Below are positions 1-64,000 of a stretch of DNA of 64,000 bases, one piece after another. This stretch comes from Paenibacillus sp. FSL W8-0186 (GTDB taxonomy: Bacteria > Bacillota > Bacilli > Paenibacillales > Paenibacillaceae), in the NCBI RefSeq assembly GCF_037969765.1, contig NZ_CP150207.1, positions 930,001-994,000 of the forward strand, written 5' to 3'. The position numbers were made by a program, and so were the translations under genes. The stretch's first letter is position 1. Every line of letters starts with the position of its first letter. The notes under the pieces are model-generated. The model was not told the origin of the DNA. It ran no database searches and saw nothing but the letters and a program-made list of their open reading frames with translations.

Positions 1-1
1 G

Positions 2-856
2 AACCTGTTCGCCATTGGATTTATTCCAACCTTTGTAATGGGTGGAGTAACCGGGGTTATGCTCGGATCTGCTCCTGCGGACTATCAGTTCCACGATACT
101 TATTTTGTTGTAGCGCATTTCCACTACGTTATCGTAGGGGGACTTGTTCTAGGATTGTTCTCTGGCCTGCATTACTGGTGGCCGAAAATGTTTGGTCGGG
201 TATTGAACGAAACGCTTGGAAAAATCGAATTCTGGACGTTTATTATCGGGTTCCACTTGACCTTCTTCCTGCAGCATTTCCTAGGCTTGGTCGGAATGCA
301 GCGCCGCGTATTCACCTACTTGCCTAACCAGGGCTTTGATCTGATGAATATGCTGAGTACAGTTGGTGCGTTCCTGATGGGTGTAGGGGTTATCCTATTC
401 CTGGTCAATGTCGTGATTACGGCAAGAAAGCCTGTCGGAGTTGAAAATGATCCTTGGGGAGACGGCCGTACCCTGGAATGGGCTATTCCGTCGCCGCCGC
501 CGGAGTACAACTTCAAGCAGCTTCCGCTCGTTCGCGGTATTGATGCATATTGGAAAGAGAAGATGGCTGGAAATAAGGAGATGACTCCTGCTGAACCGGT
601 GGGTTCGATTCATATGCCATCGCCGACGATTATTCCGTTTGTCATGTCTGTGGGTCTGTTCATTGCCGGCCTTGGCTTTATGTTTACGACGGATGATTTC
701 GGCAATAGCTTCCTGAATTTCTTGTTCAACAACTACATCGTAGTTATTATCGGTTTAGGCATCACCTTCGGCTCGATGATCGTTCATTCCCTGTACGACG
801 ATGCAGGATGGCATATTGAACCAGAAGAAATCGATGGGAAGGGGGCAGAAGCATGA
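2..856 (+). CDS. ctaD: Cytochrome c oxidase subunit I, 3' part (truncated by window edge)
   Basis: Catalytic haem-copper subunit of the caa3/aa3 terminal oxidase, which reduces O2 to water in the cytoplasmic membrane and pumps protons. The reading frame is open from base 2, so the start lies outside the window. Near its beginning is the conserved AHFHYVIVGG motif, whose two histidines are haem a3 and haem a ligands in the family. Several hydrophobic helices follow, then a soluble linker and two extra C-terminal membrane segments (about residues 215-265 of the visible part), as in the long Bacillus-type CtaD. It overlaps ctaE by four bases (ATGA), so the genes are probably translationally coupled. 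Confidence 0.96.
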   Translation, partial: NLFAIGFIPTFVMGGVTGVMLGSAPADYQFHDTYFVVAHFHYVIVGGLVLGLFSGLHYWWPKMFGRVLNETLGKIEFWTFIIGFHLTFFLQHFLGLVGMQRRVFTYLPNQGFDLMNMLSTVGAFLMGVGVILFLVNVVITARKPVGVENDPWGDGRTLEWAIPSPPPEYNFKQLPLVRGIDAYWKEKMAGNKEMTPAEPVGSIHMPSPTIIPFVMSVGLFIAGLGFMFTTDDFGNSFLNFLFNNYIVVIIGLGITFGSMIVHSLYDDAGWHIEPEEIDGKGAEA

Positions 857-1482
857 CCACTCTTCATGCAGAGCAAGCTACAAACAAGCTCCCCCATGAA
901 CCGGAGAAGGCAACGTTAGAAGGCCGCAATAAAATTTTAGGCTTCTGGCTGTTCCTTGCAGGGGAAGCGGTTCTGTTCGGTACGTTATTCGCAACATTTT
1001 TGACGCTGCGGAATCAAGTGGCTGATGGACCATCAGCCTCCGAGCTGTTCAGCCTGCCGATTACCGCTGTTGCGACGCTGATCCTCCTAGTGAGCAGCTT
1101 GACGAGCGTATTCTCGATTCAGGCCATGCACCGGGGCAACGTGAAGTCGCTCTTAACTTGGCTGACGGTTACGGTATTGCTGGGTCTAGGCTTCCTGGGC
1201 TTGGAAATCTATGAGTTCTATGAGTATGTTACTCATTATGGATATGGCATGACGACAAGTGCTTTCAGTTCCTCGTTCTACACACTCGTCGGATTCCACG
1301 GAGCGCACGTTATTTTCGGTATCTGCTGGATTTCGCTTCTGATCGGGCAAGTTGCGAGAAAAGGACTGACGGTAGTCACTGCACCGAAGATTTATGTTTC
1401 GGCGATGTACTGGCACTTCGTTGACGTCGTTTGGGTATTTGTTTTTACGGTAGTTTACCTGCTTGGAAAGGTGGTAGGCTAA
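853..1482 (+). CDS. ctaE: Cytochrome c oxidase subunit III
   Basis: Non-catalytic membrane subunit of the terminal oxidase, 209 aa, about the normal length for Bacillus-type subunit III. Five hydrophobic helices are visible, starting with the family segment KILGFWLFLAGEAVLFGTLF and including the conserved GFHGAHVIFG motif near residue 150. The start ATG overlaps the ctaD stop, and ctaF follows three bases after the stop, which places it inside the cta operon. Confidence 0.96.
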   Translation: MTTLHAEQATNKLPHEPEKATLEGRNKILGFWLFLAGEAVLFGTLFATFLTLRNQVADGPSASELFSLPITAVATLILLVSSLTSVFSIQAMHRGNVKSLLTWLTVTVLLGLGFLGLEIYEFYEYVTHYGYGMTTSAFSSSFYTLVGFHGAHVIFGICWISLLIGQVARKGLTVVTAPKIYVSAMYWHFVDVVWVFVFTVVYLLGKVVG

Positions 1483-1485
1483 ACG

Positions 1486-1806
1486 ATGGTCAATCAGCAT
1501 AACAACGAAGGTTCAATGGTGAAGCATCGGCACCGGCATGAAGGACCTCAGAAGCATGTCGTGGCCTTCATATTCTCGATCGTATTGACCGCAATCGCAT
1601 TTGCGACGGTAGCGGCAGGGGGCGTGAACACAGCTTTTACGGTCATCCTGCTGATCGCGATGGCTATTCTTCAAGTACTCGTTCAGCTTGGCTATTGGAT
1701 GCACTTGAAGGATAAGGGACATATGATTCCGATCATATTCATGGCTGGAGGATTTTTTGTCGCCGGGCTGTGTATTATTGCGGCGCTTTACTGGATGTGG
1801 TGGTAA
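1486..1806 (+). CDS. ctaF: Cytochrome c oxidase subunit IV
   Basis: Small oxidase subunit of 106 aa with a histidine-rich hydrophilic N-terminus (KHRHRHEG) and three membrane helices. The second helix carries the LVQLGYWMHL segment typical of the subunit IV/CyoD family. The start is taken as the ATG three bases after ctaE; an in-frame ATG ten codons later is an alternative. A terminator follows at once, so this is the last gene of the ctaD-E-F segment. Confidence 0.93.
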   Translation: MVNQHNNEGSMVKHRHRHEGPQKHVVAFIFSIVLTAIAFATVAAGGVNTAFTVILLIAMAILQVLVQLGYWMHLKDKGHMIPIIFMAGGFFVAGLCIIAALYWMWW

Positions 1807-1810
1807 AATA

Positions 1811-1845
1811 AAAAGAGGCGGGCTTGTATATAAGCCCCCTCTTTT
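1811..1845 (+). terminator. Rho-independent terminator after ctaF
   Basis: Arms AAAAGAGGCGGGCTT and AAGCCCCCTCTTTT pair around a six-base loop and end in a short T run. It separates the oxidase structural genes from ctaG. Confidence 0.8.
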
Positions 1846-1907
1846 GTATATTATGGGGTTAGTTCACAATTTGGACAGATTTCCAAGCGGCGGAGGGAGT
1901 TTTTAAA

Positions 1908-2834
1908 TTGCTGGGATTACAATATTTTAGTTTTAGTGATGTTTGGAGTCCCGTATTGATGTCATTCATGCTGTTAATTACAGCAGGCTATTTCTTGATT
2001 GTAGGCCCGCTTAGCGAAAGGTTCCCTCATAGCGAACCGACTTCGGCGGGCCGCAAAGTGATGTTCGTTGCAGGGATGTTCTTGATGCACTTGGCCCAGG
2101 GGGGACCCGTCAATTTGCTTGGACACACGATGTTCAGCTTCCATATGCTGAGCATGGCCTTGTCCTATATCGTTGCTCCGCCGCTGCTCATGTTAGGAAT
2201 ACCGCCATGGATTTGGCGTTCGTTCGTACGTTTTTTTGAACGGACTCCGCTGAAGAAGCTGAAATTCATGGTTCATCCCGTCGTTTCTGCCGTCTTATTT
2301 AACGGATTGTTCTCAATCTACCATCTCCCCGTAGTTCATGATTATGTTATGCTTAACTTTGGGGTTCACCGCCTGTATTATTTAGTCCTGTTCATTGCAG
2401 CGGTACTGATGTGGTGGACGTTCGTCAGTCCGATCCCGGAACGCGCGACTCCGCAAGGTTTGAAGAAGCTTGGCTTCATTTATTTGAACATGGTGCTGCT
2501 GACGCCGGCCTGCGGTCTGATCATCTTCGCCAGCGAGCCGCTTTACGCTACGTACAGCGATCCTAATATATGGGCCCAAGCGATGGGCTACTGCGTACCC
2601 GGCGGAGACCCGGCGGCGCTGCTAAGCCAATTCGGCGGGCCGGAGTTTTTCGGTTTTCTGGAGACCCGCGTAGATCAGCAGGTCGGCGGAATCCTGATGA
2701 AATTTATACAGGAGCTTATTTTTGCGTCGATGCTGGCCTATGTATTCTTCCAGTGGTACCGGCAGGAGAATAAAGAGGACGCAGAGGATGAGCTGATCGC
2801 TGATGTGCCCCCGCATGAATTGAATCAGGCGTAA
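1908..2834 (+). CDS. ctaG: Cytochrome c oxidase assembly factor CtaG (caa3 type)
   Basis: Polytopic membrane protein (308 aa) of the caa3_CtaG family, needed in Bacillus for an active cytochrome caa3 oxidase, probably through copper-centre assembly. About seven hydrophobic helices are visible, with conserved histidines in HLAQGGPVNLLGHTMFSFHM (about residue 63 on) and IYHLPVVHDYV. The start is a TTG, chosen because a strong Shine-Dalgarno (GGAGGGAGT, ending at 1900) lies just upstream and no ATG is better placed. The C-terminus is acidic and cytoplasmic-looking. Confidence 0.93.
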   Translation: MLGLQYFSFSDVWSPVLMSFMLLITAGYFLIVGPLSERFPHSEPTSAGRKVMFVAGMFLMHLAQGGPVNLLGHTMFSFHMLSMALSYIVAPPLLMLGIPPWIWRSFVRFFERTPLKKLKFMVHPVVSAVLFNGLFSIYHLPVVHDYVMLNFGVHRLYYLVLFIAAVLMWWTFVSPIPERATPQGLKKLGFIYLNMVLLTPACGLIIFASEPLYATYSDPNIWAQAMGYCVPGGDPAALLSQFGGPEFFGFLETRVDQQVGGILMKFIQELIFASMLAYVFFQWYRQENKEDAEDELIADVPPHELNQA

Positions 2835-2861
2835 GATCAATAAGACAATTGGAGGATGGAA

Positions 2862-3326
2862 ATGGACCTGTTTACCCTATTCCCTACGCTAAGCACCTCT
2901 TTTATCGTTATTAGTGCCATTTTGGTAGCCATTGGCTGGGGACAGATTATTAAGGGCAAAAGAGAAGCCCATAAGAAAACGATGATCGCGGCGGCGATCG
3001 CGGCAATCATTTTCTTTATTATCTATACGTCACGTACGGCCTTTATCGGCAACACTGCTTGGGGCGGCCCGGAGTCGCTTAAGCCTTATTACCAGACGTT
3101 TCTTATTTTCCACATTGTTCTGGCGACAGTGGCTGCCGTATTCGGTATCACGACCTTGACGCTCGGCTTCAAGGAGAAGTATGCAAAGCATCGCAAGTGG
3201 GGCAAAGTTACGTCGATCATCTGGTTCTTCACAGCCATCACCGGGGTAGCTGTGTATGTATTGCTGTACGTACTGTATCCTGGCGGTCATACGAAGCCGG
3301 TATGGGATATTCTGCTTGGCACATAA
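2862..3326 (+). CDS. DUF420 membrane protein (YozB/CtaM-like)
   Basis: Four-helix membrane protein of the DUF420 family; in Bacillus and Staphylococcus relatives sit beside ctaG and are linked to haem-copper oxidase maturation. Histidines in the hydrophobic part (YYQTFLIFHIVLATVAAVFG, and KHRKWGKVT after it) match the family. ATG 2862 is chosen because GGAGG at 2851-2855 is six bases upstream; the ATG at 2856 directly abuts that site and is unlikely. It lies 21 bases after ctaG and is followed by a terminator, so it is probably co-transcribed with ctaG. Confidence 0.88.
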   Translation: MDLFTLFPTLSTSFIVISAILVAIGWGQIIKGKREAHKKTMIAAAIAAIIFFIIYTSRTAFIGNTAWGGPESLKPYYQTFLIFHIVLATVAAVFGITTLTLGFKEKYAKHRKWGKVTSIIWFFTAITGVAVYVLLYVLYPGGHTKPVWDILLGT

Positions 3327-3340
3327 GGAAGAAATGGCAA

Positions 3341-3390
3341 GGCCTCGATCTTGAGCGGTATGCGCTTGAGAACGAGGTCTTTATTTTTTT
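3341..3390 (+). terminator. Rho-independent terminator after the DUF420 gene
   Basis: GGCCTCGATCTTGAGCG pairs imperfectly with CGCTTGAGAACGAGGTC around GTATG, followed by TTTATTTTTTT. It closes the cta region. Confidence 0.8.
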
Positions 3391-3402
3391 CCAAAAAAGG
3401 GA

Positions 3403-3448
3403 TTGACGCATGAAAATGACCCGTATATACTGTATATAATGATATACA
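3403..3448 (+). promoter_or_regulatory. SigA-type promoter with overlapping inverted-repeat operator
   Basis: TTGACG (3403-3408) and TATACT (3426-3431) are 17 bases apart, a strong SigA promoter. Directly on and after the -10 lies the inverted repeat TGTATAT-AATG-ATATACA (3431-3448), where a repressor would block initiation. The operon encodes a YtrA-type GntR regulator, a family whose members usually repress their own operon from such a site, so autoregulation is inferred. Confidence 0.65.
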
Positions 3449-3529
3449 CAGTAAGCACACATATATACACACTGAACATAAAGGATCGTCAAGATCGCAA
3501 ATATAATTCTAAACCGCGAAGAAAGGTTG

Positions 3530-4261
3530 ATGAGTTTGAACAACACCTGGAAAGACGCATGGGTCATTTTTAAAAGAGATTTAAGGCTGGATCGGCTCTA
3601 CTTGTTTTGGAACGTTCTTTTTATGATATATATGGCAGTTGCAATCGGCGCGCTGGCGACTCCATCGCCCAGAGCAGGAGCATACTTGGATCCATTGCAG
3701 GATTTTATGTTTTTCGTATTAATTCCTATCACCGGGTTCTATTTCTCCAGAAGGTCTTTTAACTACCTTAAGGAAGATTCGTATACCCGCATGCTGCAAT
3801 ACTACCGGACGCTTCCCATCCCTGCGATTACGGTGATGCGCGGGCGGATCATTCAGCTGCTTACGGCGACGCTGTTTAATGGCCTGCTGTTTTACCCGGC
3901 TTATTATTGGCTTTCGGGATTCACCAGCGACTGGCTTACCGATGTAGGGAGGATGCTCGCCTTCGCTTTGACATGGACCGGATACCTCCTATTCATCAAC
4001 GGAATATATATTTACTTTGAATTTCTCAGTACAGGCCGCAGATATCTCTGGATCAGTACTCTTATCGCGCTCGCAGCAGGCCTCGTGGCATTTCTGATTC
4101 ACTGGTTTGACGGGAATGCACTCACATACACCCTGGAGCAGTCCAAGCGGTATTCACTCCTATCGCCTGTGATGTGGGGAATGTTGATCCTTGGTGGATT
4201 ATCCTTGGCTCTATTTTGCAAAATGACGCTAAGCAAGCTGGGAAAGAGGGACTTGATATGA
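3530..4261 (+). CDS. ABC-2-type membrane subunit
   Basis: Integral membrane protein of about 243 aa with six hydrophobic segments. It opens with a W-KRDLRLDRLYLFW amphipathic stretch typical of ABC-2-type permeases. No substrate can be read from it. Start is uncertain: TTG 3527, ATG 3530 and TTG 3536 are all possible behind GAAAGG. It is the first gene after the promoter-operator and precedes a YtrA-like regulator and an ATPase, the arrangement of ytr/yhc-type cell-envelope stress transporters. It probably pairs with the ATPase at 4720-5619. Confidence 0.75.
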   Translation: MSLNNTWKDAWVIFKRDLRLDRLYLFWNVLFMIYMAVAIGALATPSPRAGAYLDPLQDFMFFVLIPITGFYFSRRSFNYLKEDSYTRMLQYYRTLPIPAITVMRGRIIQLLTATLFNGLLFYPAYYWLSGFTSDWLTDVGRMLAFALTWTGYLLFINGIYIYFEFLSTGRRYLWISTLIALAAGLVAFLIHWFDGNALTYTLEQSKRYSLLSPVMWGMLILGGLSLALFCKMTLSKLGKRDLI

Positions 4262-4309
4262 TCGCGGAAATGATTTCCGACAGGGATAAGCCGGAGGTGA
4301 GACAGAAAG

Positions 4310-4717
4310 GTGTGGATCCCCATTCAAATCAATGAGAATAGTGCGGAGCCTTTATATTTTCAAATTGAGACGCAGCTGCGTTCTCTCATCGTAAGCGGGC
4401 AGATTGAAGAGGGAACGCTGCTGCCCTCTATTCGGGAATTCGCCAGCAGCTTAAAGTGCAGCGTCATTACCGTCCGGAGGGTATACCAGGACCTGGAGAA
4501 TGAAGGGCTGCTGCTTACCAAACAAGGAACGGGCACCTTTGTAGCCCGGGTTGGACATAACGAGAGGAGTGAATACCGCCGAATGGTCGTGCAGGAAGCC
4601 GTCGAAGCCGCCGTAGAAGCGGGCTTATCCGTGCAATATAGCGAGGAGGAGCTGAAGGCTCTATTTCTGGAAATCATTAAGAACAAATACCGTTCGCATA
4701 CGGGGGAGGGGAGCTAG
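4310..4717 (+). CDS. GntR-family regulator, YtrA subfamily
   Basis: Short (135 aa) regulator: an N-terminal winged helix-turn-helix (about residues 10-78, with PLYFQIETQLRSLIVSGQI and GTLLPSIREFASSL) and only a short helical tail instead of a large effector domain, the hallmark of the YtrA/YhcF subfamily. Start is GTG 4310 with GGAGGTGA ten bases upstream. It lies between a permease and an ATPase and two bases before the latter. By family precedent it represses the operon; the inverted repeat at 3431-3448 is the probable target. Confidence 0.9.
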   Translation: MWIPIQINENSAEPLYFQIETQLRSLIVSGQIEEGTLLPSIREFASSLKCSVITVRRVYQDLENEGLLLTKQGTGTFVARVGHNERSEYRRMVVQEAVEAAVEAGLSVQYSEEELKALFLEIIKNKYRSHTGEGS

Positions 4718-4719
4718 GA

Positions 4720-5619
4720 ATGAACGAGACTTTGGCGCTGGAGCTTAAAAACGTCATAAAGAAACGGCGGCGTAGAACGATTGGGCCAGTCAATCTCCAG
4801 ATTCCCCAGGGACACATCGTCGCGCTGGTTGGGTCTAACGGTTCAGGGAAAAGTACGATTCTCCACATGCTGACACGAAGCCTTATTCCAGATGAAGGGG
4901 AAATCAGGTGGTTTGGGGACAAGAGCGCCGGCGATTTGCCGCAGGAAATCAGAAGCAGGATTGCCTATGTGTCGGAGAATCCGCTAGTAGAGGAAAACTA
5001 CCAGACCGCGGAGCAGGCCGCGAGCTTCCGGGCTCACTGGTATCCATCCTGGGATCAAAAGAAATTTGAACGCTTGATTACGCACTTTGAGGTGCCGCGC
5101 GATGAACGGCTGAACCGCATGTCCAAGGGGGAGCGCCGTAAATTTGAGGTTGCTGCTGCCTTGGCCGCAAGCCCTAAGCTGCTTATTCTCGATGAACTAT
5201 CGTCCGGGCTTGATCCATTTATCTGGAAGGATATGCTCGCAGAGCTTCAGAATAGCATGCTGGAAGAGGATGTTACCATCATCATGGCGACCCATGTCGT
5301 AGAAGAAGTAAGACGGCTTGCCGACTACATTGTATTGGTGCATCAGGGTAAGGTGCTGGGCATGGCGGAGAAAGACCTGCTCTACGGAAGCTGCTATGAG
5401 GTATGGGTTCGCGGTGATGTAGGCGAATGGACGGGAAGGCCTGAGCTCATTCGGTGCGATGAGGATGGGCCGTTGATGCATAAATTGATCGTCCGGGATG
5501 AAGCTTTTATGGGCGAACTGCAGCAGTCCAAGGATCTTCAGGTATTGCGGACCCGGGCCCTTGAGTTGGAAGAGGTGCTTCAACTCTGGATCCAAGGGCA
5601 CGCTCCGGAACATAGATGA
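4720..5619 (+). CDS. ABC transporter ATP-binding protein (YtrB/YhcH-like)
   Basis: Nucleotide-binding subunit, 299 aa. Walker A is GSNGSGKST (residues 38-46), the signature motif is the degenerate MSKGERRKFE, and Walker B is LLILDELSSGLDP, followed by the switch histidine in MATHVVEE. The C-terminal 80 residues form a non-conserved tail as in multidrug-type ATPases. It probably energises the permease at 3530-4261. A weakly conserved signature (SKGER instead of SGGQ) is common in this subgroup. Confidence 0.9.
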   Translation: MNETLALELKNVIKKRRRRTIGPVNLQIPQGHIVALVGSNGSGKSTILHMLTRSLIPDEGEIRWFGDKSAGDLPQEIRSRIAYVSENPLVEENYQTAEQAASFRAHWYPSWDQKKFERLITHFEVPRDERLNRMSKGERRKFEVAAALAASPKLLILDELSSGLDPFIWKDMLAELQNSMLEEDVTIIMATHVVEEVRRLADYIVLVHQGKVLGMAEKDLLYGSCYEVWVRGDVGEWTGRPELIRCDEDGPLMHKLIVRDEAFMGELQQSKDLQVLRTRALELEEVLQLWIQGHAPEHR

Positions 5620-5673
5620 TATATATTTATGGGCTTAGTAGAAATAGAAGCATGGAACAAGGAGGCTGAAACG

Positions 5674-6579
5674 ATGGCTAAACCATTGGTATTGGAACAG
5701 GTAACGAAGCAGTTTGGGGAGAAAACGGCCGTAAACGGCATTTCCCTCCAAGTGGAGGAGGGAGAAATATACGGGCTCCTTGGCGGCAATGGAGCAGGTA
5801 AAACAACGACAATGCGGATGGTGCTCGGGTTAATTTACCCCGATGCGGGGCGAATTCTCTACCATGGGCAGGAATACAGCAGCGAATTGCAGCACAAGAT
5901 GGGTTATTTGCCGGAAGAACGAGGTTTATATCCGAAAGTAAAGGTCAGTGATCAAATCGTTTATTTGGCCCGGCTGAAGGGAATATCGGCCCAAGAGGCG
6001 GACAAAAGTCTGCGTTACTGGCTGGAACGCTTCGAGGTGCCGGATTATTATAACAAGAAAATCGAAGAGCTCTCCAAAGGGAACCAGCAAAAAATGGGCT
6101 TTATCGCAGCTGTCGTGCATAAGCCCAAAGTGCTGATCCTGGATGAAGCCTTTAGCGGACTCGATCCGGTTAATGTCGAACTGCTTAAAGAGACTGTAAA
6201 AGAGCTGCGGGATGAAGGAACGAGCATTCTATTCTCTACCCACCGCATGGAGCACGTGGAGGAGCTGTGCAGCAATATTACGATTCTGCAGCGTTCCAAT
6301 ACAGTACTGCAAGGGAATATTCAGGACATCAAGAAGCGCTATCCGCGCGAGGAGGTTCTTCTCCATACGACGGGAACGGTTACCGGCCTGGAGGCCATCC
6401 CGGGGGTAGTGCGGGTTGAACACCGCGAGCGCGGCTATTCCATCCGGATTTCCGATGTAGCGGCCGCGCAGGACATTCTGCGCCGGGCGATGGAAGAGAG
6501 TACAGTTGAGCATTTTGAAATCAAGGAACCGACGTTGAATCAAATCTTTATTAAAGAGGTAGGTGATTCGCATGAATAA
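5674..6579 (+). CDS. ABC transporter ATP-binding protein, NatA/YhaQ-like
   Basis: Second ATPase of the cluster, about 301 aa. Walker A GGNGAGKTT, signature ELSKGNQQKMGF, Walker B VLILDEAFSGLDP and switch region STHRMEHVE are all present, followed by a DUF4162-like C-terminal domain ending TLNQIFIKEVG, characteristic of NatA/YhaQ proteins. ATG 5674 is chosen because AAGGAGG is eight bases upstream; the upstream ATG at 5629 has no ribosome site. The permease gene at 6572 overlaps its 3' end by eight bases. NatAB exports Na+ in B. subtilis; the substrate here cannot be told. Confidence 0.9.
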   Translation: MAKPLVLEQVTKQFGEKTAVNGISLQVEEGEIYGLLGGNGAGKTTTMRMVLGLIYPDAGRILYHGQEYSSELQHKMGYLPEERGLYPKVKVSDQIVYLARLKGISAQEADKSLRYWLERFEVPDYYNKKIEELSKGNQQKMGFIAAVVHKPKVLILDEAFSGLDPVNVELLKETVKELRDEGTSILFSTHRMEHVEELCSNITILQRSNTVLQGNIQDIKKRYPREEVLLHTTGTVTGLEAIPGVVRVEHRERGYSIRISDVAAAQDILRRAMEESTVEHFEIKEPTLNQIFIKEVGDSHE

Positions 6580-7867
6580 GCTGCTGCCGATCATTAATTT
6601 CACCTTTGCCAATAAGGTCAAGACGAAATCATTTGTCGTTACTACCGTTATTTTTGCCCTGCTGCTATCCATCGGTATTCATGTGCCGTATCTGATTCAA
6701 ATGTTCTCGGGAAACGAGGGCGCTACAAGTTCCCAAATTGGCCTTGTCTATGGCAACCAGCCTGAGATTGCAGCGTCGCTGGAGGCGTTTATCGACAAGC
6801 AGCCGGATGGCAAAATCAAGCTCATGAAATACGAGCAAGCGAATGATCAGGCGCTCATGAACGATATGGAGAACGGTACGATCAAGGGATACCTGGAGTT
6901 CGGCGAGGCTGAAGGGCTGCAATTTCCGAAGGTTATGTACACCTCTAAGAAGAACAGCATGGATTTAACGCTTCAGTCGACGCTCCAGCCCGCACTGGAG
7001 AACGTGAAAATGCAATACGTCACTCGTGGAAGCTCCCTAACCGAAGAGCAAATCGCGGCGATAAGCGCTCCAGTTATCATCGAAGAGTTGAAGGCTGAAC
7101 AGGCCGCAGGGACGGGCAGTGCTGCCGTTGCAAATGAAGGCTCTAAGACGGCGGCGGTCAATTACGTTATTGTATACGGCCTGATCGTTCTGTTCTTCAT
7201 GACCAATATGATGACAGGCAACATGATTGCTGCAGAGGTAACTTCGGAGAAAAGCTCGCGGATCATGGAGATTCTGGTAACGAGCGTTTCACCGCTGACG
7301 CAAATGTTCGGCAAAATTCTAGGCATGTTCCTGGTCGGTCTGCTGCAGATCGCCATCTTCATCGCCGTAGTTGCCATCAACCTTGCATTGCCGTACAATC
7401 AGGCATCCTTGACCGAGTTGAATTTGGATTTATCGCAAATGGATCTATCCATTCTGCTTGTTGGACTTATTTTCTATATTCTGGGCTATTTCCTCTATGC
7501 AACTTTGTACGCAGCGGTCGGCTCCATTGTCAGCCGCACGGAGGATCTTGGCCAGGCGGTGATGCCGATCACGATGCTTTCTCTGGCAGCATTCTATGTG
7601 GCGATGTTTAGCTTATCGTCTCCGAATTCCCTTCTGCTCAAGGTGTGCTCTTACATTCCGTTCGTGTCTCCCGTCACGATCCTGCTGCGGTATGGCGCAG
7701 GGGATGCAACGCTGCTGGAGGTAGGGCTGTCTCTGCTGGTCCTTATTGTCGCTATTGTCTTCTTCAGCTGGCTGGCCGCCAAGATTTACCGTACGGGAGT
7801 CCTGCTGTACGGCAAGCGTCCGACGATGAAGGAGCTGCGCAAAGCGATGAAGGCGTACAAGATTTAA
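6572..7867 (+). CDS. ABC-2 permease, NatB/YhaP-like
   Basis: Membrane partner of the preceding ATPase, about 431 aa. It has one N-terminal helix, a large extracytoplasmic domain (about residues 45-190) and then five or six helices, the layout of ABC-2 exporters of the NatB/YhaP family. The segment EKSSRIMEILVTSVSPLTQM after the second helix is the usual coupling region. ATG 6572 is preferred over GTG 6563 because AGAGGTAGGTG lies directly upstream. Likely function is export of an ion or toxic compound. Confidence 0.9.
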   Translation: MNKLLPIINFTFANKVKTKSFVVTTVIFALLLSIGIHVPYLIQMFSGNEGATSSQIGLVYGNQPEIAASLEAFIDKQPDGKIKLMKYEQANDQALMNDMENGTIKGYLEFGEAEGLQFPKVMYTSKKNSMDLTLQSTLQPALENVKMQYVTRGSSLTEEQIAAISAPVIIEELKAEQAAGTGSAAVANEGSKTAAVNYVIVYGLIVLFFMTNMMTGNMIAAEVTSEKSSRIMEILVTSVSPLTQMFGKILGMFLVGLLQIAIFIAVVAINLALPYNQASLTELNLDLSQMDLSILLVGLIFYILGYFLYATLYAAVGSIVSRTEDLGQAVMPITMLSLAAFYVAMFSLSSPNSLLLKVCSYIPFVSPVTILLRYGAGDATLLEVGLSLLVLIVAIVFFSWLAAKIYRTGVLLYGKRPTMKELRKAMKAYKI

Positions 7868-7916
7868 CTCCGTGTGAATTTTAAAAATATCATTGAAAAC
7901 AAAGGAGAAGATGAAC

Positions 7917-9122
7917 ATGAAAAATTGGAAACGATCGCTCTTATCCCTCTTTATTTCTGTAGGCTTGCTTGCTGCGGCGGCCCCGGCTATGGCTGCTCCA
8001 CAGCCAGCTTCGGTCAAGATCAACAACCAAAACGTTGAATTCGCAACAAATGCGCCTATTGTTGATCAAGGAACTACGATGGTGCCGCTGAGATCAACGC
8101 TTCAAGCAATGAATGTTCAATTAAGCGATGTACAGGATAGTACGATTCATGTCGTAATGGACGGCAAGGAGATTGTGCTGAACAGCAGGACAGAGCTGAT
8201 TAACGGCGAGACGTACGCGCCGATTAGAATCGTCGGCGAAGCGGCAGGTTATAAGGTGCATTGGGATCAGCAATCCCGCACAGTGTTTCTTATCTCCGAA
8301 GCAACGGGAGAAGGTGCCCGCGGCTTCATGTGGGAAGTCAAACATGGCGGTAATACGGTCTATCTGGTAGGATCGATGCATATTGCGGACGACAGCTTTT
8401 ATCCGCTGCGTTCGGAATTCGAGGATGCTTTTGCCGAAGCGGATTATTTGGGGGTAGAAATTGACCTTAGCAAGGCTGCTGATGAAGCCAATCAGAAGCT
8501 GATCTTGGATGTGGGAATGTATCAGGACGGTACGACTTTGAAGGATCATGTGTCCAAGGAGACATATGCAAAGCTTCAGGATATTTTGCAGCAGAACGGC
8601 CTGGAGCCAAACGCCTTTGATGTCTTCAAGCCATGGGTCGTCGAGAGTACCATCAGCACGCTTAAATCGATGCAGTCAGGTTATGAAGCCTCTGCCGGAA
8701 TCGACCTGTATTTCATCCAGAAAGCCATAGAACGCAAGCTGCCGGTGTTGGAACTGGAAACCTACGAGTCCCAGCTGAGCATGCTCGACGGGTTCTCCAG
8801 CGAATTACAGGAGAAAAACCTAAATACCGCCTTGGACAACTTCGATGTTTCGGCTGAACTTGTGGACGATATGGCCGATATGTGGAAATCAGGGGATGAT
8901 CAGAAACTGCTTGAGTTCACCGAGAGCATGATCGAGGATCCGGAGTATTACAAAGCGATGCTGACAGACCGGAATATCGTTATGGCCGATAAAATCGATG
9001 GATACCTGAAAAGCGACAAGAAAGCGGAATATTTCATTGTGGTTGGCGCCGCGCATTTCGCCGGCAAAGACGGCATCGTTCAGTTGTTGCAGGATAAAGG
9101 CTATTCCGTCGTTCGCAAATGA
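7917..9122 (+). CDS. Secreted TraB/GumN-like protein with copper amine oxidase-type N-domain
   Basis: About 401 aa. It opens with a Sec signal peptide (KRSLLSLFISVGLLAAAAPAMAA), then a copper-amine-oxidase-N-type surface domain (about residues 30-130, with TTMVPLRSTLQAM and YAPIRIVGEAAG), a stalk common on Paenibacillus surface proteins. A TraB/GumN domain follows, with VYLVGSMHIADDSFYPL and near the C-terminus GAAHFAGKDGIVQLLQDKGY. Relatives of this fold include TIKI-type metalloproteases, but activity here is not proven. ATG 7917 is chosen, nine bases after AAGGAG. It lies 50 bases after the permease and may be read through from it. Confidence 0.88.
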   Translation: MKNWKRSLLSLFISVGLLAAAAPAMAAPQPASVKINNQNVEFATNAPIVDQGTTMVPLRSTLQAMNVQLSDVQDSTIHVVMDGKEIVLNSRTELINGETYAPIRIVGEAAGYKVHWDQQSRTVFLISEATGEGARGFMWEVKHGGNTVYLVGSMHIADDSFYPLRSEFEDAFAEADYLGVEIDLSKAADEANQKLILDVGMYQDGTTLKDHVSKETYAKLQDILQQNGLEPNAFDVFKPWVVESTISTLKSMQSGYEASAGIDLYFIQKAIERKLPVLELETYESQLSMLDGFSSELQEKNLNTALDNFDVSAELVDDMADMWKSGDDQKLLEFTESMIEDPEYYKAMLTDRNIVMADKIDGYLKSDKKAEYFIVVGAAHFAGKDGIVQLLQDKGYSVVRK

Positions 9123-9136
9123 GCGTTCGGATAATC

Positions 9137-9165
9137 TTGCCAAGGCTATTAAGGTAAGTTATAGT
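9137..9165 (+). promoter_or_regulatory. SigA-type promoter of the thi operon
   Basis: TTGCCA and TATAGT are separated by 17 bases, just upstream of the TPP aptamer. Confidence 0.55.
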
Positions 9166-9179
9166 GAAAGTAACTGAAT

Positions 9180-9270
9180 ATGGAGTGCGGGTGCTGGATA
9201 AAGTCCGGCTGAGATTGGAACCTGATGTTCCGGACCGTTAATCTGATCCAGGTAATGCTGGCGTAGAGAA
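9180..9270 (+). ncRNA. TPP riboswitch (THI element)
   Basis: Conserved THI-element blocks are present in order: GGGTGCTGG, the CTGAGA core (9209-9214), GAACCTGAT, CTGATCCAGGTAATGCTGG and CGTAGAGAA. A transcription terminator follows directly and then thiE, so thiamine pyrophosphate binding should cause premature termination of the thiE-S-G-O operon. Confidence 0.95.
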
Positions 9271-9283
9271 CATATCGAATTTA

Positions 9284-9316
9284 AAGCCATTCGTGTATTC
9301 TCGAATGGCTTTTTTG
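9284..9316 (+). terminator. Riboswitch-controlled intrinsic terminator
   Basis: AAGCCATTCG and CGAATGGCTT form a perfect 10-bp stem followed by a T run, 14 bases after the aptamer. Confidence 0.9.
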
Positions 9317-9359
9317 TGTCCTGCAGCCGGTAAATACAAAACGGAGGTAGAGTTGGCAG

Positions 9360-10007
9360 ATGAGAGATTTTCGTTTGTACGCTATTACCGATGAAAGAAG
9401 CCATCCCGGCAGGGAGCTTGCCGAAGTGATGGAGGAGGCTATTCTTGGCGGTGCAGATATCGTGCAGCTTCGGGACAAGCACAGCGATCGGGAAGCCGTG
9501 CTGGAGAAGGCAAAGCGGCTTCGCGAATTGACCCGCAGGTATGATGTCCCTTTTATCGTCAACGACTATATTGATATTGCGCTTGAGGTAGATGCGGACG
9601 GCATTCATCTGGGCCAGGGCGACACACCGCTTTCCGTGGCCAGGGAGCTGGTCGGCGGCAAAATCATCGGCATTTCCACGCATGCGATCGAGGAGGCGCT
9701 GCTGGCAGAACAGCAGGGAGCGGACTATATCGGCGTTGGTCCTGTATATCCGACGGCTACGAAGGCGGGTGCAGCACCAGTAACGCTTTCCTATGTTCGC
9801 GAGGTAGCTGAGAAAATTCGCATTCCGTTCGTAGCGATCGGCGGCATCAAGCTGCACAATGCGGATGAAGTGATCGCTGCCGGGGCAACGCGAATCTGCG
9901 CGGTGACCGAAATTGTAGGCAATCCGGACGTAAGAGGGACATGCGAGGCTTTTATTCGCAAATTAGAGCAAGGGGGAACGGCTCATGGGAAATACGCACA
10001 GCGTTGA
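9360..10007 (+). CDS. thiE: Thiamine-phosphate synthase
   Basis: Cytoplasmic TIM-barrel enzyme that joins HMP pyrophosphate and thiazole phosphate to give thiamine monophosphate. Family motifs are RLYAITD at the start, VQLRDK (residues 35-40), FIVNDYIDIALEVDADGIHLGQGD and GADYIGVGPVYPTATKAG, and 215 aa is the usual length. GGAGGTAGAG lies upstream of ATG 9360. It is the first gene after the TPP riboswitch, and its 3' end overlaps thiS by 23 bases. Confidence 0.97.
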   Translation: MRDFRLYAITDERSHPGRELAEVMEEAILGGADIVQLRDKHSDREAVLEKAKRLRELTRRYDVPFIVNDYIDIALEVDADGIHLGQGDTPLSVARELVGGKIIGISTHAIEEALLAEQQGADYIGVGPVYPTATKAGAAPVTLSYVREVAEKIRIPFVAIGGIKLHNADEVIAAGATRICAVTEIVGNPDVRGTCEAFIRKLEQGGTAHGKYAQR

Positions 10008-10200
10008 GCTGAAGGTGAATGGTGTTATGCAGAGCTTGCAGGCGGGAACCGTTCAGGATGTAATCGCCCATTTCGGCTTGACGGGCAAGCCGGTTATCGT
10101 AGAAGCGGACGGTGTGATTTTGACCCCCGAGCAGTGGGTGGATACAACGGTGTCTTCAGGGATGGTCATCGAGCTGGTTCATTTTGTGGGAGGGGGTTAA
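9985..10200 (+). CDS. thiS: Sulfur carrier protein ThiS
   Basis: Small ubiquitin-fold carrier (71 aa) that delivers sulfur as a C-terminal thiocarboxylate to thiazole synthesis. The protein ends in the required Gly-Gly (VHFVGGG), preceded by the typical VELV segment; here there is one additional glycine. It overlaps thiE upstream and ends four bases before thiG. No thiF adenylase is in the window. Confidence 0.95.
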
Positions 10201-10204
10201 GCGG

Positions 10205-10984
10205 ATGCGGGATGATGCATTGCGTATCGGCGGCCGCTCGCTGTCGTCGCGGTTCTTTATTGGCACAGGGCTGTTTCCCAACCCGTTCGTACAGAAGGAA
10301 GCGATTAAAGCTTCCGGGGCGGAAGTGCTCACGTTTGCTATTCGGCGCATTAATCTCGATGCGGTAGAGGATGATTCCATATTGCAGCATATCGAGGATG
10401 GCGCCTTTCAATATTTGCCGAACACATCAGGCGCAAGCACGGCCGAGGAAGCGGTCCGGATTGCGCGGCTTGCCAGAGCCTCCGGTCTCAGCGACTGGAT
10501 CAAGGTTGAGATCAGCGCGGACGCGAAGACGCTGCTGCCTGATCCGATTGAGACGCTTAAGGCGACGGAAATGCTGGTCAAAGAAGGATTTACGGTGCTT
10601 CCTTATATTTCGGACGATCCGGTCATCTGCCGCCGGCTGGAAGAAGCCGGGGCAGCTGCGATCATGCCGGGAGCAGCGCCGATCGGCACGGGGCTCGGCA
10701 TATTAAATCCTTACAATTTAGGCCTAATTGTAGAAGAAGCGGGCGTGCCCGTTATCGTGGATGCCGGGCTTGGGACGGCCAGTGACGTGACGAAAGCGAT
10801 GGAACTAGGCGTAGACGGGGTACTTATGAACACTCCGGTGGCCAAGGCGAAGGATCCAGTCATGATGGCGGCCGCCATGAAGCACGCGATAGAGGCGGGA
10901 CGGCTAGCTTATTTATCCGGACGAATTGCCCGGAAGAAGTATGCTTCCGCGAGCAGTGGCCTGGAACAGTTTATTTTGAAATAG
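10205..10984 (+). CDS. thiG: Thiazole synthase
   Basis: Forms the thiazole phosphate ring from deoxyxylulose 5-phosphate, dehydroglycine and the ThiS thiocarboxylate. Motifs seen are [29 protein letters not shown], the WIKVEI strand with the Schiff-base lysine, [14 protein letters not shown] and [10 protein letters not shown]. The length of 259 aa is normal. ATG 10205 is chosen with GGAGGGGG ten bases upstream; an in-frame GTG at 10184 lies inside thiS and is unlikely. Confidence 0.97.
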
Positions 10985-11016
10985 CCCTATGAAAAATGGC
11001 GCCTGGGAGCGATAGC

Positions 11017-12240
11017 ATGATGCAGAATATAGTTATTATGGGCGGCGGCGTTATCGGATTGTCCTGCGCCTTTGAATTGCGGAAGCGGGGGCATAACATA
11101 ACTCTGCTGGAAATCGGCAAGTGCGGCGGTCAAGCCTCGGGAGCAGCCGCAGGTATGCTGGCGCCATATTCCGAAAACCTGGAGGAGCCGGACGAATTCT
11201 TTCGACTGTGCCTGGACAGCCTGCGGCTGTATCCCGCATGGCAAGCGGAGATCAGGCAGATGTCAGGAGAAGCCTTTGAATATGCCAACTCTGGCAGCCT
11301 TTATGCGGTATACCATGAAGCGGATATTTTGGCCTTGGAGGGCCGGCTGCTCTGGCAGCGGGAATTCGGTTCCTCCGGCCGGATTGTCGAAGGGGAGGAG
11401 CTCCGGCGGATCGAGCCGGGGATCTCCAGCGAAGTCAAAGCGGCATTATATACACCCGAGGAGAGCCATATTTATGCGCCGCATTATGTGCAGGCGTTAG
11501 AGCAGGTTTGCCGGAATATGGGCGTGCGCATTTTCGAGCATTTGGAGAGCGTGGACATTGTCGATTGGCTGCCAGGACCTGGTAAAATGCCGGAGCCAAC
11601 GCAAGCACCACTGGCGCAGGGTCAAGGACAGCTGTTCGGACTGCTGCAGGAGCAGCCGGAGTCTCTGCGCCGCGAGATCGTCTTGCAATCCAAGGATGGC
11701 CGGAAATTCCCGGCAGATCGCTTAATTGTATGCTCCGGCGCTTGGGCCCAGGAACTTTCCGGAACAATTGCGCTTCCCCTTCCGATTTATCCGATCCGCG
11801 GGCAAATATGCGCTTACGATAACACCGGGCATACGGTGAGGGGTATGGTGTTCAACAATCAAGGATACGTGGTCGCCAAAAATAACGGTACCGTCGTATG
11901 CGGCGCATCCGAGGATATTGCTGGCTTCGATACTTCGGTAACGGAGAAGGGCATCGAGCGGCTGCGCAAATGGAATAAACGGCTGTTTCCTTCTCTGGAA
12001 GGGGAAATCCCCTTTCACCAATGGGCCGGACTGCGTCCTTCCACCCAGGATGGCCGTCCTTTGCTGGGGACCCTCGAAGCTTCGGACCAGATTGTGTTGG
12101 CGGCTGGCCATTATCGCAACGGGATTTTGCTCAGCCCGATTACGGCCAAAATCGTGGCGGATGTCATCGATGGCCTGAAATTGCCCAGCTATTATCCGGC
12201 GTTTGCGCCGGATAGATTCAATCATATGATGATGCGCTAA
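11017..12240 (+). CDS. thiO: Glycine oxidase ThiO
   Basis: FAD-dependent oxidase that turns glycine into the dehydroglycine used by ThiG. The N-terminal dinucleotide-binding motif is GGGVIGLSCAFELRKRGH, followed by GGQASGAAAGMLAPYSE; the C-terminal FAD contact region is WAGLRPSTQDGRPLLG and AAGHYRNGILLSPITA. Around residues 183-215 is a proline/glutamine-rich insertion (LPGPGKMPEPTQAPLAQG) that looks like a flexible loop. ATG 11017 is chosen behind GGGAGCG; ATG 10996 has no ribosome site. Last gene of the thi operon. Confidence 0.93.
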   Translation: MMQNIVIMGGGVIGLSCAFELRKRGHNITLLEIGKCGGQASGAAAGMLAPYSENLEEPDEFFRLCLDSLRLYPAWQAEIRQMSGEAFEYANSGSLYAVYHEADILALEGRLLWQREFGSSGRIVEGEELRRIEPGISSEVKAALYTPEESHIYAPHYVQALEQVCRNMGVRIFEHLESVDIVDWLPGPGKMPEPTQAPLAQGQGQLFGLLQEQPESLRREIVLQSKDGRKFPADRLIVCSGAWAQELSGTIALPLPIYPIRGQICAYDNTGHTVRGMVFNNQGYVVAKNNGTVVCGASEDIAGFDTSVTEKGIERLRKWNKRLFPSLEGEIPFHQWAGLRPSTQDGRPLLGTLEASDQIVLAAGHYRNGILLSPITAKIVADVIDGLKLPSYYPAFAPDRFNHMMMR

Positions 12241-12277
12241 AACGCAGCAATTAGAAAATCGGAAGCAATTGCAAGTG

Positions 12278-12328
12278 AAAAACCTCTTCTTGGGGGCGGC
12301 ATCGCCTTTCGCAAGAAGAGGTTTTTTG
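12278..12328 (+). terminator. Rho-independent terminator of the thi operon
   Basis: AAAACCTCTTCTTG pairs with CAAGAAGAGGTTTT, then a T run. Confidence 0.9.
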
Positions 12329-12369
12329 TCTTGGCTATTATTACCGCCCCAAGCTTTTGACAATCTTGG

Positions 12370-12416
12370 TTGACAACGTAAAGATTCTGCTTTAAGATTT
12401 ATACCCATAGGGGTAT
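12370..12416 (+). promoter_or_regulatory. Promoter with CstR/CsoR-type operator
   Basis: TTGACA (12370-12375) and TAAGAT (12393-12398) are 17 bases apart. Three bases after the -10 lies the pseudo-palindrome ATACCCATAGGGGTAT (12401-12416), which matches the ATACCC-N4-GGGTAT operator class of CsoR/CstR repressors and would cover the start point. A CstR-like gene lies in the same island (16292), which supports persulfide-responsive repression. Confidence 0.8.
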
Positions 12417-12496
12417 ATGTATTATGTGTGAAGCGATGAATCAAAATTAGGCTCGTTTGGAAAGTTATTAAATCATGATGAAAGGGAGGAATCGAA

Positions 12497-13093
12497 TTGT
12501 CTGAACCACAAGTGCAGAAGCTGCAAGTCGATAAAACGCTGGACTGTAAAGGACTTTCGTGTCCGATGCCCATAGTAAAAACCAAGAAGGCCATGGATGA
12601 GTTGATTCCTGGCCAAGTGATCGAGGTACAGGCCACTGACCGCGGTTCGCTGGCAGATATTCAAGGCTGGGCCAAAAATACAGGTCATCAATATTTAGGC
12701 ACGATTGAAGAGAATAACGTTCTCAGGCATTATCTTCGCAGATCGCGTCCCGACGAGATCAAAGCGGAGCAGAAGCACCCCTATGTCGCTTCGAATGAAG
12801 ATCTGCAGGCCAAAATCGCAGCGAAGGATGCCATCACGATTCTGGATGTGCGCGAGCCAGCGGAATATGCCTTCGGCCACATTACTGGTGCGAGATCTAT
12901 TCCGCTGGGAGAACTGGAGTTGCGTGCGGGTGAACTGAATCCGGACGAGGAAATCTATGTGGTGTGCCGGAGCGGCAGCCGCAGCGACCTGGCTTGCCAA
13001 CTGCTTGCCAATAAAGGCTTCAAGCAGGTGAAGAATGTAACACCGGGGATGACGGATTGGAAAGGGCCTATGGAACAGGCAATTGAGGAGTAA
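12497..13093 (+). CDS. TusA-rhodanese fusion sulfurtransferase (YrkF-like)
   Basis: Two-domain sulfur carrier of 198 aa. The TusA domain (about residues 12-82) has CPMP with Cys22 as the persulfide carrier; the rhodanese domain (about 95-195) has the active loop CRSGSR with Cys157. Such fusions move sulfane sulfur between thiol carriers during sulfide detoxification. The start is TTG 12497 behind AAAGGGAGGA. It is the first gene after the CstR-type promoter, corresponding to yrkF in the B. subtilis yrk cluster and partly to cstA in Staphylococcus. Confidence 0.93.
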   Translation: MSEPQVQKLQVDKTLDCKGLSCPMPIVKTKKAMDELIPGQVIEVQATDRGSLADIQGWAKNTGHQYLGTIEENNVLRHYLRRSRPDEIKAEQKHPYVASNEDLQAKIAAKDAITILDVREPAEYAFGHITGARSIPLGELELRAGELNPDEEIYVVCRSGSRSDLACQLLANKGFKQVKNVTPGMTDWKGPMEQAIEE

Positions 13094-13144
13094 CCCGCAC
13101 CATTTTTTAAAATTTGATAACACTACATTCATGGAGGTATTACT

Positions 13145-13540
13145 ATGTCAACAAAAGTAGCGATTATTGCAAGCAACGGCGGTTTATTCGACGCATACAA
13201 AGTATTCAATATTGCCACGGCTTCGGCGGCAACGGAAGCTGAGGTAGCCATCTTTTTCACGTTTGAAGGGCTCAACCTGATCCACAAGCAAGGGAATCAG
13301 CAATTGCCGCTGCCGGCTGGGAAAGAACATTTTGCCGAGGGCTTCAAGAATGCGAATGTTCCTTCTATTCCGGAGTTGGTCAGCATGGCCCAGGAACTGG
13401 GCGTGAAATTGATCGCCTGCCAGATGACGATGGATATTATGAACCTGCACAAAGAAGATTTCGTCGACGGCATTGAAGTCGGAGGGGCTGTAACGTTTCT
13501 CGATTTTGCGAAGGATGCAAATGTTTCTTTGTCCTTTTAA
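13145..13540 (+). CDS. DsrE/DsrF-like sulfur-relay protein (YrkE-like)
   Basis: Cytoplasmic DsrE2-type protein (131 aa) with VAIIASNGGLFDAYKVFNIA at the N-terminus and the family ACQMTMD motif, whose Cys92 is the likely persulfide-carrying residue. Proteins of this type exchange sulfur with TusA, which is encoded on both sides. It starts 51 bases after the TusA-rhodanese gene with GGAGG upstream and is probably co-transcribed. Confidence 0.92.
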   Translation: MSTKVAIIASNGGLFDAYKVFNIATASAATEAEVAIFFTFEGLNLIHKQGNQQLPLPAGKEHFAEGFKNANVPSIPELVSMAQELGVKLIACQMTMDIMNLHKEDFVDGIEVGGAVTFLDFAKDANVSLSF

Positions 13541-13573
13541 TTAACGATTCATTATCGAAAGGGGATAACTCGA

Positions 13574-14725
13574 ATGTCAGCAACAACTTCACCATTGCAA
13601 ACAATGACGGCCGGCGAGTTGACCCGGCGGGTTCTGAACAAAGAGCCATTATTCATTCTCGATGTCCGCAACGACAGCGACGCAGCCGATTGGCAAATCG
13701 AAGGAGAGAGCATTGAGCTGATCAACATCCCTTATTTTGATTTGCTGGAAGGCGTGGACGCTGCCTTGGAACAGCTGCCGGAGGACAAAGACGTACTCGT
13801 CGTCTGTGCCAAGGAAGGCTCCTCCAAGTTCGTAGCGGAGCAGCTCGTGGAAGCGGGTAAAAGACGTGTGTATTATTTGGAAGGCGGGATGAAGGCATGG
13901 AGCGAGCACTTGGAGCCCGTGCTGATCGGCAAGCTGCAGGATGGCGGCTCGTTGTACCAATTCGTGCGAATCGGCAAAGGCTGTCTGTCCTACATGGCCG
14001 TTTCTGCAGGGGAAGCCGCGGTGATTGATGCGGCAAGAATGATTGACGTATACTCGGCCTTTGCCGCAGAGCAAGGTGCAGCGATCAAGTATGTGCTGGA
14101 CACGCACCTGCATGCAGACCATATCTCTGGAGGCCGTAAGCTGGCGGAGCAGACGGGAGGAACGTACTGGCTTCCTCCAAAGGATGCGGAAGAAGTAACG
14201 TTTGATTACGAGCAGCTGGAGGAAGGAAAAGTCGTCACCGTGGGAAATACTAAAATCGAAATTCAGCCGGTGTATTCCCCGGGACACACAATCGGCAGTA
14301 CTTCCTTCATCATAGATAACCGGTATTTGCTGACCGGCGATATTCTGTTCGTCGAATCAATTGGACGCCCGGACTTGGCTGGCAAAGCAGAGGATTGGGT
14401 GGGGGATCTGTATACTACCTTGCATGAACGCTATAAATCGTTACCGGATGAATTGATCGTACTTCCTGCCCATTTTGGCAAGATAACGGAGCTGGGGAAG
14501 GACGGAGCTGTCTCCGCACGGCTCGGGGATCTCTATGAGCGCAATCCTGGCTTGCAAATTACTGCCGAAGCCGAATTCAGACGGATGGTTACCGAAAATT
14601 TACCACAGCACCCAAACTCCTATCAGGAAATCCGCCAGACCAATATGGGCAAAATACATCCGGATGAAGAGCAGCAGCGTGAAATGGAGATCGGTCCGAA
14701 CCGCTGTGCCGTGCATGATAAATAA
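13574..14725 (+). CDS. Rhodanese-persulfide dioxygenase fusion (YrkH-like)
   Basis: 383 aa. An N-terminal rhodanese domain (about residues 8-115, active loop CAKEGSS with Cys78) precedes a metallo-beta-lactamase-fold domain of the ETHE1 type (about 120-380). The latter has THLHADH (177-183), SPGHT (His238), LTGD (Asp256) and PAHFGKI (His300), consistent with an Fe(II) persulfide dioxygenase that oxidises glutathione- or bacillithiol-type persulfide to sulfite. The domain order is the reverse of staphylococcal CstB. GAAAGGGG precedes the ATG, 33 bases after the DsrE gene. Confidence 0.92.
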
Positions 14726-14799
14726 CCCGCGAACCTGCGGAGAACCGCGATGATGCAGTAACACAATTCATTCATTGATCATTAGGAGGTCATGTACCA

Positions 14800-15030
14800 G
14801 TGGAAAGCAACAAAAAAGTCGATACAACAGGATTGATGTGTCCTATGCCGATCGTAAAAGCAAAGAAAGCGTTAGATGAGCTCAATCCCGGTGAAATTAT
14901 GGAAGTCATCTCTACGGACAAGGGCTCCCTGAATGATTTTCAGGCTTGGGTTAAGCAAACGAATCACGAACTGCTGAAGCATTCAGAGAAGGACGGCGTC
15001 TACACTTTTCTGGTGAAAAAAAATAAATAA
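14800..15030 (+). CDS. TusA-family sulfurtransferase (YrkI-like)
   Basis: Single-domain TusA (76 aa) with the conserved MCPMPIVKAKKALDEL segment; the first cysteine of CPMP is the sulfur carrier. It resembles the N-terminal domain of the fusion at 12497, so the island has two TusA modules. Start is GTG 14800 after TTAGGAGGTCAT. A strong terminator follows the stop. Confidence 0.93.
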   Translation: MESNKKVDTTGLMCPMPIVKAKKALDELNPGEIMEVISTDKGSLNDFQAWVKQTNHELLKHSEKDGVYTFLVKKNK

Positions 15031-15066
15031 AATCAGCGAACACGGCTTTGTCCGCTGATTTTATTT
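15028..15066. terminator. Bidirectional terminator between tusA and the small minus-strand gene
   Basis: AAAATCAGCG pairs with CGCTGATTTT; T runs are on one side and A runs on the other, so it can stop transcription from both directions. It overlaps the 3' end of the minus-strand gene. Confidence 0.8.
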
Positions 15067-15228
15067 CGAATCGTAGACGATGCGCACGCCGAGGGTGGCA
15101 TAAGTCTCTTCTTTATAGTGGCCTTGCGGACAGTACTTTAGCACGTGCAGGCTATCCTGCCGGGATTGCATAGTCCGCTGGCATTGAGGACAGCGATTGG
15201 CGAAGAGGGAGCGAAGCGTTTTTAGCAT
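15061..15228 (-). CDS. Small zinc-ribbon-like protein
   Basis: A 55-aa reading frame on the minus strand, starting ATG at 15228 with AGGTGA seven bases upstream. It carries CPQC (residues 13-16), then CPQGH about 20 residues later, a treble-Cys-His arrangement of small zinc-ribbon proteins, and ends in a strand-rich LGVRIVYDSK. No function is recognised. It interrupts the sulfide island between the TusA and TauE genes and points against them, so the island has at least two transcription units. Coding is supported by ribosome site, Cys pattern and its own terminator. Confidence 0.7.
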   Translation of the reverse strand: MLKTLRSLFANRCPQCQRTMQSRQDSLHVLKYCPQGHYKEETYATLGVRIVYDSK

Positions 15229-15348
15229 ATGACTTCACCTTTTTCATATAAGTTTACTTGGTTTTGAGTATAACTTATTATTTTCAATTCGTACAGCCAT
15301 AAATGTTGGGAGACAGGCTTCGGTAAAGCAATCGGAAAGGAGGGAGCT

Positions 15349-16143
15349 ATGGATTTTCTGTTATTCATCGTCATGCTAATGCTCGGATTAATTGGTTCCT
15401 TCTTTTCGGGGCTGCTCGGAATAGGCGGAGCGATCGTTTCGTTTCCACTATTGCTTTTCGTTCCTTCGGCGTTTGGCGTTGCGAATTTTACGGGTCAGGA
15501 AGTCTCTTCGATCAGTATGTTTCAGGTGTTCTTTGCCTCGCTTGCCGGCGTGCTGACGTATCTCAAAAACAGCAAAAATCAAGCGGCCGTCATTCATAAA
15601 GGCCTTGTTGTATATATGGGCGCCGGGATTTTGATCGGGAGCCTCGCCGGGGGGCTTGTGTCCGGATACCTGGACGGCAGGATCATCAACATCATTTACG
15701 GGGTGCTGGCCATCATTGCGGTTATTCTGATGCTGATCCCAAGCAAAGGCAAAGAAGGGGAAGCGGCTGGCCAGCCTATTGTATTTAATCGGGCGTTCGC
15801 TGTTATTATATCGTTTCTGGTCGGCATCGTGTCGGGAATCGTTGGTGCCGGCGGCGCATTTATTCTAATCCCTGTCATGCTGACGGTCATGAAAATTCCG
15901 ACCCGCATTACCATTGCTTCTTCCTTGGCCATCGTGTTTATTTCAGCCGTCGGCGGTGTAGCCGGCAAATTGACTACAGCGGCTATCCCCTGGGAAGCTA
16001 CGCTGTTCACCGTTATCGGCAGCCTGCTTGGCGCGCCGTTTGGTTCATGGCTCAGTGCGAGAATGAACGTCAAATATTTGCGGTATGGGCTTATTGTTTT
16101 AATCGCATTGACCGCCATTAAGGTGTGGATGTCGATATTGTAA
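15349..16143 (+). CDS. TauE/SafE-family membrane permease (YrkJ-like)
   Basis: Polytopic membrane protein (264 aa) with seven or eight helices and two internally repeated GxxSGxxGxGGA motifs (SFFSGLLGIGGAIVSFPLL and GIVSGIVGAGGAFILIPVM), the TauE/SafE signature. In cst/yrk-type clusters this protein is thought to export sulfite or a related sulfur oxyanion made by the persulfide dioxygenase. AAAGGAGGGAGCT precedes the ATG. The operator at 16245 lies after it, so it is transcribed separately from the repressor. Confidence 0.9.
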   Translation: MDFLLFIVMLMLGLIGSFFSGLLGIGGAIVSFPLLLFVPSAFGVANFTGQEVSSISMFQVFFASLAGVLTYLKNSKNQAAVIHKGLVVYMGAGILIGSLAGGLVSGYLDGRIINIIYGVLAIIAVILMLIPSKGKEGEAAGQPIVFNRAFAVIISFLVGIVSGIVGAGGAFILIPVMLTVMKIPTRITIASSLAIVFISAVGGVAGKLTTAAIPWEATLFTVIGSLLGAPFGSWLSARMNVKYLRYGLIVLIALTAIKVWMSIL

Positions 16144-16244
16144 GGCTTGAATTCACATTATTTCATTCGCTGAATGATTTATGGGGGGTATTTCCTCAGC
16201 TGGATTGCGGTTGATGATTGCGCTGGCTGTTATTTTCGAATAAT

Positions 16245-16260
16245 ATACCCTTAGGTGTAT
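16245..16260 (+). promoter_or_regulatory. Second CstR/CsoR-type operator
   Basis: ATACCCTTAGGTGTAT, a 16-bp imperfect palindrome of the same class as 12401-12416, lies 32 bases before the CstR-like gene. It implies autoregulation. One arm is degenerate (GGTGTAT instead of GGGTAT), so affinity may be lower. Confidence 0.7.
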
Positions 16261-16291
16261 AGGTTAAGTGAATGAAACGGAGTGAACCCTA

Positions 16292-16558
16292 ATGGACTAC
16301 AATTATAACGAGGATTTAAAACGGCGCCTGAGAAGAATAGAAGGACAAGTGCGGGGAGTCCTGCGTTTGATGGATGAAGGGAAATCCTGCAAGGAAGTGG
16401 TAAGCCAGCTGTCAGCCGTCCGCAATGCGTCGGACCGGGCTATCGCCCAAATCGTAGCCGAAAATTTGCAGCAGTGCATTCTGGAGGAGCAATCGGCAGG
16501 CGGAAACACCGATAAAGTCGTGAAGGAAGCGATCGAGCTGCTGGTCAAAAGCCGGTAA
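16292..16558 (+). CDS. cstR: CsoR/CstR-family persulfide-sensing repressor (YrkD-like)
   Basis: All-helical DUF156 repressor of 88 aa with the LKRRLRRIEGQVRGVLRLMD helix. Cys33 (GKSCKEV) and Cys62 (LQQCILEE) match the two sensing cysteines. At the position four residues before Cys62, where copper-sensing CsoR has a histidine ligand, there is Asn58, which argues for a persulfide-sensing CstR rather than a copper sensor. Cluster content agrees. It should release the two ATACCC-type operators when the cysteines are crosslinked by sulfane sulfur. Confidence 0.88.
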   Translation: MDYNYNEDLKRRLRRIEGQVRGVLRLMDEGKSCKEVVSQLSAVRNASDRAIAQIVAENLQQCILEEQSAGGNTDKVVKEAIELLVKSR

Positions 16559-16599
16559 TAATTCAGATACTTTCTAAAATAGACAGGAGAGAGATTACG

Positions 16600-16911
16600 A
16601 TGGCAGGACAAGTAAGCAAGGAAATTTCGCCGCAAGAGCTATCCGCACGCTTGAAGAAGGGCGAGGCGGTCAAGATGCTGGACGTCCGTGAACCGGAAGA
16701 ATGGGCGGCAGGCCATATTGAGGGAGCAAAGCATATTCCGCTTGGACAAATCTTGGAGAGACTGGGTGAACTGGATGCGGACGAGGAGCTTATCGTAATT
16801 TGCCACAGCGGCAACCGCAGCGGACTAGCCTGCGAGCTGCTGGAGGAGAAGGGCTTCAATGTCGTCAACATGACCGGCGGGCTGCTGGCTTGGGAAGACG
16901 AGTTGGTCTAA
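16600..16911 (+). CDS. Single-domain rhodanese
   Basis: Cytoplasmic rhodanese of 103 aa with MLDVREPEEWAAGHIEGAKH and the active loop CHSGNRSG carrying the catalytic cysteine. It would transfer sulfane sulfur to thiols or other acceptors. It lies 41 bases after the CstR-like gene behind ACAGGAGAGAG and is likely under the same promoter. Confidence 0.93.
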   Translation: MAGQVSKEISPQELSARLKKGEAVKMLDVREPEEWAAGHIEGAKHIPLGQILERLGELDADEELIVICHSGNRSGLACELLEEKGFNVVNMTGGLLAWEDELV

Positions 16912-17014
16912 GCCAGATGTGTTTAGGCGAGTGAAGGATAATGGGTAGGTTAGCCGACACCGCTTTACCTTGGATATCAAGTTTAGTAATAGCTATAGAG
17001 TTTGGGAGGAAGAA

Positions 17015-17377
17015 ATGCTCATGTGGTTCATTGCTTTAATCATAGCCGGTCTGGCATACGTGCTGCTTCGCAATTTGCTGCCTGTAAAAGGGCTGGCCTA
17101 TGTCGACGCGAGCATTCTGCATAACGCATCAGAGCTGCCGGAAGAGACGAGGATGCTCGATGTCCGGGATGAGGTGTTCTACCGGGAATGCCACGTACAA
17201 GGGGCGATTAACATTTCGATCGGTCGTCTTCCTTTCGTTTGGAGCAACGAACTGTCCCCGAGTGAGCCGATCCTGATTCTCTCAGACAGCAACATTAAGA
17301 GCAAGCGGGCGGCGCGCCTATTAAAAAGCCGGGGCTTCCGGCGAATATACGCTGTCCGTGGGCACTTCTGTGCGTAA
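17015..17377 (+). CDS. Membrane-anchored rhodanese-like protein without catalytic cysteine
   Basis: About 120 aa: one N-terminal membrane helix (MLMWFIALIIAGLAYVLL) followed by a rhodanese fold (MLDVRDEVFYRECHVQGAIN). The position of the active loop reads SDSNIKSK instead of CxxGxR, so the catalytic cysteine is missing and the domain is probably a binding or regulatory pseudo-rhodanese. ATG 17015 follows GGGAGGA closely; ATG 17021 is also possible. It resembles the next gene, which keeps the cysteine, suggesting duplication and divergence. Confidence 0.85.
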   Translation: MLMWFIALIIAGLAYVLLRNLLPVKGLAYVDASILHNASELPEETRMLDVRDEVFYRECHVQGAINISIGRLPFVWSNELSPSEPILILSDSNIKSKRAARLLKSRGFRRIYAVRGHFCA

Positions 17378-17404
17378 TAAGCAGCGAAAGCGTGGTTAAC
17401 CATT

Positions 17405-17791
17405 ATGGAGACAGGTACACTAATCAATATTTTATTCATTCTATTAGTTGTTTGGTTCGCATATACCCGTTTACGGCCTGCTCCCGGTTTGAAGACACTC
17501 CGCGAGGAGCAGTTTAGAAATAAAATGCAGAGCTCTAAAGACTCGATACTCATCGACGTCCGGGAAACGGGCGAATACAGAAGAGGACATATTCCCGGCG
17601 CGAAGAACATTCCGCTCTCTCAGCTGCAAGGGCGGCTTGGCGAAATTCCGCAGGATAAAGACCTTTTGCTCTATTGCCAGAGCGGGATGCGCAGCAAGAA
17701 CGCGGCTCGAATCCTTGGCAAAAACGGCTACAGCAAGCTGTTCCACCTTGCCGGGGGAATTAGCGCCTGGAGAGGCAAGATCACGAAGTAG
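17405..17791 (+). CDS. Membrane-anchored rhodanese
   Basis: 128 aa with one N-terminal helix (LINILFILLVVWFAYTRL), then an intact rhodanese domain with LIDVRETGEYRRGHIPGAKN and the active loop CQSGMRSK. The anchor should hold the domain at the cytoplasmic face of the membrane. The ribosome site before ATG 17405 is weak, so translation may be coupled to the preceding gene 27 bases upstream. Confidence 0.9.
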   Translation: METGTLINILFILLVVWFAYTRLRPAPGLKTLREEQFRNKMQSSKDSILIDVRETGEYRRGHIPGAKNIPLSQLQGRLGEIPQDKDLLLYCQSGMRSKNAARILGKNGYSKLFHLAGGISAWRGKITK

Positions 17792-17810
17792 ATTTACCGG
17801 CGTGGCAGTG

Positions 17811-17860
17811 AAAAGGGCTAGGGATTTCCCGGATCAGGGACTTTCCTAGCCTTGTTTTTG
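17811..17860 (+). terminator. Terminator at the end of the sulfide island
   Basis: GGCTAGG and CCTAGCC form the base of a hairpin with an inner CCC/GGG pairing, followed by TTGTTTTT. Confidence 0.7.
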
Positions 17861-18073
17861 CTGGTGATAATGGATCCAGAGAGCCAGCAACACCGGCACG
17901 CTATGGCTGTATCAGCATGCTATGGCTTAACCGGCTCCTCATCATTGGAGCTGCCGCAATCCCTCTCTAAATGGCAATGCTAGCGGCTGCGGATGGCTAA
18001 TGCAGCTAGTACTAATCATTGAGATGGCTAACGAAAGCGGCTGGGTTGGGTCAACCAACTGTCCGTGATGGCC

Positions 18074-18255
18074 AACGGACCGTAGTACCGCTATTCGGCG
18101 AAAAAGCAGAAAAAACTAAGCTCAACGGACACAGGTTCCGCTATATCGCTAAAATGGAATGGAAATGAGGAGGTTTGTGGCAAATAGGTGCCTCTCTGTC
18201 CGTTAGGCTATGTCAAACGGGTATATCCTCACGAATAGCGGATCTCATGTCCGTT
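18074..18255. repeat. Three dispersed intergenic repeat elements
   Basis: Three related stretches of about 30 bp: 18074-18104 and 18124-18154 on the plus strand and 18231-18255 on the minus strand. They share AACGGAC, then CCGCTAT, then a CGSNAAAA-like end (the minus copy reads AACGGACATGAGATCCGCTA). No gene was found in the surrounding 17861-18314. Confidence 0.6.
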
Positions 18256-18314
18256 AGCATTCGCCAAGCTCATCTGTAACCTAGAGGCCGTTCCCATTAT
18301 AGTTACATCTGCAA

Positions 18315-18744
18315 CAGTTACTCCAGTTACTCAAACCACGTTCACGATGCTCAGTTACTCCAGTTACTCAAACCACGTTCACGATGCTCAGTTACTCCAG
18401 TTACTCCAGTTACTCAAACCACGTTCACGATGCTCAGTTACTCCAGTTACTCAAACCACGTTCACGATGCTCAGTTACTCCAGTTACTCAAACCACGTTC
18501 ACGATGCTCAGTTACTCCAGTTACTCAAACCACGTTCACGATGCTCAGTTACTCCAGTTACTCAAACCACGTTCACGATGCTCAGTTACTCCAGTTACTC
18601 AAACCACGTTCACGATGCTCGGCAACTCCAGTTACTCAAACCACGTTCACGATGCTCAGTTACTTTAGCTACTCAAACCACGTTCACGATGCTCAGTTAC
18701 TCCAGCTACTCAAACCACGTTTACGATGCTCAGTTACTCCAGTA
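18315..18744. repeat. 37-bp tandem repeat array (minisatellite)
   Basis: Eleven copies of a block with the 19-base core AAACCACGTTCACGATGCT, starting at 18333, 18370, 18416, 18453, 18490, 18527, 18564, 18601, 18638, 18675 and 18712. Each is preceded by two CAGTTACTC nonamers; the third has three, giving a 46-base step. Later copies are more diverged (GGCAACTCC, TTTAGCTAC, TTTACGATG). Because 37 is not a multiple of three the open frames that cross it change frame each copy and are not credible genes. Confidence 0.93.
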
Positions 18745-18942
18745 CAGTTTCTAAATTTACTCAAGCCCAGCGACTGCTCAGTTTCTTTTCAACAGCCTTG
18801 TTCGTGGTTCTTACTCCGTCTTCAGTGCTTACGAACAACTCTCTGAAACTAGTGCCCCAAGGCAAAAACCGACGGTACTGAACAGCCATTGACCGGCTTG
18901 GCCAGAGCTTGTTAGAGCAGCTCACCCGTCCGTCTGAGCCTC

Positions 18943-19650
18943 TTACTTGATAAAGACACCGCCGAAGGGGATGGCCTCGCGCAAGAAGCGCTTCACGATG
19001 CCATCTTCGTTCTGCAAGTCGCGTTCCAGCTCGCGGTTGCCAGAGCCGGCCTGGATGAGAACATGGCCGCGTCCGGTCATCTTCCACTGGTAGCGCATAT
19101 GCTGGCTGGCGAGATGATTACCGTAAACGGATAGCTCCAGTTTGGCGTTCTCTGGGTAAGCGATGACGCTGCCTGCCTCCACGTAGATCGGCTCCACGGG
19201 ATCAAGCGGCAGTTCCAGTACCTGGCCTTGCGTCAGGATTCCGATATGGCCTTCCCCCGAGAATTTCATCTTGATTGCATCGCGGGTGATCATCATGTTT
19301 TTCATGCTGAGAATCCGGGTTTCCATTTGTACGCCTTCAGTATAAAAAAACAAATGCTTGAAATCGTACAGCAAATCACTCCCGGCTGTAAGCGCAATCG
19401 GCTTCATCGTAACAGAAGGAGGGAGGGAGGCTACGAATTGGCAGGGGCCCTGGATATCCGCACGGATCAGCTTGCGTTTCCGGTACATTCCTTTCATGTT
19501 CATCAGCTTGTCGCTCCGCAGGCTGCTCGCTCCCCGAAAGGCGATAATTTGCCCCGGATGCAGCACATGGGCGATCTCCCCGTCTTGTAAATGAAAGGTA
19601 ACCGCCTGCCCGGCCAGCAGAGCGGATTCGTTATTATACTCAATGTTCAA
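18943..19650 (-). CDS. AIM24 family protein
   Basis: 235-aa all-beta protein of the AIM24 (DUF124) family, seen in VLHPGQIIAFRGA near residue 35 and GHIGILTQGQVLELPLDP and VEAGSVIAY in the middle. Bacterial members are widespread but their biochemical role is unknown. The start ATG at 19650 is preceded on the minus strand by a GGGGGAACACGG stretch. It lies downstream of the repeat array and alone in its orientation until 19866. Confidence 0.88.
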   Translation of the reverse strand: MNIEYNNESALLAGQAVTFHLQDGEIAHVLHPGQIIAFRGASSLRSDKLMNMKGMYRKRKLIRADIQGPCQFVASLPPSVTMKPIALTAGSDLLYDFKHLFFYTEGVQMETRILSMKNMMITRDAIKMKFSGEGHIGILTQGQVLELPLDPVEPIYVEAGSVIAYPENAKLELSVYGNHLASQHMRYQWKMTGRGHVLIQAGSGNRELERDLQNEDGIVKRFLREAIPFGGVFIK

Positions 19651-19865
19651 CCGTGTTCCCCCTTTCTCCCCTCAAGCCCTTGCGAAAAAGCAGGTTTAAG
19701 CAGTTCTACAACCGGATACCCAAGCCTCTCAGAACCGCGCTTCTTAACTGCAAGGTTTTACAAAATTAACCCCCTTAGACCGCTATATCAGCATCCGTTC
19801 CCATTCTTTTTGAACATAAAACAGTGTATCTCCTGAGGTCTGCCAGCCCGGTACTCTCTGGGGAT

Positions 19866-20273
19866 TTATCTCCGCAACACAACGCGAATCACCCGAAGGA
19901 GAATGAAATAACCTGCAAGAAGAGCGGCGCCCGTAATCAGCATGATCCGCGTTTTGCGGGCTTTGGCATCGCGGACTTCCTGGGCTTCGGTCAAAGCAGA
20001 TACCGTTGCGGCCAACTCCCTGTTGCTGGCCATGAGCTCTTCGTTCTGCTGACGGTAGGCTTCCAATGTCCCCTGCGCTTCCTCCAGCTTGTCCAGGGTG
20101 ACCTGATAGTTTTCTTTTATTTCATTGATATCATTAGGGAGCTCGGACAGCACCTTAACACCTTTGAAGAAATCGTCGAAATATCCCGCCTCGGCGCGGG
20201 AGGCATAGGTTAATCCGGCGAAAAAAACAGCTGCCAATACGACGGAGACGATGCGCACTAAACCTTGCTTCAT
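19866..20273 (-). CDS. Membrane-anchored coiled-coil protein of unknown function
   Basis: 135 aa, family not recognised. It has a cleavable-looking signal sequence (IVSVVLAAVFFAGLTYASRAEA), a charged helical middle (about residues 45-105) with heptad-like spacing suggesting coiled coil, and a C-terminal membrane helix (ILITGAALLAGYFILL-like) followed by arginines. Topology would put the coiled coil outside the cytoplasmic membrane. An AAAAGAGAATGA sequence with Shine-Dalgarno character precedes the ATG. Confidence 0.78.
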   Translation of the reverse strand: MKQGLVRIVSVVLAAVFFAGLTYASRAEAGYFDDFFKGVKVLSELPNDINEIKENYQVTLDKLEEAQGTLEAYRQQNEELMASNRELAATVSALTEAQEVRDAKARKTRIMLITGAALLAGYFILLRVIRVVLRR

Positions 20274-20399
20274 TCTCTTTTCACCTCCGGTGTCATCCGT
20301 TCAAAATTGGAGTCCTCATTATGAGATATTACGTAGTATTTGCTCGAAAAGTTTCCATATGCAATGTCGAAGCAGCTTCGCTTCGAGTACTATTATAGC

Positions 20400-20452
20400 A
20401 AAAAGACCGCTATTTACCGGCCATTACAATCAAACCGGGAAAACAGCGGTCC
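20400..20452 (-). terminator. Terminator after the DegV gene
   Basis: On the minus strand GACCGCTGTTTTCCCGG pairs with CCGGTAAATAGCGGTC, followed by TTTTTGC. Confidence 0.75.
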
Positions 20453-20504
20453 ATCAAGGCACTATCAAATTCAGCAAAGTTCCACAAAATCCGCCAAGCG
20501 AATA

Positions 20505-21365
20505 CTAGGCATGGACAGCTTTGCGCATGTACATAATGGCAACGGTACGCGGGCCGCAATGGCAGGAAATTGCGCAGCCGCCTTCGATAATGGCCACTTC
20601 TTTTGCATCCGTCTGCTCCAGCAGCGTTGTCCGGATGTAACCCGCAGCTTTCTCGGCAAGCGTCTGGGCCACGATAATTAAATCACGATCGATCTTGTGA
20701 AAATTGTCGAGGAGATGCTGCAGCATCCGCTGAACAGCCTTCTCCGTTTTGCCTCTATATTTATCGGCGGAAATGACGAAGCCGTCCTTGATTCGCAGCA
20801 CGGGGCGAATTTTGAGCAGGCTGCCGATCATATGCTGAACGCTGGAGACACGGCCGCCCCTGTGCAAATAATCAAGGCTGTCAACAAGCACTTCCATCTC
20901 GACGCGTTCGCGCCACTCCTCAACGAGCTCGACGATCTGCTGCGGACTGGCGCCGTCCTTTGCCGCCAAAGCCGCTTTGATGACAAGGAGCGCGACGCCG
21001 CCGGATACATGCATCGAGTCGACGACACTTACACGTCCAGCCGGGAATTCCTCTGCAGCAATAAGCGCGTTCTGATAGGTGGAAGAGAGCTTCGAGGACA
21101 TGCTGATAAATACGATGTCCTGTCCTTGCTCGATGCAGGGCGCGAAGGCTGTGACAAAATCAGCCGGCGAAGGCGCCGCCGTCCCGGGCAGCTCTCCGCC
21201 TTCATCCACCCTGCGGTAAATGTCGGTTGTGGTGATTTCAAGCTTGTCCTTATAAGCGGTTTCACCGAACACAACATATAGCGGAACGATACCGATATCA
21301 TGCTGTTCGATCCAAGAGTTCGGTACGTCAGAAATACTGTCCGCGAATATTTTAACTTGTGTCAA
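20505..21365 (-). CDS. DegV family fatty-acid-binding protein
   Basis: 286 aa. DegV proteins bind fatty acids and hand them to fatty acid kinase FakA for phosphorylation. Visible motifs are IFADSISDVP at the N-terminus, the TAAPSPADF loop, FISMSSKLSSTYQNA and the LVDSLDYLHRGGRVS segment around residue 165. The C-terminal part differs from the usual family ending in carrying several cysteines (GGCAISCHCGP). Single gene with its own terminator. Confidence 0.92.
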   Translation of the reverse strand: MTQVKIFADSISDVPNSWIEQHDIGIVPLYVVFGETAYKDKLEITTTDIYRRVDEGGELPGTAAPSPADFVTAFAPCIEQGQDIVFISMSSKLSSTYQNALIAAEEFPAGRVSVVDSMHVSGGVALLVIKAALAAKDGASPQQIVELVEEWRERVEMEVLVDSLDYLHRGGRVSSVQHMIGSLLKIRPVLRIKDGFVISADKYRGKTEKAVQRMLQHLLDNFHKIDRDLIIVAQTLAEKAAGYIRTTLLEQTDAKEVAIIEGGCAISCHCGPRTVAIMYMRKAVHA

Positions 21366-21483
21366 CGTATTTCCCCCAGTAATAGGTTTTGGTCATAATG
21401 AATCATAGCAGAGACCTACTTGAATTATAGTAGAGTTGATCAGCTATAGCAAAGACTCGTGTCACATATTATCGTTAAAGCCA

Positions 21484-22377
21484 CTACTGATTAATCCAGG
21501 CAAAGCGCTGACGATACTTGCGGGGCGACAGCCCCTCTATTTTGGTAAAACTGGCGGTAAAATAGGCGGGATGGTTAAACCCCACCTCCTCAGCGATCCG
21601 CTCTACCGTGTAATTGCTTTGCAGCAGCAGCAGCTTGGACTGCTCGATTCGGTAGCGCTGCAGGTAGGCTGCAGGCGAGCAGCCGAAGACCTTCTGCATG
21701 CAGCGGGCGATATAGACCGGATGAAAGTTGATGCTCTCGCCGAGCCGCTTGGCTGAGAACTGTTCCTTGTAATGCTCCCTTAGATACGAGGCGGCCCGCT
21801 CCGCGCAAATCGATTGCGGGGACGGTCCATTCATGCCGATGGAGGCGGACAAAAGGGAGATCACTTCCTGAAACAGCGTTTGCTGGCGCAGCTTGGCGCC
21901 GGAGATATGCAGGCTCCGGTTCAGATCGGTCAGCTCCGTAATGGTGTCGCTCAGCTTCTGCGGCTGCACCACCTTCGTAAATTGGGGGACCGGCACACTG
22001 AACGTCCATGTCGAAAAAGCCGATGCCGGCATATATCCCGGACGATCATCGCCTGAGCAGAAATGCTCGCCGCACCTCTCCGTCTCGATGGACCAGCTGG
22101 AGCTCGTTTGAAAGTGAACCCAATGATACAGCGTATCCTCCTTGCAGTCGGCTACCGCATAGTGATAGCTGTCCGGCCGCAAAATAAGCGCATGCCCTTC
22201 GCTGACTTCATAGCTGCGACCTTCCTCGCCCATGTAGAGGCAGCCTTTGTCGACGAGAAGAAGATCGAACACATCGATATTTTGTCGGCTGGGATGCTTT
22301 TGTCCCGCACTCAGCAGGGACAGGCCGCTGGCGATATAATGGGGCAGGGGAGGAACCGTAAATTGAATGACAGACAT
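21484..22377 (-). CDS. AraC-family transcriptional regulator
   Basis: 297 aa. The N-terminal half is a cupin-like sensing domain (HALILRPDSYHYAV), the C-terminal 100 residues hold two helix-turn-helix motifs (FSAKRLGESINFHPVYIAR and VERIAEEVGFNHPAYFTASF) ending in the AraC signature SPRKYRQRF. Such proteins in Paenibacillus often control sugar or transport genes. It is divergent from the MATE transporter gene at 22684, a possible target. GGAGGTAGT precedes the ATG. Confidence 0.93.
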   Translation of the reverse strand: MSVIQFTVPPLPHYIASGLSLLSAGQKHPSRQNIDVFDLLLVDKGCLYMGEEGRSYEVSEGHALILRPDSYHYAVADCKEDTLYHWVHFQTSSSWSIETERCGEHFCSGDDRPGYMPASAFSTWTFSVPVPQFTKVVQPQKLSDTITELTDLNRSLHISGAKLRQQTLFQEVISLLSASIGMNGPSPQSICAERAASYLREHYKEQFSAKRLGESINFHPVYIARCMQKVFGCSPAAYLQRYRIEQSKLLLLQSNYTVERIAEEVGFNHPAYFTASFTKIEGLSPRKYRQRFAWINQ

Positions 22378-22683
22378 GCGAACTACCTCCTAGTACAATT
22401 GCATTCAGGTTTGAATATTTAAAGATTCAGTTGGTTGAGTGATACATCCATTCCAATATAACATCTATAATGTGTCTCATGCTAAAAGTTAGTTAAAAAG
22501 TATGATTGTCAGGCATCTGCATCCTGGATTGCTTTTGAAGGAACGGAGGAACGCTGCGGCTGGAAGCCTGCGCCAGCTAAATGCGAACCCCCGTCCGAAA
22601 GCGAAACAGGACTTTTATAACGGCTTTTACAAGTTATATTACGGATGGTTGATATCTTCTCCGCCATACTGGAGGTTGTAATA
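22378..22683. other. Divergent intergenic region
   Basis: 306 bases between the AraC regulator and the MATE gene. The part next to the regulator is AT-rich and can hold promoters in both directions; the part next to the transporter contains a 59-codon open frame (22502-22681) without a convincing ribosome site. No known RNA element was recognised. Confidence 0.5.
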
Positions 22684-24045
22684 ATGAAAAATATACGGAG
22701 TAGAGAGAAAGATAAATTTGGCCTTTGGGTTCTGACCTGGCCGATCTTCATTGAAATGTTCCTGCAATTCCTGCTGGGCGCCGTCGATACGCTAATGGTG
22801 AGCCGAATCTCAGATGACGCCGTAGCGGTTGTCGGCTTCTCCAATCAGCTGTTTAATGCGTTAACGACGCTGTTTGCTACCGTCGCGAGCGGAGCCGGGA
22901 TCGTCATCGCCCAGAAGCTTGGCTCAAGGCGCGAGGAAGACGCCAGAACAGTCGCTGTCATTTCGGTAAAAGTGACGGCATTGATCGGCCTGGGCCTGAG
23001 CCTGATGCTCGTGGCTGTTCCCGGCCCTATCGCGAGAATGCTGCAGCTGCCTGAGGAACTGATGCCGCTAGCTATACCGTACATCTCGATTGTCGGCGGT
23101 GGAATGATCCTGACCGCGCTGATGTCTGCGCTAAGCACCGCGATTCGCAACACCGGCAATACGAAGGGGCCGATGTACATCGCCGTAGCGATGAATATCA
23201 TCCATATTGTGATGAACTATGGCTTTATTTTCGGAGAGCTTGGATTTCCGCAGCTCGGCCTGACCGGGGTGGCGATTTCCACAGTGACGAGCCGTTTGCT
23301 GGCAACGGTGATGCTGTTCCTTATTTTCCTGGTGGCCTTCGAACGGAGAATCGGCATTCGCGACATCTCCCTGTTTGACCGCAAGCTATTCAAGGAGGTA
23401 CTTGTCATCGGCTGGCCGCTTGGAGTCAACTCGGGCAGCTGGGTGTTCTCGCAGCTAGTTATTTACTCTTTCATAGCTACGCTCGGCTCCATGGAGCTGG
23501 CGGCGAGGACGTACATGAGTACTTTGGAAACCTTCTGCTTCCTGCTTGGCTTCTCCCTCGCTCTTGCCGTACAGATACAAATTGCCCATCTGTACGGAGC
23601 AGGCCGGACGAAGGAGGCTTACAAGGCCGTATACCGCTCATTGTCGGCAGGACTGCCGCTGGTGATTATCAATACCTGGCTCCTGGTGCTGTTCGGCAAG
23701 CATATATTGGGACTGTTTACGCAGGACGAAGGGATATTGCTGATATGCGGAGCGCTGCTCTGGCTGAATCTGGCGCTGCAGCCGGCCAAGGTTCTGAATA
23801 TGACGCTGGGGAATGCACTGAATGCTGTGGGGGATACGAGGTATACGATGTACGTGTCGCTGACGGTCATGTGGGTCGTGGCTACCGGCTGCTCGTACCT
23901 GCTTGGGATTTCGCTCGGCTGGGGGATCGTTGCCATTTACGGCTGCATGATCGCGGACGAATATATCCGAAGTATCTTCTGTTACGTCCGCTGGCGAAAC
24001 CGGAAATTTTTGCGGATGAAAGAAGCAGAGCTTCAGGCAGCCTAA
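22684..24045 (+). CDS. MATE family efflux transporter
   Basis: Membrane exporter of about 453 aa with twelve predicted helices and the duplicated MATE architecture. The first half begins LTWPIFIEMFLQFLLGAVDT and the second half begins VIGWPLGVNSGSWVFSQL, matching the two MatE repeats. Family members expel drugs or metabolites by Na+ or H+ antiport. ATG 22684 is chosen because GGAGGT is seven bases upstream; the upstream ATG 22645 has no ribosome site. It may be controlled by the divergent AraC regulator. Confidence 0.92.
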   Translation: MKNIRSREKDKFGLWVLTWPIFIEMFLQFLLGAVDTLMVSRISDDAVAVVGFSNQLFNALTTLFATVASGAGIVIAQKLGSRREEDARTVAVISVKVTALIGLGLSLMLVAVPGPIARMLQLPEELMPLAIPYISIVGGGMILTALMSALSTAIRNTGNTKGPMYIAVAMNIIHIVMNYGFIFGELGFPQLGLTGVAISTVTSRLLATVMLFLIFLVAFERRIGIRDISLFDRKLFKEVLVIGWPLGVNSGSWVFSQLVIYSFIATLGSMELAARTYMSTLETFCFLLGFSLALAVQIQIAHLYGAGRTKEAYKAVYRSLSAGLPLVIINTWLLVLFGKHILGLFTQDEGILLICGALLWLNLALQPAKVLNMTLGNALNAVGDTRYTMYVSLTVMWVVATGCSYLLGISLGWGIVAIYGCMIADEYIRSIFCYVRWRNRKFLRMKEAELQAA

Positions 24046-24080
24046 ATGCGGGCAAGCTTTGGAATGCATAATAGTCTGCA

Positions 24081-24128
24081 CAACACAATAAGCGGCGCAC
24101 ACGAATGTGCAGCCGCTTATTGTGTTTT
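24081..24128. terminator. Bidirectional terminator between MATE and LtaS genes
   Basis: ACACAATAAGCGGC pairs with GCCGCTTATTGTGT around an inner GCACA/TGTGC stem. It serves the two converging genes. Confidence 0.85.
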
Positions 24129-24165
24129 ATCAGTAAGGGGGGAAAGCATCGCCCGCTTGTTCAAG

Positions 24166-26040
24166 TTATTCTGCAGGAACGTCTGGTAGCTGACGCACGT
24201 AGCTGTCGGACAGATGCAGCAGCTGCAGCGCGCGGTCATACTCTTTTTGCGTAGATAAATTTTGCGCAGCCTGAGATCCGTTACCGTCATAAGGGAAATG
24301 GATTCCGTCCTGATACTCGATGCCTGGCACGAACAAAGCTTTATCATTCAGGAATGACCCGGAAGGCAAATAGTAGCGCTGCGGCAAAAGGTTATAGGTC
24401 TGGTTAAACAGATCCTGGCCAAAATGGATATGCTGGTTCAGTGATAGGCCGAGCAGATTCGCCAAGGTTGGCAATACGTCGACCTGACCGCCGATCGTAT
24501 TGACGACTGCCGGCTCGGAAACGTTAGGCGCCGAAATGATCAGCGGAATGTTAATCATGTCGATATAGCTGTATTCTTTGCCGTAGATTTCCTTCATCAG
24601 TTCCAGGCCTTGTTTGTCCAGGGAGTACATCGGCAGCCCGAGATGGTCGCCATAAATGATAACGATGCTGTCGTCCCAGATGCCCCGCTGCTTCAGATCG
24701 TCGATAAATTCGCCCAACGCTCGATCTGCGTAATTTTGCGCCTGAATATAGTCGCCGACCATGTTGTCCTGATACCGTTCAGGGAGCGGGAATAAGCGCT
24801 TCTCCTCCGGCAGGGTGAACGGATGGTGTGCGGTCATGGAGATCACCTGAGCGTAAAACGGACGATCTGCATCATGCATTTTTTGAATTTCATCGGCTGT
24901 TTTCTTGTACAGCACATCATCGGATGGGCCGAAGAAGACCGTATCCTCGCTTCCGAAGAACGTTTTATCATAGAAGCGGTCAAATCCGAGCGCTTCGTAC
25001 AACGCACGGCGGTTCCAGAAGTCAACTACATTCGTATGGAAGGTGGCCGTATCGTAGCCCTGGTCTTTCAGCAGCTTCGGCAGACTTGGGAGCTGTTTGT
25101 AGGCGTAATTCTGCGTAGCCGCTTCGTTGTAAGGAATATAGAAGGACGTGTTCACCACGAATTCGGCATCAGAAGTGTTGCCTTGCCCGACCATTTGATA
25201 GAAATGCTTGAAATAAGTATTTTCCTTGGCGAGCTTGTTCATCGTTGGAGTCACTTCCCGGCCGCCCAGCTTGAAATCGATCAGGAAATTCTGGAACGAT
25301 TCCATTTGAATGATGATCACATTCTTGCCCTGGGCTGCCCCAAAATGAGCAGGCTCCGCAACCGGAGCGGTAACGCCCTTAATCTGATCGATTTTGGCTT
25401 GCGTAATTTCTTTCTTATCGGTGAGCTCGGAATCCTTGCTTTTGAAAATCACGTAGGTTTCGTAATTAAGAATTCCCATTTGCTCGGCCTGCTTGATTTC
25501 GTTCATGCTGGCTCGATTCGGCCAAATATTAAAGATGCAAAGCGCAAAGGAGACGGCAAAAATAACGGCTGCCACACTTCCCCGGACCCGGCCCAGGTTG
25601 AAGAAGCTTTTGAGCTTGTGGGCGCGTTTTTTGCGCATCAGCCAGAAACCAAGCAGTACGATGTCAAGGAAAATAAACAGATAATAAGGGTCAAGCAAGG
25701 AGAATACGCTGTTCTTGACCGCGGTGACCTGATTGACCTGCTGCAGCGCGTGATAAGTAACCAATACGCCGTAATATTTGTAGTACATAATCGCCGCGAA
25801 CAGAACGGCCGTAATCACGAAATTAACGGCGAGATAAATCCCGATTTTGCGCTTGGACGAGAACCATTCGATCAGCATGAACGCAACCCAAATAAACGGG
25901 ATTTCCTTCAGCAGCGGCCCCCAGGGCTGTACCCCGTCGAAGATGGCGAGCCAAGCAATATAGATTTTCAAAATCATGATAACGGAGAAAAAAACAAACG
26001 GCTTCGTATGGATTCGACGAATGCGATGTACTAAGGACAC
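24166..26040 (-). CDS. LtaS-type lipoteichoic acid synthase / sulfatase-fold membrane enzyme
   Basis: 624 aa: five N-terminal membrane helices and a large extracellular sulfatase-fold domain (about residues 215-600). The catalytic threonine lies in GNTSDAEFVV, metal ligands in VIIIQMESFQNF, YGDHLGLP and MTAHHPF. LtaS transfers glycerol phosphate from phosphatidylglycerol to growing lipoteichoic acid. Bacillus has several paralogues (LtaS, YqgS, YfnI, YvgJ), and which one this corresponds to cannot be decided here. GGAAGG precedes the start on the minus strand. Confidence 0.92.
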   Translation of the reverse strand: MSLVHRIRRIHTKPFVFFSVIMILKIYIAWLAIFDGVQPWGPLLKEIPFIWVAFMLIEWFSSKRKIGIYLAVNFVITAVLFAAIMYYKYYGVLVTYHALQQVNQVTAVKNSVFSLLDPYYLFIFLDIVLLGFWLMRKKRAHKLKSFFNLGRVRGSVAAVIFAVSFALCIFNIWPNRASMNEIKQAEQMGILNYETYVIFKSKDSELTDKKEITQAKIDQIKGVTAPVAEPAHFGAAQGKNVIIIQMESFQNFLIDFKLGGREVTPTMNKLAKENTYFKHFYQMVGQGNTSDAEFVVNTSFYIPYNEAATQNYAYKQLPSLPKLLKDQGYDTATFHTNVVDFWNRRALYEALGFDRFYDKTFFGSEDTVFFGPSDDVLYKKTADEIQKMHDADRPFYAQVISMTAHHPFTLPEEKRLFPLPERYQDNMVGDYIQAQNYADRALGEFIDDLKQRGIWDDSIVIIYGDHLGLPMYSLDKQGLELMKEIYGKEYSYIDMINIPLIISAPNVSEPAVVNTIGGQVDVLPTLANLLGLSLNQHIHFGQDLFNQTYNLLPQRYYLPSGSFLNDKALFVPGIEYQDGIHFPYDGNGSQAAQNLSTQKEYDRALQLLHLSDSYVRQLPDVPAE

Positions 26041-26104
26041 CTTGTTCCCTTCCTTTCAAAATATAGACGGAAGTGCAAGTCGGCTGCATGCCGATTACAA
26101 TCCG

Positions 26105-26135
26105 TTAACATAGTGTATAAATACTTTAATATAAT
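26105..26135 (+). promoter_or_regulatory. Candidate promoter of the MutS2-like leader
   Basis: A perfect TATAAT (26130-26135) with TTAACA at 26105-26110; the 19-base spacing is long. It would start transcription about 18 bases before the first upstream ORF. Confidence 0.4.
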
Positions 26136-26159
26136 ACCTCATATTACAGGGAGATGAAA

Positions 26160-26186
26160 ATGTCGCTGAAAGCGGCTGGTCATTGA
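26160..26186 (+). CDS. Upstream ORF 1 in the MutS2-like leader (8 aa)
   Basis: ATG-to-TGA frame encoding MSLKAAGH, with CAGGGAG a few bases upstream. It may be a leader peptide; its length alone gives no coding evidence. Confidence 0.35.
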   Translation: MSLKAAGH

Positions 26187-26242
26187 CTACGGGCCGTAAT
26201 AGCTGGTAAATTAGAATTAACCTCGCAAAAGGAGAGATTTTG

Positions 26243-26266
26243 ATGTTGGTGGCCGTTCTTAACTAA
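26243..26266 (+). CDS. Upstream ORF 2 in the MutS2-like leader (7 aa, MLVAVLN)
   Basis: ATG 26243 lies six bases after AAAAGGAGAG, an excellent ribosome site. The frame encodes MLVAVLN and stops at 26266. Its last four codons, including the stop, are exactly the 5' arm of the 12-bp stem GTTCTTAACTAA/TTAGTTAAGAAC. A ribosome stalled here would melt that stem, as in leader-peptide attenuators of antibiotic-resistance genes. Inferred regulatory leader peptide. Confidence 0.6.
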   Translation: MLVAVLN

Positions 26267-26370
26267 TAAATTCCATATGGACTGTAATCGAACGGAAGAA
26301 GTGCCGTTGCTGTCGCAGCGTGCGCCAGGTTTCGTGCACCCAAATTGCAGTCTGGTATTTAGTTAAGAAC
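26255..26370 (+). ncRNA. Structured leader RNA with long-range stem
   Basis: Perfect 12-bp arms (26255-26266 and 26359-26370) enclose a 92-base loop that can form three small hairpins: AACGG/CCGTT, GCTG/CAGC and GTGC/GCAC. No known riboswitch core was recognised. Two intrinsic terminators follow before the MutS2-like gene. Confidence 0.55.
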
Positions 26371-26423
26371 ACGCAGGACATCATACAGCGCCTTTTTGCT
26401 GTTTGTATCTATCGAGGATGAAT

Positions 26424-26452
26424 CCCGTGCTGTAGTTCAGCGCGGTTTTTTT
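26424..26452 (+). terminator. First leader terminator before the MutS2-like gene
   Basis: CCGTGCTG pairs with CAGCGCGG around a short loop and is followed by TTTTTTTG. It sits upstream of the coding sequence, as an attenuator. Confidence 0.7.
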
Positions 26453-26482
26453 GTTTTCGGAAGGTATAGCAGCGAGGAATCA

Positions 26483-26528
26483 AGGGCTAAGGATGCGCTA
26501 TGTGCATTCTTACGCCCTTTTTTTGTTG
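26483..26528 (+). terminator. Second leader terminator before the MutS2-like gene
   Basis: AGGGCTAAGGATGC pairs with GCATTCTTACGCCCT, followed by a run of seven T, only 39 bases before the start codon. Confidence 0.75.
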
Positions 26529-26566
26529 TGCAAATCATGAACGGGAAAGAAACGGAGGTTGACACA

Positions 26567-28615
26567 ATGGTGGAACAATTTACACTCGGCATGCTGGAAT
26601 ACGAGAGCATTAAGGAGGAAATGGCCAGCTACGCGGTCTCCTATGAAGGGCGGCTGCGCATTCAAAAGCTGGTTCCGATGGAACGGAGAGCGCAAATCGA
26701 GCAGGCGATCGAGGAGACGGCGGAAGCCAAGGAGCTGCTCTTGACGGGGGCAAGCGTTCCGCTGCCTTCGCTGGAGGGCATTGATACGGTCATGTCCTTG
26801 CTCGGTACAGGTTATCTGTTCACGGAGAAGGATTTTACCGCGATTCAGACGTTTCTGCACAGTTGCGGCCAGCTCAAGAAGTACATGGCCTCCAAAGGAG
26901 CGCTCGCGCCGCGGATTGGCTTATATGCCGCTTCACTGTATGAGATGGCCCAGCTTCAGCAGGAAATACTGCGCTGCATCCGCCATGGCGCCATTCTCGA
27001 TGGGGCGAGCCGCGACCTGGATCGAATTCGCCGGAGGATGGGAATGCTGAAAGAGAAAATCCAGAAGAAGCTGCAGGCGGTCATGTCCAGGCATGCTTCC
27101 ATTTTGCAAGAAAATCTGGTCAGCATGCGGGGCGGACGGTATGTGATCCCTGTAAAGAAGGATTACTACAAGCAGGTCAAGGGAAGGACGCTGGATCAAT
27201 CTACGAGCGGGCAGACAGTGTTCGTGGAGCCGGATGAAGTCGCATCGCTGCAGGCCGAGCTGGAGGTGCTGGCAGGAGACGAGGCGCGTGAGGAAGCGAA
27301 AATACTGGGATATTTGACAGAGCTTGTAGAGAGAGGGGCCCACGAACTGTCGCAAAATATTGAGATCACGGGGACGTATGACTTCATTTTCGCCAAAGCG
27401 AAATATGCCGTTGCCATCGGGGGGACGGCGGTTCGGATCAGTGAAAATGGAGCCAGCAGAATTACCGGAGCCCGGCATCCGCATCTGCTCAAAACGATGG
27501 TTCCCCTGGATCTGGAAATCGGCTCTGCCTACAGGACGCTTATTATTACCGGTCCGAACACGGGCGGCAAAACCGTGGTGCTGAAAACCTTCGGTCTGCT
27601 CGCATTAATGGTGCAATCGGGCCTGCTTGTCCCTGTGAATGCCAATAGCAGCTTTGCCATTTACAACCGCATTATGGCTGTGATCGGCGATGGCCAAAAT
27701 TTAGAGCAGTCCTTAAGCACCTTCTCCGCGCAAATCCGCAGTCTCGTCCATATGATACAAGAAGCGGGTCCGGATGCGCTGCTGCTGATCGATGAGCTGG
27801 CCGCGGGAACCGACCCTGGAGAGGGCATCGCTTTATCGGTGGCGATTCTTGAGGAGCTTAGCCGCAGGGGGGCGACTGTCCTGGTTACGACGCATTTTAA
27901 CGAGCTGAAGACGTTCGCTTCGCATACAGAAGGCTTCCAGAATGCGCGAATGGAATTTGACCCGGAGACACTGATGCCGCTGTATCGCCTGACGATTGGC
28001 CAGGCGGGACAGAGCTATGCGATCGAAATCGCCAGCAACCTCGGAATCTATTCCGGCATTATTGAGCGTGCAAGGGAAATGGCGGCTCGGCAGGGTGGCG
28101 CTGCATCAGCTGGGGAATTGCTAGATGGACAGGAATACCGGCCGTGTAACAAAAATATAAAGAGAGAATCCGAAGCAGAGATAGAGCACCTTGAGGACGG
28201 GTATACGAATTTTGAAGCAGCAGAAGAGGAAGACCGGCGCGAGACAAATGACGGATATGCGGAAAAAAGTCGTAGCGCAATTGGCAAATTCTCCTCAGAT
28301 GAAACCGCTGCTGAAGAACCGCAACGCCCCGTGTTTGAAGTTGGGGACGCTGTGTGGGTTACCGCATACGGTAAAATTGGCATCGTCTTCGCAGCAGAGG
28401 ATAGCCGGGGACAGGTCGGCGTCATGATTCAAAAGCAGAAGTGCAAAGTGAACAGGAAGCGCCTGAAGCCGTATATCAAGAAGGAGGAGCTGTATCCGGA
28501 AGACTATGATATGGATATTGTCTTTGAGACGAAGGAGAACAGGAAGAAAAGCAAACTGATGCGGAAGAGGCATGTGGAGGGACTGGAGATTGTCCGCCGG
28601 CCGGAGGATGATTAA
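26567..28615 (+). CDS. MutS2-like ATPase lacking the Smr domain
   Basis: About 682 aa. After an N-terminal helical core come the MutS-family ATPase motifs: Walker A GPNTGGKT, LEQSLSTFSAQIRSL, Walker B LLLIDELAAGTDPGEG and TTHFNELKTFA. After about residue 520 there is a charged linker, then a KOW-like strand-rich segment (VGDAVWVTAYGKIGIVF), but no C-terminal Smr endonuclease domain; full-length B. subtilis MutS2 is about 785 aa. MutS2 in Bacillus acts on collided and stalled ribosomes. ATG 26567 follows AACGGAGGTTGACACA; an open frame extends upstream to 26396 but crosses a terminator. Confidence 0.9.
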   Translation: MVEQFTLGMLEYESIKEEMASYAVSYEGRLRIQKLVPMERRAQIEQAIEETAEAKELLLTGASVPLPSLEGIDTVMSLLGTGYLFTEKDFTAIQTFLHSCGQLKKYMASKGALAPRIGLYAASLYEMAQLQQEILRCIRHGAILDGASRDLDRIRRRMGMLKEKIQKKLQAVMSRHASILQENLVSMRGGRYVIPVKKDYYKQVKGRTLDQSTSGQTVFVEPDEVASLQAELEVLAGDEAREEAKILGYLTELVERGAHELSQNIEITGTYDFIFAKAKYAVAIGGTAVRISENGASRITGARHPHLLKTMVPLDLEIGSAYRTLIITGPNTGGKTVVLKTFGLLALMVQSGLLVPVNANSSFAIYNRIMAVIGDGQNLEQSLSTFSAQIRSLVHMIQEAGPDALLLIDELAAGTDPGEGIALSVAILEELSRRGATVLVTTHFNELKTFASHTEGFQNARMEFDPETLMPLYRLTIGQAGQSYAIEIASNLGIYSGIIERAREMAARQGGAASAGELLDGQEYRPCNKNIKRESEAEIEHLEDGYTNFEAAEEEDRRETNDGYAEKSRSAIGKFSSDETAAEEPQRPVFEVGDAVWVTAYGKIGIVFAAEDSRGQVGVMIQKQKCKVNRKRLKPYIKKEELYPEDYDMDIVFETKENRKKSKLMRKRHVEGLEIVRRPEDD

Positions 28616-28644
28616 CGATTCAAACATAGGGTATTGAAATTGAA

Positions 28645-28680
28645 AGGCCAGGGGATGATGCTTCCCCTGGCCTCCTTCGT
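28645..28680 (+). terminator. Possible terminator after the MutS2-like gene
   Basis: GGCCAGGGG and CCCCTGGCC form a perfect 9-bp hairpin; the T tract behind it is weak (TCCTTCGTCTCC). Confidence 0.55.
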
Positions 28681-28785
28681 CTCCTAAAGATCGACAAATA
28701 CTGTTAATATTTTTCTATTTTTCAATATATGTTTTTTGTCATCATGAGTTATGATGGTGTAGACCAGTAGAGAGAAGGTGAACTT

Positions 28786-29073
28786 ATGGCTTACGAGGCA
28801 CTGAAGAGCATGGGCCGGACCACCAATCGCCCCAAAGTCAGCGGGGAACTGATGGACACCATCGAGCACCTGCGAGCGGAGTTAATGAATGCTGCTGGAA
28901 ATAGCAATTTTAGCAGTGAAGCGGTGCTGGAATTAAGCCAGCGCCTCGATAAATATATCGTACAAGCTCAGAATCAAATGCTTGGCAGACAAGATTTTGC
29001 GGCTGGAGTAGCCAGCGCTTCGCGGATAAAGGAATGCACTTCCTCCGAATACCGTTTCGGATCGACGCTGTAG
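28786..29073 (+). CDS. Spo0E-like aspartyl-phosphate phosphatase
   Basis: 95 aa. The Spo0E family motif LSQRLDKYIVQAQ is at about residues 49-61, preceded by a helix (ELMDTIEHLRAELMNAA). Members dephosphorylate Spo0A~P and delay sporulation. GAGAAGGTGAACTT precedes the ATG. The last 33 codons run antisense over the 3' end of the hydrolase gene on the minus strand. The tail after the motif (SRIKECTSSEYRFGS) is not conserved-looking and may be an extension created by loss of an earlier stop. Confidence 0.82.
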   Translation: MAYEALKSMGRTTNRPKVSGELMDTIEHLRAELMNAAGNSNFSSEAVLELSQRLDKYIVQAQNQMLGRQDFAAGVASASRIKECTSSEYRFGSTL

Positions 29074-29921
29074 GCGTCCGCATGCACTGCTCCATCCACA
29101 AGCAGCAATCTTTTGGGCTCCGGCTTATGTTCATAGAGATCTTTACTCATGTGGGTAGGTACATACCGGTCTTCCGTACCATGCACGAACATAACGGGTA
29201 GAGAGCTTTGCTCAACCGCTTTAAGCGGACTTACCTGTTTTAACCTAAACCCCGCCTTCCGTTCCAGCTGCCTGTCAATCAGGGAGAGGAGCGGGAAGGC
29301 GGGGATTTTGTTTAGTACCTGCAATTGATAGCGCATCAGCTCCGTTAAATCGGAGTATGGACAATCCGCGATTACGAATTTGACGTTGGGATGCGCAATG
29401 GAGAGATACTCCAGAACGGTACCTCCGCCGAAGGATTGGCCGTGCAGTCCGATCGTAATGTCGCGGCCGTAATGGTCCAGCAGCCAGTTGACCCAGGTCT
29501 GCACATCGTATTTTTCGTGGTATCCATAGGTGGTGTATGTTCCCTCGCTGTTGCCGTGCCGGCGCTGGTCAATGAGGAGGACGTTGAAGCCCTCCTGTTG
29601 GAACATGTCCACGTACTGCGCAGATACATGCGAAGATACGGTGTAGCCATGGACGATAATCACCCATTTTTTCGAATCAGGATCGGTGTCTAGAACGTAG
29701 CCGCTCAAGGAAAGCCCGTCTTGAGAGGTGACTTTCACTTCCTTTTTGTCGAGGGTTTCAAAACGCTCCCGCGAATAAATTCCTGTCTTCTCCAGGTAAT
29801 CAAATATATTCTCGTATGTCTGCAATTTCATCTGCGTAATTTGGCGAAAGCCAAACCGCGTCAAGAAACTGGCAGCCAGTATAACTACCAGTACAATAGC
29901 GACTAATACGGTGTAAACCAT
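28974..29921 (-). CDS. Membrane-anchored alpha/beta hydrolase
   Basis: 315 aa with an N-terminal membrane helix (MVYTVLVAIVLVVILAASFL) and an alpha/beta hydrolase domain. Oxyanion region IIVHGYTVSS, nucleophile elbow GQSFGG (Ser at about residue 166), acid in FVHGTEDRYVP and catalytic His in GAVHADAYS are all present. The closest family type is the S9-like YqkD/DUF hydrolases; the substrate is unknown. Strand-opposed overlap of 100 bases with the Spo0E-like gene. Confidence 0.9.
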   Translation of the reverse strand: MVYTVLVAIVLVVILAASFLTRFGFRQITQMKLQTYENIFDYLEKTGIYSRERFETLDKKEVKVTSQDGLSLSGYVLDTDPDSKKWVIIVHGYTVSSHVSAQYVDMFQQEGFNVLLIDQRRHGNSEGTYTTYGYHEKYDVQTWVNWLLDHYGRDITIGLHGQSFGGGTVLEYLSIAHPNVKFVIADCPYSDLTELMRYQLQVLNKIPAFPLLSLIDRQLERKAGFRLKQVSPLKAVEQSSLPVMFVHGTEDRYVPTHMSKDLYEHKPEPKRLLLVDGAVHADAYSVDPKRYSEEVHSFIREALATPAAKSCLPSI

Positions 29922-30105
29922 GTGCAGGTATCCTCCTATAATCCTTCCAGTTTTATCTCTTTGTCACTATAGTATCACCGAAACGAGGCCAAGAAAATCG
30001 AAGAAGCTCCAAAAATTTTACAAAGGATATGGGGAATAAAATATCTTTGACTCGTCATCCCTGTTTGTGATTAGCTATATACGGGTCACTAAAGGAGGGT
30101 TACGG

Positions 30106-30681
30106 ATGTACAGATGCGGGGGGCATATCCCTGTCATTGAAAGCGAAAGGCTTCGCCTGAGAAGGATGGAGCAGTCGGATGCGGAGCGGATGTTCCTATT
30201 CTGGAGCGATCCTGAGGTCGTTAAATACATGAACGTTCCGCCATTTGCTTCGGTGGAGGATACTCTGGAAATGATTCAACTGCTTAACGGGCTGTCGGAA
30301 AGCGAGGACACCTTGCGCTGGGGAATCGAACTGAAGGAGGAAGGACAGTTGATTGGCAGCTGCGGTTTTAACGTTTGGGAGCTGTCAGGGGCTTACCGCG
30401 GTGAAATCGGATATGATCTCGGCCGCGAATATTGGGGATTTGGCTACATGTCCGAAGCGATGCGGATGATGCTGTCATACGGCTATCAGACGATAGGCCT
30501 GAATAGGATCGAAGCGCTGGTGGATCCGCGCAATGCCGCTTCCAAAAGACTGCTGCAAGCCTTTGATTTCACTGAGGAAGGTCTGCTGCGGCAGTACCAG
30601 AAAACGGAGGAAGGGTTCGTGGATCTATTGATGTTCTCGCTGCTTAGGCAGGAATACTATTCAGGAGGGAAAGCATGGTGA
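30106..30681 (+). CDS. GNAT N-acetyltransferase, RimJ/RimL type
   Basis: About 191 aa. It begins IESERLRLRRMEQSDAERMF, the typical RimJ/RimL opening, and contains EIGYDLGREYWGFGYMSEAM (acetyl-CoA loop region) and NRIEALVDPRNAASKRLL. It acetylates an amine, perhaps a ribosomal protein or small molecule. ATG 30106 is chosen with AAAGGAGGGTT upstream; the ATA/ATG-poor upstream frame back to 30067 has no ribosome site. It overlaps the following ECF T gene by seven bases. Confidence 0.92.
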   Translation: MYRCGGHIPVIESERLRLRRMEQSDAERMFLFWSDPEVVKYMNVPPFASVEDTLEMIQLLNGLSESEDTLRWGIELKEEGQLIGSCGFNVWELSGAYRGEIGYDLGREYWGFGYMSEAMRMMLSYGYQTIGLNRIEALVDPRNAASKRLLQAFDFTEEGLLRQYQKTEEGFVDLLMFSLLRQEYYSGGKAW

Positions 30682-31433
30682 AGCAGCATAACAGGGACAG
30701 CAAATTCCCGCTGCAGCGGCTCGATCCGCTTAGCAAGCTGGTCGCCCTGTTCTGCCTGGCGATTCTGGCGATGAGCATCGATCGGCCGCTTCCGCAGGCT
30801 GTAATGCTGCTGCTCGTACTGGCGGCGGCTTTAGCTGGAGCGGGCATGAATGCTGCGCGGCTTGGGCGGCGGGCCCTATTTATCGCCGGCTTCGGACTGC
30901 CGCTGTTTATACTAACCTCGATATCTGCGGCGGAAGGACAAGCCTATTTCAGTCTGGGGCCGATTCCGGTTACGGAAGGCGGGGTGCTGTATGGGGCGGC
31001 GATTACGCTGCGCATGATGGTTTTATTCCTCTCGTCGCTTATTTATATTGAATCCACCGACCCCAAGGATTTTATCGTCATTATGGCCCAGCGTCTAAAG
31101 CTGCCTTACCGCTTCCTGTTTGGCGTGTCGATGGCGCTTACGTTCCTGCCCCTGCTGGAGGCTGAGGCTAAAATTTCCGGGGCTGCACGCCGGATTCGCG
31201 GCGGACGTGCCCCTGCCGGTTTGTCGGAACGTATGCAAATGTGGCGCAGCCATTTGTTCTCGATCTTTGCCGGGGCGATTCGCCGTGTGCAGCAGACCGC
31301 CGGGGCAATGGATGGCAAGGGTTTTGGGGCCTATGGAAACCGCACGTATCTTCGTGAGGTGGAGATGGGGGTAAGCGGCTATGTCGTTTCCACAGCCAGC
31401 GTTGCAGCCCTGTTGATTCTGATGCTTGTTTAA
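30675..31433 (+). CDS. ECF transporter T component (EcfT/YkoC-like)
   Basis: Membrane energy-coupling subunit, 252 aa, with about five helices. The typical T-component features are LDPLSKLVALF near the N-terminus and, in the cytoplasmic coupling helices, AARRIRGGRAP and GAMDGKGFGAYGNRTY, matching the paired Ala-Arg-Gly-type motifs that contact the ATPases. It starts inside the GNAT gene and ends about 80 bases before the S gene, which has its own promoter. Confidence 0.9.
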   Translation: MVKQHNRDSKFPLQRLDPLSKLVALFCLAILAMSIDRPLPQAVMLLLVLAAALAGAGMNAARLGRRALFIAGFGLPLFILTSISAAEGQAYFSLGPIPVTEGGVLYGAAITLRMMVLFLSSLIYIESTDPKDFIVIMAQRLKLPYRFLFGVSMALTFLPLLEAEAKISGAARRIRGGRAPAGLSERMQMWRSHLFSIFAGAIRRVQQTAGAMDGKGFGAYGNRTYLREVEMGVSGYVVSTASVAALLILMLV

Positions 31434-31441
31434 AAAAGGTC

Positions 31442-31489
31442 TTGACGAATTTTGATTGTTAACCTAAATTCATGTATGTGGTTAACAAT
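31442..31489 (+). promoter_or_regulatory. Promoter inside a perfect BirA-type operator
   Basis: TTGACG (31442-31447) and TAAATT (31465-31470) are 17 bases apart. The inverted repeat ATTGTTAACC (31455-31464) / GGTTAACAAT (31480-31489), spaced by 15 bases, encloses the -10. It matches the known biotin-repressor box (TTGTTAACC-N14/15-GGTTAACAA) of Firmicutes and is placed to block RNA polymerase. No birA gene is in the window. Confidence 0.85.
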
Positions 31490-31512
31490 TAGAAAACGAG
31501 AGGAAGATTGCA

Positions 31513-32106
31513 GTGAACAAAGGGAATGCAGGAAGAACAGCCTTCGCCGCCTTTACGACGATGGATATCGTGCTCATGGCGATGCTGGCAGCTGCAAATG
31601 CGGTCATGACGGTATATTTGTCTCCCGTCAATCAGGCGCTGAATAGTATTGGAGGACCGGTGCTGACCTCCACAATAACCGGGCTATATATGATTTACGG
31701 GCTTCTTGCTTATTATATTATTCGTAAACCGGGAACCGCGGTCATTACATACAGCATCGGTGCGGTTGTTCAATCCTTCATGGGAACCGCCTACGGGATT
31801 GTTTCATGTTTTGCAGCTGCGGCCTGCTACATGGTTATTGCGGAGTTGATTTTCGCGATTTTCAAATACCGCAATTGGGGCTGGCCGGTGATGCTGCTGG
31901 CGGGGGGAGCGATGGTGCCGATTTGGTTTTTTGTCGCCGCGCAAATGTACGGATACACGAAGTGGGGAATGAATATTCTGCTGATCGCCCTCGTTGTCCG
32001 CACGCTTAGCGGCGTAGTGCTGTGCGGCTTGCTCACTAAGCTGTTGGGAGACGCCTTGGCTCGAAGCGGGTTGCTCCGGCGCTTTGCTGTTGCCAGCAAG
32101 GGCTGA
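31513..32106 (+). CDS. ECF transporter S component, YkoE family
   Basis: Substrate-binding membrane subunit, 197 aa, about five to six helices. The AYYIIRKPGTAVI and VVRTLSGVVLCGLLTKLLGD segments resemble YkoE of B. subtilis, whose relatives are tied to thiamine or its HMP moiety. Here, however, the gene is preceded by a BirA-type operator, so biotin or a biotin precursor is a competing substrate. AGAGGAAGATTGCA precedes the GTG/ATG start region; the listed start is GTG 31513. It overlaps the ATPase gene through TGATG. Confidence 0.88.
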   Translation: MNKGNAGRTAFAAFTTMDIVLMAMLAAANAVMTVYLSPVNQALNSIGGPVLTSTITGLYMIYGLLAYYIIRKPGTAVITYSIGAVVQSFMGTAYGIVSCFAAAACYMVIAELIFAIFKYRNWGWPVMLLAGGAMVPIWFFVAAQMYGYTKWGMNILLIALVVRTLSGVVLCGLLTKLLGDALARSGLLRRFAVASKG

Positions 32107-32123
32107 TGGAATTGGGGGCAGCG

Positions 32124-33659
32124 ATGGATAATGCGGCATTGGAGCTGCAGGGCGTCACCTTTCGCTATGAGGCGGGCGGGAAGCCGGCGGTAGAGAATGT
32201 TACTTTGGCAATCCGCACCGGGGAGTGGGTTGCAATTACCGGCCACAGCGGGAGCGGGAAATCGACGATCGCTCAGCTGTTCAGCGGCTACTTGCCGCGG
32301 GCGGGCGGGGGATGCCGCGAAGGCGTTCTGCTGGTGGACGGGCTTGATCCGGCCGAGGCCACCATTGCTGAAGTGGTACAGCGTATCGGGATCGTGTTCC
32401 AGGATCCTGATGCGCAGCTGGTGCAGGGCCGGGTGGAGGACGAGGTCGCCTTCGGCCCCGAGAACTTGTGCCTGGATGTGGCCCGGGTCGATGAACGGGT
32501 CACGGACGCGCTTGCCGCGGTGGATCTCGCCGAGCGGCGCCCTGACAGCGTTCATGCGCTGTCAGGCGGCCAACGGCAGCGGACGGCCATCGCGGCCGTG
32601 CTGGCGCTGGCGCCGCCGGTGCTCGTGTTCGACGAGCCGGTGGCGAGTCTGGACGCGACAGCACGGCGGCGGTTTTTGGCTCTGCTGCGCCAGCTGCATG
32701 GGGAGGGCCGGACGATCGTTACGGTGTCCGGCCGACTTGACGAGCTGGCGCAGGCGGCGCCGCGGCTCATTGTGATGGACGGCGGCAGAGTCGCGCTCGA
32801 CGGGCCGACGGCAGCGCTGCTGAGCACGCAGCGTACGCGCCTGGCCGAGCTGGGCGTGCTGCTGCAGGGGGCTTTGGCAGCTGCGCCAGGGGCGCTGCCG
32901 CAAGCAGGGGAGCTGCCATTAAGGGCAGCCCCCGCCGCCATAAGCCCAGCCGCAGCTTACCGCCGCCAGCGCGAATCGGCGAGCGCGCCGCTGCTTCAGA
33001 TCCAAGACCTGTCCTTTGCCTATAGCAAAGCCGGGCCGGAGGTGCTGCAGGATGTGAACCTGACGCTAGGCGCCGGGGAGTGGCGCTTGCTCTGCGGGGA
33101 CAATGGTTCGGGCAAGACGACATTGTCCAGGCTGCTCATGGGCCTTCTATCTCCTCCCCGTGGAACGATATGGTGGGAAGGGAAGGACGCTGCGAAGCTG
33201 AAGCTGTACGACCTCGCCGCAGATATCGGATATGTCTTTCAGCAGCCGGAGCACCAGTTCGTGGCTGCTACGGTGCTGGAGGAGCTTCTGTACGGACCGC
33301 GCTTTCAGCTCCGCCTGAAGCCGGGGGAGCCGCTGCCGCAGCATGTCATCGAACGTGCCGCGGAGCTTCTGCAGGTAATCGGGCTTGCCGGGCGAGCCGA
33401 TGATTCCCCGTATCTGCTTAGCGGCGGGGAGAAGCGTCTGCTCAGTGCGGCTGCAGCGATGATGGTGCCGAAGAAGCTGTATATACTGGATGAACCCACC
33501 GCCGGGGCGGATTACAGGGGAGCCGGGATTCTGGCTGCATTATGCCGGCGCTCAGTGAATGAGGGAGCATCTGTAATTATCATTACCCATGAGCCGGAAT
33601 GTTTTGCGGGCGAGAATTTATCGGTTTGGACATTGGATCGGGGCAGGCTGCAACTGTAG
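32124..33659 (+). CDS. ECF transporter double ATPase (YkoD-like)
   Basis: About 511 aa with two fused ABC ATPase domains, the A and A' subunits in one chain. First domain: [33 protein letters not shown]. Second: GDNGSGKTT, LLSGGEKRLLSAA, LYILDEPTAGAD. The linker between them (about residues 245-295) is alanine/proline-rich. ATG 32124 has GGGGG six bases upstream; the ATG overlapping the S-gene stop at 32106 is the alternative. The first domain and linker are markedly GC-rich compared with neighbours. Confidence 0.92.
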   Translation: MDNAALELQGVTFRYEAGGKPAVENVTLAIRTGEWVAITGHSGSGKSTIAQLFSGYLPRAGGGCREGVLLVDGLDPAEATIAEVVQRIGIVFQDPDAQLVQGRVEDEVAFGPENLCLDVARVDERVTDALAAVDLAERRPDSVHALSGGQRQRTAIAAVLALAPPVLVFDEPVASLDATARRRFLALLRQLHGEGRTIVTVSGRLDELAQAAPRLIVMDGGRVALDGPTAALLSTQRTRLAELGVLLQGALAAAPGALPQAGELPLRAAPAAISPAAAYRRQRESASAPLLQIQDLSFAYSKAGPEVLQDVNLTLGAGEWRLLCGDNGSGKTTLSRLLMGLLSPPRGTIWWEGKDAAKLKLYDLAADIGYVFQQPEHQFVAATVLEELLYGPRFQLRLKPGEPLPQHVIERAAELLQVIGLAGRADDSPYLLSGGEKRLLSAAAAMMVPKKLYILDEPTAGADYRGAGILAALCRRSVNEGASVIIITHEPECFAGENLSVWTLDRGRLQL

Positions 33660-33737
33660 CCTGCTCCTTCCTTTTTATTGGGGCTTCCTTTATACTATTA
33701 ACTTGCATACTTTCAATCGGAAAGGAAGTAATCCCCT

Positions 33738-35234
33738 TTGAACAAACCATTGAAACGAAATTATATTTTGGGCGGCTTAATGCTGTCCACGTTCCTTGCG
33801 GCCATCGAAGGCACCGTGATCGGGCCAGCCGGACCAAGGATTGTCGGCGAATTGGGCGGAGTGGCGCTGCTGAGCTGGGTATTTACCGCCTATCTGCTAA
33901 CGATGGCTGTCTCCACTCCGATTTTCGGCAAAATGAGCGACCTTTATGGCAGAAAGCCCGTCTTTATTATCGGCTCCGTATTGTTTTTGGCGGGATCGTT
34001 GTTATCCGGACTCTCGCAGAGCATGGAACAGCTGATTTTGTTCCGTGCGCTGCAGGGGATCGGAGCCGGTGCGCTGATTCCGGTTACGTTTACGATCATC
34101 GGCGACATTTATTCCATCGAGGAAAGAGCGAAGGTTCAGGGCCTGATCAGCTCGGTATGGGGAATCTCCTCGCTCGTCGGCCCGCTGCTGGGCGGGTACG
34201 TTGTCGATTATTTCAATTGGCGGTGGGTGTTCGGCTTCAATGTCCCGTTCGGTCTGCTATCGTTAATATTTATAATGAAGTTTTTGCATGAGAACATCGA
34301 GAAGCGCAAGGTCAAAATTGATATAAGCGGGGCGGTCACTTTTACGGTGGGGGTCACGGCACTTTTGTTCGGGCTCGCTACAGGCGGTCAGCAGTTTGCC
34401 TGGACTTCACCGTGGCTATTGGCTATCATGGCTGTCGCGGTCATCTCTCTTGCTCTGTTTCTGATCATAGAGAACCGGGCGGAAGAGCCGCTTGTGCCGC
34501 TGAAGCTGTTTAAAGTCAAAGACATCGCTTACTCTAATCTCGCGAGTCTCGTAGGCAGCGCCCTGCTAATCGGCCTGACCTCCTATCTGCCCCTATGGGT
34601 TCAGGGAGTGCTGGGGAAGAATGCCACGATGTCCGGGCTCATACTAGCGCCGATGTCGATTGGCTGGCTGTTTGGCTCCGTATACGGCGCACGCTGGATT
34701 ATTAGCAAAGGCTCCCGCTATACCTCCCTGATCGGAATGGTGCTGATTGCCATCGGAGCGGCGGGAATCGCGTTTATGACTGAGAATACGCCGCTATATC
34801 TGCTGCTGTTCTTCAACGCAATGTACGGCGTCGGCTTCGGCTTATCTTTTACGGTATATACGATCATTGCCCAGTCATCGGTCGGCTACAGCTTGAGGGG
34901 AGCGTCGAACGCCCTTAACACGTTTACGAAATCGATCGGGCAAACGATCGGGGTTGCCGTGTTCGGTACGCTGATCAATTTGCGCATCGTGGCCCAGACT
35001 TCGGCTGGAACACCGTCCGGACTGGAGGTATCCCAAGACGACATCAACAACCTGCTGTCTCCGGAGAAGGTCCATGGGTTGTCACCGGAGCTGTGGAGCG
35101 AGCTCAAGCATGTGCTGCAAAATAGCCTGCACACACTGTTCATCGTCATGGCTGTGCTGGCGGTTGCCGGGGTGCTCTCGGTATTCGGGCTGAGAAACCG
35201 CGCGCCTCAAGCTGCCGAAGAGGACCATGCATAA
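33738..35234 (+). CDS. MFS drug exporter, DHA2 (EmrB/QacA) family, 14 TM
   Basis: 498 aa with fourteen hydrophobic segments. Family motifs are LDGTVIG-like AIEGTVIGPAGPRI in helix 1, the motif-A GKMSDLYGRKPVFIIG between helices 2 and 3, and RALQGIGAGALIPVTF. Such proteins expel toxic compounds by H+ antiport. The start is TTG 33738 with GGAAGTAA upstream. A MarR regulator on the opposite strand downstream (35850) is a possible controller, though it is separated by another gene. Confidence 0.92.
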   Translation: MNKPLKRNYILGGLMLSTFLAAIEGTVIGPAGPRIVGELGGVALLSWVFTAYLLTMAVSTPIFGKMSDLYGRKPVFIIGSVLFLAGSLLSGLSQSMEQLILFRALQGIGAGALIPVTFTIIGDIYSIEERAKVQGLISSVWGISSLVGPLLGGYVVDYFNWRWVFGFNVPFGLLSLIFIMKFLHENIEKRKVKIDISGAVTFTVGVTALLFGLATGGQQFAWTSPWLLAIMAVAVISLALFLIIENRAEEPLVPLKLFKVKDIAYSNLASLVGSALLIGLTSYLPLWVQGVLGKNATMSGLILAPMSIGWLFGSVYGARWIISKGSRYTSLIGMVLIAIGAAGIAFMTENTPLYLLLFFNAMYGVGFGLSFTVYTIIAQSSVGYSLRGASNALNTFTKSIGQTIGVAVFGTLINLRIVAQTSAGTPSGLEVSQDDINNLLSPEKVHGLSPELWSELKHVLQNSLHTLFIVMAVLAVAGVLSVFGLRNRAPQAAEEDHA

Positions 35235-35280
35235 AATAGGCAGCATCTGACACACCTTAACTAAAAGGGGAGGTGTTAGG

Positions 35281-35622
35281 ATGAATGAGGAAATGCTCGT
35301 CGATCAAGGAACATTAGTCAAGGCCTGGCAGCAGCAGTTGCCGGAGTATCTGAATCCGGGAGATACATCCATCGTCCAGGCTGATCTTGCCGACCCTTAC
35401 GGCTTGCGGATACATATCAACGCGGAAGGGCGCCAGGATTACTCTTATGACTTTCAGTGTACCTATATGGACCGGCGGGAAGTGAAGGTGGAGCTGGTAG
35501 ATGTGGAGCGAGAGGGAGCGACGGTGAATGAGCAGTCCGAGCAAGTTCAGAATCTGACCGAGGATTACGTTCGGCATATTCACGAGTGCGCCCAGGCGCT
35601 TCAACGCATTACCAATCCATAA
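35281..35622 (+). CDS. Conserved-looking hypothetical protein
   Basis: 113 aa, soluble, acidic, no signal peptide or membrane segment and no family recognised. The first part has short strands (IVQADLADPYGLRIHINAEG, DFQCTYMDRREVKVELVDV), the C-terminal third is helical. AAAAGGGGAGGTGTTAGG directly before the ATG is a strong ribosome site, and a terminator follows, so it is very probably real. Confidence 0.78.
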   Translation: MNEEMLVDQGTLVKAWQQQLPEYLNPGDTSIVQADLADPYGLRIHINAEGRQDYSYDFQCTYMDRREVKVELVDVEREGATVNEQSEQVQNLTEDYVRHIHECAQALQRITNP

Positions 35623-35649
35623 TCTAGGAACGATTGCTGCAGGGTACAA

Positions 35650-35692
35650 AAAAAGGCTGCTCCCCGCCTGGCGGACGGATGCAGCCTTTTTG
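35650..35692 (+). terminator. Rho-independent terminator
   Basis: AAAAAGGCTGC pairs with GCAGCCTTTTT. Confidence 0.85.
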
Positions 35693-35774
35693 TGCTTGGT
35701 TCAAGCGCTGCGCAGTGTCGACTATTTGCGCTCGAACGCAGTGGCAGTGTCAAACTACTGACGCCTTAACTCGT

Positions 35775-35840
35775 GTGTAACATTAACTGCTTACGCTCGA
35801 ATTCAGCGTGTAGCATTAATTGCTTACGCTCGAATTCTGC
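35775..35840. repeat. 33-bp direct repeat, two copies
   Basis: GTGTAACATTAACTGCTTAC... (35775-35807) is repeated with three changes at 35808-35840, just before the MarR stop codon. A partial third relative (TTTGCGCTCGAACGC) is near 35725. Confidence 0.75.
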
Positions 35841-35849
35841 ACAGCTCAA

Positions 35850-36323
35850 TTATTTGCGGGCAAGAGGCGCGAGCTTCTCGGCCTCTCGGCCCATTTTCTT
35901 CAGCAGCGTAATCATAAGCTGCTTCTCTTCCTGATTCAGACCGCTCAGGGCATAATCAATCCGCTCGGAAAATTCCGGATACAGCTTGTTCATCAGTTCA
36001 TTTCCCTTCGGAGTCAGTTCAGCAAAGATGACCCGCCGATCCCGCGGACAAGGCTGACGCTGCAAGTACCCCGCCGCCTCCAGTTTATCGATGACATAAG
36101 TGACGTTGCCGCTTTGCAGCAGCAGCTTGGCCCCGATTTGCTGAATGGGCTGGGGCCCTTTGTAGTAGAGTACCTCCAGCACGGCAAAGGCTGTCGGATT
36201 GAAGCCTTGAATTTTGCTTCCCGTTACGGCATGCTCATTGACACTTTTGAAAGACTTGGCAAATACCCGGTACAAGTGCAGTGATAAATCGGTTCCGCGC
36301 TCCTCGGTCTTCAACATCATCAT
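35850..36323 (-). CDS. MarR-family transcriptional regulator
   Basis: 157 aa winged-helix regulator. The DNA-binding part has QQIGAKLLLQSGNVTYVIDKLEAAGYLQR followed by the wing CPRDRRVIFAELTPKG, the MarR signature. Helices at both ends form the dimer interface. No cysteine near the N-terminus is positioned as in OhrR, so the signal is unknown. It may control the MFS exporter at 33738 or genes outside its strand neighbours. Confidence 0.92.
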   Translation of the reverse strand: MMMLKTEERGTDLSLHLYRVFAKSFKSVNEHAVTGSKIQGFNPTAFAVLEVLYYKGPQPIQQIGAKLLLQSGNVTYVIDKLEAAGYLQRQPCPRDRRVIFAELTPKGNELMNKLYPEFSERIDYALSGLNQEEKQLMITLLKKMGREAEKLAPLARK

Positions 36324-36862
36324 CCCGCCTTAATCTATATTTTCATAAAGCCATAGAAAGTAGAATCACTTCGCGATTGCTTCACACTTATCATGTTAGG
36401 GGACTGCCGATTTTTTAAAAATATAATTTATCACAATTTACGGTTTTCATAATTAAAACTTGAATAAAAACAGAAAAGTTCATGATTTATCCAAAATTTG
36501 GGCGAGGTGTGTTCTTATGGTATTGTTGGATTCGATTGTTGTCGCCGAAGTTTTTATGAGTAAGTTATGGGTCTAACGAATCTTACCAACGTTATTTGTG
36601 CGTATTTGCGAAAAATTGAAATCTAACGAATTTCTGCCACGCTATTGATGGTATATCTGCGGTTTGAAGCCATAAAAGGGCGAAATAGCGTTCTCCAGGT
36701 TCGTTACATTTTGGCAGGTCGTACTTTTAAACAATTAGTGCTCCTGAGATTCGTTAGAACGTATCGGCTCGCTCTCGACCCGCTATCATTCCGCTGTGGC
36801 CCTCGGTTTCAGCCTGGCTCTATTCAGTCCGGCTCTAGTTCTCATTCCGCCCTCGATCCCGG
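36324..36862. repeat. Intergenic region with dispersed AACGAA-type repeats
   Basis: No gene was found. Between 36571 and 36775 four related elements occur: TCTAACGAATCTTACCAACG (36571 on), TCTAACGAATTTCTGCCACG (36622 on), and two in reverse orientation, near 36679-36710 (reverse complement GTAACGAACCTGGAGAACGC) and near 36745-36762. They share a TAACGAA head and an ACGCTATTT-like body. The remainder is AT-rich. Confidence 0.6.
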
Positions 36863-37041
36863 TTTCAGCTTCGCTCTGGCCTTCGGCTTCGCTCTAGCCT
36901 TCGGCTTCGCTCTAGCCTTCAGCTTCGCTCTGGCCTTCGGCTTCGCTCTAGCCTTCAGCTTCGCTCTGGCCTTCGGCTTCGCTCTAGCCTTCAGCTTCGC
37001 TCTGGCCTTCAGCTTCGCTCTAGCCTTCAGCTTCGCTCCTA
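36863..37041. repeat. 18-bp tandem repeat array with 36-bp higher order
   Basis: About ten copies of CTTCRGCTTCGCTCTRGC. Two variants (CTTCGGCTTCGCTCTAGC and CTTCAGCTTCGCTCTGGC) mostly alternate, giving a 36-base superunit. Being a multiple of three, the unit keeps frames open on both strands (FALAFG/S and KARAKP/L), but neither has a ribosome site or plausible protein context. Confidence 0.9.
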
Positions 37042-37150
37042 GGCTTATCCCGCACTCAGGTACAGGTGATTTGGCCTTATGCAAAGACCTCTGTCCGTGT
37101 CTGGCAGCGCGCGCGAGCGGTCAGATGCGTATGTTCGAAGTATGGGACGC

Positions 37151-37186
37151 CAAAAAAGGGAGCGAGCCAAGGCTCACTCCCTTTTA
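37151..37186 (-). terminator. Terminator of the HI0933-type flavoprotein gene
   Basis: On the minus strand AAAAGGGAGTGAGCC pairs with GGCTCGCTCCCTTTT. The stop codon of the gene lies inside the 5' arm. Confidence 0.85.
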
Positions 37187-38436
37187 CCTGCATGATGGCC
37201 CGCGGTATAGCCGGTGGCGAAGGCTGCGGTGATGTTGTAGCCGCCGGTATAACCGTGAACATCCAGCACCTCTCCGCAGAAGTACAGGCCTTGCATAAGC
37301 TTGGAACCCATCGTCTTCGGGTTGATCTCCTTTAGATGCACGCCGCCTCCCGTCACGAAGGCTTCCTCAAAGGGGCGGGTTCCGCTGGCCTGCAGGGTGA
37401 AGTTTTTGAGCTGCTGAATCCAGGCAAGCCATGCCTCCTTCGGCAAATGCTCATAGGTTGTTTCCCCGGGAAGGCCGGCCCGTTCAAACAGCAGGGGAAG
37501 CATTCGTTCGGGAATAGTGCCTTTAAAAACGTTTTTGAGCGCTTTCTTCGGCTCAGCTGCGGCCAGCTGCCGCAGGTCCTGCTCCAAGCTTCCTGCCTTC
37601 TTGTTCGGAAACAAATCGATGGACATCGTGACCTGGGATACGTTGTGCTTCTTCTTGACGCCCCGGATAAACCCGCTGCAGCGCAAGGCGATCGGTCCGG
37701 ACAGGCCGAAATGGGTGAAAATCATATCGCCCTGGTGAGCGATAACGGTTTTGCCCTTCGGGTCGATGAGAGACAGCTGCACGTCCCGCAGCGAGAGCCC
37801 TTGGAGCTCCCGGCTCGTAATGAACGGCTCCTTGGAGACGATCGGCGTTTCGGTTGGATACAGCTCTGTAATCGTATGTCCTGCTGCCTCGGCCCATGGA
37901 TAGCCGTCCCCAGTCGATCCGGTATGCGGCACCGATTTGCCGCCGGTGGCTACGACGACGGCCGGGGCTTTGAATATTGTTCCGGAGCTCAGCTTCACAC
38001 CCTGTACGCGACCTTCCGCATAAATGATTTCCTGAACCGGATGGTGCACGAGCAGTTCAACACCCAGCGATCTGGCCTTGCCGATCAGCGCATTGACCAC
38101 GGTTTTGGCTTTGTCGGACACGGGGAACATTCTTCCGTTATCCTCCTCTTTTAGCGCAATGCCGAGCCCCTCGAAAAAAGCAATAATATCGCGATTGCTG
38201 AACAGGGAGAAGGCGCTGTGCAGAAAGCGCCCTCCTCCTGGTATATAGGTAATCAGCTCGTCGATTTCCTTTGCATTCGTTACATTGCAGCGCCCTCCGC
38301 CGGAAATTCCCAGCTTCCGCCCCAGCTTGTCCCCTTTGTCCAGGAGCGCTACGGCTGCGCCTTGCTCCGCTGCGGCGATGGAGGCCATGAGTCCCGAAGG
38401 GCCCCCTCCGATCACGATGACATCATATTTGTTCAT
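37174..38436 (-). CDS. HI0933/YhiN-family flavoprotein
   Basis: 420 aa FAD-binding oxidoreductase. N-terminal Rossmann motif VIVIGGGPSGLMASIAAAEQG, family hallmark GRKLGISGGGRCNVTN, the ATGGKSVPHTGSTGDG segment, and C-terminal YFCGEVLDVHGYTGGYNITA all fit the HI0933 family (YtfP in B. subtilis). Its biochemical role is not established. GGAACG precedes the start on the minus strand. It is monocistronic, with a terminator that reaches into the coding end. Confidence 0.93.
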   Translation of the reverse strand: MNKYDVIVIGGGPSGLMASIAAAEQGAAVALLDKGDKLGRKLGISGGGRCNVTNAKEIDELITYIPGGGRFLHSAFSLFSNRDIIAFFEGLGIALKEEDNGRMFPVSDKAKTVVNALIGKARSLGVELLVHHPVQEIIYAEGRVQGVKLSSGTIFKAPAVVVATGGKSVPHTGSTGDGYPWAEAAGHTITELYPTETPIVSKEPFITSRELQGLSLRDVQLSLIDPKGKTVIAHQGDMIFTHFGLSGPIALRCSGFIRGVKKKHNVSQVTMSIDLFPNKKAGSLEQDLRQLAAAEPKKALKNVFKGTIPERMLPLLFERAGLPGETTYEHLPKEAWLAWIQQLKNFTLQASGTRPFEEAFVTGGGVHLKEINPKTMGSKLMQGLYFCGEVLDVHGYTGGYNITAAFATGYTAGHHAGKRE

Positions 38437-38583
38437 AGGACGTTCCTTTCATTTGTACTTTTTAGACTATTTTTCGAATAAAAGCACAGAAATGATTTTC
38501 ATTAAACATGAAATATTGTAAAACTTTGTCGGCTATGCTTTAATCGAAATTAGTATAGTATTTCCCGCCTGAGGAGGGAGAAC

Positions 38584-40296
38584 TTGGATGCAGTAAAAGA
38601 GATTGTGATGCAAGTTCTAATTGCCGGTTTGCCAGCATTCCTGTTTCCGTTAATATACCGGAAAGGGAGTAAACCCGGACTGCTGTCCCCAAGACAGGAC
38701 CCGGAAACGACCCGTTCTATCATGCTAGCGGTTCTTTGCGCTGCGAGCGTGCTGTTTTGCGCCTTGTTCTCCCGCCCATATCATGATGTCATTCCCATGG
38801 AATTTGGGAGCCTGCCCTTATTTACACTATTGTTATACGGCAGACTGCGTACGGGCCTCGCTGTGGCTGTCTTTCGGGTAGCCTTATTCCCGATGTATGC
38901 CGTTAATCACAATTTGACGGGCTTGCTGCTGGAATCGGGACTGGCGCTGTATCCCTTCATCTTGATGCTGTCCAGGCGGTTTAAAAGCATGCAGCGTCAC
39001 GACAAGGCGGTCGTCCTGTTTCTATGGTTCGCTGCGGGTCAAATGGCGGCTGTGGTCTCCCCCCTGTTGTCCGGCAGCATTCAACAGCCTCGTGTTTCCG
39101 ACCTCATTTTTGCTGTCATCCTTCATCTGGCTGCCGCAGCCATCTTGTGCTGCTTGTATAACTATTACGTGGAGAACGCAATGGAGATGGAGCAGCTGCG
39201 GGGCCAGGTGGCGGAGCTAACGGTGAAATATATCGGAGAAACGGACAAACTGCAGCAGATCATGGATGCTGCTCCGCTGAACATTATTTTGATCGATCGC
39301 CAGGGCTGCCTTGTCTCAGTGAATGACACATTTCTTCAATTATACCGAAATGAACATCCTTCCGCGACCAGGGAGGACTTAATTGGCAGGAGGCTCGGCG
39401 GAAATTGCGGCGGATTCGATATAGGCATGGTTGCTTCGCGGGTTGAGAAGACGTTGATGGCGGGCGTCAAGACGACGGAACTGCTGCAAGAGGGGGAGAA
39501 AGTATTCTTCACGAGCACCTCCCCGATTATGGATGGGCGCACCAACGATGTAACCGGCGTAGTGATTATCGTGCAGGATATTACCGAACTCGAGACACTG
39601 CGGATGGAGCTGATCCATGTAGAGCGGCTGAGTCTTGTCGGCCAAATGGCGGCCGGAATTACCCATGAAATCCGCAATCCGATGGCGGTGGTCAGAGGTT
39701 TCCTGCAGCTGATGCGCGAGAAGAGCGCAAATGATCTGGATCATTATTACCGGATTGTGATGGAGGAGCTTGACCGGGCCAATAGCATCATCAATGATTT
39801 TCTGGCTTTGGCACAAAACCGGATCGTCACGAAGGAGTTGTGCAGCCTGCATCACATTATCGAAGAGCTGAAGCCGCTATTATGGGCTGATGCCAATTTG
39901 CGCGGGCAGAGCATCGAGGTCAAATTGGATGAGCGCGTTCCCATGCTCTACCTAAATCCGAAGGAAATCAAGCAGCTGATCCTTAATTTGGCCCGTAACG
40001 GCATGGAAGCGATGGGGGAGAAGGGACTTCTGACGGTAAGCACGCGTTTGGACGAAGACGGCGTCAAGCTGTACATTACAGATATGGGGGCGGGGATTTC
40101 TCCCGCACAGCAGCAGAAGCTGTTTGCCCCTTTTTATACGACGAAGGAAAAAGGAACCGGACTGGGCCTTCCGTTATGCCTGAGCATTATGGAGCGTCAT
40201 GGCGGGAAAATTACCGTTCGGTCGAAGGAAGGAATCGGCACGACTTTTATTTCAGTTTTTCCGGTAGATGTGAGCTCTTCGCAAGGGGGGAACTGA
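38584..40296 (+). CDS. 5TM sensor histidine kinase (sporulation-kinase-like)
   Basis: 570 aa. An N-terminal 5TMR-LYT-type sensor with LLYGRLRTGLAVAVFR (about residues 1-205), a PAS domain (about 215-340), then HisKA with H-box HEIRNPMAVVRGFLQLM and an HATPase domain with NLARNGMEAM, DMGAGIS and GTGLGLPLCL. This architecture resembles KinB-type sporulation kinases. The start is TTG 38584 behind GAGGAGGGAGAAC. No response regulator is adjacent, so it is probably an orphan that feeds a phosphorelay. Confidence 0.92.
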   Translation: MDAVKEIVMQVLIAGLPAFLFPLIYRKGSKPGLLSPRQDPETTRSIMLAVLCAASVLFCALFSRPYHDVIPMEFGSLPLFTLLLYGRLRTGLAVAVFRVALFPMYAVNHNLTGLLLESGLALYPFILMLSRRFKSMQRHDKAVVLFLWFAAGQMAAVVSPLLSGSIQQPRVSDLIFAVILHLAAAAILCCLYNYYVENAMEMEQLRGQVAELTVKYIGETDKLQQIMDAAPLNIILIDRQGCLVSVNDTFLQLYRNEHPSATREDLIGRRLGGNCGGFDIGMVASRVEKTLMAGVKTTELLQEGEKVFFTSTSPIMDGRTNDVTGVVIIVQDITELETLRMELIHVERLSLVGQMAAGITHEIRNPMAVVRGFLQLMREKSANDLDHYYRIVMEELDRANSIINDFLALAQNRIVTKELCSLHHIIEELKPLLWADANLRGQSIEVKLDERVPMLYLNPKEIKQLILNLARNGMEAMGEKGLLTVSTRLDEDGVKLYITDMGAGISPAQQQKLFAPFYTTKEKGTGLGLPLCLSIMERHGGKITVRSKEGIGTTFISVFPVDVSSSQGGN

Positions 40297-40414
40297 GGAG
40301 CCGGCAGACTTTAAGTTGCTTTCCTCCTTCATGAATGTATAATAAAGTATAGCCAAACACAGATGAGATAAAAGTCACAAATCTGTGTCAATCAGTGTTT
40401 AAGGAGTGAAAGTA

Positions 40415-40849
40415 ATGTCCATGTCATTTGACCAATATATGCGCGATATGGTTCAGCCGATGAGAGATGAATTAACTGTCTTGGGAATCCAGGAGCTGAG
40501 AACGCCGGAGGATGTCGAGACTAAGCTGCCTGCAGCGAAAGGAACGGCACTTGTTGTCGTGAACTCAGTATGCGGCTGTGCCGCCGGGCAATGCCGTCCG
40601 GGCGTAGCCAGAGCGCTGCAGCATGATTTGACGCCGGACCACCTCTATACGGTATTCGCCGGACAAGATAAGGAAGCGACAGCCAAGGCTCGCGAGTATT
40701 TTGCGCCATACCCGCCTTCATCTCCTTCCATTGCGCTGCTGAAGGATGGCGAGCTTGTTCACTTTATCGAGCGCCATCAAATTGAGGACCGTTCGGCTGA
40801 GGAGATTGCCGCTGATTTGACCAGCGCTTTCGACCGTTTCTGCCGCTAA
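40415..40849 (+). CDS. Bacilliredoxin, BrxA/BrxB family
   Basis: 144-aa thioredoxin-fold protein with the CGC redox motif at residues 53-55 (NSVCGCAAGQCRPG). BrxA/BrxB reduce bacillithiol mixed disulfides on proteins. Length and ends match YphP/YqiW of B. subtilis. ATG 40415 is chosen because AAGGAGTG lies seven bases upstream; the in-frame GTG 40406 overlaps that site. Monocistronic with its own terminator. Confidence 0.94.
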   Translation: MSMSFDQYMRDMVQPMRDELTVLGIQELRTPEDVETKLPAAKGTALVVVNSVCGCAAGQCRPGVARALQHDLTPDHLYTVFAGQDKEATAKAREYFAPYPPSSPSIALLKDGELVHFIERHQIEDRSAEEIAADLTSAFDRFCR

Positions 40850-40862
40850 GGAGCATCGTCTA

Positions 40863-40907
40863 GCCCCGCTGATTTCGGCATATTTGCCGATTAGCGGGGC
40901 TTTTTTA
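40863..40907 (+). terminator. Rho-independent terminator after the bacilliredoxin gene
   Basis: GCCCCGCT pairs with AGCGGGGC, with an inner CGGCA/TGCCG stem and a run of T. Confidence 0.9.
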
Positions 40908-40958
40908 GGATAAAGACAGTTGTTCCACGTGATTATAGAAGGGAAGAGGGATCAGACC

Positions 40959-41768
40959 ATGGGGATGCAGCAGGAAATCATTGAAGCGTTAGGGGTCAAG
41001 CCGAGCATTGATGCAGATGAGGAAATTGCGGCACGTGTCGAGTTTCTGAAAAATCACGTGACGAGCTCGCGGGCGACCGGACTGCTGATCGCCATCAGCG
41101 GCGGATTGGACAGTGCCGCAGCTGCAGGGCTCTGCAAACAGGCAACGGATGAACTGACGCAGGAGACGGGAATGGACTATATGACGCTGGGCGTCTTTCA
41201 GCCTTATGGGGAGCAGGAAGACATCGAACATAGCTATGAGACGGCGAGGTCGCTTGGGCTTGCGCATACGGTGGAGACGAATATCGAGGATACGGTGGAC
41301 GAGATCGCTCTAGAAGTGGAGCATGGGATGAGAAGCATCGGCCAATACAGGCATTTAAGCATACCCGGCAAAGGAAATGTCAAAGCCCGGGCGCGAATGG
41401 TTATGCAATATGCCTTGTCCCAAGAGCTTAATCTGCTTGTCGTTGGCACTGGCCATGCCTCGGAGGCTGTCGCCGGGTTCTATACCAAATGGGGCGATGG
41501 CGCTGCCGATCTTATGCCGCTAGGGTCATTGACCAAGCGCCAAATCCGTCAGATTGCTGTGGCCCTTGGCATCCCGGACAGCATTATCAACAAAGCTCCA
41601 ACTGCCGGTCTGTGGGCGGGGCAGAATGACGAGCAGGAGCTGGGCGTAAGTTACGAAGATAACTGCGATTATTTGGAGGGTAAAGCTATAGATCCAAGGG
41701 TACAGAAGCGGCTGGAGTCCTATTATATGAAAACAAGTCATAAGCGCAATCCGATTCCTCGCATATAG
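40959..41768 (+). CDS. nadE: NH3-dependent NAD+ synthetase
   Basis: 269 aa, the ammonia-dependent form without a glutaminase domain. It amidates nicotinic acid adenine dinucleotide. The PP-loop AISGGLDSAAAAG (SGGLDS at 47-52), KGNVKARARMVMQYALSQ and VVGTGHASEAVAGFYTKWGDG are family motifs; PTAGLWAGQNDEQELG lies near the C-terminus. ATG 40959 follows GGGAAGAGGG by eight bases; the TTG at 40920 is unlikely. Confidence 0.96.
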   Translation: MGMQQEIIEALGVKPSIDADEEIAARVEFLKNHVTSSRATGLLIAISGGLDSAAAAGLCKQATDELTQETGMDYMTLGVFQPYGEQEDIEHSYETARSLGLAHTVETNIEDTVDEIALEVEHGMRSIGQYRHLSIPGKGNVKARARMVMQYALSQELNLLVVGTGHASEAVAGFYTKWGDGAADLMPLGSLTKRQIRQIAVALGIPDSIINKAPTAGLWAGQNDEQELGVSYEDNCDYLEGKAIDPRVQKRLESYYMKTSHKRNPIPRI

Positions 41769-41785
41769 CGTGAAAGAACAAGCGA

Positions 41786-41826
41786 GAAGAAGCCCTGCAT
41801 CCTCTAAGGAACAGGGCTTCTTCCTG
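41786..41826 (+). terminator. Rho-independent terminator after nadE
   Basis: GAAGAAGCCCTG pairs perfectly with CAGGGCTTCTTC. Confidence 0.85.
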
Positions 41827-41968
41827 CTTCTGTAGGAGGGGTGAGGCTGGCTCGTATGAAAATTTGTTGAATCTTTCTTTTTGATTAAGTCGTATATATA
41901 GCTAGAGTGTTCAAAGACTGTGTGGTATATTTTAACAAAAATAAATTTATAGAAATGGGAGGAGTAGT

Positions 41969-42616
41969 ATGAAAAACTTAGTGACGATATTTTCTTCACC
42001 AAGAGACACCTTCGAAAGAGTAAGAGGGAGTAAGGTAGCCTGGATCCTGCCGACAATTCTTGTAATCATCATTAGTCTTGTTTCGCTTGTATTGCAGATG
42101 CCTTATTTGCTGGATTACACCAGACAAGCATGGCTGAAGATGGGGACGGTAGATCCAGCGCAAATCGAGCAGATGTTAGGCATGACCGCTATAACAAGTT
42201 ATGTCGGGGGCATTGTCGGGATCATCATCATGCTCTTCCTGGTGGCGCTTCTGCTCGTGTTATTGAATCTCATCGTACGGGGCGAAGGAAAGTACATGCA
42301 ATTCGTCAACGTGGTTGCTTATGCGAACTTGCCGACTGTCATTGGCGGATTGTTGACAGCTGTATTGCTGGTAGCCATGAATGCGCAATCCCTGACCGAT
42401 GTTTCGCTGAGCCTGGGGGCGCTTGTAGCCGACAAGACAGGAGTGGCGTATCGCATACTATCGCTAATTAACCCTTTTACGATATGGGGCTTGTATTTGT
42501 ATATTGTGGGCGCGGCAACCATGATGAAACGTCCGCGGAAGAAGGTTGCAATCTGGATCGTGGCTGTCTGGTTAATTTACTCGCTCGTTACGGTTCTTTC
42601 GGCTCCAGCAGTCTAA
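41969..42616 (+). CDS. Yip1-family membrane protein
   Basis: 215 aa with five hydrophobic helices and an amphipathic N-terminus (VTIFSSPRDTFERVR) characteristic of bacterial Yip1-domain proteins. The role is unknown. TGGGAGGAGTAGT before the ATG is a strong ribosome site. It lies 17 bases before the adaptor of an ABC exporter and is probably the first gene of that operon, perhaps helping assembly or sensing at the membrane. Confidence 0.87.
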   Translation: MKNLVTIFSSPRDTFERVRGSKVAWILPTILVIIISLVSLVLQMPYLLDYTRQAWLKMGTVDPAQIEQMLGMTAITSYVGGIVGIIIMLFLVALLLVLLNLIVRGEGKYMQFVNVVAYANLPTVIGGLLTAVLLVAMNAQSLTDVSLSLGALVADKTGVAYRILSLINPFTIWGLYLYIVGAATMMKRPRKKVAIWIVAVWLIYSLVTVLSAPAV

Positions 42617-42633
42617 GTACATAGGATAGGGTG

Positions 42634-43701
42634 ATGATTTTGTTAAGGAAAAAATGGTTTTGGGGTGCCATACTGGGTTTAGTGATTATTGTCTTAGTTG
42701 TCGTCAATATGTCGAACATGAATCGCGCTGTTGCCGTAGAGACGACCGAGGCATTTGAAGGTCTGATTACGGAGGAAATCTATACGAGCGGCAAATTGGA
42801 AGCAGGTAACAGTACGGATATTTATTCGCCGACCAGCGGGGTTGTCGAGTCGGTTGAAGTGAAGCAGGGCGATACGGTCACCAAAGGGCAGGTTCTTATG
42901 ACGCTGCAGATTGACGACGTTAAGGACCAGATTGAGAAGGAGCGTCTCAATATTGAAATGATCGAAACGGAGCGCCTGAATGCGAAGAAGCAGCATTTTG
43001 ACATGTTCAAGCAGCAGGTGACGGAGGATCCAGCAGCGGAAATCGAGGATTTGGATTTATCATCCTATGATCTGCGGATTCAAAGCAGCAAATTGACGAT
43101 CGCCTCTCTGGAGAAACGCTTGAACAATCGCGTTGTCAGCGCCAAGGATGAGGGCGTTCTTACGCAGGTGCTCGTCAATCCTGGCCAAATGATTGCGGAG
43201 GGCGGCCACATTGCCACCGTTGTAGATTTATCGTCTTACAAGGTCAAAGCAAATCTGAACGAATTGGATGCCGGTAAAGTATACGAAGGCATGAAGGCGG
43301 TAATTTCCGGGGAGTCGATCGAGGAGAGCTATGAGGGCGAAGTCACTTATTTGTCGCCGATCGCCGTTCTGGCCGATCCTACTTCTAAAGATGCTTCCGT
43401 TGAAATGACGGTGGAGCTAAGCCGCATTTCTCCAGAGCTTCGTCCAGGCTACAACGTGACGATCGAACTGGAAATCCCGGATAAGGAGCGGTTGCTGCTG
43501 CCTCTGGACACGGTTCAATATGATGGGGACAAAGCCTATGTATTCAAAATTCAAGATGGAATCGCAGTCAAAACCGACGTGACGACGGGTAAAGAGAACG
43601 AGGAGTACGTCGAGATCGTATCCGGGGTCACCAAGGGGGAAAGTGTCGTATCGGAAGGGGCCAGGCAGCTCCGGGACGGCGATAAGGTGAAACTGCAATG
43701 A
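42634..43701 (+). CDS. Efflux adaptor (membrane fusion protein, MacA/YknX-like)
   Basis: About 355 aa. One N-terminal membrane helix, then a lipoyl-like half (YSPTSGVVESVEVKQGDTVTKG), a short coiled-coil hairpin (about residues 90-150) and beta-barrel domains with LVNPGQMIAEGGHIATVVDL. It is the extracytoplasmic adaptor of the ATPase and permease that follow. Start either GTG 42631 or ATG 42634. It overlaps the ATPase gene by four bases. Confidence 0.9.
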   Translation: MILLRKKWFWGAILGLVIIVLVVVNMSNMNRAVAVETTEAFEGLITEEIYTSGKLEAGNSTDIYSPTSGVVESVEVKQGDTVTKGQVLMTLQIDDVKDQIEKERLNIEMIETERLNAKKQHFDMFKQQVTEDPAAEIEDLDLSSYDLRIQSSKLTIASLEKRLNNRVVSAKDEGVLTQVLVNPGQMIAEGGHIATVVDLSSYKVKANLNELDAGKVYEGMKAVISGESIEESYEGEVTYLSPIAVLADPTSKDASVEMTVELSRISPELRPGYNVTIELEIPDKERLLLPLDTVQYDGDKAYVFKIQDGIAVKTDVTTGKENEEYVEIVSGVTKGESVVSEGARQLRDGDKVKLQ

Positions 43702-44387
43702 TTACTCTAAAGAACATTTCAAAAACTTATAAGAACGGCGAGTTGGAAGTACAGGCTCTGCAGCCGCTTAACCTGAAGGTAGAGCAGGGGGAGTTCGTCG
43801 CGATTATGGGTTCGTCTGGATCCGGCAAATCTACGCTAATGAACATTATAGGCTGTCTCGATGTGCCGTCTTCCGGCGAGTACGTGCTGGACGGCGAAGA
43901 AGTCCATACTTTGGATGAAGAGCAGCTTGCGCGGGTGCGCAACCGCAAAATCGGCTTCGTCTTCCAGAGCTTCAACCTGCTCGGCAGACAGACGGTGCTC
44001 CAGAACGTAACCCTGCCGATGATGTACGCGGGGATCGGCCGCGAGCAGCGGAATGAGCGGGCGCTCGAGCTGCTGAAGAAGGTTGGGCTGGAGGGGCGCG
44101 TCAAGCACCGGCCGACCGAGCTGTCGGGGGGACAGCGGCAGCGGGTAGCCATTGCCCGAGCCCTGACGATGAATGCACCAATCCTGCTTGCGGACGAGCC
44201 GACCGGTAATCTGGATACGAAATCATCCCATGAAATCATGCAGTTGTTTAAAGAGATTCATCAGGAAGGAACGACCATCGTGCTGGTAACCCACGAGCCC
44301 GATATCGCAGAACACGCGGACCGAATTCTGCTGTTCGGCGATGGCCAAATGCTCAAAGATACGCGCAAAGGAAGTGTGGTCACATGA
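43698..44387 (+). CDS. ABC exporter ATPase (MacB/LolD/YknY-like)
   Basis: 229 aa nucleotide-binding subunit. Walker [11 protein letters not shown]-loop VFQSFNLL, signature [15 protein letters not shown] and Walker [14 protein letters not shown] are intact, with [18 protein letters not shown] after them. The pattern is that of the MacB/LolD family. Overlaps both neighbours by four bases (ATGA), so the three proteins are probably made in fixed ratio. Confidence 0.95.
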
Positions 44388-45583
44388 GCATATGGGAGAG
44401 TATATGGGTCGCGCTTGATAATTTGCGGCTGAACAAGCTGCGTTCGTTCCTTACGATGATCGGTATTGTGTTTGGCGTCGCGGCGGTAGTTACCGTCGTA
44501 TCGATTGGCCAGGCCGGACAAAGTTCCATTCTGTCCATTGTGTCTGTTTATGAAGACGGGTATTTTGTCATTTACCAGAATCCGATGGAGAGCGGCAGCG
44601 ACGGCGACACCGATTTTCGCCTGCGGGATTTGACGGAAATCCGGAAGCTGGATGGTGTGCGTTACGCTTCTTCGTCACTGCCTTATTCCATGACCATGAA
44701 ATATAAGAAGGACACGCTCCGTTTTACCATTACGGCTACGACTCATCAAACGAGCAGGATGCAAAAAATCGATATCGTTGCGGGACGTTTCTTTACTTCT
44801 CAAGAGGAGCGGGCCAGGCAGAAGGTTGCTGTGGTGGACAGTAAGTTTGCCGAAAAGGTGTATGGCTCGGAGAAGGCGGCTATCGGGCGGAAGCTGGTGC
44901 TGTCGGATGGAACGTTCCGCATCGTCGGCGTCTATAAACCGCAGGATTCCATTCTGAGCGGGATGCAGGGGGAGCAATATTCTGCTTTTGCGCCGATTAC
45001 GGCTATGCCTCCGGGGAAAAATGGAGAGGGCGAGCGTTTTCAGGCACTCGAAGTGGTTGCTGCGTCACCGGAAAAAACGGATGAAACGGTGCAGACGGTA
45101 AAGAAGTGGCTCGCTAATCTGAATAATGTGAATACTAGTGCTTATGCATCACAGACCGGGAAGGAAGCGGAGCAGATGGTATCCAGCACCTTCTCGATCC
45201 TTCAGACGATCATCGGTTCGATTGCCGGCATCTCCTTGCTGGTCGGCGGAATCGGCGTCATGAACATCATGCTCGTTTCCGTCACAGAGCGGACACGGGA
45301 AATCGGGATCCGCAAGGCGATCGGAGCTACGCCAGGTACAATCATGCTGCAATTTATGATTGAGGCGGTCGTGCTGTGTTTCATTGGTGGCACTGCCGGC
45401 GCGCTGCTGGGACTCGGAGCAGCCTTTCTCTTCTCGACCATTTCCGGCTGGCCGTTCGTCGTATCGCTATGGGCCATTCTGCTGGCGTTCGGATTCTCTG
45501 CAGCCGTAGGTATTTTCTTTGGCTTGTACCCGGCCAATAAAGCATCCAAGCTGCATCCGATTGAAGCTCTGCGTTATGAGTAA
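44384..45583 (+). CDS. ABC exporter permease (MacB/FtsX family, YknZ-like)
   Basis: 399 aa: one N-terminal helix (LRSFLTMIGIVFGVAAVVTV), a large extracytoplasmic MacB-PCD domain (about residues 45-275), then three helices with the FtsX motif GIGVMNIMLVSVTERTREIG and RKAIGATPGTIM. Together with the adaptor and ATPase it forms a MacAB-like exporter; YknWXYZ, whose YknW is a Yip1 protein, exports or protects against SdpC toxin in B. subtilis, and the same four-gene order is seen here. Confidence 0.94.
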   Translation: MSIWESIWVALDNLRLNKLRSFLTMIGIVFGVAAVVTVVSIGQAGQSSILSIVSVYEDGYFVIYQNPMESGSDGDTDFRLRDLTEIRKLDGVRYASSSLPYSMTMKYKKDTLRFTITATTHQTSRMQKIDIVAGRFFTSQEERARQKVAVVDSKFAEKVYGSEKAAIGRKLVLSDGTFRIVGVYKPQDSILSGMQGEQYSAFAPITAMPPGKNGEGERFQALEVVAASPEKTDETVQTVKKWLANLNNVNTSAYASQTGKEAEQMVSSTFSILQTIIGSIAGISLLVGGIGVMNIMLVSVTERTREIGIRKAIGATPGTIMLQFMIEAVVLCFIGGTAGALLGLGAAFLFSTISGWPFVVSLWAILLAFGFSAAVGIFFGLYPANKASKLHPIEALRYE

Positions 45584-45617
45584 GAGAGGTTTGAACGATG
45601 GATTCGAGGATATACGC

Positions 45618-45662
45618 AGAAGCCGGGTTATCCGTATAGAACGGATAACCCGGCTTCTTTGC
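45618..45662. terminator. Bidirectional terminator
   Basis: AAGCCGGGTTATCCGT and ACGGATAACCCGGCTT form a perfect hairpin between converging genes. Confidence 0.9.
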
Positions 45663-45665
45663 GAT

Positions 45666-46490
45666 TTATTTAACGGTGGACAAGGTTTGGGATATAAACA
45701 ACAGGCTTGCCTTAATGGCTTCTTCCAGCGGTTGAGTTGGTCCCTGGAAGGGATGGACGGTATTAAATGTATGATTGCCTCCCGGAATATGAATCCAGGG
45801 AATATCCGGTCTGATGGATACGAGACGGCTGGAGCCTTGGCGCAGATGCGCTCCATCATCCGAGCCCTGGATCAGGGCGACCTTAAAGGAAGCCGTGGGA
45901 ATGCGGCCAAGGATATCGTAGCGCTCCTTATGGCGATCCATATCCTCCAGGATGGCAACGTCAAGCGGCATCTGCTGTCCTGTTCGGCCGTTCATCACAT
46001 AGCTTCGTCCATTCTCGCGCATTTCCAGCTTCTGGGATTCCGTGAACACATCGAGGTTTGTCACTCCGTTCCAGGACAGAACGCCGGTTACGCTGTCCGG
46101 ATGATCGAGCGCATACACGAGCGACACACCGGCTCCGCGGCTGTGTCCAAGCAGGAATAACGGCAGGGAGCGCAGCTTCTCCTCCTGGTTCAGGCCGGCG
46201 ATCAGTGCGCCGAGATCGGCTAGCTCCCGCTCATATGTATTCGTTGCGAACCGTTCGAGCTCCGTAAATTCAAAGGGGTCATCGCCGATTCCGTTATGGG
46301 AGAAGTTGAACGTGACTACCTCGTGCTGCTTGCTCAGCTGTTCAGCGACGTAAGGGAACATGCCCCAGTCTTTAAAGCCCTTGTATCCGTGAGCGATAAT
46401 GATAAGGCTTGCTGCTTCTTCCTGGGCGGGGAATCGGGTACAGCGCAGCAAATGGCCGCCTTCCAGCGGAATGTTGAAATCCATCGGCAT
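45666..46490 (-). CDS. Alpha/beta hydrolase
   Basis: About 274 aa soluble hydrolase. IIAHGYKGFKDWGMFPYVAEQ is the oxyanion region, GHSRGAG the nucleophile elbow, with a candidate acid in LIQGSDDGAHLRQGS and His in IPGGNHTFNT. It resembles dienelactone-hydrolase/S9-type enzymes; substrate unknown. The ATG at 46502 directly abuts AAAGG, so the ATG at 46490 is preferred, though uncertain. Confidence 0.88.
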   Translation of the reverse strand: MPMDFNIPLEGGHLLRCTRFPAQEEAASLIIIAHGYKGFKDWGMFPYVAEQLSKQHEVVTFNFSHNGIGDDPFEFTELERFATNTYERELADLGALIAGLNQEEKLRSLPLFLLGHSRGAGVSLVYALDHPDSVTGVLSWNGVTNLDVFTESQKLEMRENGRSYVMNGRTGQQMPLDVAILEDMDRHKERYDILGRIPTASFKVALIQGSDDGAHLRQGSSRLVSIRPDIPWIHIPGGNHTFNTVHPFQGPTQPLEEAIKASLLFISQTLSTVK

Positions 46491-46663
46491 GATCAAACGC
46501 ATCCTTTCGTGACAGGTTTGAGACGCTAAATCCTTATTTTGTGCTATTATACCATACTGAATCGGAAGGCTCTCGCTTCACAGGATGTTCCCTGTTACAA
46601 TTGGGAAGGGATTTCGTGAGACCGCTGAGCGGACTGCGAATACAGCCTTTTTTGAAGGAAGTG

Positions 46664-47062
46664 ATGTCGTTGATATATGGCATAGGCCATGATGTGGTTG
46701 AAATAGATCGGGTTCGTAAAATACTAGACGGAGCCTCGGGGGACAGGCTGCTGAAGCGCGTGCTGACTCCGGACGAGCAGAAGCTGCCTGGCAGCATATC
46801 GCGTCCGGCGGAATTTCTGGCCGGCCGGTTCGCGGCCAAAGAGGCCATCAGCAAAGCTTTTGGCTGCGGCATCGGCAGTGTGCTTGGCTTCGCGGACATG
46901 TCCATTCTGCCGGATGTTCAGGGGAAACCTCATGTCGTATTGACGCAGGAAGCATGGCAGCGTCTCGGTCTGGCTGAAGGTCCGGCAGGCTATGCCGTGC
47001 ATCTCAGCATCACGCATGAGCGCCAGCTGGCTTCGGCATTCGTCGTTGTAGAGAGAGTGTAA
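46664..47062 (+). CDS. acpS: Holo-[acyl-carrier-protein] synthase
   Basis: Transfers 4'-phosphopantetheine from CoA to apo-ACP. 132 aa. The N-terminal GIGHDVVEIDRV (metal-binding Asp) and RFAAKEAISKAFGCGIG (Glu and Lys of the active site) are diagnostic, with HLSITHERQLASAFVVVE at the end. ATG 46664 follows GAAGGAAGTG; TTG 46670 is an alternative. mutY starts 19 bases downstream. Confidence 0.95.
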   Translation: MSLIYGIGHDVVEIDRVRKILDGASGDRLLKRVLTPDEQKLPGSISRPAEFLAGRFAAKEAISKAFGCGIGSVLGFADMSILPDVQGKPHVVLTQEAWQRLGLAEGPAGYAVHLSITHERQLASAFVVVERV

Positions 47063-47081
47063 CGAAGGGGAGAGCTACTGG

Positions 47082-48272
47082 ATGATCGAAGAAAAATGGA
47101 GCGAGGAGAGCAGAACGTATTTCAGCACGGAGCTGCTGTCCTGGTATGAACGTTCGAAGCGGGATCTGCCGTGGCGCAGGCATCGCGATCCCTATTATAT
47201 TTGGATATCGGAGATTATGCTGCAGCAGACCCGCGTGGATACGGTCATTCCGTATTTCCACCGGTTCATTGAGCGTTTTCCGACGATAGCGAGCTTGGCC
47301 GAAGCGCCGGAGGAGGACGTGCTGAAATGCTGGGAAGGACTCGGCTATTATTCCCGGGCCCGGAATTTGCAGGCGGCCGCCCGCCAGGTGATGGAGCGCC
47401 ACGGCGGCCAGGTGCCGCGCGACAAGGCGTCTGTCGCGGCGCTTAAGGGAGTCGGCCCGTATACGACCGGGGCGATCCTTAGCATCGCCTTCGATCAGCC
47501 GGAGCCCGCCGTCGACGGAAATGTAATGCGCGTGCTATCCCGGTATTTCTTCATCGAAGAGGATATCATGAAGACGGGAACGCGGGCGCTGATGGAAGGG
47601 CTCGCGGCGTCGCTTATTCCGGCAGGCCGGGCTGCTGATTTCAATCAGGCGTTAATGGAGCTGGGGGCGCTGGTATGCACCCCGAAGGCTCCGCAATGCC
47701 TGACATGCCCGGTCATGGCGCATTGCTCGGCGCGCCTGGAAGGCGCCGAGCTTCGCCTGCCGGTGAAGAGCAAGGCGAAGCCGCCGCGTCCCGAGCATCG
47801 GATCGCCGCCCTCGTGGAGGGCGAAGGAGATCGGGAGGGACGGGTGCTCGTACGCCGGCGGCCGGATACGGGGCTGCTCGCGCGGATGTGGGAGCTGCCC
47901 CATGTGCTGGCGGCCGCGAAGCCTAGCGAGGGTGCCGATTTGCCGGATGGCGCGGCGATGAGCCGACTGGCGGGAACGCTGGCCGAGGAGGGCGCGTACG
48001 TCCGGCCAGAAGGGCCGTTTATGACGGCGGAGCATATTTTCAGCCATATCCATTGGTATATGCGCGTGTTCCGCTTCCAGGAAGCCGCCGCCTTGAGCGC
48101 GTTGGCCGGCTTTGCCGAGCTGGCGGTGGCGGAGCCCAAGGCTGCATATGATGAAGGGGAGCGGGCTGAGGAGTATCGCTGGATTACGCTTGAGGATATG
48201 GAGGAACTCGCTTTTCCCAATGTATTCTTAAAGATTCTTCATCAATATTTCAATGATAAACAGCAGAAGTAA
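47082..48272 (+). CDS. mutY: A/G-specific adenine glycosylase
   Basis: 396 aa base-excision repair enzyme that removes adenine mispaired with 8-oxoguanine. The catalytic Glu is in ISEIMLQQTRVDTVIPYF, the HhH motif is LKGVGPYTTGAILSIAF, the catalytic Asp region is AVDGNVMRVLSRYF, and four cysteines (CTPKAPQCLTCPVMAHC) bind the 4Fe-4S cluster. The C-terminal MutT-like domain recognises 8-oxoG. GGGGAGAGC precedes ATG 47082. Confidence 0.96.
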   Translation: MIEEKWSEESRTYFSTELLSWYERSKRDLPWRRHRDPYYIWISEIMLQQTRVDTVIPYFHRFIERFPTIASLAEAPEEDVLKCWEGLGYYSRARNLQAAARQVMERHGGQVPRDKASVAALKGVGPYTTGAILSIAFDQPEPAVDGNVMRVLSRYFFIEEDIMKTGTRALMEGLAASLIPAGRAADFNQALMELGALVCTPKAPQCLTCPVMAHCSARLEGAELRLPVKSKAKPPRPEHRIAALVEGEGDREGRVLVRRRPDTGLLARMWELPHVLAAAKPSEGADLPDGAAMSRLAGTLAEEGAYVRPEGPFMTAEHIFSHIHWYMRVFRFQEAAALSALAGFAELAVAEPKAAYDEGERAEEYRWITLEDMEELAFPNVFLKILHQYFNDKQQK

Positions 48273-48275
48273 CTA

Positions 48276-48319
48276 TAAAAGCAGACCAGGAATCGGGAAC
48301 GTTCTTGGCCTGCTTTTGT
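48276..48319 (+). terminator. Terminator after mutY
   Basis: AAAAGCAGACCAGGAA pairs imperfectly with TTCTTGGCCTGCTTTT. Confidence 0.75.
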
Positions 48320-48434
48320 GTATGCGGGTTATTGATGGTGAACGTTAGCTATTTCTTGGTTTGGCTGTGGGCAGCAGTATATGTGCCAGTTAGTGTCGAA
48401 TGATGTCGGAGCTTGCATGTTCTGGCAAACCCGG

Positions 48435-48650
48435 CTATTCAAGCATCCGGTTCTCGACGTCCTTCATATTGTTCTGTTGGTCGGTTTCCCGGTGCTGCGG
48501 CTCAACGACCTGTCCTTTTTCTGTTGGAGCATCGCCGCTAACGCTGCGTACGAAGCTGGTGAATTGCAACTTTTGCTTGTCAGCCTCCTGCTTGGCCGCA
48601 AGCAGTTCTTGCGGGTCATTGGTCAACGGTCGTAACGTGTCATCGGTCAA
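48435..48650 (-). CDS. Small hypothetical protein
   Basis: 71 aa, hydrophilic and rich in Gln, Glu, Asp and Lys; no membrane segment or recognised motif. The start is taken as TTG 48650 because a perfect AAAGGAGGT lies six bases upstream; an upstream in-frame ATG (48674) precedes that site and would place it inside the coding region. Low sequence complexity (LLAAKQEADKQKLQF) suggests helical or disordered structure. Confidence 0.7.
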   Translation of the reverse strand: MTDDTLRPLTNDPQELLAAKQEADKQKLQFTSFVRSVSGDAPTEKGQVVEPQHRETDQQNNMKDVENRMLE

Positions 48651-49153
48651 TGTTATACCTCCTTTCAGGGTCATATATTTTAAGATTACCCGAAGCGCCG
48701 TTTTTCAATCGGTATTTCAGGCGAAGGAAAAAAGGCTGCAAAATGCCCCGTTATCCCTGTCAATATGATATAATGTGTGGCGTGTGGCAGGTCTTTCCTG
48801 AATTGAACTTGTTTATAATTCTTTTGTTAATTTTCCGTTTAAGAACTCTCTGAAAATAGCAATATCCCCCTTAGAATTAACCCCGCTATAACAAAACCTA
48901 TTTCTGGCAGATCCCTTTTTTATGCACTTACATTTCCAGTATTAGCATTAATTTTATCGATAAATAATGTAAACGCTTAATATAAAGCGCTTTCAGAAGA
49001 AAAATGGTGTATTTCCCTGATTATTATGGTTTAATGGACAAGTAAGGAGTTTTTCCTCGGTTTTTGTCTAGATTTAATTATTCGTTGGATGTTAAAAATG
49101 GACCGTGTGTTTTACATGATTCTATCAAAGCAAAGGAAAAGGGAGATCATAGC
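48651..49153. other. AT-rich intergenic region
   Basis: About 500 bases with no convincing gene. It contains two adjacent cre-like sites at 48968-48995 and an AT-rich stretch able to hold promoters for the GNAT gene downstream and the small gene upstream. Confidence 0.5.
48968..48995. promoter_or_regulatory. Two adjacent cre-like (CcpA) sites
   Basis: TGTAAACGCTTAAT (48968-48981, plus) and the reverse complement of 48982-48995, TGAAAGCGCTTTAT (minus), each fit the CcpA consensus TGWAARCGYTWNCW except at position 13. They abut back to back, about 170 bases before the GNAT gene at 49154. Confidence 0.45.
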
Positions 49154-49585
49154 ATGCGTATTCGTTCCTTCCAGTTGAGTGATGCCAATCAAGTGATGGA
49201 GCTTCTGCAGGTATCCTTGTCAGAGCAGTGCTACGAAGACACTAAGCGGGCTTTTGCCAGACAATTGTCCTGGGATTCGGAATTAATCATGGTTGCGGAA
49301 GCCGAAGAGGAAATCGTGGGGGTCTTAATCGGGACGATCGATCAAAATCTAGGCTGCATTTATCGGACTGCGGTTCATCCCGAATACCGTCGTCAAGGGT
49401 ATGGCAAGAGGCTGGTTAGCGCTATGGAGCAGCGGTTCCAGCAGCGCAACGTTCGCCGGATCGTTGTAGCTGGCGATGAACACAATAAGGCTGTTATGCC
49501 GCTGTATGAAGCGATGGGATACGGAGCAAGCAAGTTTCTGGAAGCGTTCCATAATTTGGGTATCGCAGCAGTCCGTTCGCTGTAA
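49154..49585 (+). CDS. GNAT N-acetyltransferase
   Basis: About 143 aa. MRIRSFQLSDANQVMELL at the start and the acetyl-CoA loop VHPEYRRQGYGKRLVSAMEQ mark the GNAT fold; substrate not known. ATG 49154 is chosen, with AAAAGGGAGATC upstream; a longer open frame to 49064 lacks a ribosome site. Cre-like sites upstream hint at carbon control. Confidence 0.88.
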   Translation: MRIRSFQLSDANQVMELLQVSLSEQCYEDTKRAFARQLSWDSELIMVAEAEEEIVGVLIGTIDQNLGCIYRTAVHPEYRRQGYGKRLVSAMEQRFQQRNVRRIVVAGDEHNKAVMPLYEAMGYGASKFLEAFHNLGIAAVRSL

Positions 49586-49649
49586 GGTTCTATAAATAAA
49601 TCCAATGCCGCCCTGCGGTTAAATTGGATAATGATCTCATGTGATGATG

Positions 49650-49698
49650 AAGCATATCTTCCGTCCGTTGCAATTGGGCGATAGATATGCTTTTCTAT
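49650..49698 (+). terminator. Possible terminator after the GNAT gene
   Basis: AGCATATCT pairs with AGATATGCT, followed by TTTCTATT. Confidence 0.6.
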
Positions 49699-49784
49699 TA
49701 TTATGCCTTATTTTTGATAAGCAGGTCGTTTTTAGGCATGGATTTACATGAATTCAATGGATTACGATATAGAAGAGGTGCAGT

Positions 49785-50447
49785 ATGAAGCCAGTCAATT
49801 TACCGGAGCACCGGGATACGGACCATCCAGAGTATGTTCGCAAGCGAGCTGAGGTTGACGAGGATTACACGGAAGCCAAGGGGCGTGCAGCTGAGAAATC
49901 TGCTCCGCCCGTTCTTCAGAACAAATGGGTTCGTGAGCTGTGGGACTTGGGCAAGACGGCCGCAATTGCATTTATCATAATGCTCCTGCTGAATATGTTC
50001 GTGTTTAACCTGTCGATGGTGAAGGGTGAATCGATGCAGCCGACACTGGAAGAGCAGGAGCGGTTATTCGTCGACAAAATCGTTTATTACTTCTCATCAC
50101 CACGCAGCGGTGATATCGTTGTGCTCAAAGATCCCAGCACCGGGCCTGATAAGAAGCATTACCTTGTCAAACGGGTTATTGCTGCCCCTGGCGAAACGGT
50201 GGAAATTCGCGACCATGTCCTGTACGTGAACGGACAAGCTCTGAACGAGCCTTATACCGATGTGCAGATCGAGGATCGGGATTTCGCGGAAATAAGGCTG
50301 GGCGAGAACGAATATTTCGTGATGGGAGACAATCGCCGCTACGGTCGCAGCAAGGACAGCCGCAGCTTCGGCAGTGTGCAGAAGAAGGACATCGTCGGCC
50401 GCGCAGAATTCGTGTTCTGGCCGGTGACTAAAATAAGAGGTTTGTAA
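49785..50447 (+). CDS. Signal peptidase I
   Basis: 220 aa membrane protease that removes signal peptides from secreted proteins. One membrane helix (AAIAFIIMLLLNMFVF, about residues 59-75) is followed by the catalytic Ser83 in KGESMQPTL and Lys129 in YLVKRVIAAPGE; the conserved GDNRRYGRSKDSR box is near residue 180. Compared with B. subtilis SipS the N-terminal cytoplasmic tail is long (about 55 residues, charged), a variation seen in Paenibacillus-type enzymes. AGAGGTG precedes the ATG. Confidence 0.94.
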   Translation: MKPVNLPEHRDTDHPEYVRKRAEVDEDYTEAKGRAAEKSAPPVLQNKWVRELWDLGKTAAIAFIIMLLLNMFVFNLSMVKGESMQPTLEEQERLFVDKIVYYFSSPRSGDIVVLKDPSTGPDKKHYLVKRVIAAPGETVEIRDHVLYVNGQALNEPYTDVQIEDRDFAEIRLGENEYFVMGDNRRYGRSKDSRSFGSVQKKDIVGRAEFVFWPVTKIRGL

Positions 50448-50472
50448 AATACAGTAGGTTGGAGGATATCCC

Positions 50473-50913
50473 GTGAAGGAGATTACGATTTATACCGATG
50501 GAGCCTGCTCCGGAAATCCAGGCCCCGGGGGCTGGGGAGCCATATTGATGTATAACGGCCATCGTAAGGAGCTATCTGGCGGCGAGCCGATGACGACGAA
50601 TAACCGCATGGAAATCCAAGCGGTCATTTCGGCATTGGAGCAGCTGAAGGAGCCGTGCCTTGTGAAGGTATACAGCGATTCTGCCTATGTCGTCAATTGC
50701 TTTAAGCAGGGATGGATTCGCAACTGGCTGAGAAATGGCTGGAAGAACAGCAAAAACCAGCCGGTCGAGAACCAGGAGCTGTGGCAGGAATTATGGCGCC
50801 TGATGCAGATTCATCAGGTTGAATATATCAAGGTCAAGGGACACAGCGATAATGAGCTGAATAACCACTGTGACTTCTTGGCGAGGGAAGCGATCAAGCG
50901 AATGTCCCGGTAA
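50473..50913 (+). CDS. rnhA: Ribonuclease HI
   Basis: 146 aa enzyme cleaving RNA in RNA-DNA hybrids. The carboxylate residues D9 (YTDGACSGNPGPGG), E47 (TTNNRMEIQA), D69 (VYSDSAYV) and D134, with His124 (VKGHSDNELNN), complete the active site. The basic handle region (RNWLRNGWKNSKN) is present as in E. coli-type enzymes, unlike some Bacillus homologues. Start is GTG 50473 after TTGGAGGATATCCC. Confidence 0.95.
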   Translation: MKEITIYTDGACSGNPGPGGWGAILMYNGHRKELSGGEPMTTNNRMEIQAVISALEQLKEPCLVKVYSDSAYVVNCFKQGWIRNWLRNGWKNSKNQPVENQELWQELWRLMQIHQVEYIKVKGHSDNELNNHCDFLAREAIKRMSR

Positions 50914-50977
50914 ATGAGGCGGGACAGAACGCGGGAATGCGGAGTACTTGGCTATTACATCTAAGGAGGGATCGGAG

Positions 50978-52186
50978 ATGACGGAAGCGCGACCTATTGC
51001 TGAAGGGAAGCAGAACAGTTCACAGGGCTGGGCCAAGCTGAAGCAGGAGATTAAGGACGCCGCATATTCCATGGGAATCGATGATATCGGATTCGCCTCG
51101 GCCGATCCGTTCCTATCATTAAAAAATGTGCTTCTCGATCGCCGGGCTAAAGGTTATGAATCCGGGTTTGAGGAACCTGACATCCATAAAAGGATATACC
51201 CTGAGTTGTCGCTGGAACGGCCGGCTTCCTTGATTTCTATTGCGGTAGCCTATCCTTCCAAGCTCAACAATCCACCGAAGTCGGAGCCAGGCCTTCGCCG
51301 GGGGATTCTGGCCAGATCAGCTTGGGGCCAGGATTATCACACCGTGCTGCGTGAGGCAATGGCCCGGCTGGAGGAGTTCATCAAGGAGAGGGTAGAAGGA
51401 GCCCGTATCGAAAGCATGGTAGATACGGGAGCACTGGTGGACCGTGCCGTGGCCGAGCGGGCCGGTATCGGCTTTAAGGCGAAGAATTGTATGGTCATTT
51501 CGCCGAAATGGGGCTCTTGGATTTACCTCGGCGAGCTGATTACGAATATTCCGTTTGAGCCGGATACTCCTGTAACCGAGGACTGCGGCGAATGCACGAA
51601 GTGCATCGACTCCTGTCCGACGGGCGCCCTGGTGGGACCCGGCGAGCTGAATGCGCAGCGGTGCATCTCTTTTCTGACCCAAACGAAGGGCTTCCTTGAA
51701 GACGAGTTCATGAGGAAGATCGGCAACCGTCTGTATGGCTGCGATACCTGTCAGATGGTATGTCCGAAGAACAAGGGCAAGTCGTGGAATCATCGGCCAG
51801 AGCTGCAGCCTGATCCGGAAACGGTGAAGCCGCTGCTTCTCCCAATCCTTGATCTGAGCAACCGGGAGTTCAAGGAACGCTTTGGCTCCAGCGCTGCCGC
51901 CTGGAGAGGGAAGAAGCCGATCCAGCGGAACGCGGTGATCGCGCTGGGTAACTTCAAAGATCAGGCCGCCGTGCCGAAATTAATAGATATCATGCGAAAT
52001 GATTCCAGGCCGGTATTGAGAGGAACGGCAGCTTGGGCTTTGAGCCGGATCGGCGGAGAGGAAGCGCTTCAAGCAATTACCCAGGCCGTAACTGCCGAAA
52101 AGGACGAAGAGGTGCTAGCATACCTGCAGAAAGCATTGGAAGTGCTGCAGGAGAACGAAGTAAAACGGGAGGATGGGATGGAGTGA
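50978..52186 (+). CDS. queG: Epoxyqueuosine reductase
   Basis: About 402 aa. Reduces epoxyqueuosine to queuosine in tRNA, using cobalamin and two 4Fe-4S clusters. Cluster ligands are in CGECTKCIDSCPTGAL and CDTCQMVCPKNKG, and the catalytic Asp region is MVDTGALVDRAVAERAG. A HEAT-like C-terminal tail (QRNAVIALGNFKDQAAVPKL) supports tRNA binding. ATG 50978 is preferred, seven bases behind AAGGAGGGA; the TTG 50948 is upstream of that site. The downstream gene overlaps by four bases. Confidence 0.95.
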   Translation: MTEARPIAEGKQNSSQGWAKLKQEIKDAAYSMGIDDIGFASADPFLSLKNVLLDRRAKGYESGFEEPDIHKRIYPELSLERPASLISIAVAYPSKLNNPPKSEPGLRRGILARSAWGQDYHTVLREAMARLEEFIKERVEGARIESMVDTGALVDRAVAERAGIGFKAKNCMVISPKWGSWIYLGELITNIPFEPDTPVTEDCGECTKCIDSCPTGALVGPGELNAQRCISFLTQTKGFLEDEFMRKIGNRLYGCDTCQMVCPKNKGKSWNHRPELQPDPETVKPLLLPILDLSNREFKERFGSSAAAWRGKKPIQRNAVIALGNFKDQAAVPKLIDIMRNDSRPVLRGTAAWALSRIGGEEALQAITQAVTAEKDEEVLAYLQKALEVLQENEVKREDGME

Positions 52187-52743
52187 ATTCGGATGAAGTG
52201 AAAAAGGTCCGCTTGTACTATGCGGAGATGGACTCGCCCATCGGCATGCTTACCCTTTGCGGTAGCGACCAGGGACTATGCCATATTGAATTTGGCTCGT
52301 ACGCGGACCGGGCGGATTTTCTCGGAACATGGGCAAACCGCTACTATTCGGGTGCTGAGTATGTGAATGTCGAGGAGCCGCTGGCTCCGGCCATAGCCCA
52401 GCTTGGCGAATACTTCGCCGGGAAACGGCATAGCTTCGGCCTTGCATTGGACATGCGAGGCACAGAATTCCAGCAAAAAGTATGGAAAGCCCTGCTGGAT
52501 ATTCCGTATGGCGCAGCCGTCTCTTATAAGTCGATTGCCGAGCAGATCGGCCAGCCCAAGGCTGTTCGGGCTGTTGGCGGCGCAAATAATAAAAATCCGC
52601 TGCCTATCGTTGTTCCTTGTCATCGCGTTATCGGCTCAGGCGGAGCGCTTGTCGGTTACGGAGGGGGATTATCCATCAAAGAAAGCCTGCTCTCTTTAGA
52701 GCGCCAGCATCATGATTGTGCATTGACGACATCAGGCGAATAA
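52183..52743 (+). CDS. ogt: Methylated-DNA--protein-cysteine methyltransferase
   Basis: Repair protein that moves alkyl groups from O6-alkylguanine to its own cysteine. 186 aa; active-site PCHRV with Cys146, helix-turn-helix part VSYKSIAEQIGQPKAVRAVG with the arginine finger, and N-terminal YYAEMDSPIGMLTL. The GTG 52183 overlaps the queG stop and follows GGGAGGATGG. A longer frame from 52033 lies entirely inside queG and is not used. Confidence 0.94.
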   Translation: MNSDEVKKVRLYYAEMDSPIGMLTLCGSDQGLCHIEFGSYADRADFLGTWANRYYSGAEYVNVEEPLAPAIAQLGEYFAGKRHSFGLALDMRGTEFQQKVWKALLDIPYGAAVSYKSIAEQIGQPKAVRAVGGANNKNPLPIVVPCHRVIGSGGALVGYGGGLSIKESLLSLERQHHDCALTTSGE

Positions 52744-52766
52744 CGATCGCTAAGGGGGATTAATTC

Positions 52767-53801
52767 ATGAGATTCATGAGTGTTGAGGATATCGAACCGG
52801 GGCAGTACCTTGGCAAGACTGTATATTCTTCCAACGGGACGGTGCTACTGTCGGCTGGAATCCAGCTTACGGTCTACATGATTACGACGCTGAAGCGCAT
52901 CGGAGTAACCATGATCTACATTAAAGATCCGAATTTCGAGGACATTGAGGCGGAAGAAGTGCTCAGCGAATCGACGAAAGGCGCGGTCTTCAAGGAAATG
53001 AGCCATACGCTGGAGGCGGTAAGGTCCGGCAAGGACTGGAGTACGAGAAAAGTCAGCGTCAGCGTGGACACACTGCTGGAGGATATTTTGAATCACCGGG
53101 GCGTGCTGCTTCAGTTGACGGATATTCGCACTGCGGATAATAACGATTACATTCACGCGGTGAACGTATGCCTGCTGTCCTCAATGATCGGGCTTAATAT
53201 GGGGCTGAATTACTCCCAGCTTAAGGATCTGGCGATCGGAGCTTTGCTGCATGATATCGGTAAAGCGAATCCATTGGCGGAAGGGGCATTCGGGAGTGGG
53301 ATGGAAGATCACCATACCTGGAGAGGCTTCGAGGTGTTGAAAAATAAGCGCGAGTTCAGTCTGCTGATCGCGCACACCGCTCTTCAGCATCACGAATGCT
53401 TGGACGGCAGCGGTCTGCCGCGCGGGCTGGAAAGCGATGACATTCATCTTTTTGCTAAAATTGTAGCTGTGGCAAACCGGTATGATAATCTGATTGGCGG
53501 TGGCGGCAGCAATGGCCGCCCTATGCTTCCTCATGAAGCGTGCGAACAATTGATGGCCTTCTCCGAGAAGGAGCTGGATCATGAGGTGCTTGTCGAATTT
53601 ACAAGAATCGTCTCGGTTTATCCGAACGGAACTTCCGTGCGCCTATCGACAAAGGAGACTGGCGTCGTAGTGCGGCAGCATCGGGGATTGCCCGGACGTC
53701 CGGTTGTTCGCGTCATTTTCGGCTCAGGAGAAGATATCGAGGTCAAGGAAGTTGACCTTGCCGTAGAGACGACGACTTTTATCGAAGCGGTATTGGCTTA
53801 A
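52767..53801 (+). CDS. HD-GYP domain protein
   Basis: 344 aa. The HD-GYP core begins about residue 125: HAVNVCLLSSMIG, then HDIGK (His and Asp metal ligands), HHTWRGFEVLK and HHECLDGSGLPRGL. In place of the name-giving GYP the sequence reads GLP, so activity on cyclic di-GMP is plausible but uncertain. An N-terminal helical DUF3391-like region and a C-terminal beta domain (about 285-340) flank it. Short spacing to ogt (23 bases) suggests co-transcription. Confidence 0.87.
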   Translation: MRFMSVEDIEPGQYLGKTVYSSNGTVLLSAGIQLTVYMITTLKRIGVTMIYIKDPNFEDIEAEEVLSESTKGAVFKEMSHTLEAVRSGKDWSTRKVSVSVDTLLEDILNHRGVLLQLTDIRTADNNDYIHAVNVCLLSSMIGLNMGLNYSQLKDLAIGALLHDIGKANPLAEGAFGSGMEDHHTWRGFEVLKNKREFSLLIAHTALQHHECLDGSGLPRGLESDDIHLFAKIVAVANRYDNLIGGGGSNGRPMLPHEACEQLMAFSEKELDHEVLVEFTRIVSVYPNGTSVRLSTKETGVVVRQHRGLPGRPVVRVIFGSGEDIEVKEVDLAVETTTFIEAVLA

Positions 53802-53917
53802 ATTTTTAAAGATTCATTTGCTAGGTATGTTGCGGAAATGATATTATATCTTGAGGTACTGAAAGCATACCACAACAAGAATGAAACATTTGATCACAAT
53901 ACAGGGGTGGCTGAACC

Positions 53918-54151
53918 ATGAATTACGTAATTCCTATTATTACACTTATCGTCGGCTTGGTCGGCGGTTTCTTCATTGGCGTATTCTATTTGCGCCAACA
54001 ATTGATGAAGATGCAGAATGATCCGCAAATGCTTCAGAAGATGGCGAAGCAAATGGGCTACAATTTGAACGGGCAGCAAATGCAGCGCGCTCAGCAAATG
54101 ATGAAGAAGCAGGGCATGACGCAGCCGCAAGGCCGCCGGAAGAAGAAATAA
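53918..54151 (+). CDS. YneF family (UPF0154) membrane protein
   Basis: 77 aa with one N-terminal membrane helix (YVIPIITLIVGLVGGFFIGVFYLRQ) followed by a charged, methionine- and glutamine-rich cytoplasmic tail ending in RRKKK. The tail begins MKMQNDPQMLQKMAKQMGY, the conserved YneF segment (NPPINEKMIR-type). Role unknown. GGGGTGG precedes the ATG. Confidence 0.9.
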   Translation: MNYVIPIITLIVGLVGGFFIGVFYLRQQLMKMQNDPQMLQKMAKQMGYNLNGQQMQRAQQMMKKQGMTQPQGRRKKK

Positions 54152-54221
54152 TAGGTAGTCTATTTTTACGACAGACACACTCTGCTCCCTGGATAGGGAG
54201 AACAGGAAGGAGGAGGCGCGA

Positions 54222-54815
54222 GTGGCAGGCGTCAAAGATTATGTAAATACTCAGGTTGGAGCCAACCGGGAGAAAATTGAACACCATGTCCGCGAAATAT
54301 TGAAGCTGATTGGTGAAGATGTTGAGCGGGAAGGCCTTATCGATACACCGGCACGGGTAGCCCGGATGTACGAAGAAATATACGGCGGTTACGAAGTGGA
54401 TCCTCGCGATGTGCTTGGAGTTACGTTCGAGGAGAACCATGAAGAACTCGTAATCGTAAAGGATATCGTGTACTACAGTCAATGCGAGCACCACACGGCC
54501 CCTTTCTTCGGCAAGGTGCATATCGGCTATATCCCGAGCGGCAGAATCGCCGGACTTAGCAAACTGGCCCGTTTGGTGGAGGCGGTCACCCGCAGACTGC
54601 AGGTACAGGAGCGCATTACGTCGCAAATCGCCGACATTATGGACGAGGTTCTTAAGCCGCAAGGTGTGATGGTCGTCGTGGAAGGCGAGCATCTCTGCAT
54701 GTGTGCCCGCGGCATTAAGAAGCCGGGAAGCAAGACGGTGACCTCGGCCGTACGGGGAACGTTCCGTTCTGATGCAGCTTCTAGAGCAGAGTTTTTGTCG
54801 CTGATTAAGGAATAG
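54222..54815 (+). CDS. folE: GTP cyclohydrolase I, FolE type
   Basis: First enzyme of folate and queuosine precursor synthesis: GTP to 7,8-dihydroneopterin triphosphate. 197 aa with [17 protein letters not shown], the zinc-binding [21 protein letters not shown] segment (Cys and His ligands), and [15 protein letters not shown] with the third ligand. The start is GTG 54222 after GAAGGAGGAGGCGCG. Presence of queG nearby fits a queuosine-related demand, though folE is usual for folate. Confidence 0.96.
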
Positions 54816-54847
54816 TGAACGGTTGCTCTAGCTCAAAACCCTAAAAA

Positions 54848-54880
54848 CAAAACACGCCTTCATGGCGTGTTTTTTTGTTT
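54848..54880 (+). terminator. Rho-independent terminator after folE
   Basis: AACACGCC and GGCGTGTT with a CTTCAT-like loop, followed by a T run. Confidence 0.9.
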
Positions 54881-54937
54881 CCTTTTAAATTTGTTAATTC
54901 AACGCATTTCGTTATCCTCTAAGGATGCCTTCTTTAT

Positions 54938-56404
54938 TTAGTTTGGATATGTGTCTTGAAGCGGGAGGGTAAAGCGTACCGTCGCCCCGCAAGCTGGATT
55001 GTTCTCGGCGCAAATCTGTCCTCCATGATGCTGAATCAGCAGCTTGGCGATATATAAACCAAGCCCCGAGTGTCCTTTTTGCCTGGAGGATGAGTGATTC
55101 CCCTGATAAAACTGCTTGAATGCCTGTTGCAGATCCTGCGGCTGTGCAAACCCTGCTCCATTATCCGTGATAGACATCATCACCTGCTGCCCGGTAATTT
55201 CGATGCGCCATTGAATCCGTCCGGCTTCAGGCGTATACCGGATGCTGTTCGACACGAGGTTATCGAGGACCTGAATGATGCGATACGGATCGAAGATGAC
55301 AGGATTGTTGACCGTTCGGTAATCGTTAATCTCAGTATCGAAAGTTATATTCTTATCCTTGCATAAGGCGGCATATTCCACGGTTTTATGGTCCGCAAAT
55401 TCTTCAATGTCCACTGGAAGCGGCTGGAGCCGAAACGACATCTTCTCAAGCTCCGCAATGGTGTTCATATCCTGCAGGAGTTTTGAAGCGCGGATGGTGT
55501 TGCGCCGGATAACCTGCAGATATTGTGCTCTTTTGTCCGCATAAGCTTCTCCCTCCATTTGTTCCATCCCCTCGACATGCCCTTGAATAATCGTAAGCGG
55601 CGTACGCAAATCGTGAGCGAGCGCTGCAAACATGGTACTTCTTTCTTTTTCCATTCTCCATTCCCGCTCAATGGAATGCTCCAGCTCCTGCCGCATGTCT
55701 TCAAAAGCATTCGTCAAACGGTTTACTTCCGTTATGGGTGAAGTCCCGGTCATGGAAAAGCGTAAATTTTGCGCTTTAATCATCTCGGCTCCTTGCAGAA
55801 GCTGCTGTAATGGAGCGTTGATCATCCGGCTGAACCGCCTACCGAATATGAAGGTGAACAAGATGATATATAGAAATGGCGATAGGAAAAAAGTCAGGAA
55901 TCCAAAGGTTACGATGGGGTTAAGCGCTGGATTGGCTGCCGTCACTTTCAGGTGATATCCCAGCAGAAGAGCGCCTATGAATTCTCCGTTCCGGGACATC
56001 ACCGGTATATATTTAACGAATTGATCGAGGCTGCTGTGCGTCTGGTTCAAGCGTGCCAGGAGCTTCTGCCGGTTAAGTGATTCTGTTATTTGAAGATCCC
56101 CGTATAAGATTTCACCCGCAGGCGACACAACTAGGTAGTTTATGCCCTGTGAGGGGATTACCTTTTCCAGCCCCGCTTGTCCCTGCGTGCTCATGATGGA
56201 ATCGCCTTGGGTTTTCGCGTACTCTGAAATGACGGGGATTTGCGCTTCGTAATGATTCGCCGGGAACAAATTGTCATGATTGAACAAGTAGCCAAGCAGC
56301 AGCACGAGAATTCCCCAGGTGATAAATGTAGCCAGCAAGCTGCAGGCTAGAATGGAGACGAAGTGTCGGGCAAACGTATTTTTTATGGAGCGTTGCTTGG
56401 TCAT
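54938..56404 (-). CDS. Sensor histidine kinase
   Basis: About 488 aa. Two N-terminal membrane helices flank an extracellular sensor (about residues 45-165), a HAMP region follows, then HisKA with H-box ALAHDLRTPLTIIQGHVEGM and HATPase with DNLVSNSIRYTP, DNGAGFAQ and GLGLYIAKLL. The start is the ATG at 56404, which overlaps the stop of the response regulator gene (ATGA). It pairs with that regulator. Confidence 0.94.
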   Translation of the reverse strand: MTKQRSIKNTFARHFVSILACSLLATFITWGILVLLLGYLFNHDNLFPANHYEAQIPVISEYAKTQGDSIMSTQGQAGLEKVIPSQGINYLVVSPAGEILYGDLQITESLNRQKLLARLNQTHSSLDQFVKYIPVMSRNGEFIGALLLGYHLKVTAANPALNPIVTFGFLTFFLSPFLYIILFTFIFGRRFSRMINAPLQQLLQGAEMIKAQNLRFSMTGTSPITEVNRLTNAFEDMRQELEHSIEREWRMEKERSTMFAALAHDLRTPLTIIQGHVEGMEQMEGEAYADKRAQYLQVIRRNTIRASKLLQDMNTIAELEKMSFRLQPLPVDIEEFADHKTVEYAALCKDKNITFDTEINDYRTVNNPVIFDPYRIIQVLDNLVSNSIRYTPEAGRIQWRIEITGQQVMMSITDNGAGFAQPQDLQQAFKQFYQGNHSSSRQKGHSGLGLYIAKLLIQHHGGQICAENNPACGATVRFTLPLQDTYPN

Positions 56405-57096
56405 TTGGGATCCCACTTGTAGCCGATGCCCCAGACGGTTTGAATATAGGTACGGTCTTGTGCATGGGCAGCCAGCTTGGCCCGGATTTTCTTGATATGC
56501 TCCGTGATTGTGGAATCGTCACCCTCTGCGTCAAAACCCCATAACTTCTCATAGATTTGTTCTCGAGAAAAAACCTGCCCCTGATGCATGGCTAACAATT
56601 CTACGATCTGATACTCCTTATTCGTAAGGGCGATGTTATGTCCATTACAGTTCACGGTATGTCCCTTGCAATCGATCGTCAGAGATGGAAACCGAAGGAC
56701 GCCTTGTTCTTTTTGCATATGGATTCTCTGTTCTCTCCGCAGATGGGCATGGATTCTGGCCTTTAATTCTGCGAGGCTGAAGGGCTTGAGCAGATAATCA
56801 TCCCCGCCCGCGGCCAGCCCCCGAATACGGTCCACTTCACTCTGACAGGCGCTCAGAAACACAATGGGACATTGCGTCGTTTCCCTAAGCTGCTCGCATA
56901 CTTCAATGCCGTTCATCTCAGGCATCATCACATCGAGAATGATCAGCGAGGGCTGCTGTTGGCTCTGGATTAAGGCATCCCGCCCGTTACCGGCCGTAAG
57001 TACGCGATAGCCTTCAAGCTCCAGCGCATCTTGTATAAAAGCAATGATTTCTTCTTCATCATCTACCAATAGGATCGTTTCGTTTGCCATATTCAT
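56401..57096 (-). CDS. Response regulator, OmpR/PhoB family
   Basis: 231 aa: receiver domain with DDEEE acidic pocket and phosphoacceptor Asp in IILDVMMPEMNG, conserved Lys in LLKPFSLAEL, then an OmpR-type winged helix (LTNKEYQIVELLAMHQGQVFSREQIYEKLWG, wing GIGYKWD). GGAGGGTGTAA precedes the ATG on the minus strand. It is transcribed before the kinase and is divergent from the DUF418 gene, which may be a target. Confidence 0.95.
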   Translation of the reverse strand: MNMANETILLVDDEEEIIAFIQDALELEGYRVLTAGNGRDALIQSQQQPSLIILDVMMPEMNGIEVCEQLRETTQCPIVFLSACQSEVDRIRGLAAGGDDYLLKPFSLAELKARIHAHLRREQRIHMQKEQGVLRFPSLTIDCKGHTVNCNGHNIALTNKEYQIVELLAMHQGQVFSREQIYEKLWGFDAEGDDSTITEHIKKIRAKLAAHAQDRTYIQTVWGIGYKWDPK

Positions 57097-57259
57097 TTAC
57101 ACCCTCCAGAAACTAGCTATAAAAAGGTCCATCTTGTTATTGTACACGTCAATTCTAAAGAATAAATAAAGAAAGTCGAATTAGTCCAATTTGTAGATCT
57201 TTATCCTTTCTTTATGATTGTATCTTAACCTGAAGGCATCATGATAAGGAGGCACGAGG

Positions 57260-58483
57260 ATGGCAATGAAATCACAATCAAGAATAGAGCTGATAGACAG
57301 CTTAAGGGGATTTGCACTTTTAGGAATCATTCTGGTCAACGTCACCTTTTTCACAACGTCGCTTCAGACGATCTCATATGGGGTTGATTTATGGTCTGGC
57401 TGGTATAATGAGCTGGCAATGCTGCTGCGGGGGATTGTCATTAACGGCAAATTTGTACTCATTTTTTCTTTCTTGTTTGGTTTTGGCATGGTATTGCTGC
57501 AGGAGAGCAGTCAGGCCAAAGGAAGAAGCTTCAACCGCATTTATTTCCGGAGATTAACGGCTTTATTATTGTTCGGTTTGCTCCATGGAATCTTCATCTG
57601 GTATGGAGACATTCTGACACACTATGCGCTGATGGGCTTTCTCCTTATGCTGTTTCAGCGCTGCAAGCCGAGAACGATGCTGATTTGGTCTCTGATCCTG
57701 CTGTTGATCGTTCCCGTCCTCGTGACGGGCGCCAGTCTGTTGAGCAGCACTGCAGGCCAAGCGCTTGAGCCGATGAGCCAAGCGGATGCCCGTCAGATAG
57801 GAGTCTATTACCAAGAACGGGATGCGGCCATATACGGCGAGGGGACCGTTGCCCAGATGACCATTCAGCGGGTGAATGATTTTATTGGCTCCATCTTTAA
57901 TATGCTGCTCTTTTACCCGCAAATACTAGGCATGTTCTTGATGGGCGCCTACTTCTGCAAACGCCGATTCTTGCATAAGATTCAGGAGAACCGGAAGGGA
58001 ATACTCCGACTGGTTCTCATTGGCGGAAGCGTAGGTCTTGTGCTTCAGCTCGTTATATCACTGACGAAGAAAGGGCTTCCGTTCTGGGGCGAGGCGGCAG
58101 CATTGTTCGTAGGGGCGCCGCTCTTAGCTCTGGCCTATATCGGAACATTTGCACTTTTATATCAACACAAACTCTGGAAAAAGGTACTCCATTGGTTTTC
58201 CTACCCTGGGAAAATGGCCTTCACAAACTATCTGCTTCAATCGGTCCTTTGCGGATTGATCTTTTACAGCTACGGTCTGGGATGGTATGGAAAGATCGAG
58301 CCAGTCTTGCAAATGTTAATTGCTGTCGGCATTTTTGCTCTGCAAGCGGTATTTAGCCGGGTCTGGTTCAATTGGCTTCCGATCGGACCTCTCGAATATG
58401 TTTGGCGCCTGTTCACTTATTGGGGAAATCCGCTGAATCGAGGCGAGAAAGGGAAGGCTGCTTCTGTTCATGAAGCACCATGA
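57260..58483 (+). CDS. DUF418 membrane protein (YeiB-like)
   Basis: 407 aa with about ten helices. The N-terminal IELIDSLRGFALLGIILVN and the C-terminal DUF418 region (HWFSYPGKMAFTNYLLQSV and WFNWLPIGPLEYVWRLFTYW) are diagnostic for the YeiB/DUF418 family, related to acyltransferase-3 fold proteins. Function unknown. AAGGAGGCACGAGG precedes the start; ATG 57266 is also possible. Head-to-head with the two-component system. Confidence 0.9.
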   Translation: MAMKSQSRIELIDSLRGFALLGIILVNVTFFTTSLQTISYGVDLWSGWYNELAMLLRGIVINGKFVLIFSFLFGFGMVLLQESSQAKGRSFNRIYFRRLTALLLFGLLHGIFIWYGDILTHYALMGFLLMLFQRCKPRTMLIWSLILLLIVPVLVTGASLLSSTAGQALEPMSQADARQIGVYYQERDAAIYGEGTVAQMTIQRVNDFIGSIFNMLLFYPQILGMFLMGAYFCKRRFLHKIQENRKGILRLVLIGGSVGLVLQLVISLTKKGLPFWGEAAALFVGAPLLALAYIGTFALLYQHKLWKKVLHWFSYPGKMAFTNYLLQSVLCGLIFYSYGLGWYGKIEPVLQMLIAVGIFALQAVFSRVWFNWLPIGPLEYVWRLFTYWGNPLNRGEKGKAASVHEAP

Positions 58484-58529
58484 ATTAAATCTTCACTGCA
58501 TCAAAGCACCTAAGCTTTAAATAAAAGCC

Positions 58530-58559
58530 TTGCAATTTTGTTCCGGGGTGTAATACAAT
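58530..58559 (+). promoter_or_regulatory. Promoter of the T-box leader
   Basis: TTGCAA (58530-58535) and TACAAT (58554-58559), spacing 18 bases. Confidence 0.55.
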
Positions 58560-58574
58560 GCTTCTAAATTCATC

Positions 58575-58860
58575 AACACAATATGTTCAAACAAGCGATG
58601 ATGGAAAGAGTAAGTGAAAGAACGTTCCTGACAGGAAAGGGCTGCCACCGACTGAGAGCGCCCGGGCGAAGGTTCTCCGCTGAAGTTCATTCCGGAGCTG
58701 GTAGGCTGATAATCTGCATGCTTCGTGCAGAGAGTAGGTTTACCCGTAACCCTTGCGTTAAGAGGTTCAAGTGAGATGTGCCTGCTTATTTCGGCATATC
58801 TAATAAGGGTGGTACCACGACTCCTCGTCCCTTTCCGGGCGGGGGTCTTTTTGTTTTATA
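58575..58860 (+). ncRNA. T-box leader with antiterminator and terminator
   Basis: The universal T-box sequence AAGGGTGGTACCACG (58805-58819) is followed by the competing terminator hairpin GACTCCTCGTCC/GGGCGGGGGTC and TTTTTG. Upstream are a stem with GAGTAAGTGAAAG and a later CTGCATG-CTTCG-TGCAG hairpin (stem III). A candidate specifier TTC (Phe) in GAAGTTCATTC near 58683-58693 is tentative. The downstream gene makes the first aromatic-pathway intermediate, so an aromatic-amino-acid tRNA is the expected ligand. Confidence 0.9.
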
Positions 58861-58889
58861 CACTGGAAAATGGGGAGAGGAGAATGTAA

Positions 58890-59957
58890 ATGAGTCAACG
58901 TTTGGAACAATTAAGATCAGAGCTGGATTCCGTGAATCTGCAGCTGCTGGAACTGTTGTCGGAGCGGGCGCGGATCGCCCAGGAGATCGGTCAGGAGAAG
59001 CAAAAACAGGGCGTTCCTGCTTTTGATCCGGTACGCGAGAAAAAAATGCTGGATGCTCTGGTGGAGCATAACGAAGGTCCTTTCGATAATGAAACGGTAC
59101 GTCATTTATTTAAACAGATTTTTCAGGCATCGTTAAAGCTGCAGCAGGTCGATCATAAGAAGCATCTGCTCGTCAGCCGGAAGAAGAAGCAGGAAGATAC
59201 GCTGGTTCAGCTGGGCAGCACGGTGATTGGCGGCGGCACACCGGTAATGATTGCAGGGCCGTGCTCGGTTGAAAGCTATGAACAAGTGCGCCAGGTTGCA
59301 GCGGCCTTGAAGCAAGCGGGGATGACGGTCATGCGCGGCGGTGCGTTTAAACCGAGAACATCGCCCTACGATTTTCAGGGCTTGGGCATCGATGGCCTGA
59401 AAATTCTGAAGGACGTGGCGTCCGAGTTCGGGCTGAAGACGATTAGCGAAATCGTGGACCCAGCGCATATTGAGCTTGCGTGCGAATACATTGACGTCAT
59501 TCAGATTGGTGCGCGGAACATGCAGAACTTTGAGCTGCTAAAAGCGGCAGGCAACGTTCGGACGCCAGTGCTGCTGAAGCGTGGTCTCGCGGCTACGATC
59601 GATGAATTCGTACACGCTGCGGAATACATCGTTTCCCGCGGTAATACGCAGGTCATGCTAATTGAACGCGGCATACGGACGTACGAGAAGGCTACGAGAA
59701 ACACCTTGGACATCTCGGCGGTGCCGATTCTGAAGCAAGAAACGCATCTTCCGGTGCTCGTGGATGTGACGCATTCCACAGGGCGCAAAGACATCCTGGC
59801 CCCTTGTGCCAGAGCGGCTCTAGCTGCAGGCGCAGACGGTGTCATGGTTGAGGTGCATCCTGATCCGGCAACAGCGCTCTCTGATGCGGCGCAGCAGCTG
59901 AATATTCCGGAATTCCATGATTTCCTGGCAAGCGTGAGGAAGTCGGGTTTGCTGTAA
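58890..59957 (+). CDS. aroA: Bifunctional chorismate mutase / DAHP synthase
   Basis: 355 aa. An N-terminal AroQ-type chorismate mutase (about residues 1-85, [27 protein letters not shown]) is fused to a type I-beta 3-deoxy-7-phosphoheptulonate synthase with [52 protein letters not shown] and [11 protein letters not shown]. The mutase domain serves as an allosteric sensor for chorismate/prephenate in Bacillus. The ATG is behind GGAGAGGAGAATGTAA and a T-box, so synthesis is also controlled by tRNA charging. Confidence 0.96.
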
Positions 59958-59988
59958 ACATTGTGCAATAAAGATGAAGTGGTAACGC

Positions 59989-60046
59989 AGGTTCAACCCG
60001 CCTCTAAACGTAGAGGCAGGTTCAACCCGCCTCTAAACGTAGAGGC
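59989..60046. repeat. Perfect 29-bp tandem duplication of a terminator stem
   Basis: AGGTTCAACCCGCCTCTAAA... (29 bases, 59989-60017) is repeated without change at 60018-60046. Only the second copy is followed by GGGTTTTTT. Confidence 0.9.
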
Positions 60047-60057
60047 GGGTTTTTTCC
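60024..60057 (+). terminator. Rho-independent terminator after aroA
   Basis: AACCCGCCTCTA pairs with TAGAGGCGGGTT around AACG, then a T run. Confidence 0.9.
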
Positions 60058-60098
60058 ATTACGAAGCTAGTGGCAATATTTACATTTTTGAAGAAATA

Positions 60099-60197
60099 AT
60101 GCAAACTGTTAATCAAATGATAAAAAGGTTATTGTTGGATATTCCGGATTTCAAGAAGGTGTTCAACATGGTATGGACCATAGTTCTGATGAGGTGA
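60099..60197 (+). CDS. Possible small peptide gene before the ABC exporter
   Basis: A 32-codon ATG frame (begins MQTVNQMIKRLLLDIPDF, ends TIVLMR) that stops three bases before the ATPase start; the ribosome site of the ATPase (GAGGTGAAG) overlaps its last codons. Its own ribosome site (GAAGAAATA) is weak. The peptide is amphipathic and partly hydrophobic, lacks a Cys, and has no recognised leader motif. It could be a translational-coupling leader, a small exported peptide or chance. Confidence 0.35.
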   Translation: MQTVNQMIKRLLLDIPDFKKVFNMVWTIVLMR

Positions 60198-60200
60198 AGT

Positions 60201-60962
60201 ATGGATAACAATACATTATTGTCAGTTAATAATTTATGTAAAACGTATACTGCTGCTGAAAATCGCATATCAGCACTAAAAGATATTACTTTCGATTTAA
60301 ACAGAGGTGAACTTCTGGTTGTTATGGGGACAAGCGGCTCTGGAAAAAGTACTCTTCTACAAATCATTGGTGCGCTCGATAGTCCTGATCAGGGAAAAAT
60401 TTCCTTAAACGGCGTTCTCCAAGACAAAATGTTTATGGAGCCGTATGCTACCCAGTACCGAAGTGAAAATATAGGTTTTATATTTCAATCATTTCACTTA
60501 CTAAAAGATTTATCGCTTGAAGAAAATATAGCTTTGCCATTAATACTTAAGGGAGCTGGCGGTTCGGAAATAAAAAGAAAAGTGAATGAAATGCTTGATT
60601 TAGTTGGGTTAACTTCATGGAGAAAGCAACGGCCTATGCAACTTTCCGGTGGACAGCAGCAACGGGTTGCTATCGGCAGATCACTTATAATGAGGCCGCC
60701 AATCATACTTGCGGATGAGCCAACTGGAAATTTAGACTTTAATACATCAAGAGAAATTTTAAATGTATTGATAGAGATGAAAAGGCAGTTGAACCAAAGT
60801 ATTATTCTCGTTACGCATGATGCAAATGTCGCCGCCTACGGGGATCGGATATTGTTTTTTCATGATGGCGAGATAGTAGATACATACGTCAAAAATACTG
60901 AAGAAGCAGACATGGACTGCATCATGGATAAGTTAAGAAGCATTATGGAGAGAGCATCATGA
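60201..60962 (+). CDS. ABC exporter ATPase (MacB/LolD type) in AT-rich segment
   Basis: 253 aa. Walker A GTSGSGKST, FIFQSFHLLKDLS (Q-loop), signature LSGGQQQRVAIGRSL, Walker [14 protein letters not shown], and switch ILVTHDANVAA. Base composition and codon use are clearly more AT-rich than in the flanking genes. It overlaps the permease gene by four bases. Exporters of this type move peptides or lipoproteins or give resistance to antimicrobial peptides; the substrate cannot be read. Confidence 0.92.
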   Translation: MDNNTLLSVNNLCKTYTAAENRISALKDITFDLNRGELLVVMGTSGSGKSTLLQIIGALDSPDQGKISLNGVLQDKMFMEPYATQYRSENIGFIFQSFHLLKDLSLEENIALPLILKGAGGSEIKRKVNEMLDLVGLTSWRKQRPMQLSGGQQQRVAIGRSLIMRPPIILADEPTGNLDFNTSREILNVLIEMKRQLNQSIILVTHDANVAAYGDRILFFHDGEIVDTYVKNTEEADMDCIMDKLRSIMERAS

Positions 60963-63448
60963 TAAGGTCTATTTATGGCATAGCATTCCGTTTTTTTAAA
61001 ACAAATCGTTTCGTTTCTATTTCATCGGTTTTTAGTGTAACAATTGCGGTATCCATTATTTTGGTTATGACAATATTTGTTTCTAATGCCACTCAATCTT
61101 ACCGTGATGAAATAAAAAAATTATATGGAAATATGGATATAATGGTCGGCTTTAACCTAGAGCAAGGAAGACAAATTGATTTAAAGCTATTGAATCAAAT
61201 CACATCAATTCCAGGAATAGAGCAATCATCTCCTGTATTAATAGATCGCTTACGGGTTGATTTACTTCAAGACGATGTATACACCGTAGGAGCTGAATCT
61301 GATGACCTTGTTAAAAGTAGATACCACTTTACTGAGTCTATTTCCGATAATGAAGCGATTATAAATGCTGGGCTTGCCGAAGCACTAAATATTACGGTAG
61401 GTCAGTCCTTAAAAGTCGAAAGTAGAGATTTTATAGTAAAAGAAATATTAGATGATATAAAAGGCTGGGGACCCGTATCAGACATTCTTATTATACCGAG
61501 GAGCACCTTTAAGGAATTGAAGTATGCTCAAACAGGTGTTGTAAATGAATCGTCCTATGTTTTGATTAAAAATCAGCCTAAGGTGAACTCTTATGAGATA
61601 GCTAGATGGCTTCGGCAAATCGACCAAACATTAAGAATAGATATTATTGAAGAGGAGCCGGATATTAAGGCTAATTTTCAATCCTTGCGGATATACATCA
61701 CCTTACTGTCTTTATTAGTAGTATTCATTACCGCACTATTAATCATATCTAATTTTCAGACATATTTATACAAATATAAGCAGCAATTCGCGATTATGCG
61801 TTCCATGGGTGCAGTAACCCATGATCTATTTAAAATTATTTTTATTCAATGCTCAATTATTAATTTATTGGGGGGAACATTAGGATATATAGCCGCTTTT
61901 ATCGCAATTAATTACTCACAGATATGGTTTGAGCAGTTGTTTAATATCTCAGTTGAAGCTCTTATTTTTAACAATAGTTTAGCCCTTATTGTTCTGGTGA
62001 TAAGTATAGCTATACTAGAACTATTTATGTTAATACCGGCATATCGTGGTAGTAGAATATTGCCGCTGAAAATGATGCAAAGTAATGAGCAGGCTGACTT
62101 TTCATTTTCGAATATGCGACGTATATTTGGAAGAATAATTATTTTTGCGGGGTTATTTTTCCTGCTCTTTGGTAAAGTTCTTGCCTCTGCTGATAGTCAG
62201 GTTTTACTTATCCTATTAGGATTATTATTCTTGATATTAGGTGTTTTTATATTGTTTCCGTTCTATCTGTCACCGCTATTGATTCGTTTACTGCCTTTGA
62301 TTCAACGTTTATTTGGTAAAGTATCCTTCGTTGCAGTTAAGAATGTAATTCCTCAAGTGAGGAAAAATACATTCGTCATATTGATTTTGAGTTTGACAAT
62401 GATGATTGCTGTTGTTGGATCAACCCTAATGTCAACGATACAGAGAAATGAAGCAAACTATATACGGGGAAATTATCCCACAGATATTGTTATTACAAGT
62501 CGGTTTAATGATCCCTCCTTAATTAACTATACAGATCTAAAATCTGCTGCGATTAAGGTTGAGGGCGTTATAAAGGCTAGTACGCTAAGTTCTTATAGCT
62601 CGATAAGATTGATGCATGATGGGAGTTACGTATCTTTCACATATTCTTTAGCAGATTTGAAAGAAATGATCAAGCAAGATCTATTACCAAACTATGATAG
62701 TAATTCAAATGATAATGTTTATATTACCCAGAAATTTGCATCGCAATATGACATTAGGGAAGGAGATATATTAGAGCTTGGAATGTATTCTGATGCAATG
62801 CAAAAAATTATTCCAACAGGTCAAGTTACAGTGGCAGGAATAGTAAAGAAATTACCAGGCTCTCTTGGTGACATGCTTATTGATTGGAGCAATGAGACTT
62901 ACTTATGGGAATTTACAGTCTTAGATAGAATGTTTATTAGTGTGTCTCAGCCGGTCGAGCAGGTTATTGGTCAATTAGAAACATTAAAGGGGCAATTCCC
63001 TGGAATTCAGATTGATTATTATGAGCAGACAATGGAACAATCCAAACAAATGTTTTACCAACGCTGGTCCTTATTCATTATTGTACTAGTTGTCATGCTG
63101 GCAAGTGTATTAATGGGCGTTATAAATTCTTTGGTTAATAATATCCACAATAAGCGCAAAGAGTTGGCGATTCTTCGGACTTTATCCGTAACTCGTAGCG
63201 GAATAATTAGGGTTATTTTAACCCAGGTGATATTATATATTTCCATTGGTTTGCTGCTAGGGGCGGTAATTGGGGTGCTATTAACATATAGTCTGATGTT
63301 AATTGATCCAGTGGGGATTTATATTAATTATCAGGCGATGGGAATACTCGCAGTTACCGTAACAGGCGCAGTCATTTTAGTGTTATGGCCGTATTCTATT
63401 TATATTGGCCGCAGAAGCTTGCCGCATGAAATCACCCAGGAAGGGTAA
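60959..63448 (+). CDS. Large FtsX-family ABC permease in AT-rich segment
   Basis: 829 aa, about ten helices, two FtsX domains. An N-terminal helix and extracytoplasmic domain (about residues 40-240) precede the first FtsX block (ISNFQTYLYKYKQQFAIMRS); after central helices comes a second extracytoplasmic part (about 500-690) and FtsX block (INSLVNNIHNKRKELAILRT). This duplicated layout differs from single-domain MacB permeases. It has the same AT-rich character as the ATPase, so the pair was probably acquired together. Confidence 0.9.
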   Translation: MIRSIYGIAFRFFKTNRFVSISSVFSVTIAVSIILVMTIFVSNATQSYRDEIKKLYGNMDIMVGFNLEQGRQIDLKLLNQITSIPGIEQSSPVLIDRLRVDLLQDDVYTVGAESDDLVKSRYHFTESISDNEAIINAGLAEALNITVGQSLKVESRDFIVKEILDDIKGWGPVSDILIIPRSTFKELKYAQTGVVNESSYVLIKNQPKVNSYEIARWLRQIDQTLRIDIIEEEPDIKANFQSLRIYITLLSLLVVFITALLIISNFQTYLYKYKQQFAIMRSMGAVTHDLFKIIFIQCSIINLLGGTLGYIAAFIAINYSQIWFEQLFNISVEALIFNNSLALIVLVISIAILELFMLIPAYRGSRILPLKMMQSNEQADFSFSNMRRIFGRIIIFAGLFFLLFGKVLASADSQVLLILLGLLFLILGVFILFPFYLSPLLIRLLPLIQRLFGKVSFVAVKNVIPQVRKNTFVILILSLTMMIAVVGSTLMSTIQRNEANYIRGNYPTDIVITSRFNDPSLINYTDLKSAAIKVEGVIKASTLSSYSSIRLMHDGSYVSFTYSLADLKEMIKQDLLPNYDSNSNDNVYITQKFASQYDIREGDILELGMYSDAMQKIIPTGQVTVAGIVKKLPGSLGDMLIDWSNETYLWEFTVLDRMFISVSQPVEQVIGQLETLKGQFPGIQIDYYEQTMEQSKQMFYQRWSLFIIVLVVMLASVLMGVINSLVNNIHNKRKELAILRTLSVTRSGIIRVILTQVILYISIGLLLGAVIGVLLTYSLMLIDPVGIYINYQAMGILAVTVTGAVILVLWPYSIYIGRRSLPHEITQEG

Positions 63449-63465
63449 AGTTAAGAAGAAGAAAA

Positions 63466-63512
63466 CAGGCTGCTTTTCGGATAGCGTTCCGAGAGGCAGC
63501 CATTTTGTTTGT
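63466..63512. terminator. Terminator between the permease and sod genes
   Basis: GGCTGC pairs with GCAGCC around an inner CGG/CCG stem; T-rich on one side (ATTTTGTTTG). Confidence 0.6.
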
Positions 63513-63522
63513 TGAATATCCA

Positions 63523-64000
63523 TTAAAAAGGCTGCCACTTCAGCTTGCTCGCCTTTGCGAAGCGTTCGGCGACCTCCGGCCAGTAGACGACCTGCCACCA
63601 GTTTGCGATGTATTTGGCCCGCTCATTCTGGTGCTTCAGGTAATAGGAATGCTCCCAGACGTCAATCGGCAGCAGGGGAACCACATCCCATTGTGATAAA
63701 TTCTGATGCTTCTCGGCCATCAGAATTTCCAGCCGGTGAGCACGCGGACTCCAAACGAGAATGGCCCAGCCACCGCCTTCTACTTTATCGGCGGCATTGG
63801 TGAACTGATTTTTGAAGGCGTCATAGCTGCCGAAATCCCTGCGGATTTGCTCGGCTAGGTCGCCCTCGGGCTTACCGCCTCCTTGAGGGTTCATCGTATC
63901 CCAGTAAATGGTATGGAGATAATGGCCTGCCCCGTTAAAGGCCAGCTCCCGTTCCCAGTGCTTGACTAGGTCGAAGTTGCCCGACTTACGGGCTTCTTGA
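63523..64000 (-). CDS. Superoxide dismutase (Fe/Mn), 3' part, truncated by window edge
   Basis: The minus-strand frame runs to the window end, so the N-terminus is missing. Visible are HYLHTIYWDTMNPQGGG (C-terminal domain start), GGWAILVW, and the metal-ligand segment DVWEHSYYLKHQNERAKYI with Asp and His ligands, followed by NWWQVVYWPEV. This is the Fe/Mn SOD family, which dismutates superoxide. HYLHTIYWDTMNP instead of the commonest H-N-H-S/T-L-FW pattern suggests the SodF/YojM-adjacent or longer Bacillus variant; the full length is needed to say. Confidence 0.93.
   Translation of the reverse strand, partial: QEARKSGNFDLVKHWERELAFNGAGHYLHTIYWDTMNPQGGGKPEGDLAEQIRRDFGSYDAFKNQFTNAADKVEGGGWAILVWSPRAHRLEILMAEKHQNLSQWDVVPLLPIDVWEHSYYLKHQNERAKYIANWWQVVYWPEVAERFAKASKLKWQPF

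Follow-up and report, generated by a model that had tools for sequence, protein, structure and literature searches.

A conserved seven-codon leader ORF, predicted to act as a ribosome-mediated transcription attenuator, before a Smr-less MutS2 paralog and other genes in Bacillota

Introduction

The locus described here has several described relatives in kind. In the vmlR leader of Bacillus subtilis, a short upstream ORF (uORF) lies in an anti-antiterminator stem, and a TTATTT pause hairpin, an antiterminator and an intrinsic terminator follow, as set out in the available part of that report (PMC9226507). Available extracts of a study of Listeria report that hflXr is induced by lincomycin and erythromycin (PMC6310831), whereas a response of the leader considered here to such drugs is a prediction. 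With regard to the protein, B. subtilis MutS2 binds collided or stalled ribosomes and splits them through its ATPase; it is Smr that brings MutS2 to collisions, a domain missing from the paralog described below, and MutS2 Smr mutants show very modest erythromycin sensitivity only (PMC10897456, in the excerpts available).

The locus lies in a 64,000-nucleotide stretch of Paenibacillus sp. FSL W8-0186, the whole of which we call the window. An earlier note had read it as a circuit in which a ribosome-stall sensor, comprising a TATAAT, two short ORFs (uORF1 and uORF2), a long-range stem and two terminators, switches on a MutS2-like ATPase gene. An attenuator is still the best reading, uORF2, the stem and the terminators all being conserved, but uORF1 and the TATAAT do not belong to the leader. 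We put the probability at roughly 0.72 that the leader is a ribosome-mediated transcription attenuator, in which a stall on the uORF would give readthrough into the gene of a likely ribosome-splitting ATPase.

Results

Layout of the leader

The window sequence confirms uORF2, its ribosome site, the 12-bp stem (P1) and both intrinsic terminators (T1 and T2) as the note had described them. The features, all on the plus strand, are these:

26183-26212, plus strand: predicted leader promoter, with -35 box TTGACT (26183-26188), -10 box TAAATT (26207-26212) and a start at about 26219-26221
26230-26234, plus strand: Shine-Dalgarno (SD) sequence AGGAG of uORF2, 8 nt 5' of it, its GG core nearly invariant in the 30-leader alignment
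26241-26247, plus strand: predicted P0 5' strand, TGATGTT, which covers the uORF2 start codon (from folding only)
26243-26266, plus strand: uORF2, ATG TTG GTG GCC GTT CTT AAC TAA, encoding MLVAVLN-stop
26255-26266, plus strand: P1 5' arm, GTTCTTAACTAA, the last three codons of uORF2 plus its stop; predicted anti-antiterminator
26279-26288, plus strand: P1 outer extension, 5' strand, GGACTGTAAT, co-evolving with ATTGCAGTCT
26344-26353, plus strand: P1 outer extension, 3' strand, ATTGCAGTCT, co-evolving with GGACTGTAAT
26359-26370, plus strand: P1 3' arm, TTAGTTAAGAAC, a perfect 12-bp complement of GTTCTTAACTAA
26377-26383, plus strand: predicted P0 3' strand, GACATCA, partner of TGATGTT (from folding only)
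26384-26391, plus strand: best predicted antiterminator strand of the window copy, TACAGCGC, which pairs with the T1 rising arm
26425-26452, plus strand: intrinsic terminator T1 (stem 26425-26445), CCGTGCT...AGCGCGG followed by T7
26482-26524, plus strand: intrinsic terminator T2 (stem 26488-26512), present in most relatives scanned
26493-26540, plus strand: optional third uORF, MRYVHSYALFLLCKS, which begins in the T2 rising arm in some clades only
26567-28615, plus strand: Smr-less MutS2 paralog of 682 aa, Walker A and B intact, KOW-like domain retained

P1 encloses further hairpins and the leader fold is very stable: positions 26136-26566 fold at -157.8 kcal/mol, against -121.9 kcal/mol for shuffled sequence (z -6.4; 0/100 shuffles as good). 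Three terminator-like sites occur in 25900-26700, where shuffles predict 0.8. Comparison of the leader with Rfam gave a lone sub-threshold match, Leu_leader (E 1.4; 15.6 bits, where the cut-off is 50), which we judged to be chance. The crcB motif found before mutS in an older survey, so far as the accessible text describes it, was set aside as a different element, since it has its own Rfam family and yet Rfam found no match here. Elsewhere in the window, at 9177-9286, there is a TPP riboswitch (Rfam RF00059).

Promoter placement was examined in 30 non-redundant leaders (less than 80% alike, with arms no more than 125 nt apart). A promoter-like site has its -10 box ending 30-33 nt 5' of the uORF start in 24 of these and 29-39 nt before it in 27, being absent from L010, L019 and L026; TTGAC serves as the -35 box in 22, and the mean best promoter score is 9.27 compared with 6.72 for shuffled sequence. 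This conserved promoter overlaps uORF1 (26160-26186), the end of which runs into the -35 box TTGACT at 26183-26188, and transcription is therefore predicted to start just 5' of uORF2. The uORF1 ATG is also missing from L006 and L007. We consequently reject uORF1 as a component of the leader; it is probably not transcribed. The TATAAT (26130-26135) must be given up as well, because it sits upstream of the conserved leader promoter. Several relatives keep it, and it is perhaps a promoter element of the LtaS-like gene that runs in the opposite direction at 24166-26040 on the minus strand.

Distribution and the uORF peptide

The note had named a lack of conservation of uORF2 or the stem as grounds for refuting its reading; both proved to be conserved between species. 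Of 80 MutS2-like loci found by protein only, one (L045) came without upstream DNA and 79 had at least 400 nt upstream; 77 of these 79 carry both the uORF and the 3' arm, neither of them with more than one mismatch. Ns lie over the uORF of L069, which retains the 3' arm and both terminators, and L094 has the variant uORF MSAVTLN. A DNA search matched 34 of 59 relatives; its uORF piece, taken by itself, also had matches in further families of the order and two matches in some genomes. Searching the class with a uORF pattern gave matches in 67/398 genomes and 16/145 genera, a few of which are plainly due to chance (for example L119-L121), against 8 matches in 6 genomes for a reversed control pattern. 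Two covariance models, built from leaders that lie partly within the genomes searched, matched at E 0.001 in 76/398 class genomes and 21/145 genera (R1) and in 17/398 phylum genomes and 306/392 order genomes (R2). There were nine phylum matches outside the class: L277 and L278 precede a MutS2-like gene, four are in genus g266, and others are L243 and L244; L281 (G893) was judged a chance match. Two of the four in g266 were read (L279 and L280), and both stand before ABC transporters. Judged by sequence conservation, then, the leader is a cassette conserved across many Bacillota.

In the non-Bacilli genus of L279 and L280, to which the R2 hits L240 and L241 also belong, the related leader peptide is MIKGVLK and an ABC half-transporter pair follows; at L279 the pair is of the MsbA/multidrug type. 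Another leader with its MutS2-like gene (L226) is carried on plasmid pHD01 of Paenibacillus sp. IHB B 3084, where the product is annotated as DNA mismatch repair protein MutS.

The family consensus of the uORF2 peptide is M-S/L/T-V/A/G-x-V-L-N-stop. A profile from alignment A3, which favours VLN-type leaders, was run over the loci collected and returned 192 distinct or 96 non-redundant leaders; among the latter the uORF has seven codons in 91 and ends in VLN-stop in 89. Its SD, start, length and frame are conserved, the 5' arm lies in frame behind the SD in most leaders, and the codon changes within VLN are partly synonymous (GTC, GTG, CTG, AAT). Other endings are VLS in L208 and L216, TLN in L094, VQI in L236 and VLY in L363 and L366. 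L092, L291 and L144 have a displaced stop. Four leaders before GNAT genes (L373, L377-L379) keep both arms and are without the ATGTCGGTGNNN stretch; in these the arm is read in another frame and VLN would not be encoded. These displaced stops and lost VLN frames weaken the idea of a peptide-specific arrest at the stop codon.

In many clades (for example L080, L115 and L127) the T2 rising arm contains an ATG behind an SD-like AGGGC, opening an ORF with the peptide M-x-(F/Y)-V-(H/L)-S-x-(P/A)-F-F (26493-26540 in the window). The palindrome may give rise to it as a by-product, or it may serve these clades as a second leader of their own; the idea that it is a general second sensor was dropped, several clades having no ATG there.

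Stems and the predicted switch

In the A3 alignment of 39 leaders, 94.4% of P1 core cells can pair, compared with 22-51% when the arms are slid. Changes on both sides of the core are few: three cells (matched by 7/500 shuffles) or two distinct pairs (matched by 40/500). In L219/L220, GTT CTG AAT is accompanied by a changed 3' arm, and additional compensated arms are those of L278 (GTTCTGAAC/GTTCAGAAC) and of L279/L280 (GTTCTTAAATAA/TTGTTTAAGAAC). RNAalifold applied to 30 leaders (A1) recovered the P1 core alone, invariant and without covariation. Such near-invariance makes it hard to tell a constraint on the stem from one on the peptide.

Co-evolution is clearer in the outer extension of P1, where each strand pairs with its own partner at -13.3 kcal/mol and with swapped partners at -8.3 kcal/mol (z -9.7, 0/2000 permutations, n=30), with the proviso that kinship among the sequences inflates this and every other swap test. 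P0 pairs no better with its own partner than with swapped ones, and was abandoned as a co-evolving helix. The distance between the arms ranges from 69 to 193 nt and the interior of P1 is poorly conserved.

The putative antiterminator joins the 3' arm and the bases after it to the rising arm and loop of T1. Its own pairing reaches -9.8 kcal/mol against -8.5 kcal/mol when swapped (z -4.4, 0/5000, n=39), in a set where another hairpin was taken as T1 in at least L100, L212 and L224. In the window copy the best strand (26384-26391) lies outside P1 and is not coupled to it. To model the switch, the RNA was cut before the falling strand of T1 and folded at equilibrium; of the 96 leaders, 87 had a recognised arm and T1 and were used. 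The mean probability of P1 is 0.90. Masking the end of the uORF raises the antiterminator probability from 0.08 to 0.27 (up in 49 leaders, down in 3), a rise that must be called modest since it comes to 0.21 in swapped and to 0.19 in shuffled controls. The window's own leader shows no switch at equilibrium, its antiterminator probability being 0.56 free and 0.53 masked. A TTNTTT motif between the uORF and the 3' arm occurs in 64 of 95 leaders, where single-base shuffles predict 27.9 and dinucleotide shuffles, against which the excess is smaller, 42.0; the window's copy does not contain it.

Genes behind the leader

The first recognised downstream gene family was recorded for 157 distinct leaders, obtained through leader searches and accepted by the profile, a non-random set in which top-scoring, second-copy or odd hits were picked and for which the target reference proteins were chosen after the loci had been seen: it is MutS2-like in 119, BpsA-like in 29, GNAT in 5 and APH-like in 3, with none in one. 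Excluding the 21 leaders that came solely from a DNA query holding 134 nt of the gene, these numbers become 98, 29, 5, 3 and 1 of 136; adding protein-chosen loci brings the total to 206 leaders, with 156 MutS2-like, 41 BpsA-like, 5 GNAT, 3 APH-like and one without. The target gene begins within 510 nt in 155 of the 157. Eight of the 206 leaders are followed by a MutS2-like and then a BpsA-like gene, and the source genome itself has two copies of the leader, the second of which precedes a BpsA-like gene.

PF01861, the domain of the BpsA-like proteins, exceeds its cut-off in 31 of 246 genomes of the order. At 30 such loci, the leader is directly 5' of the gene in 17 and, going by coordinates and by reading three of them, about 2.5 kb before the match in 8, while no leader was found near the match in five (L162, L171, L172, L174 and L175). 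All 39 sequences, which include a few duplicates where the same gene was fetched twice, contain GDDD and DPPY together with two or more CxxC pairs. Their last 25 residues hold 2-8 acidic residues, mostly 2-4, and so the acidic C-terminal cluster is absent; in true BpsA this cluster is the aminopropyl carrier, according to the accessible part of the source (PMC12979288). A solved relative has DPPE in place of DPPY, and the DPPY family is probably not a true branched-polyamine synthase. BpsA-like proteins with DPPY and two CxxC pairs are found, for instance, at L115 (G000:C1:2846805) and L274-L276, at times sharing an operon with the MutS2 paralog.

Further GNAT targets occur at L373 and L377-L379, and a further APH-like one at L368; no named resistance family exceeded its cut-off in either group. 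Together with the DPPY proteins, GNAT and APH-like proteins hint at drug defence. The APH-like kinase stands behind VLS-type leaders with GTG starts (L208, L364, L365 and L368). A second type of GNAT gene lies 3' of the MutS2-like gene in L283, L292 and L293 and, by eye, has a relative in the second gene of L224. At L358 the GNAT match is 1840 nt from the leader, at L376 a transposase lies downstream, and the leader of L371 has no recognised target, a Pfam scan of the first 75 residues of the product being empty.

A MutS2 paralog without Smr

What had been called a MutS2-like ATPase gene does encode a MutS-type ATPase, though it is a paralog without Smr and not canonical MutS2. Its product, of 682 residues, reaches 580 bits against the MutS2 model. 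The source genome also encodes a full-length MutS2 (L002), 37% identical to the paralog over 588 residues and without such a leader in the stretch searched, and has a third, weaker MutS-type match. Both canonical MutS2 and the paralog are present in 15 of 16 chosen genomes, G710 being without the paralog. On a tree, a branch with 100/100 support separates 27 paralogs from 17 canonical MutS2 proteins. An Smr domain was detected in one of 28 proteins, the canonical L002, and in none of the 27 paralogs, whose Walker A and B residues do not vary. In 26 paralogs the C-terminal region could be aligned with the canonical KOW region (hhalign 95.5%, E 1.6e-8; decoy region 0.1%), and the Pfam SH3 model MSSS at E 0.01 matches 4/28 members, including L002 and L044, leaving the window protein unmatched. 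Because MutS2 splits ribosomes with its ATPase, and Smr mutants are only mildly affected, a paralog without Smr could still split ribosomes. By analogy, it is likely to be a ribosome-splitting ATPase.

Discussion

In proposing how such a leader might work, we suppose that when translation of the uORF is unhindered, or absent, P1 would close and T1 would form, leaving the gene off. A ribosome held on the uORF would instead cover the P1 5' arm and keep P1 open, and the freed 3' arm could then pair with the T1 rising arm and loop, permitting readthrough. The TTNTTT inside P1, in about two thirds of leaders, may act as an RNA polymerase pause. The signal would be a translation-blocking compound, as the target genes suggest, and the Smr-less paralog, with its ATPase and KOW-like domain, would split the ribosomes that this compound had stalled. 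By analogy with known systems, the leader is likely to act as an alarm for translation-blocking drugs.

More tentatively, and at somewhat less than even odds, the VLN leader may be one cis-acting sensor of ribosome distress that has been copied before unrelated Bacillota genes, so creating a distributed regulon. Its members would be a dedicated Smr-less MutS2 acting to split ribosomes stalled by drugs, an enzyme with DPPY and the BpsA fold whose substrate is the drug or a component of translation, and GNAT or APH-like proteins that modify drugs. If this is true, most genomes of the order would possess, in the VLN regulon, an intrinsic defence against antibiotics. A correct reading would also give a name to a Bacillota-wide leader family, and would make the ribosome-rescue paralog and the odd BpsA-fold enzyme testable intrinsic resistance factors.

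In the source genome a BpsA-like gene has the same leader, and in some genomes such a gene sits behind the MutS2 paralog in a shared operon. This might instead suggest that the leader senses polyamine or another metabolite through ribosome behaviour on the uORF, with both proteins serving polyamine metabolism or stress. We consider this unlikely, since the BpsA-like proteins have DPPY rather than DPPE and no acidic C-terminal cluster, and GNAT and APH-like targets do not fit. An amino-acid attenuator responding to low charging of the tRNAs for Val, Leu or Asn would account for the V, L and N codons that close 89 of 96 uORFs, and yet most uORFs have one Leu and one Asn codon and lack an extended series of control codons, the last residue is S in L208 and L216 and Y in L363 and L366, and the four target families are not genes of amino-acid biosynthesis or uptake; this seems to us very improbable.

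Two other readings, which we rate a shade lower still and alike, would make the uORF incidental or take the arms out of RNA altogether. The hairpins inside P1 and the very stable fold would suit a metabolite-binding riboswitch closed by P1. However, no Rfam family matches the leader over its cut-off, the poorly conserved interior and an arm distance of 69 to 193 nt leave no conserved aptamer core, and an incidental uORF would not be expected to conserve its SD, start, length and frame. Alternatively, the two GTTCTTAAC arms, inverted and almost invariant, could be DNA operators for a repressor or a looped dimer. Outer P1 nevertheless co-evolves as expected of RNA, the arms change jointly in L219/L220, L278 and L279, the spacing varies freely, and most leaders keep the 5' arm in frame behind an SD. 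The attenuator responding to stalled ribosomes remains the reading that we prefer.

In the open-access literature searched, part of it available as extracts, we saw no uORF attenuator connected with MutS2 or with BpsA-like genes, and no occurrence of six leader peptide strings. The kind of mechanism is already known; what that literature, to the same extent, did not yield is the leader family, its use by unrelated genes and the link to a Smr-less MutS2.

The comparisons that follow draw on the available portions of the sources. Among described systems, vmlR has the order of uORF, anti-antiterminator, pause, antiterminator and terminator that is predicted for the leader here (PMC9226507), but its uORF is MIN, before an ABCF gene, where ours is a seven-codon VLN uORF with two tandem terminators; the leaders here precede MutS2-like, BpsA-like, GNAT or APH-like genes, which they are predicted to regulate. 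In Listeria hflXr/rli80 an attenuator likewise precedes the gene of a splitting-factor paralog, and a small ORF overlaps the anti-antiterminator, although that ORF has 14 codons and an RLR motif and the factor is the GTPase HflX (PMC6310831). B. subtilis bmrB-bmrCD shares ribosome-mediated transcription attenuation, in response to several ribosome-targeting drugs, but has a 53-residue leader that contains the terminator and controls an ABC transporter (PMC4191407); the VLK-type leader before an ABC pair in two genomes of one non-Bacilli genus may be compared with the bmrCD transporter. With regard to the products, the BpsA-like proteins share the PF01861 domain and GDDD motif of the branched-chain polyamine synthase BpsA and differ in DPPY, at least two CxxC pairs and the missing acidic C-terminal cluster (PMC12979288), while the MutS2 paralog shares core, ATPase and KOW-like domain with canonical MutS2 and differs in its lack of Smr and in forming a separate clade (PMC10897456).
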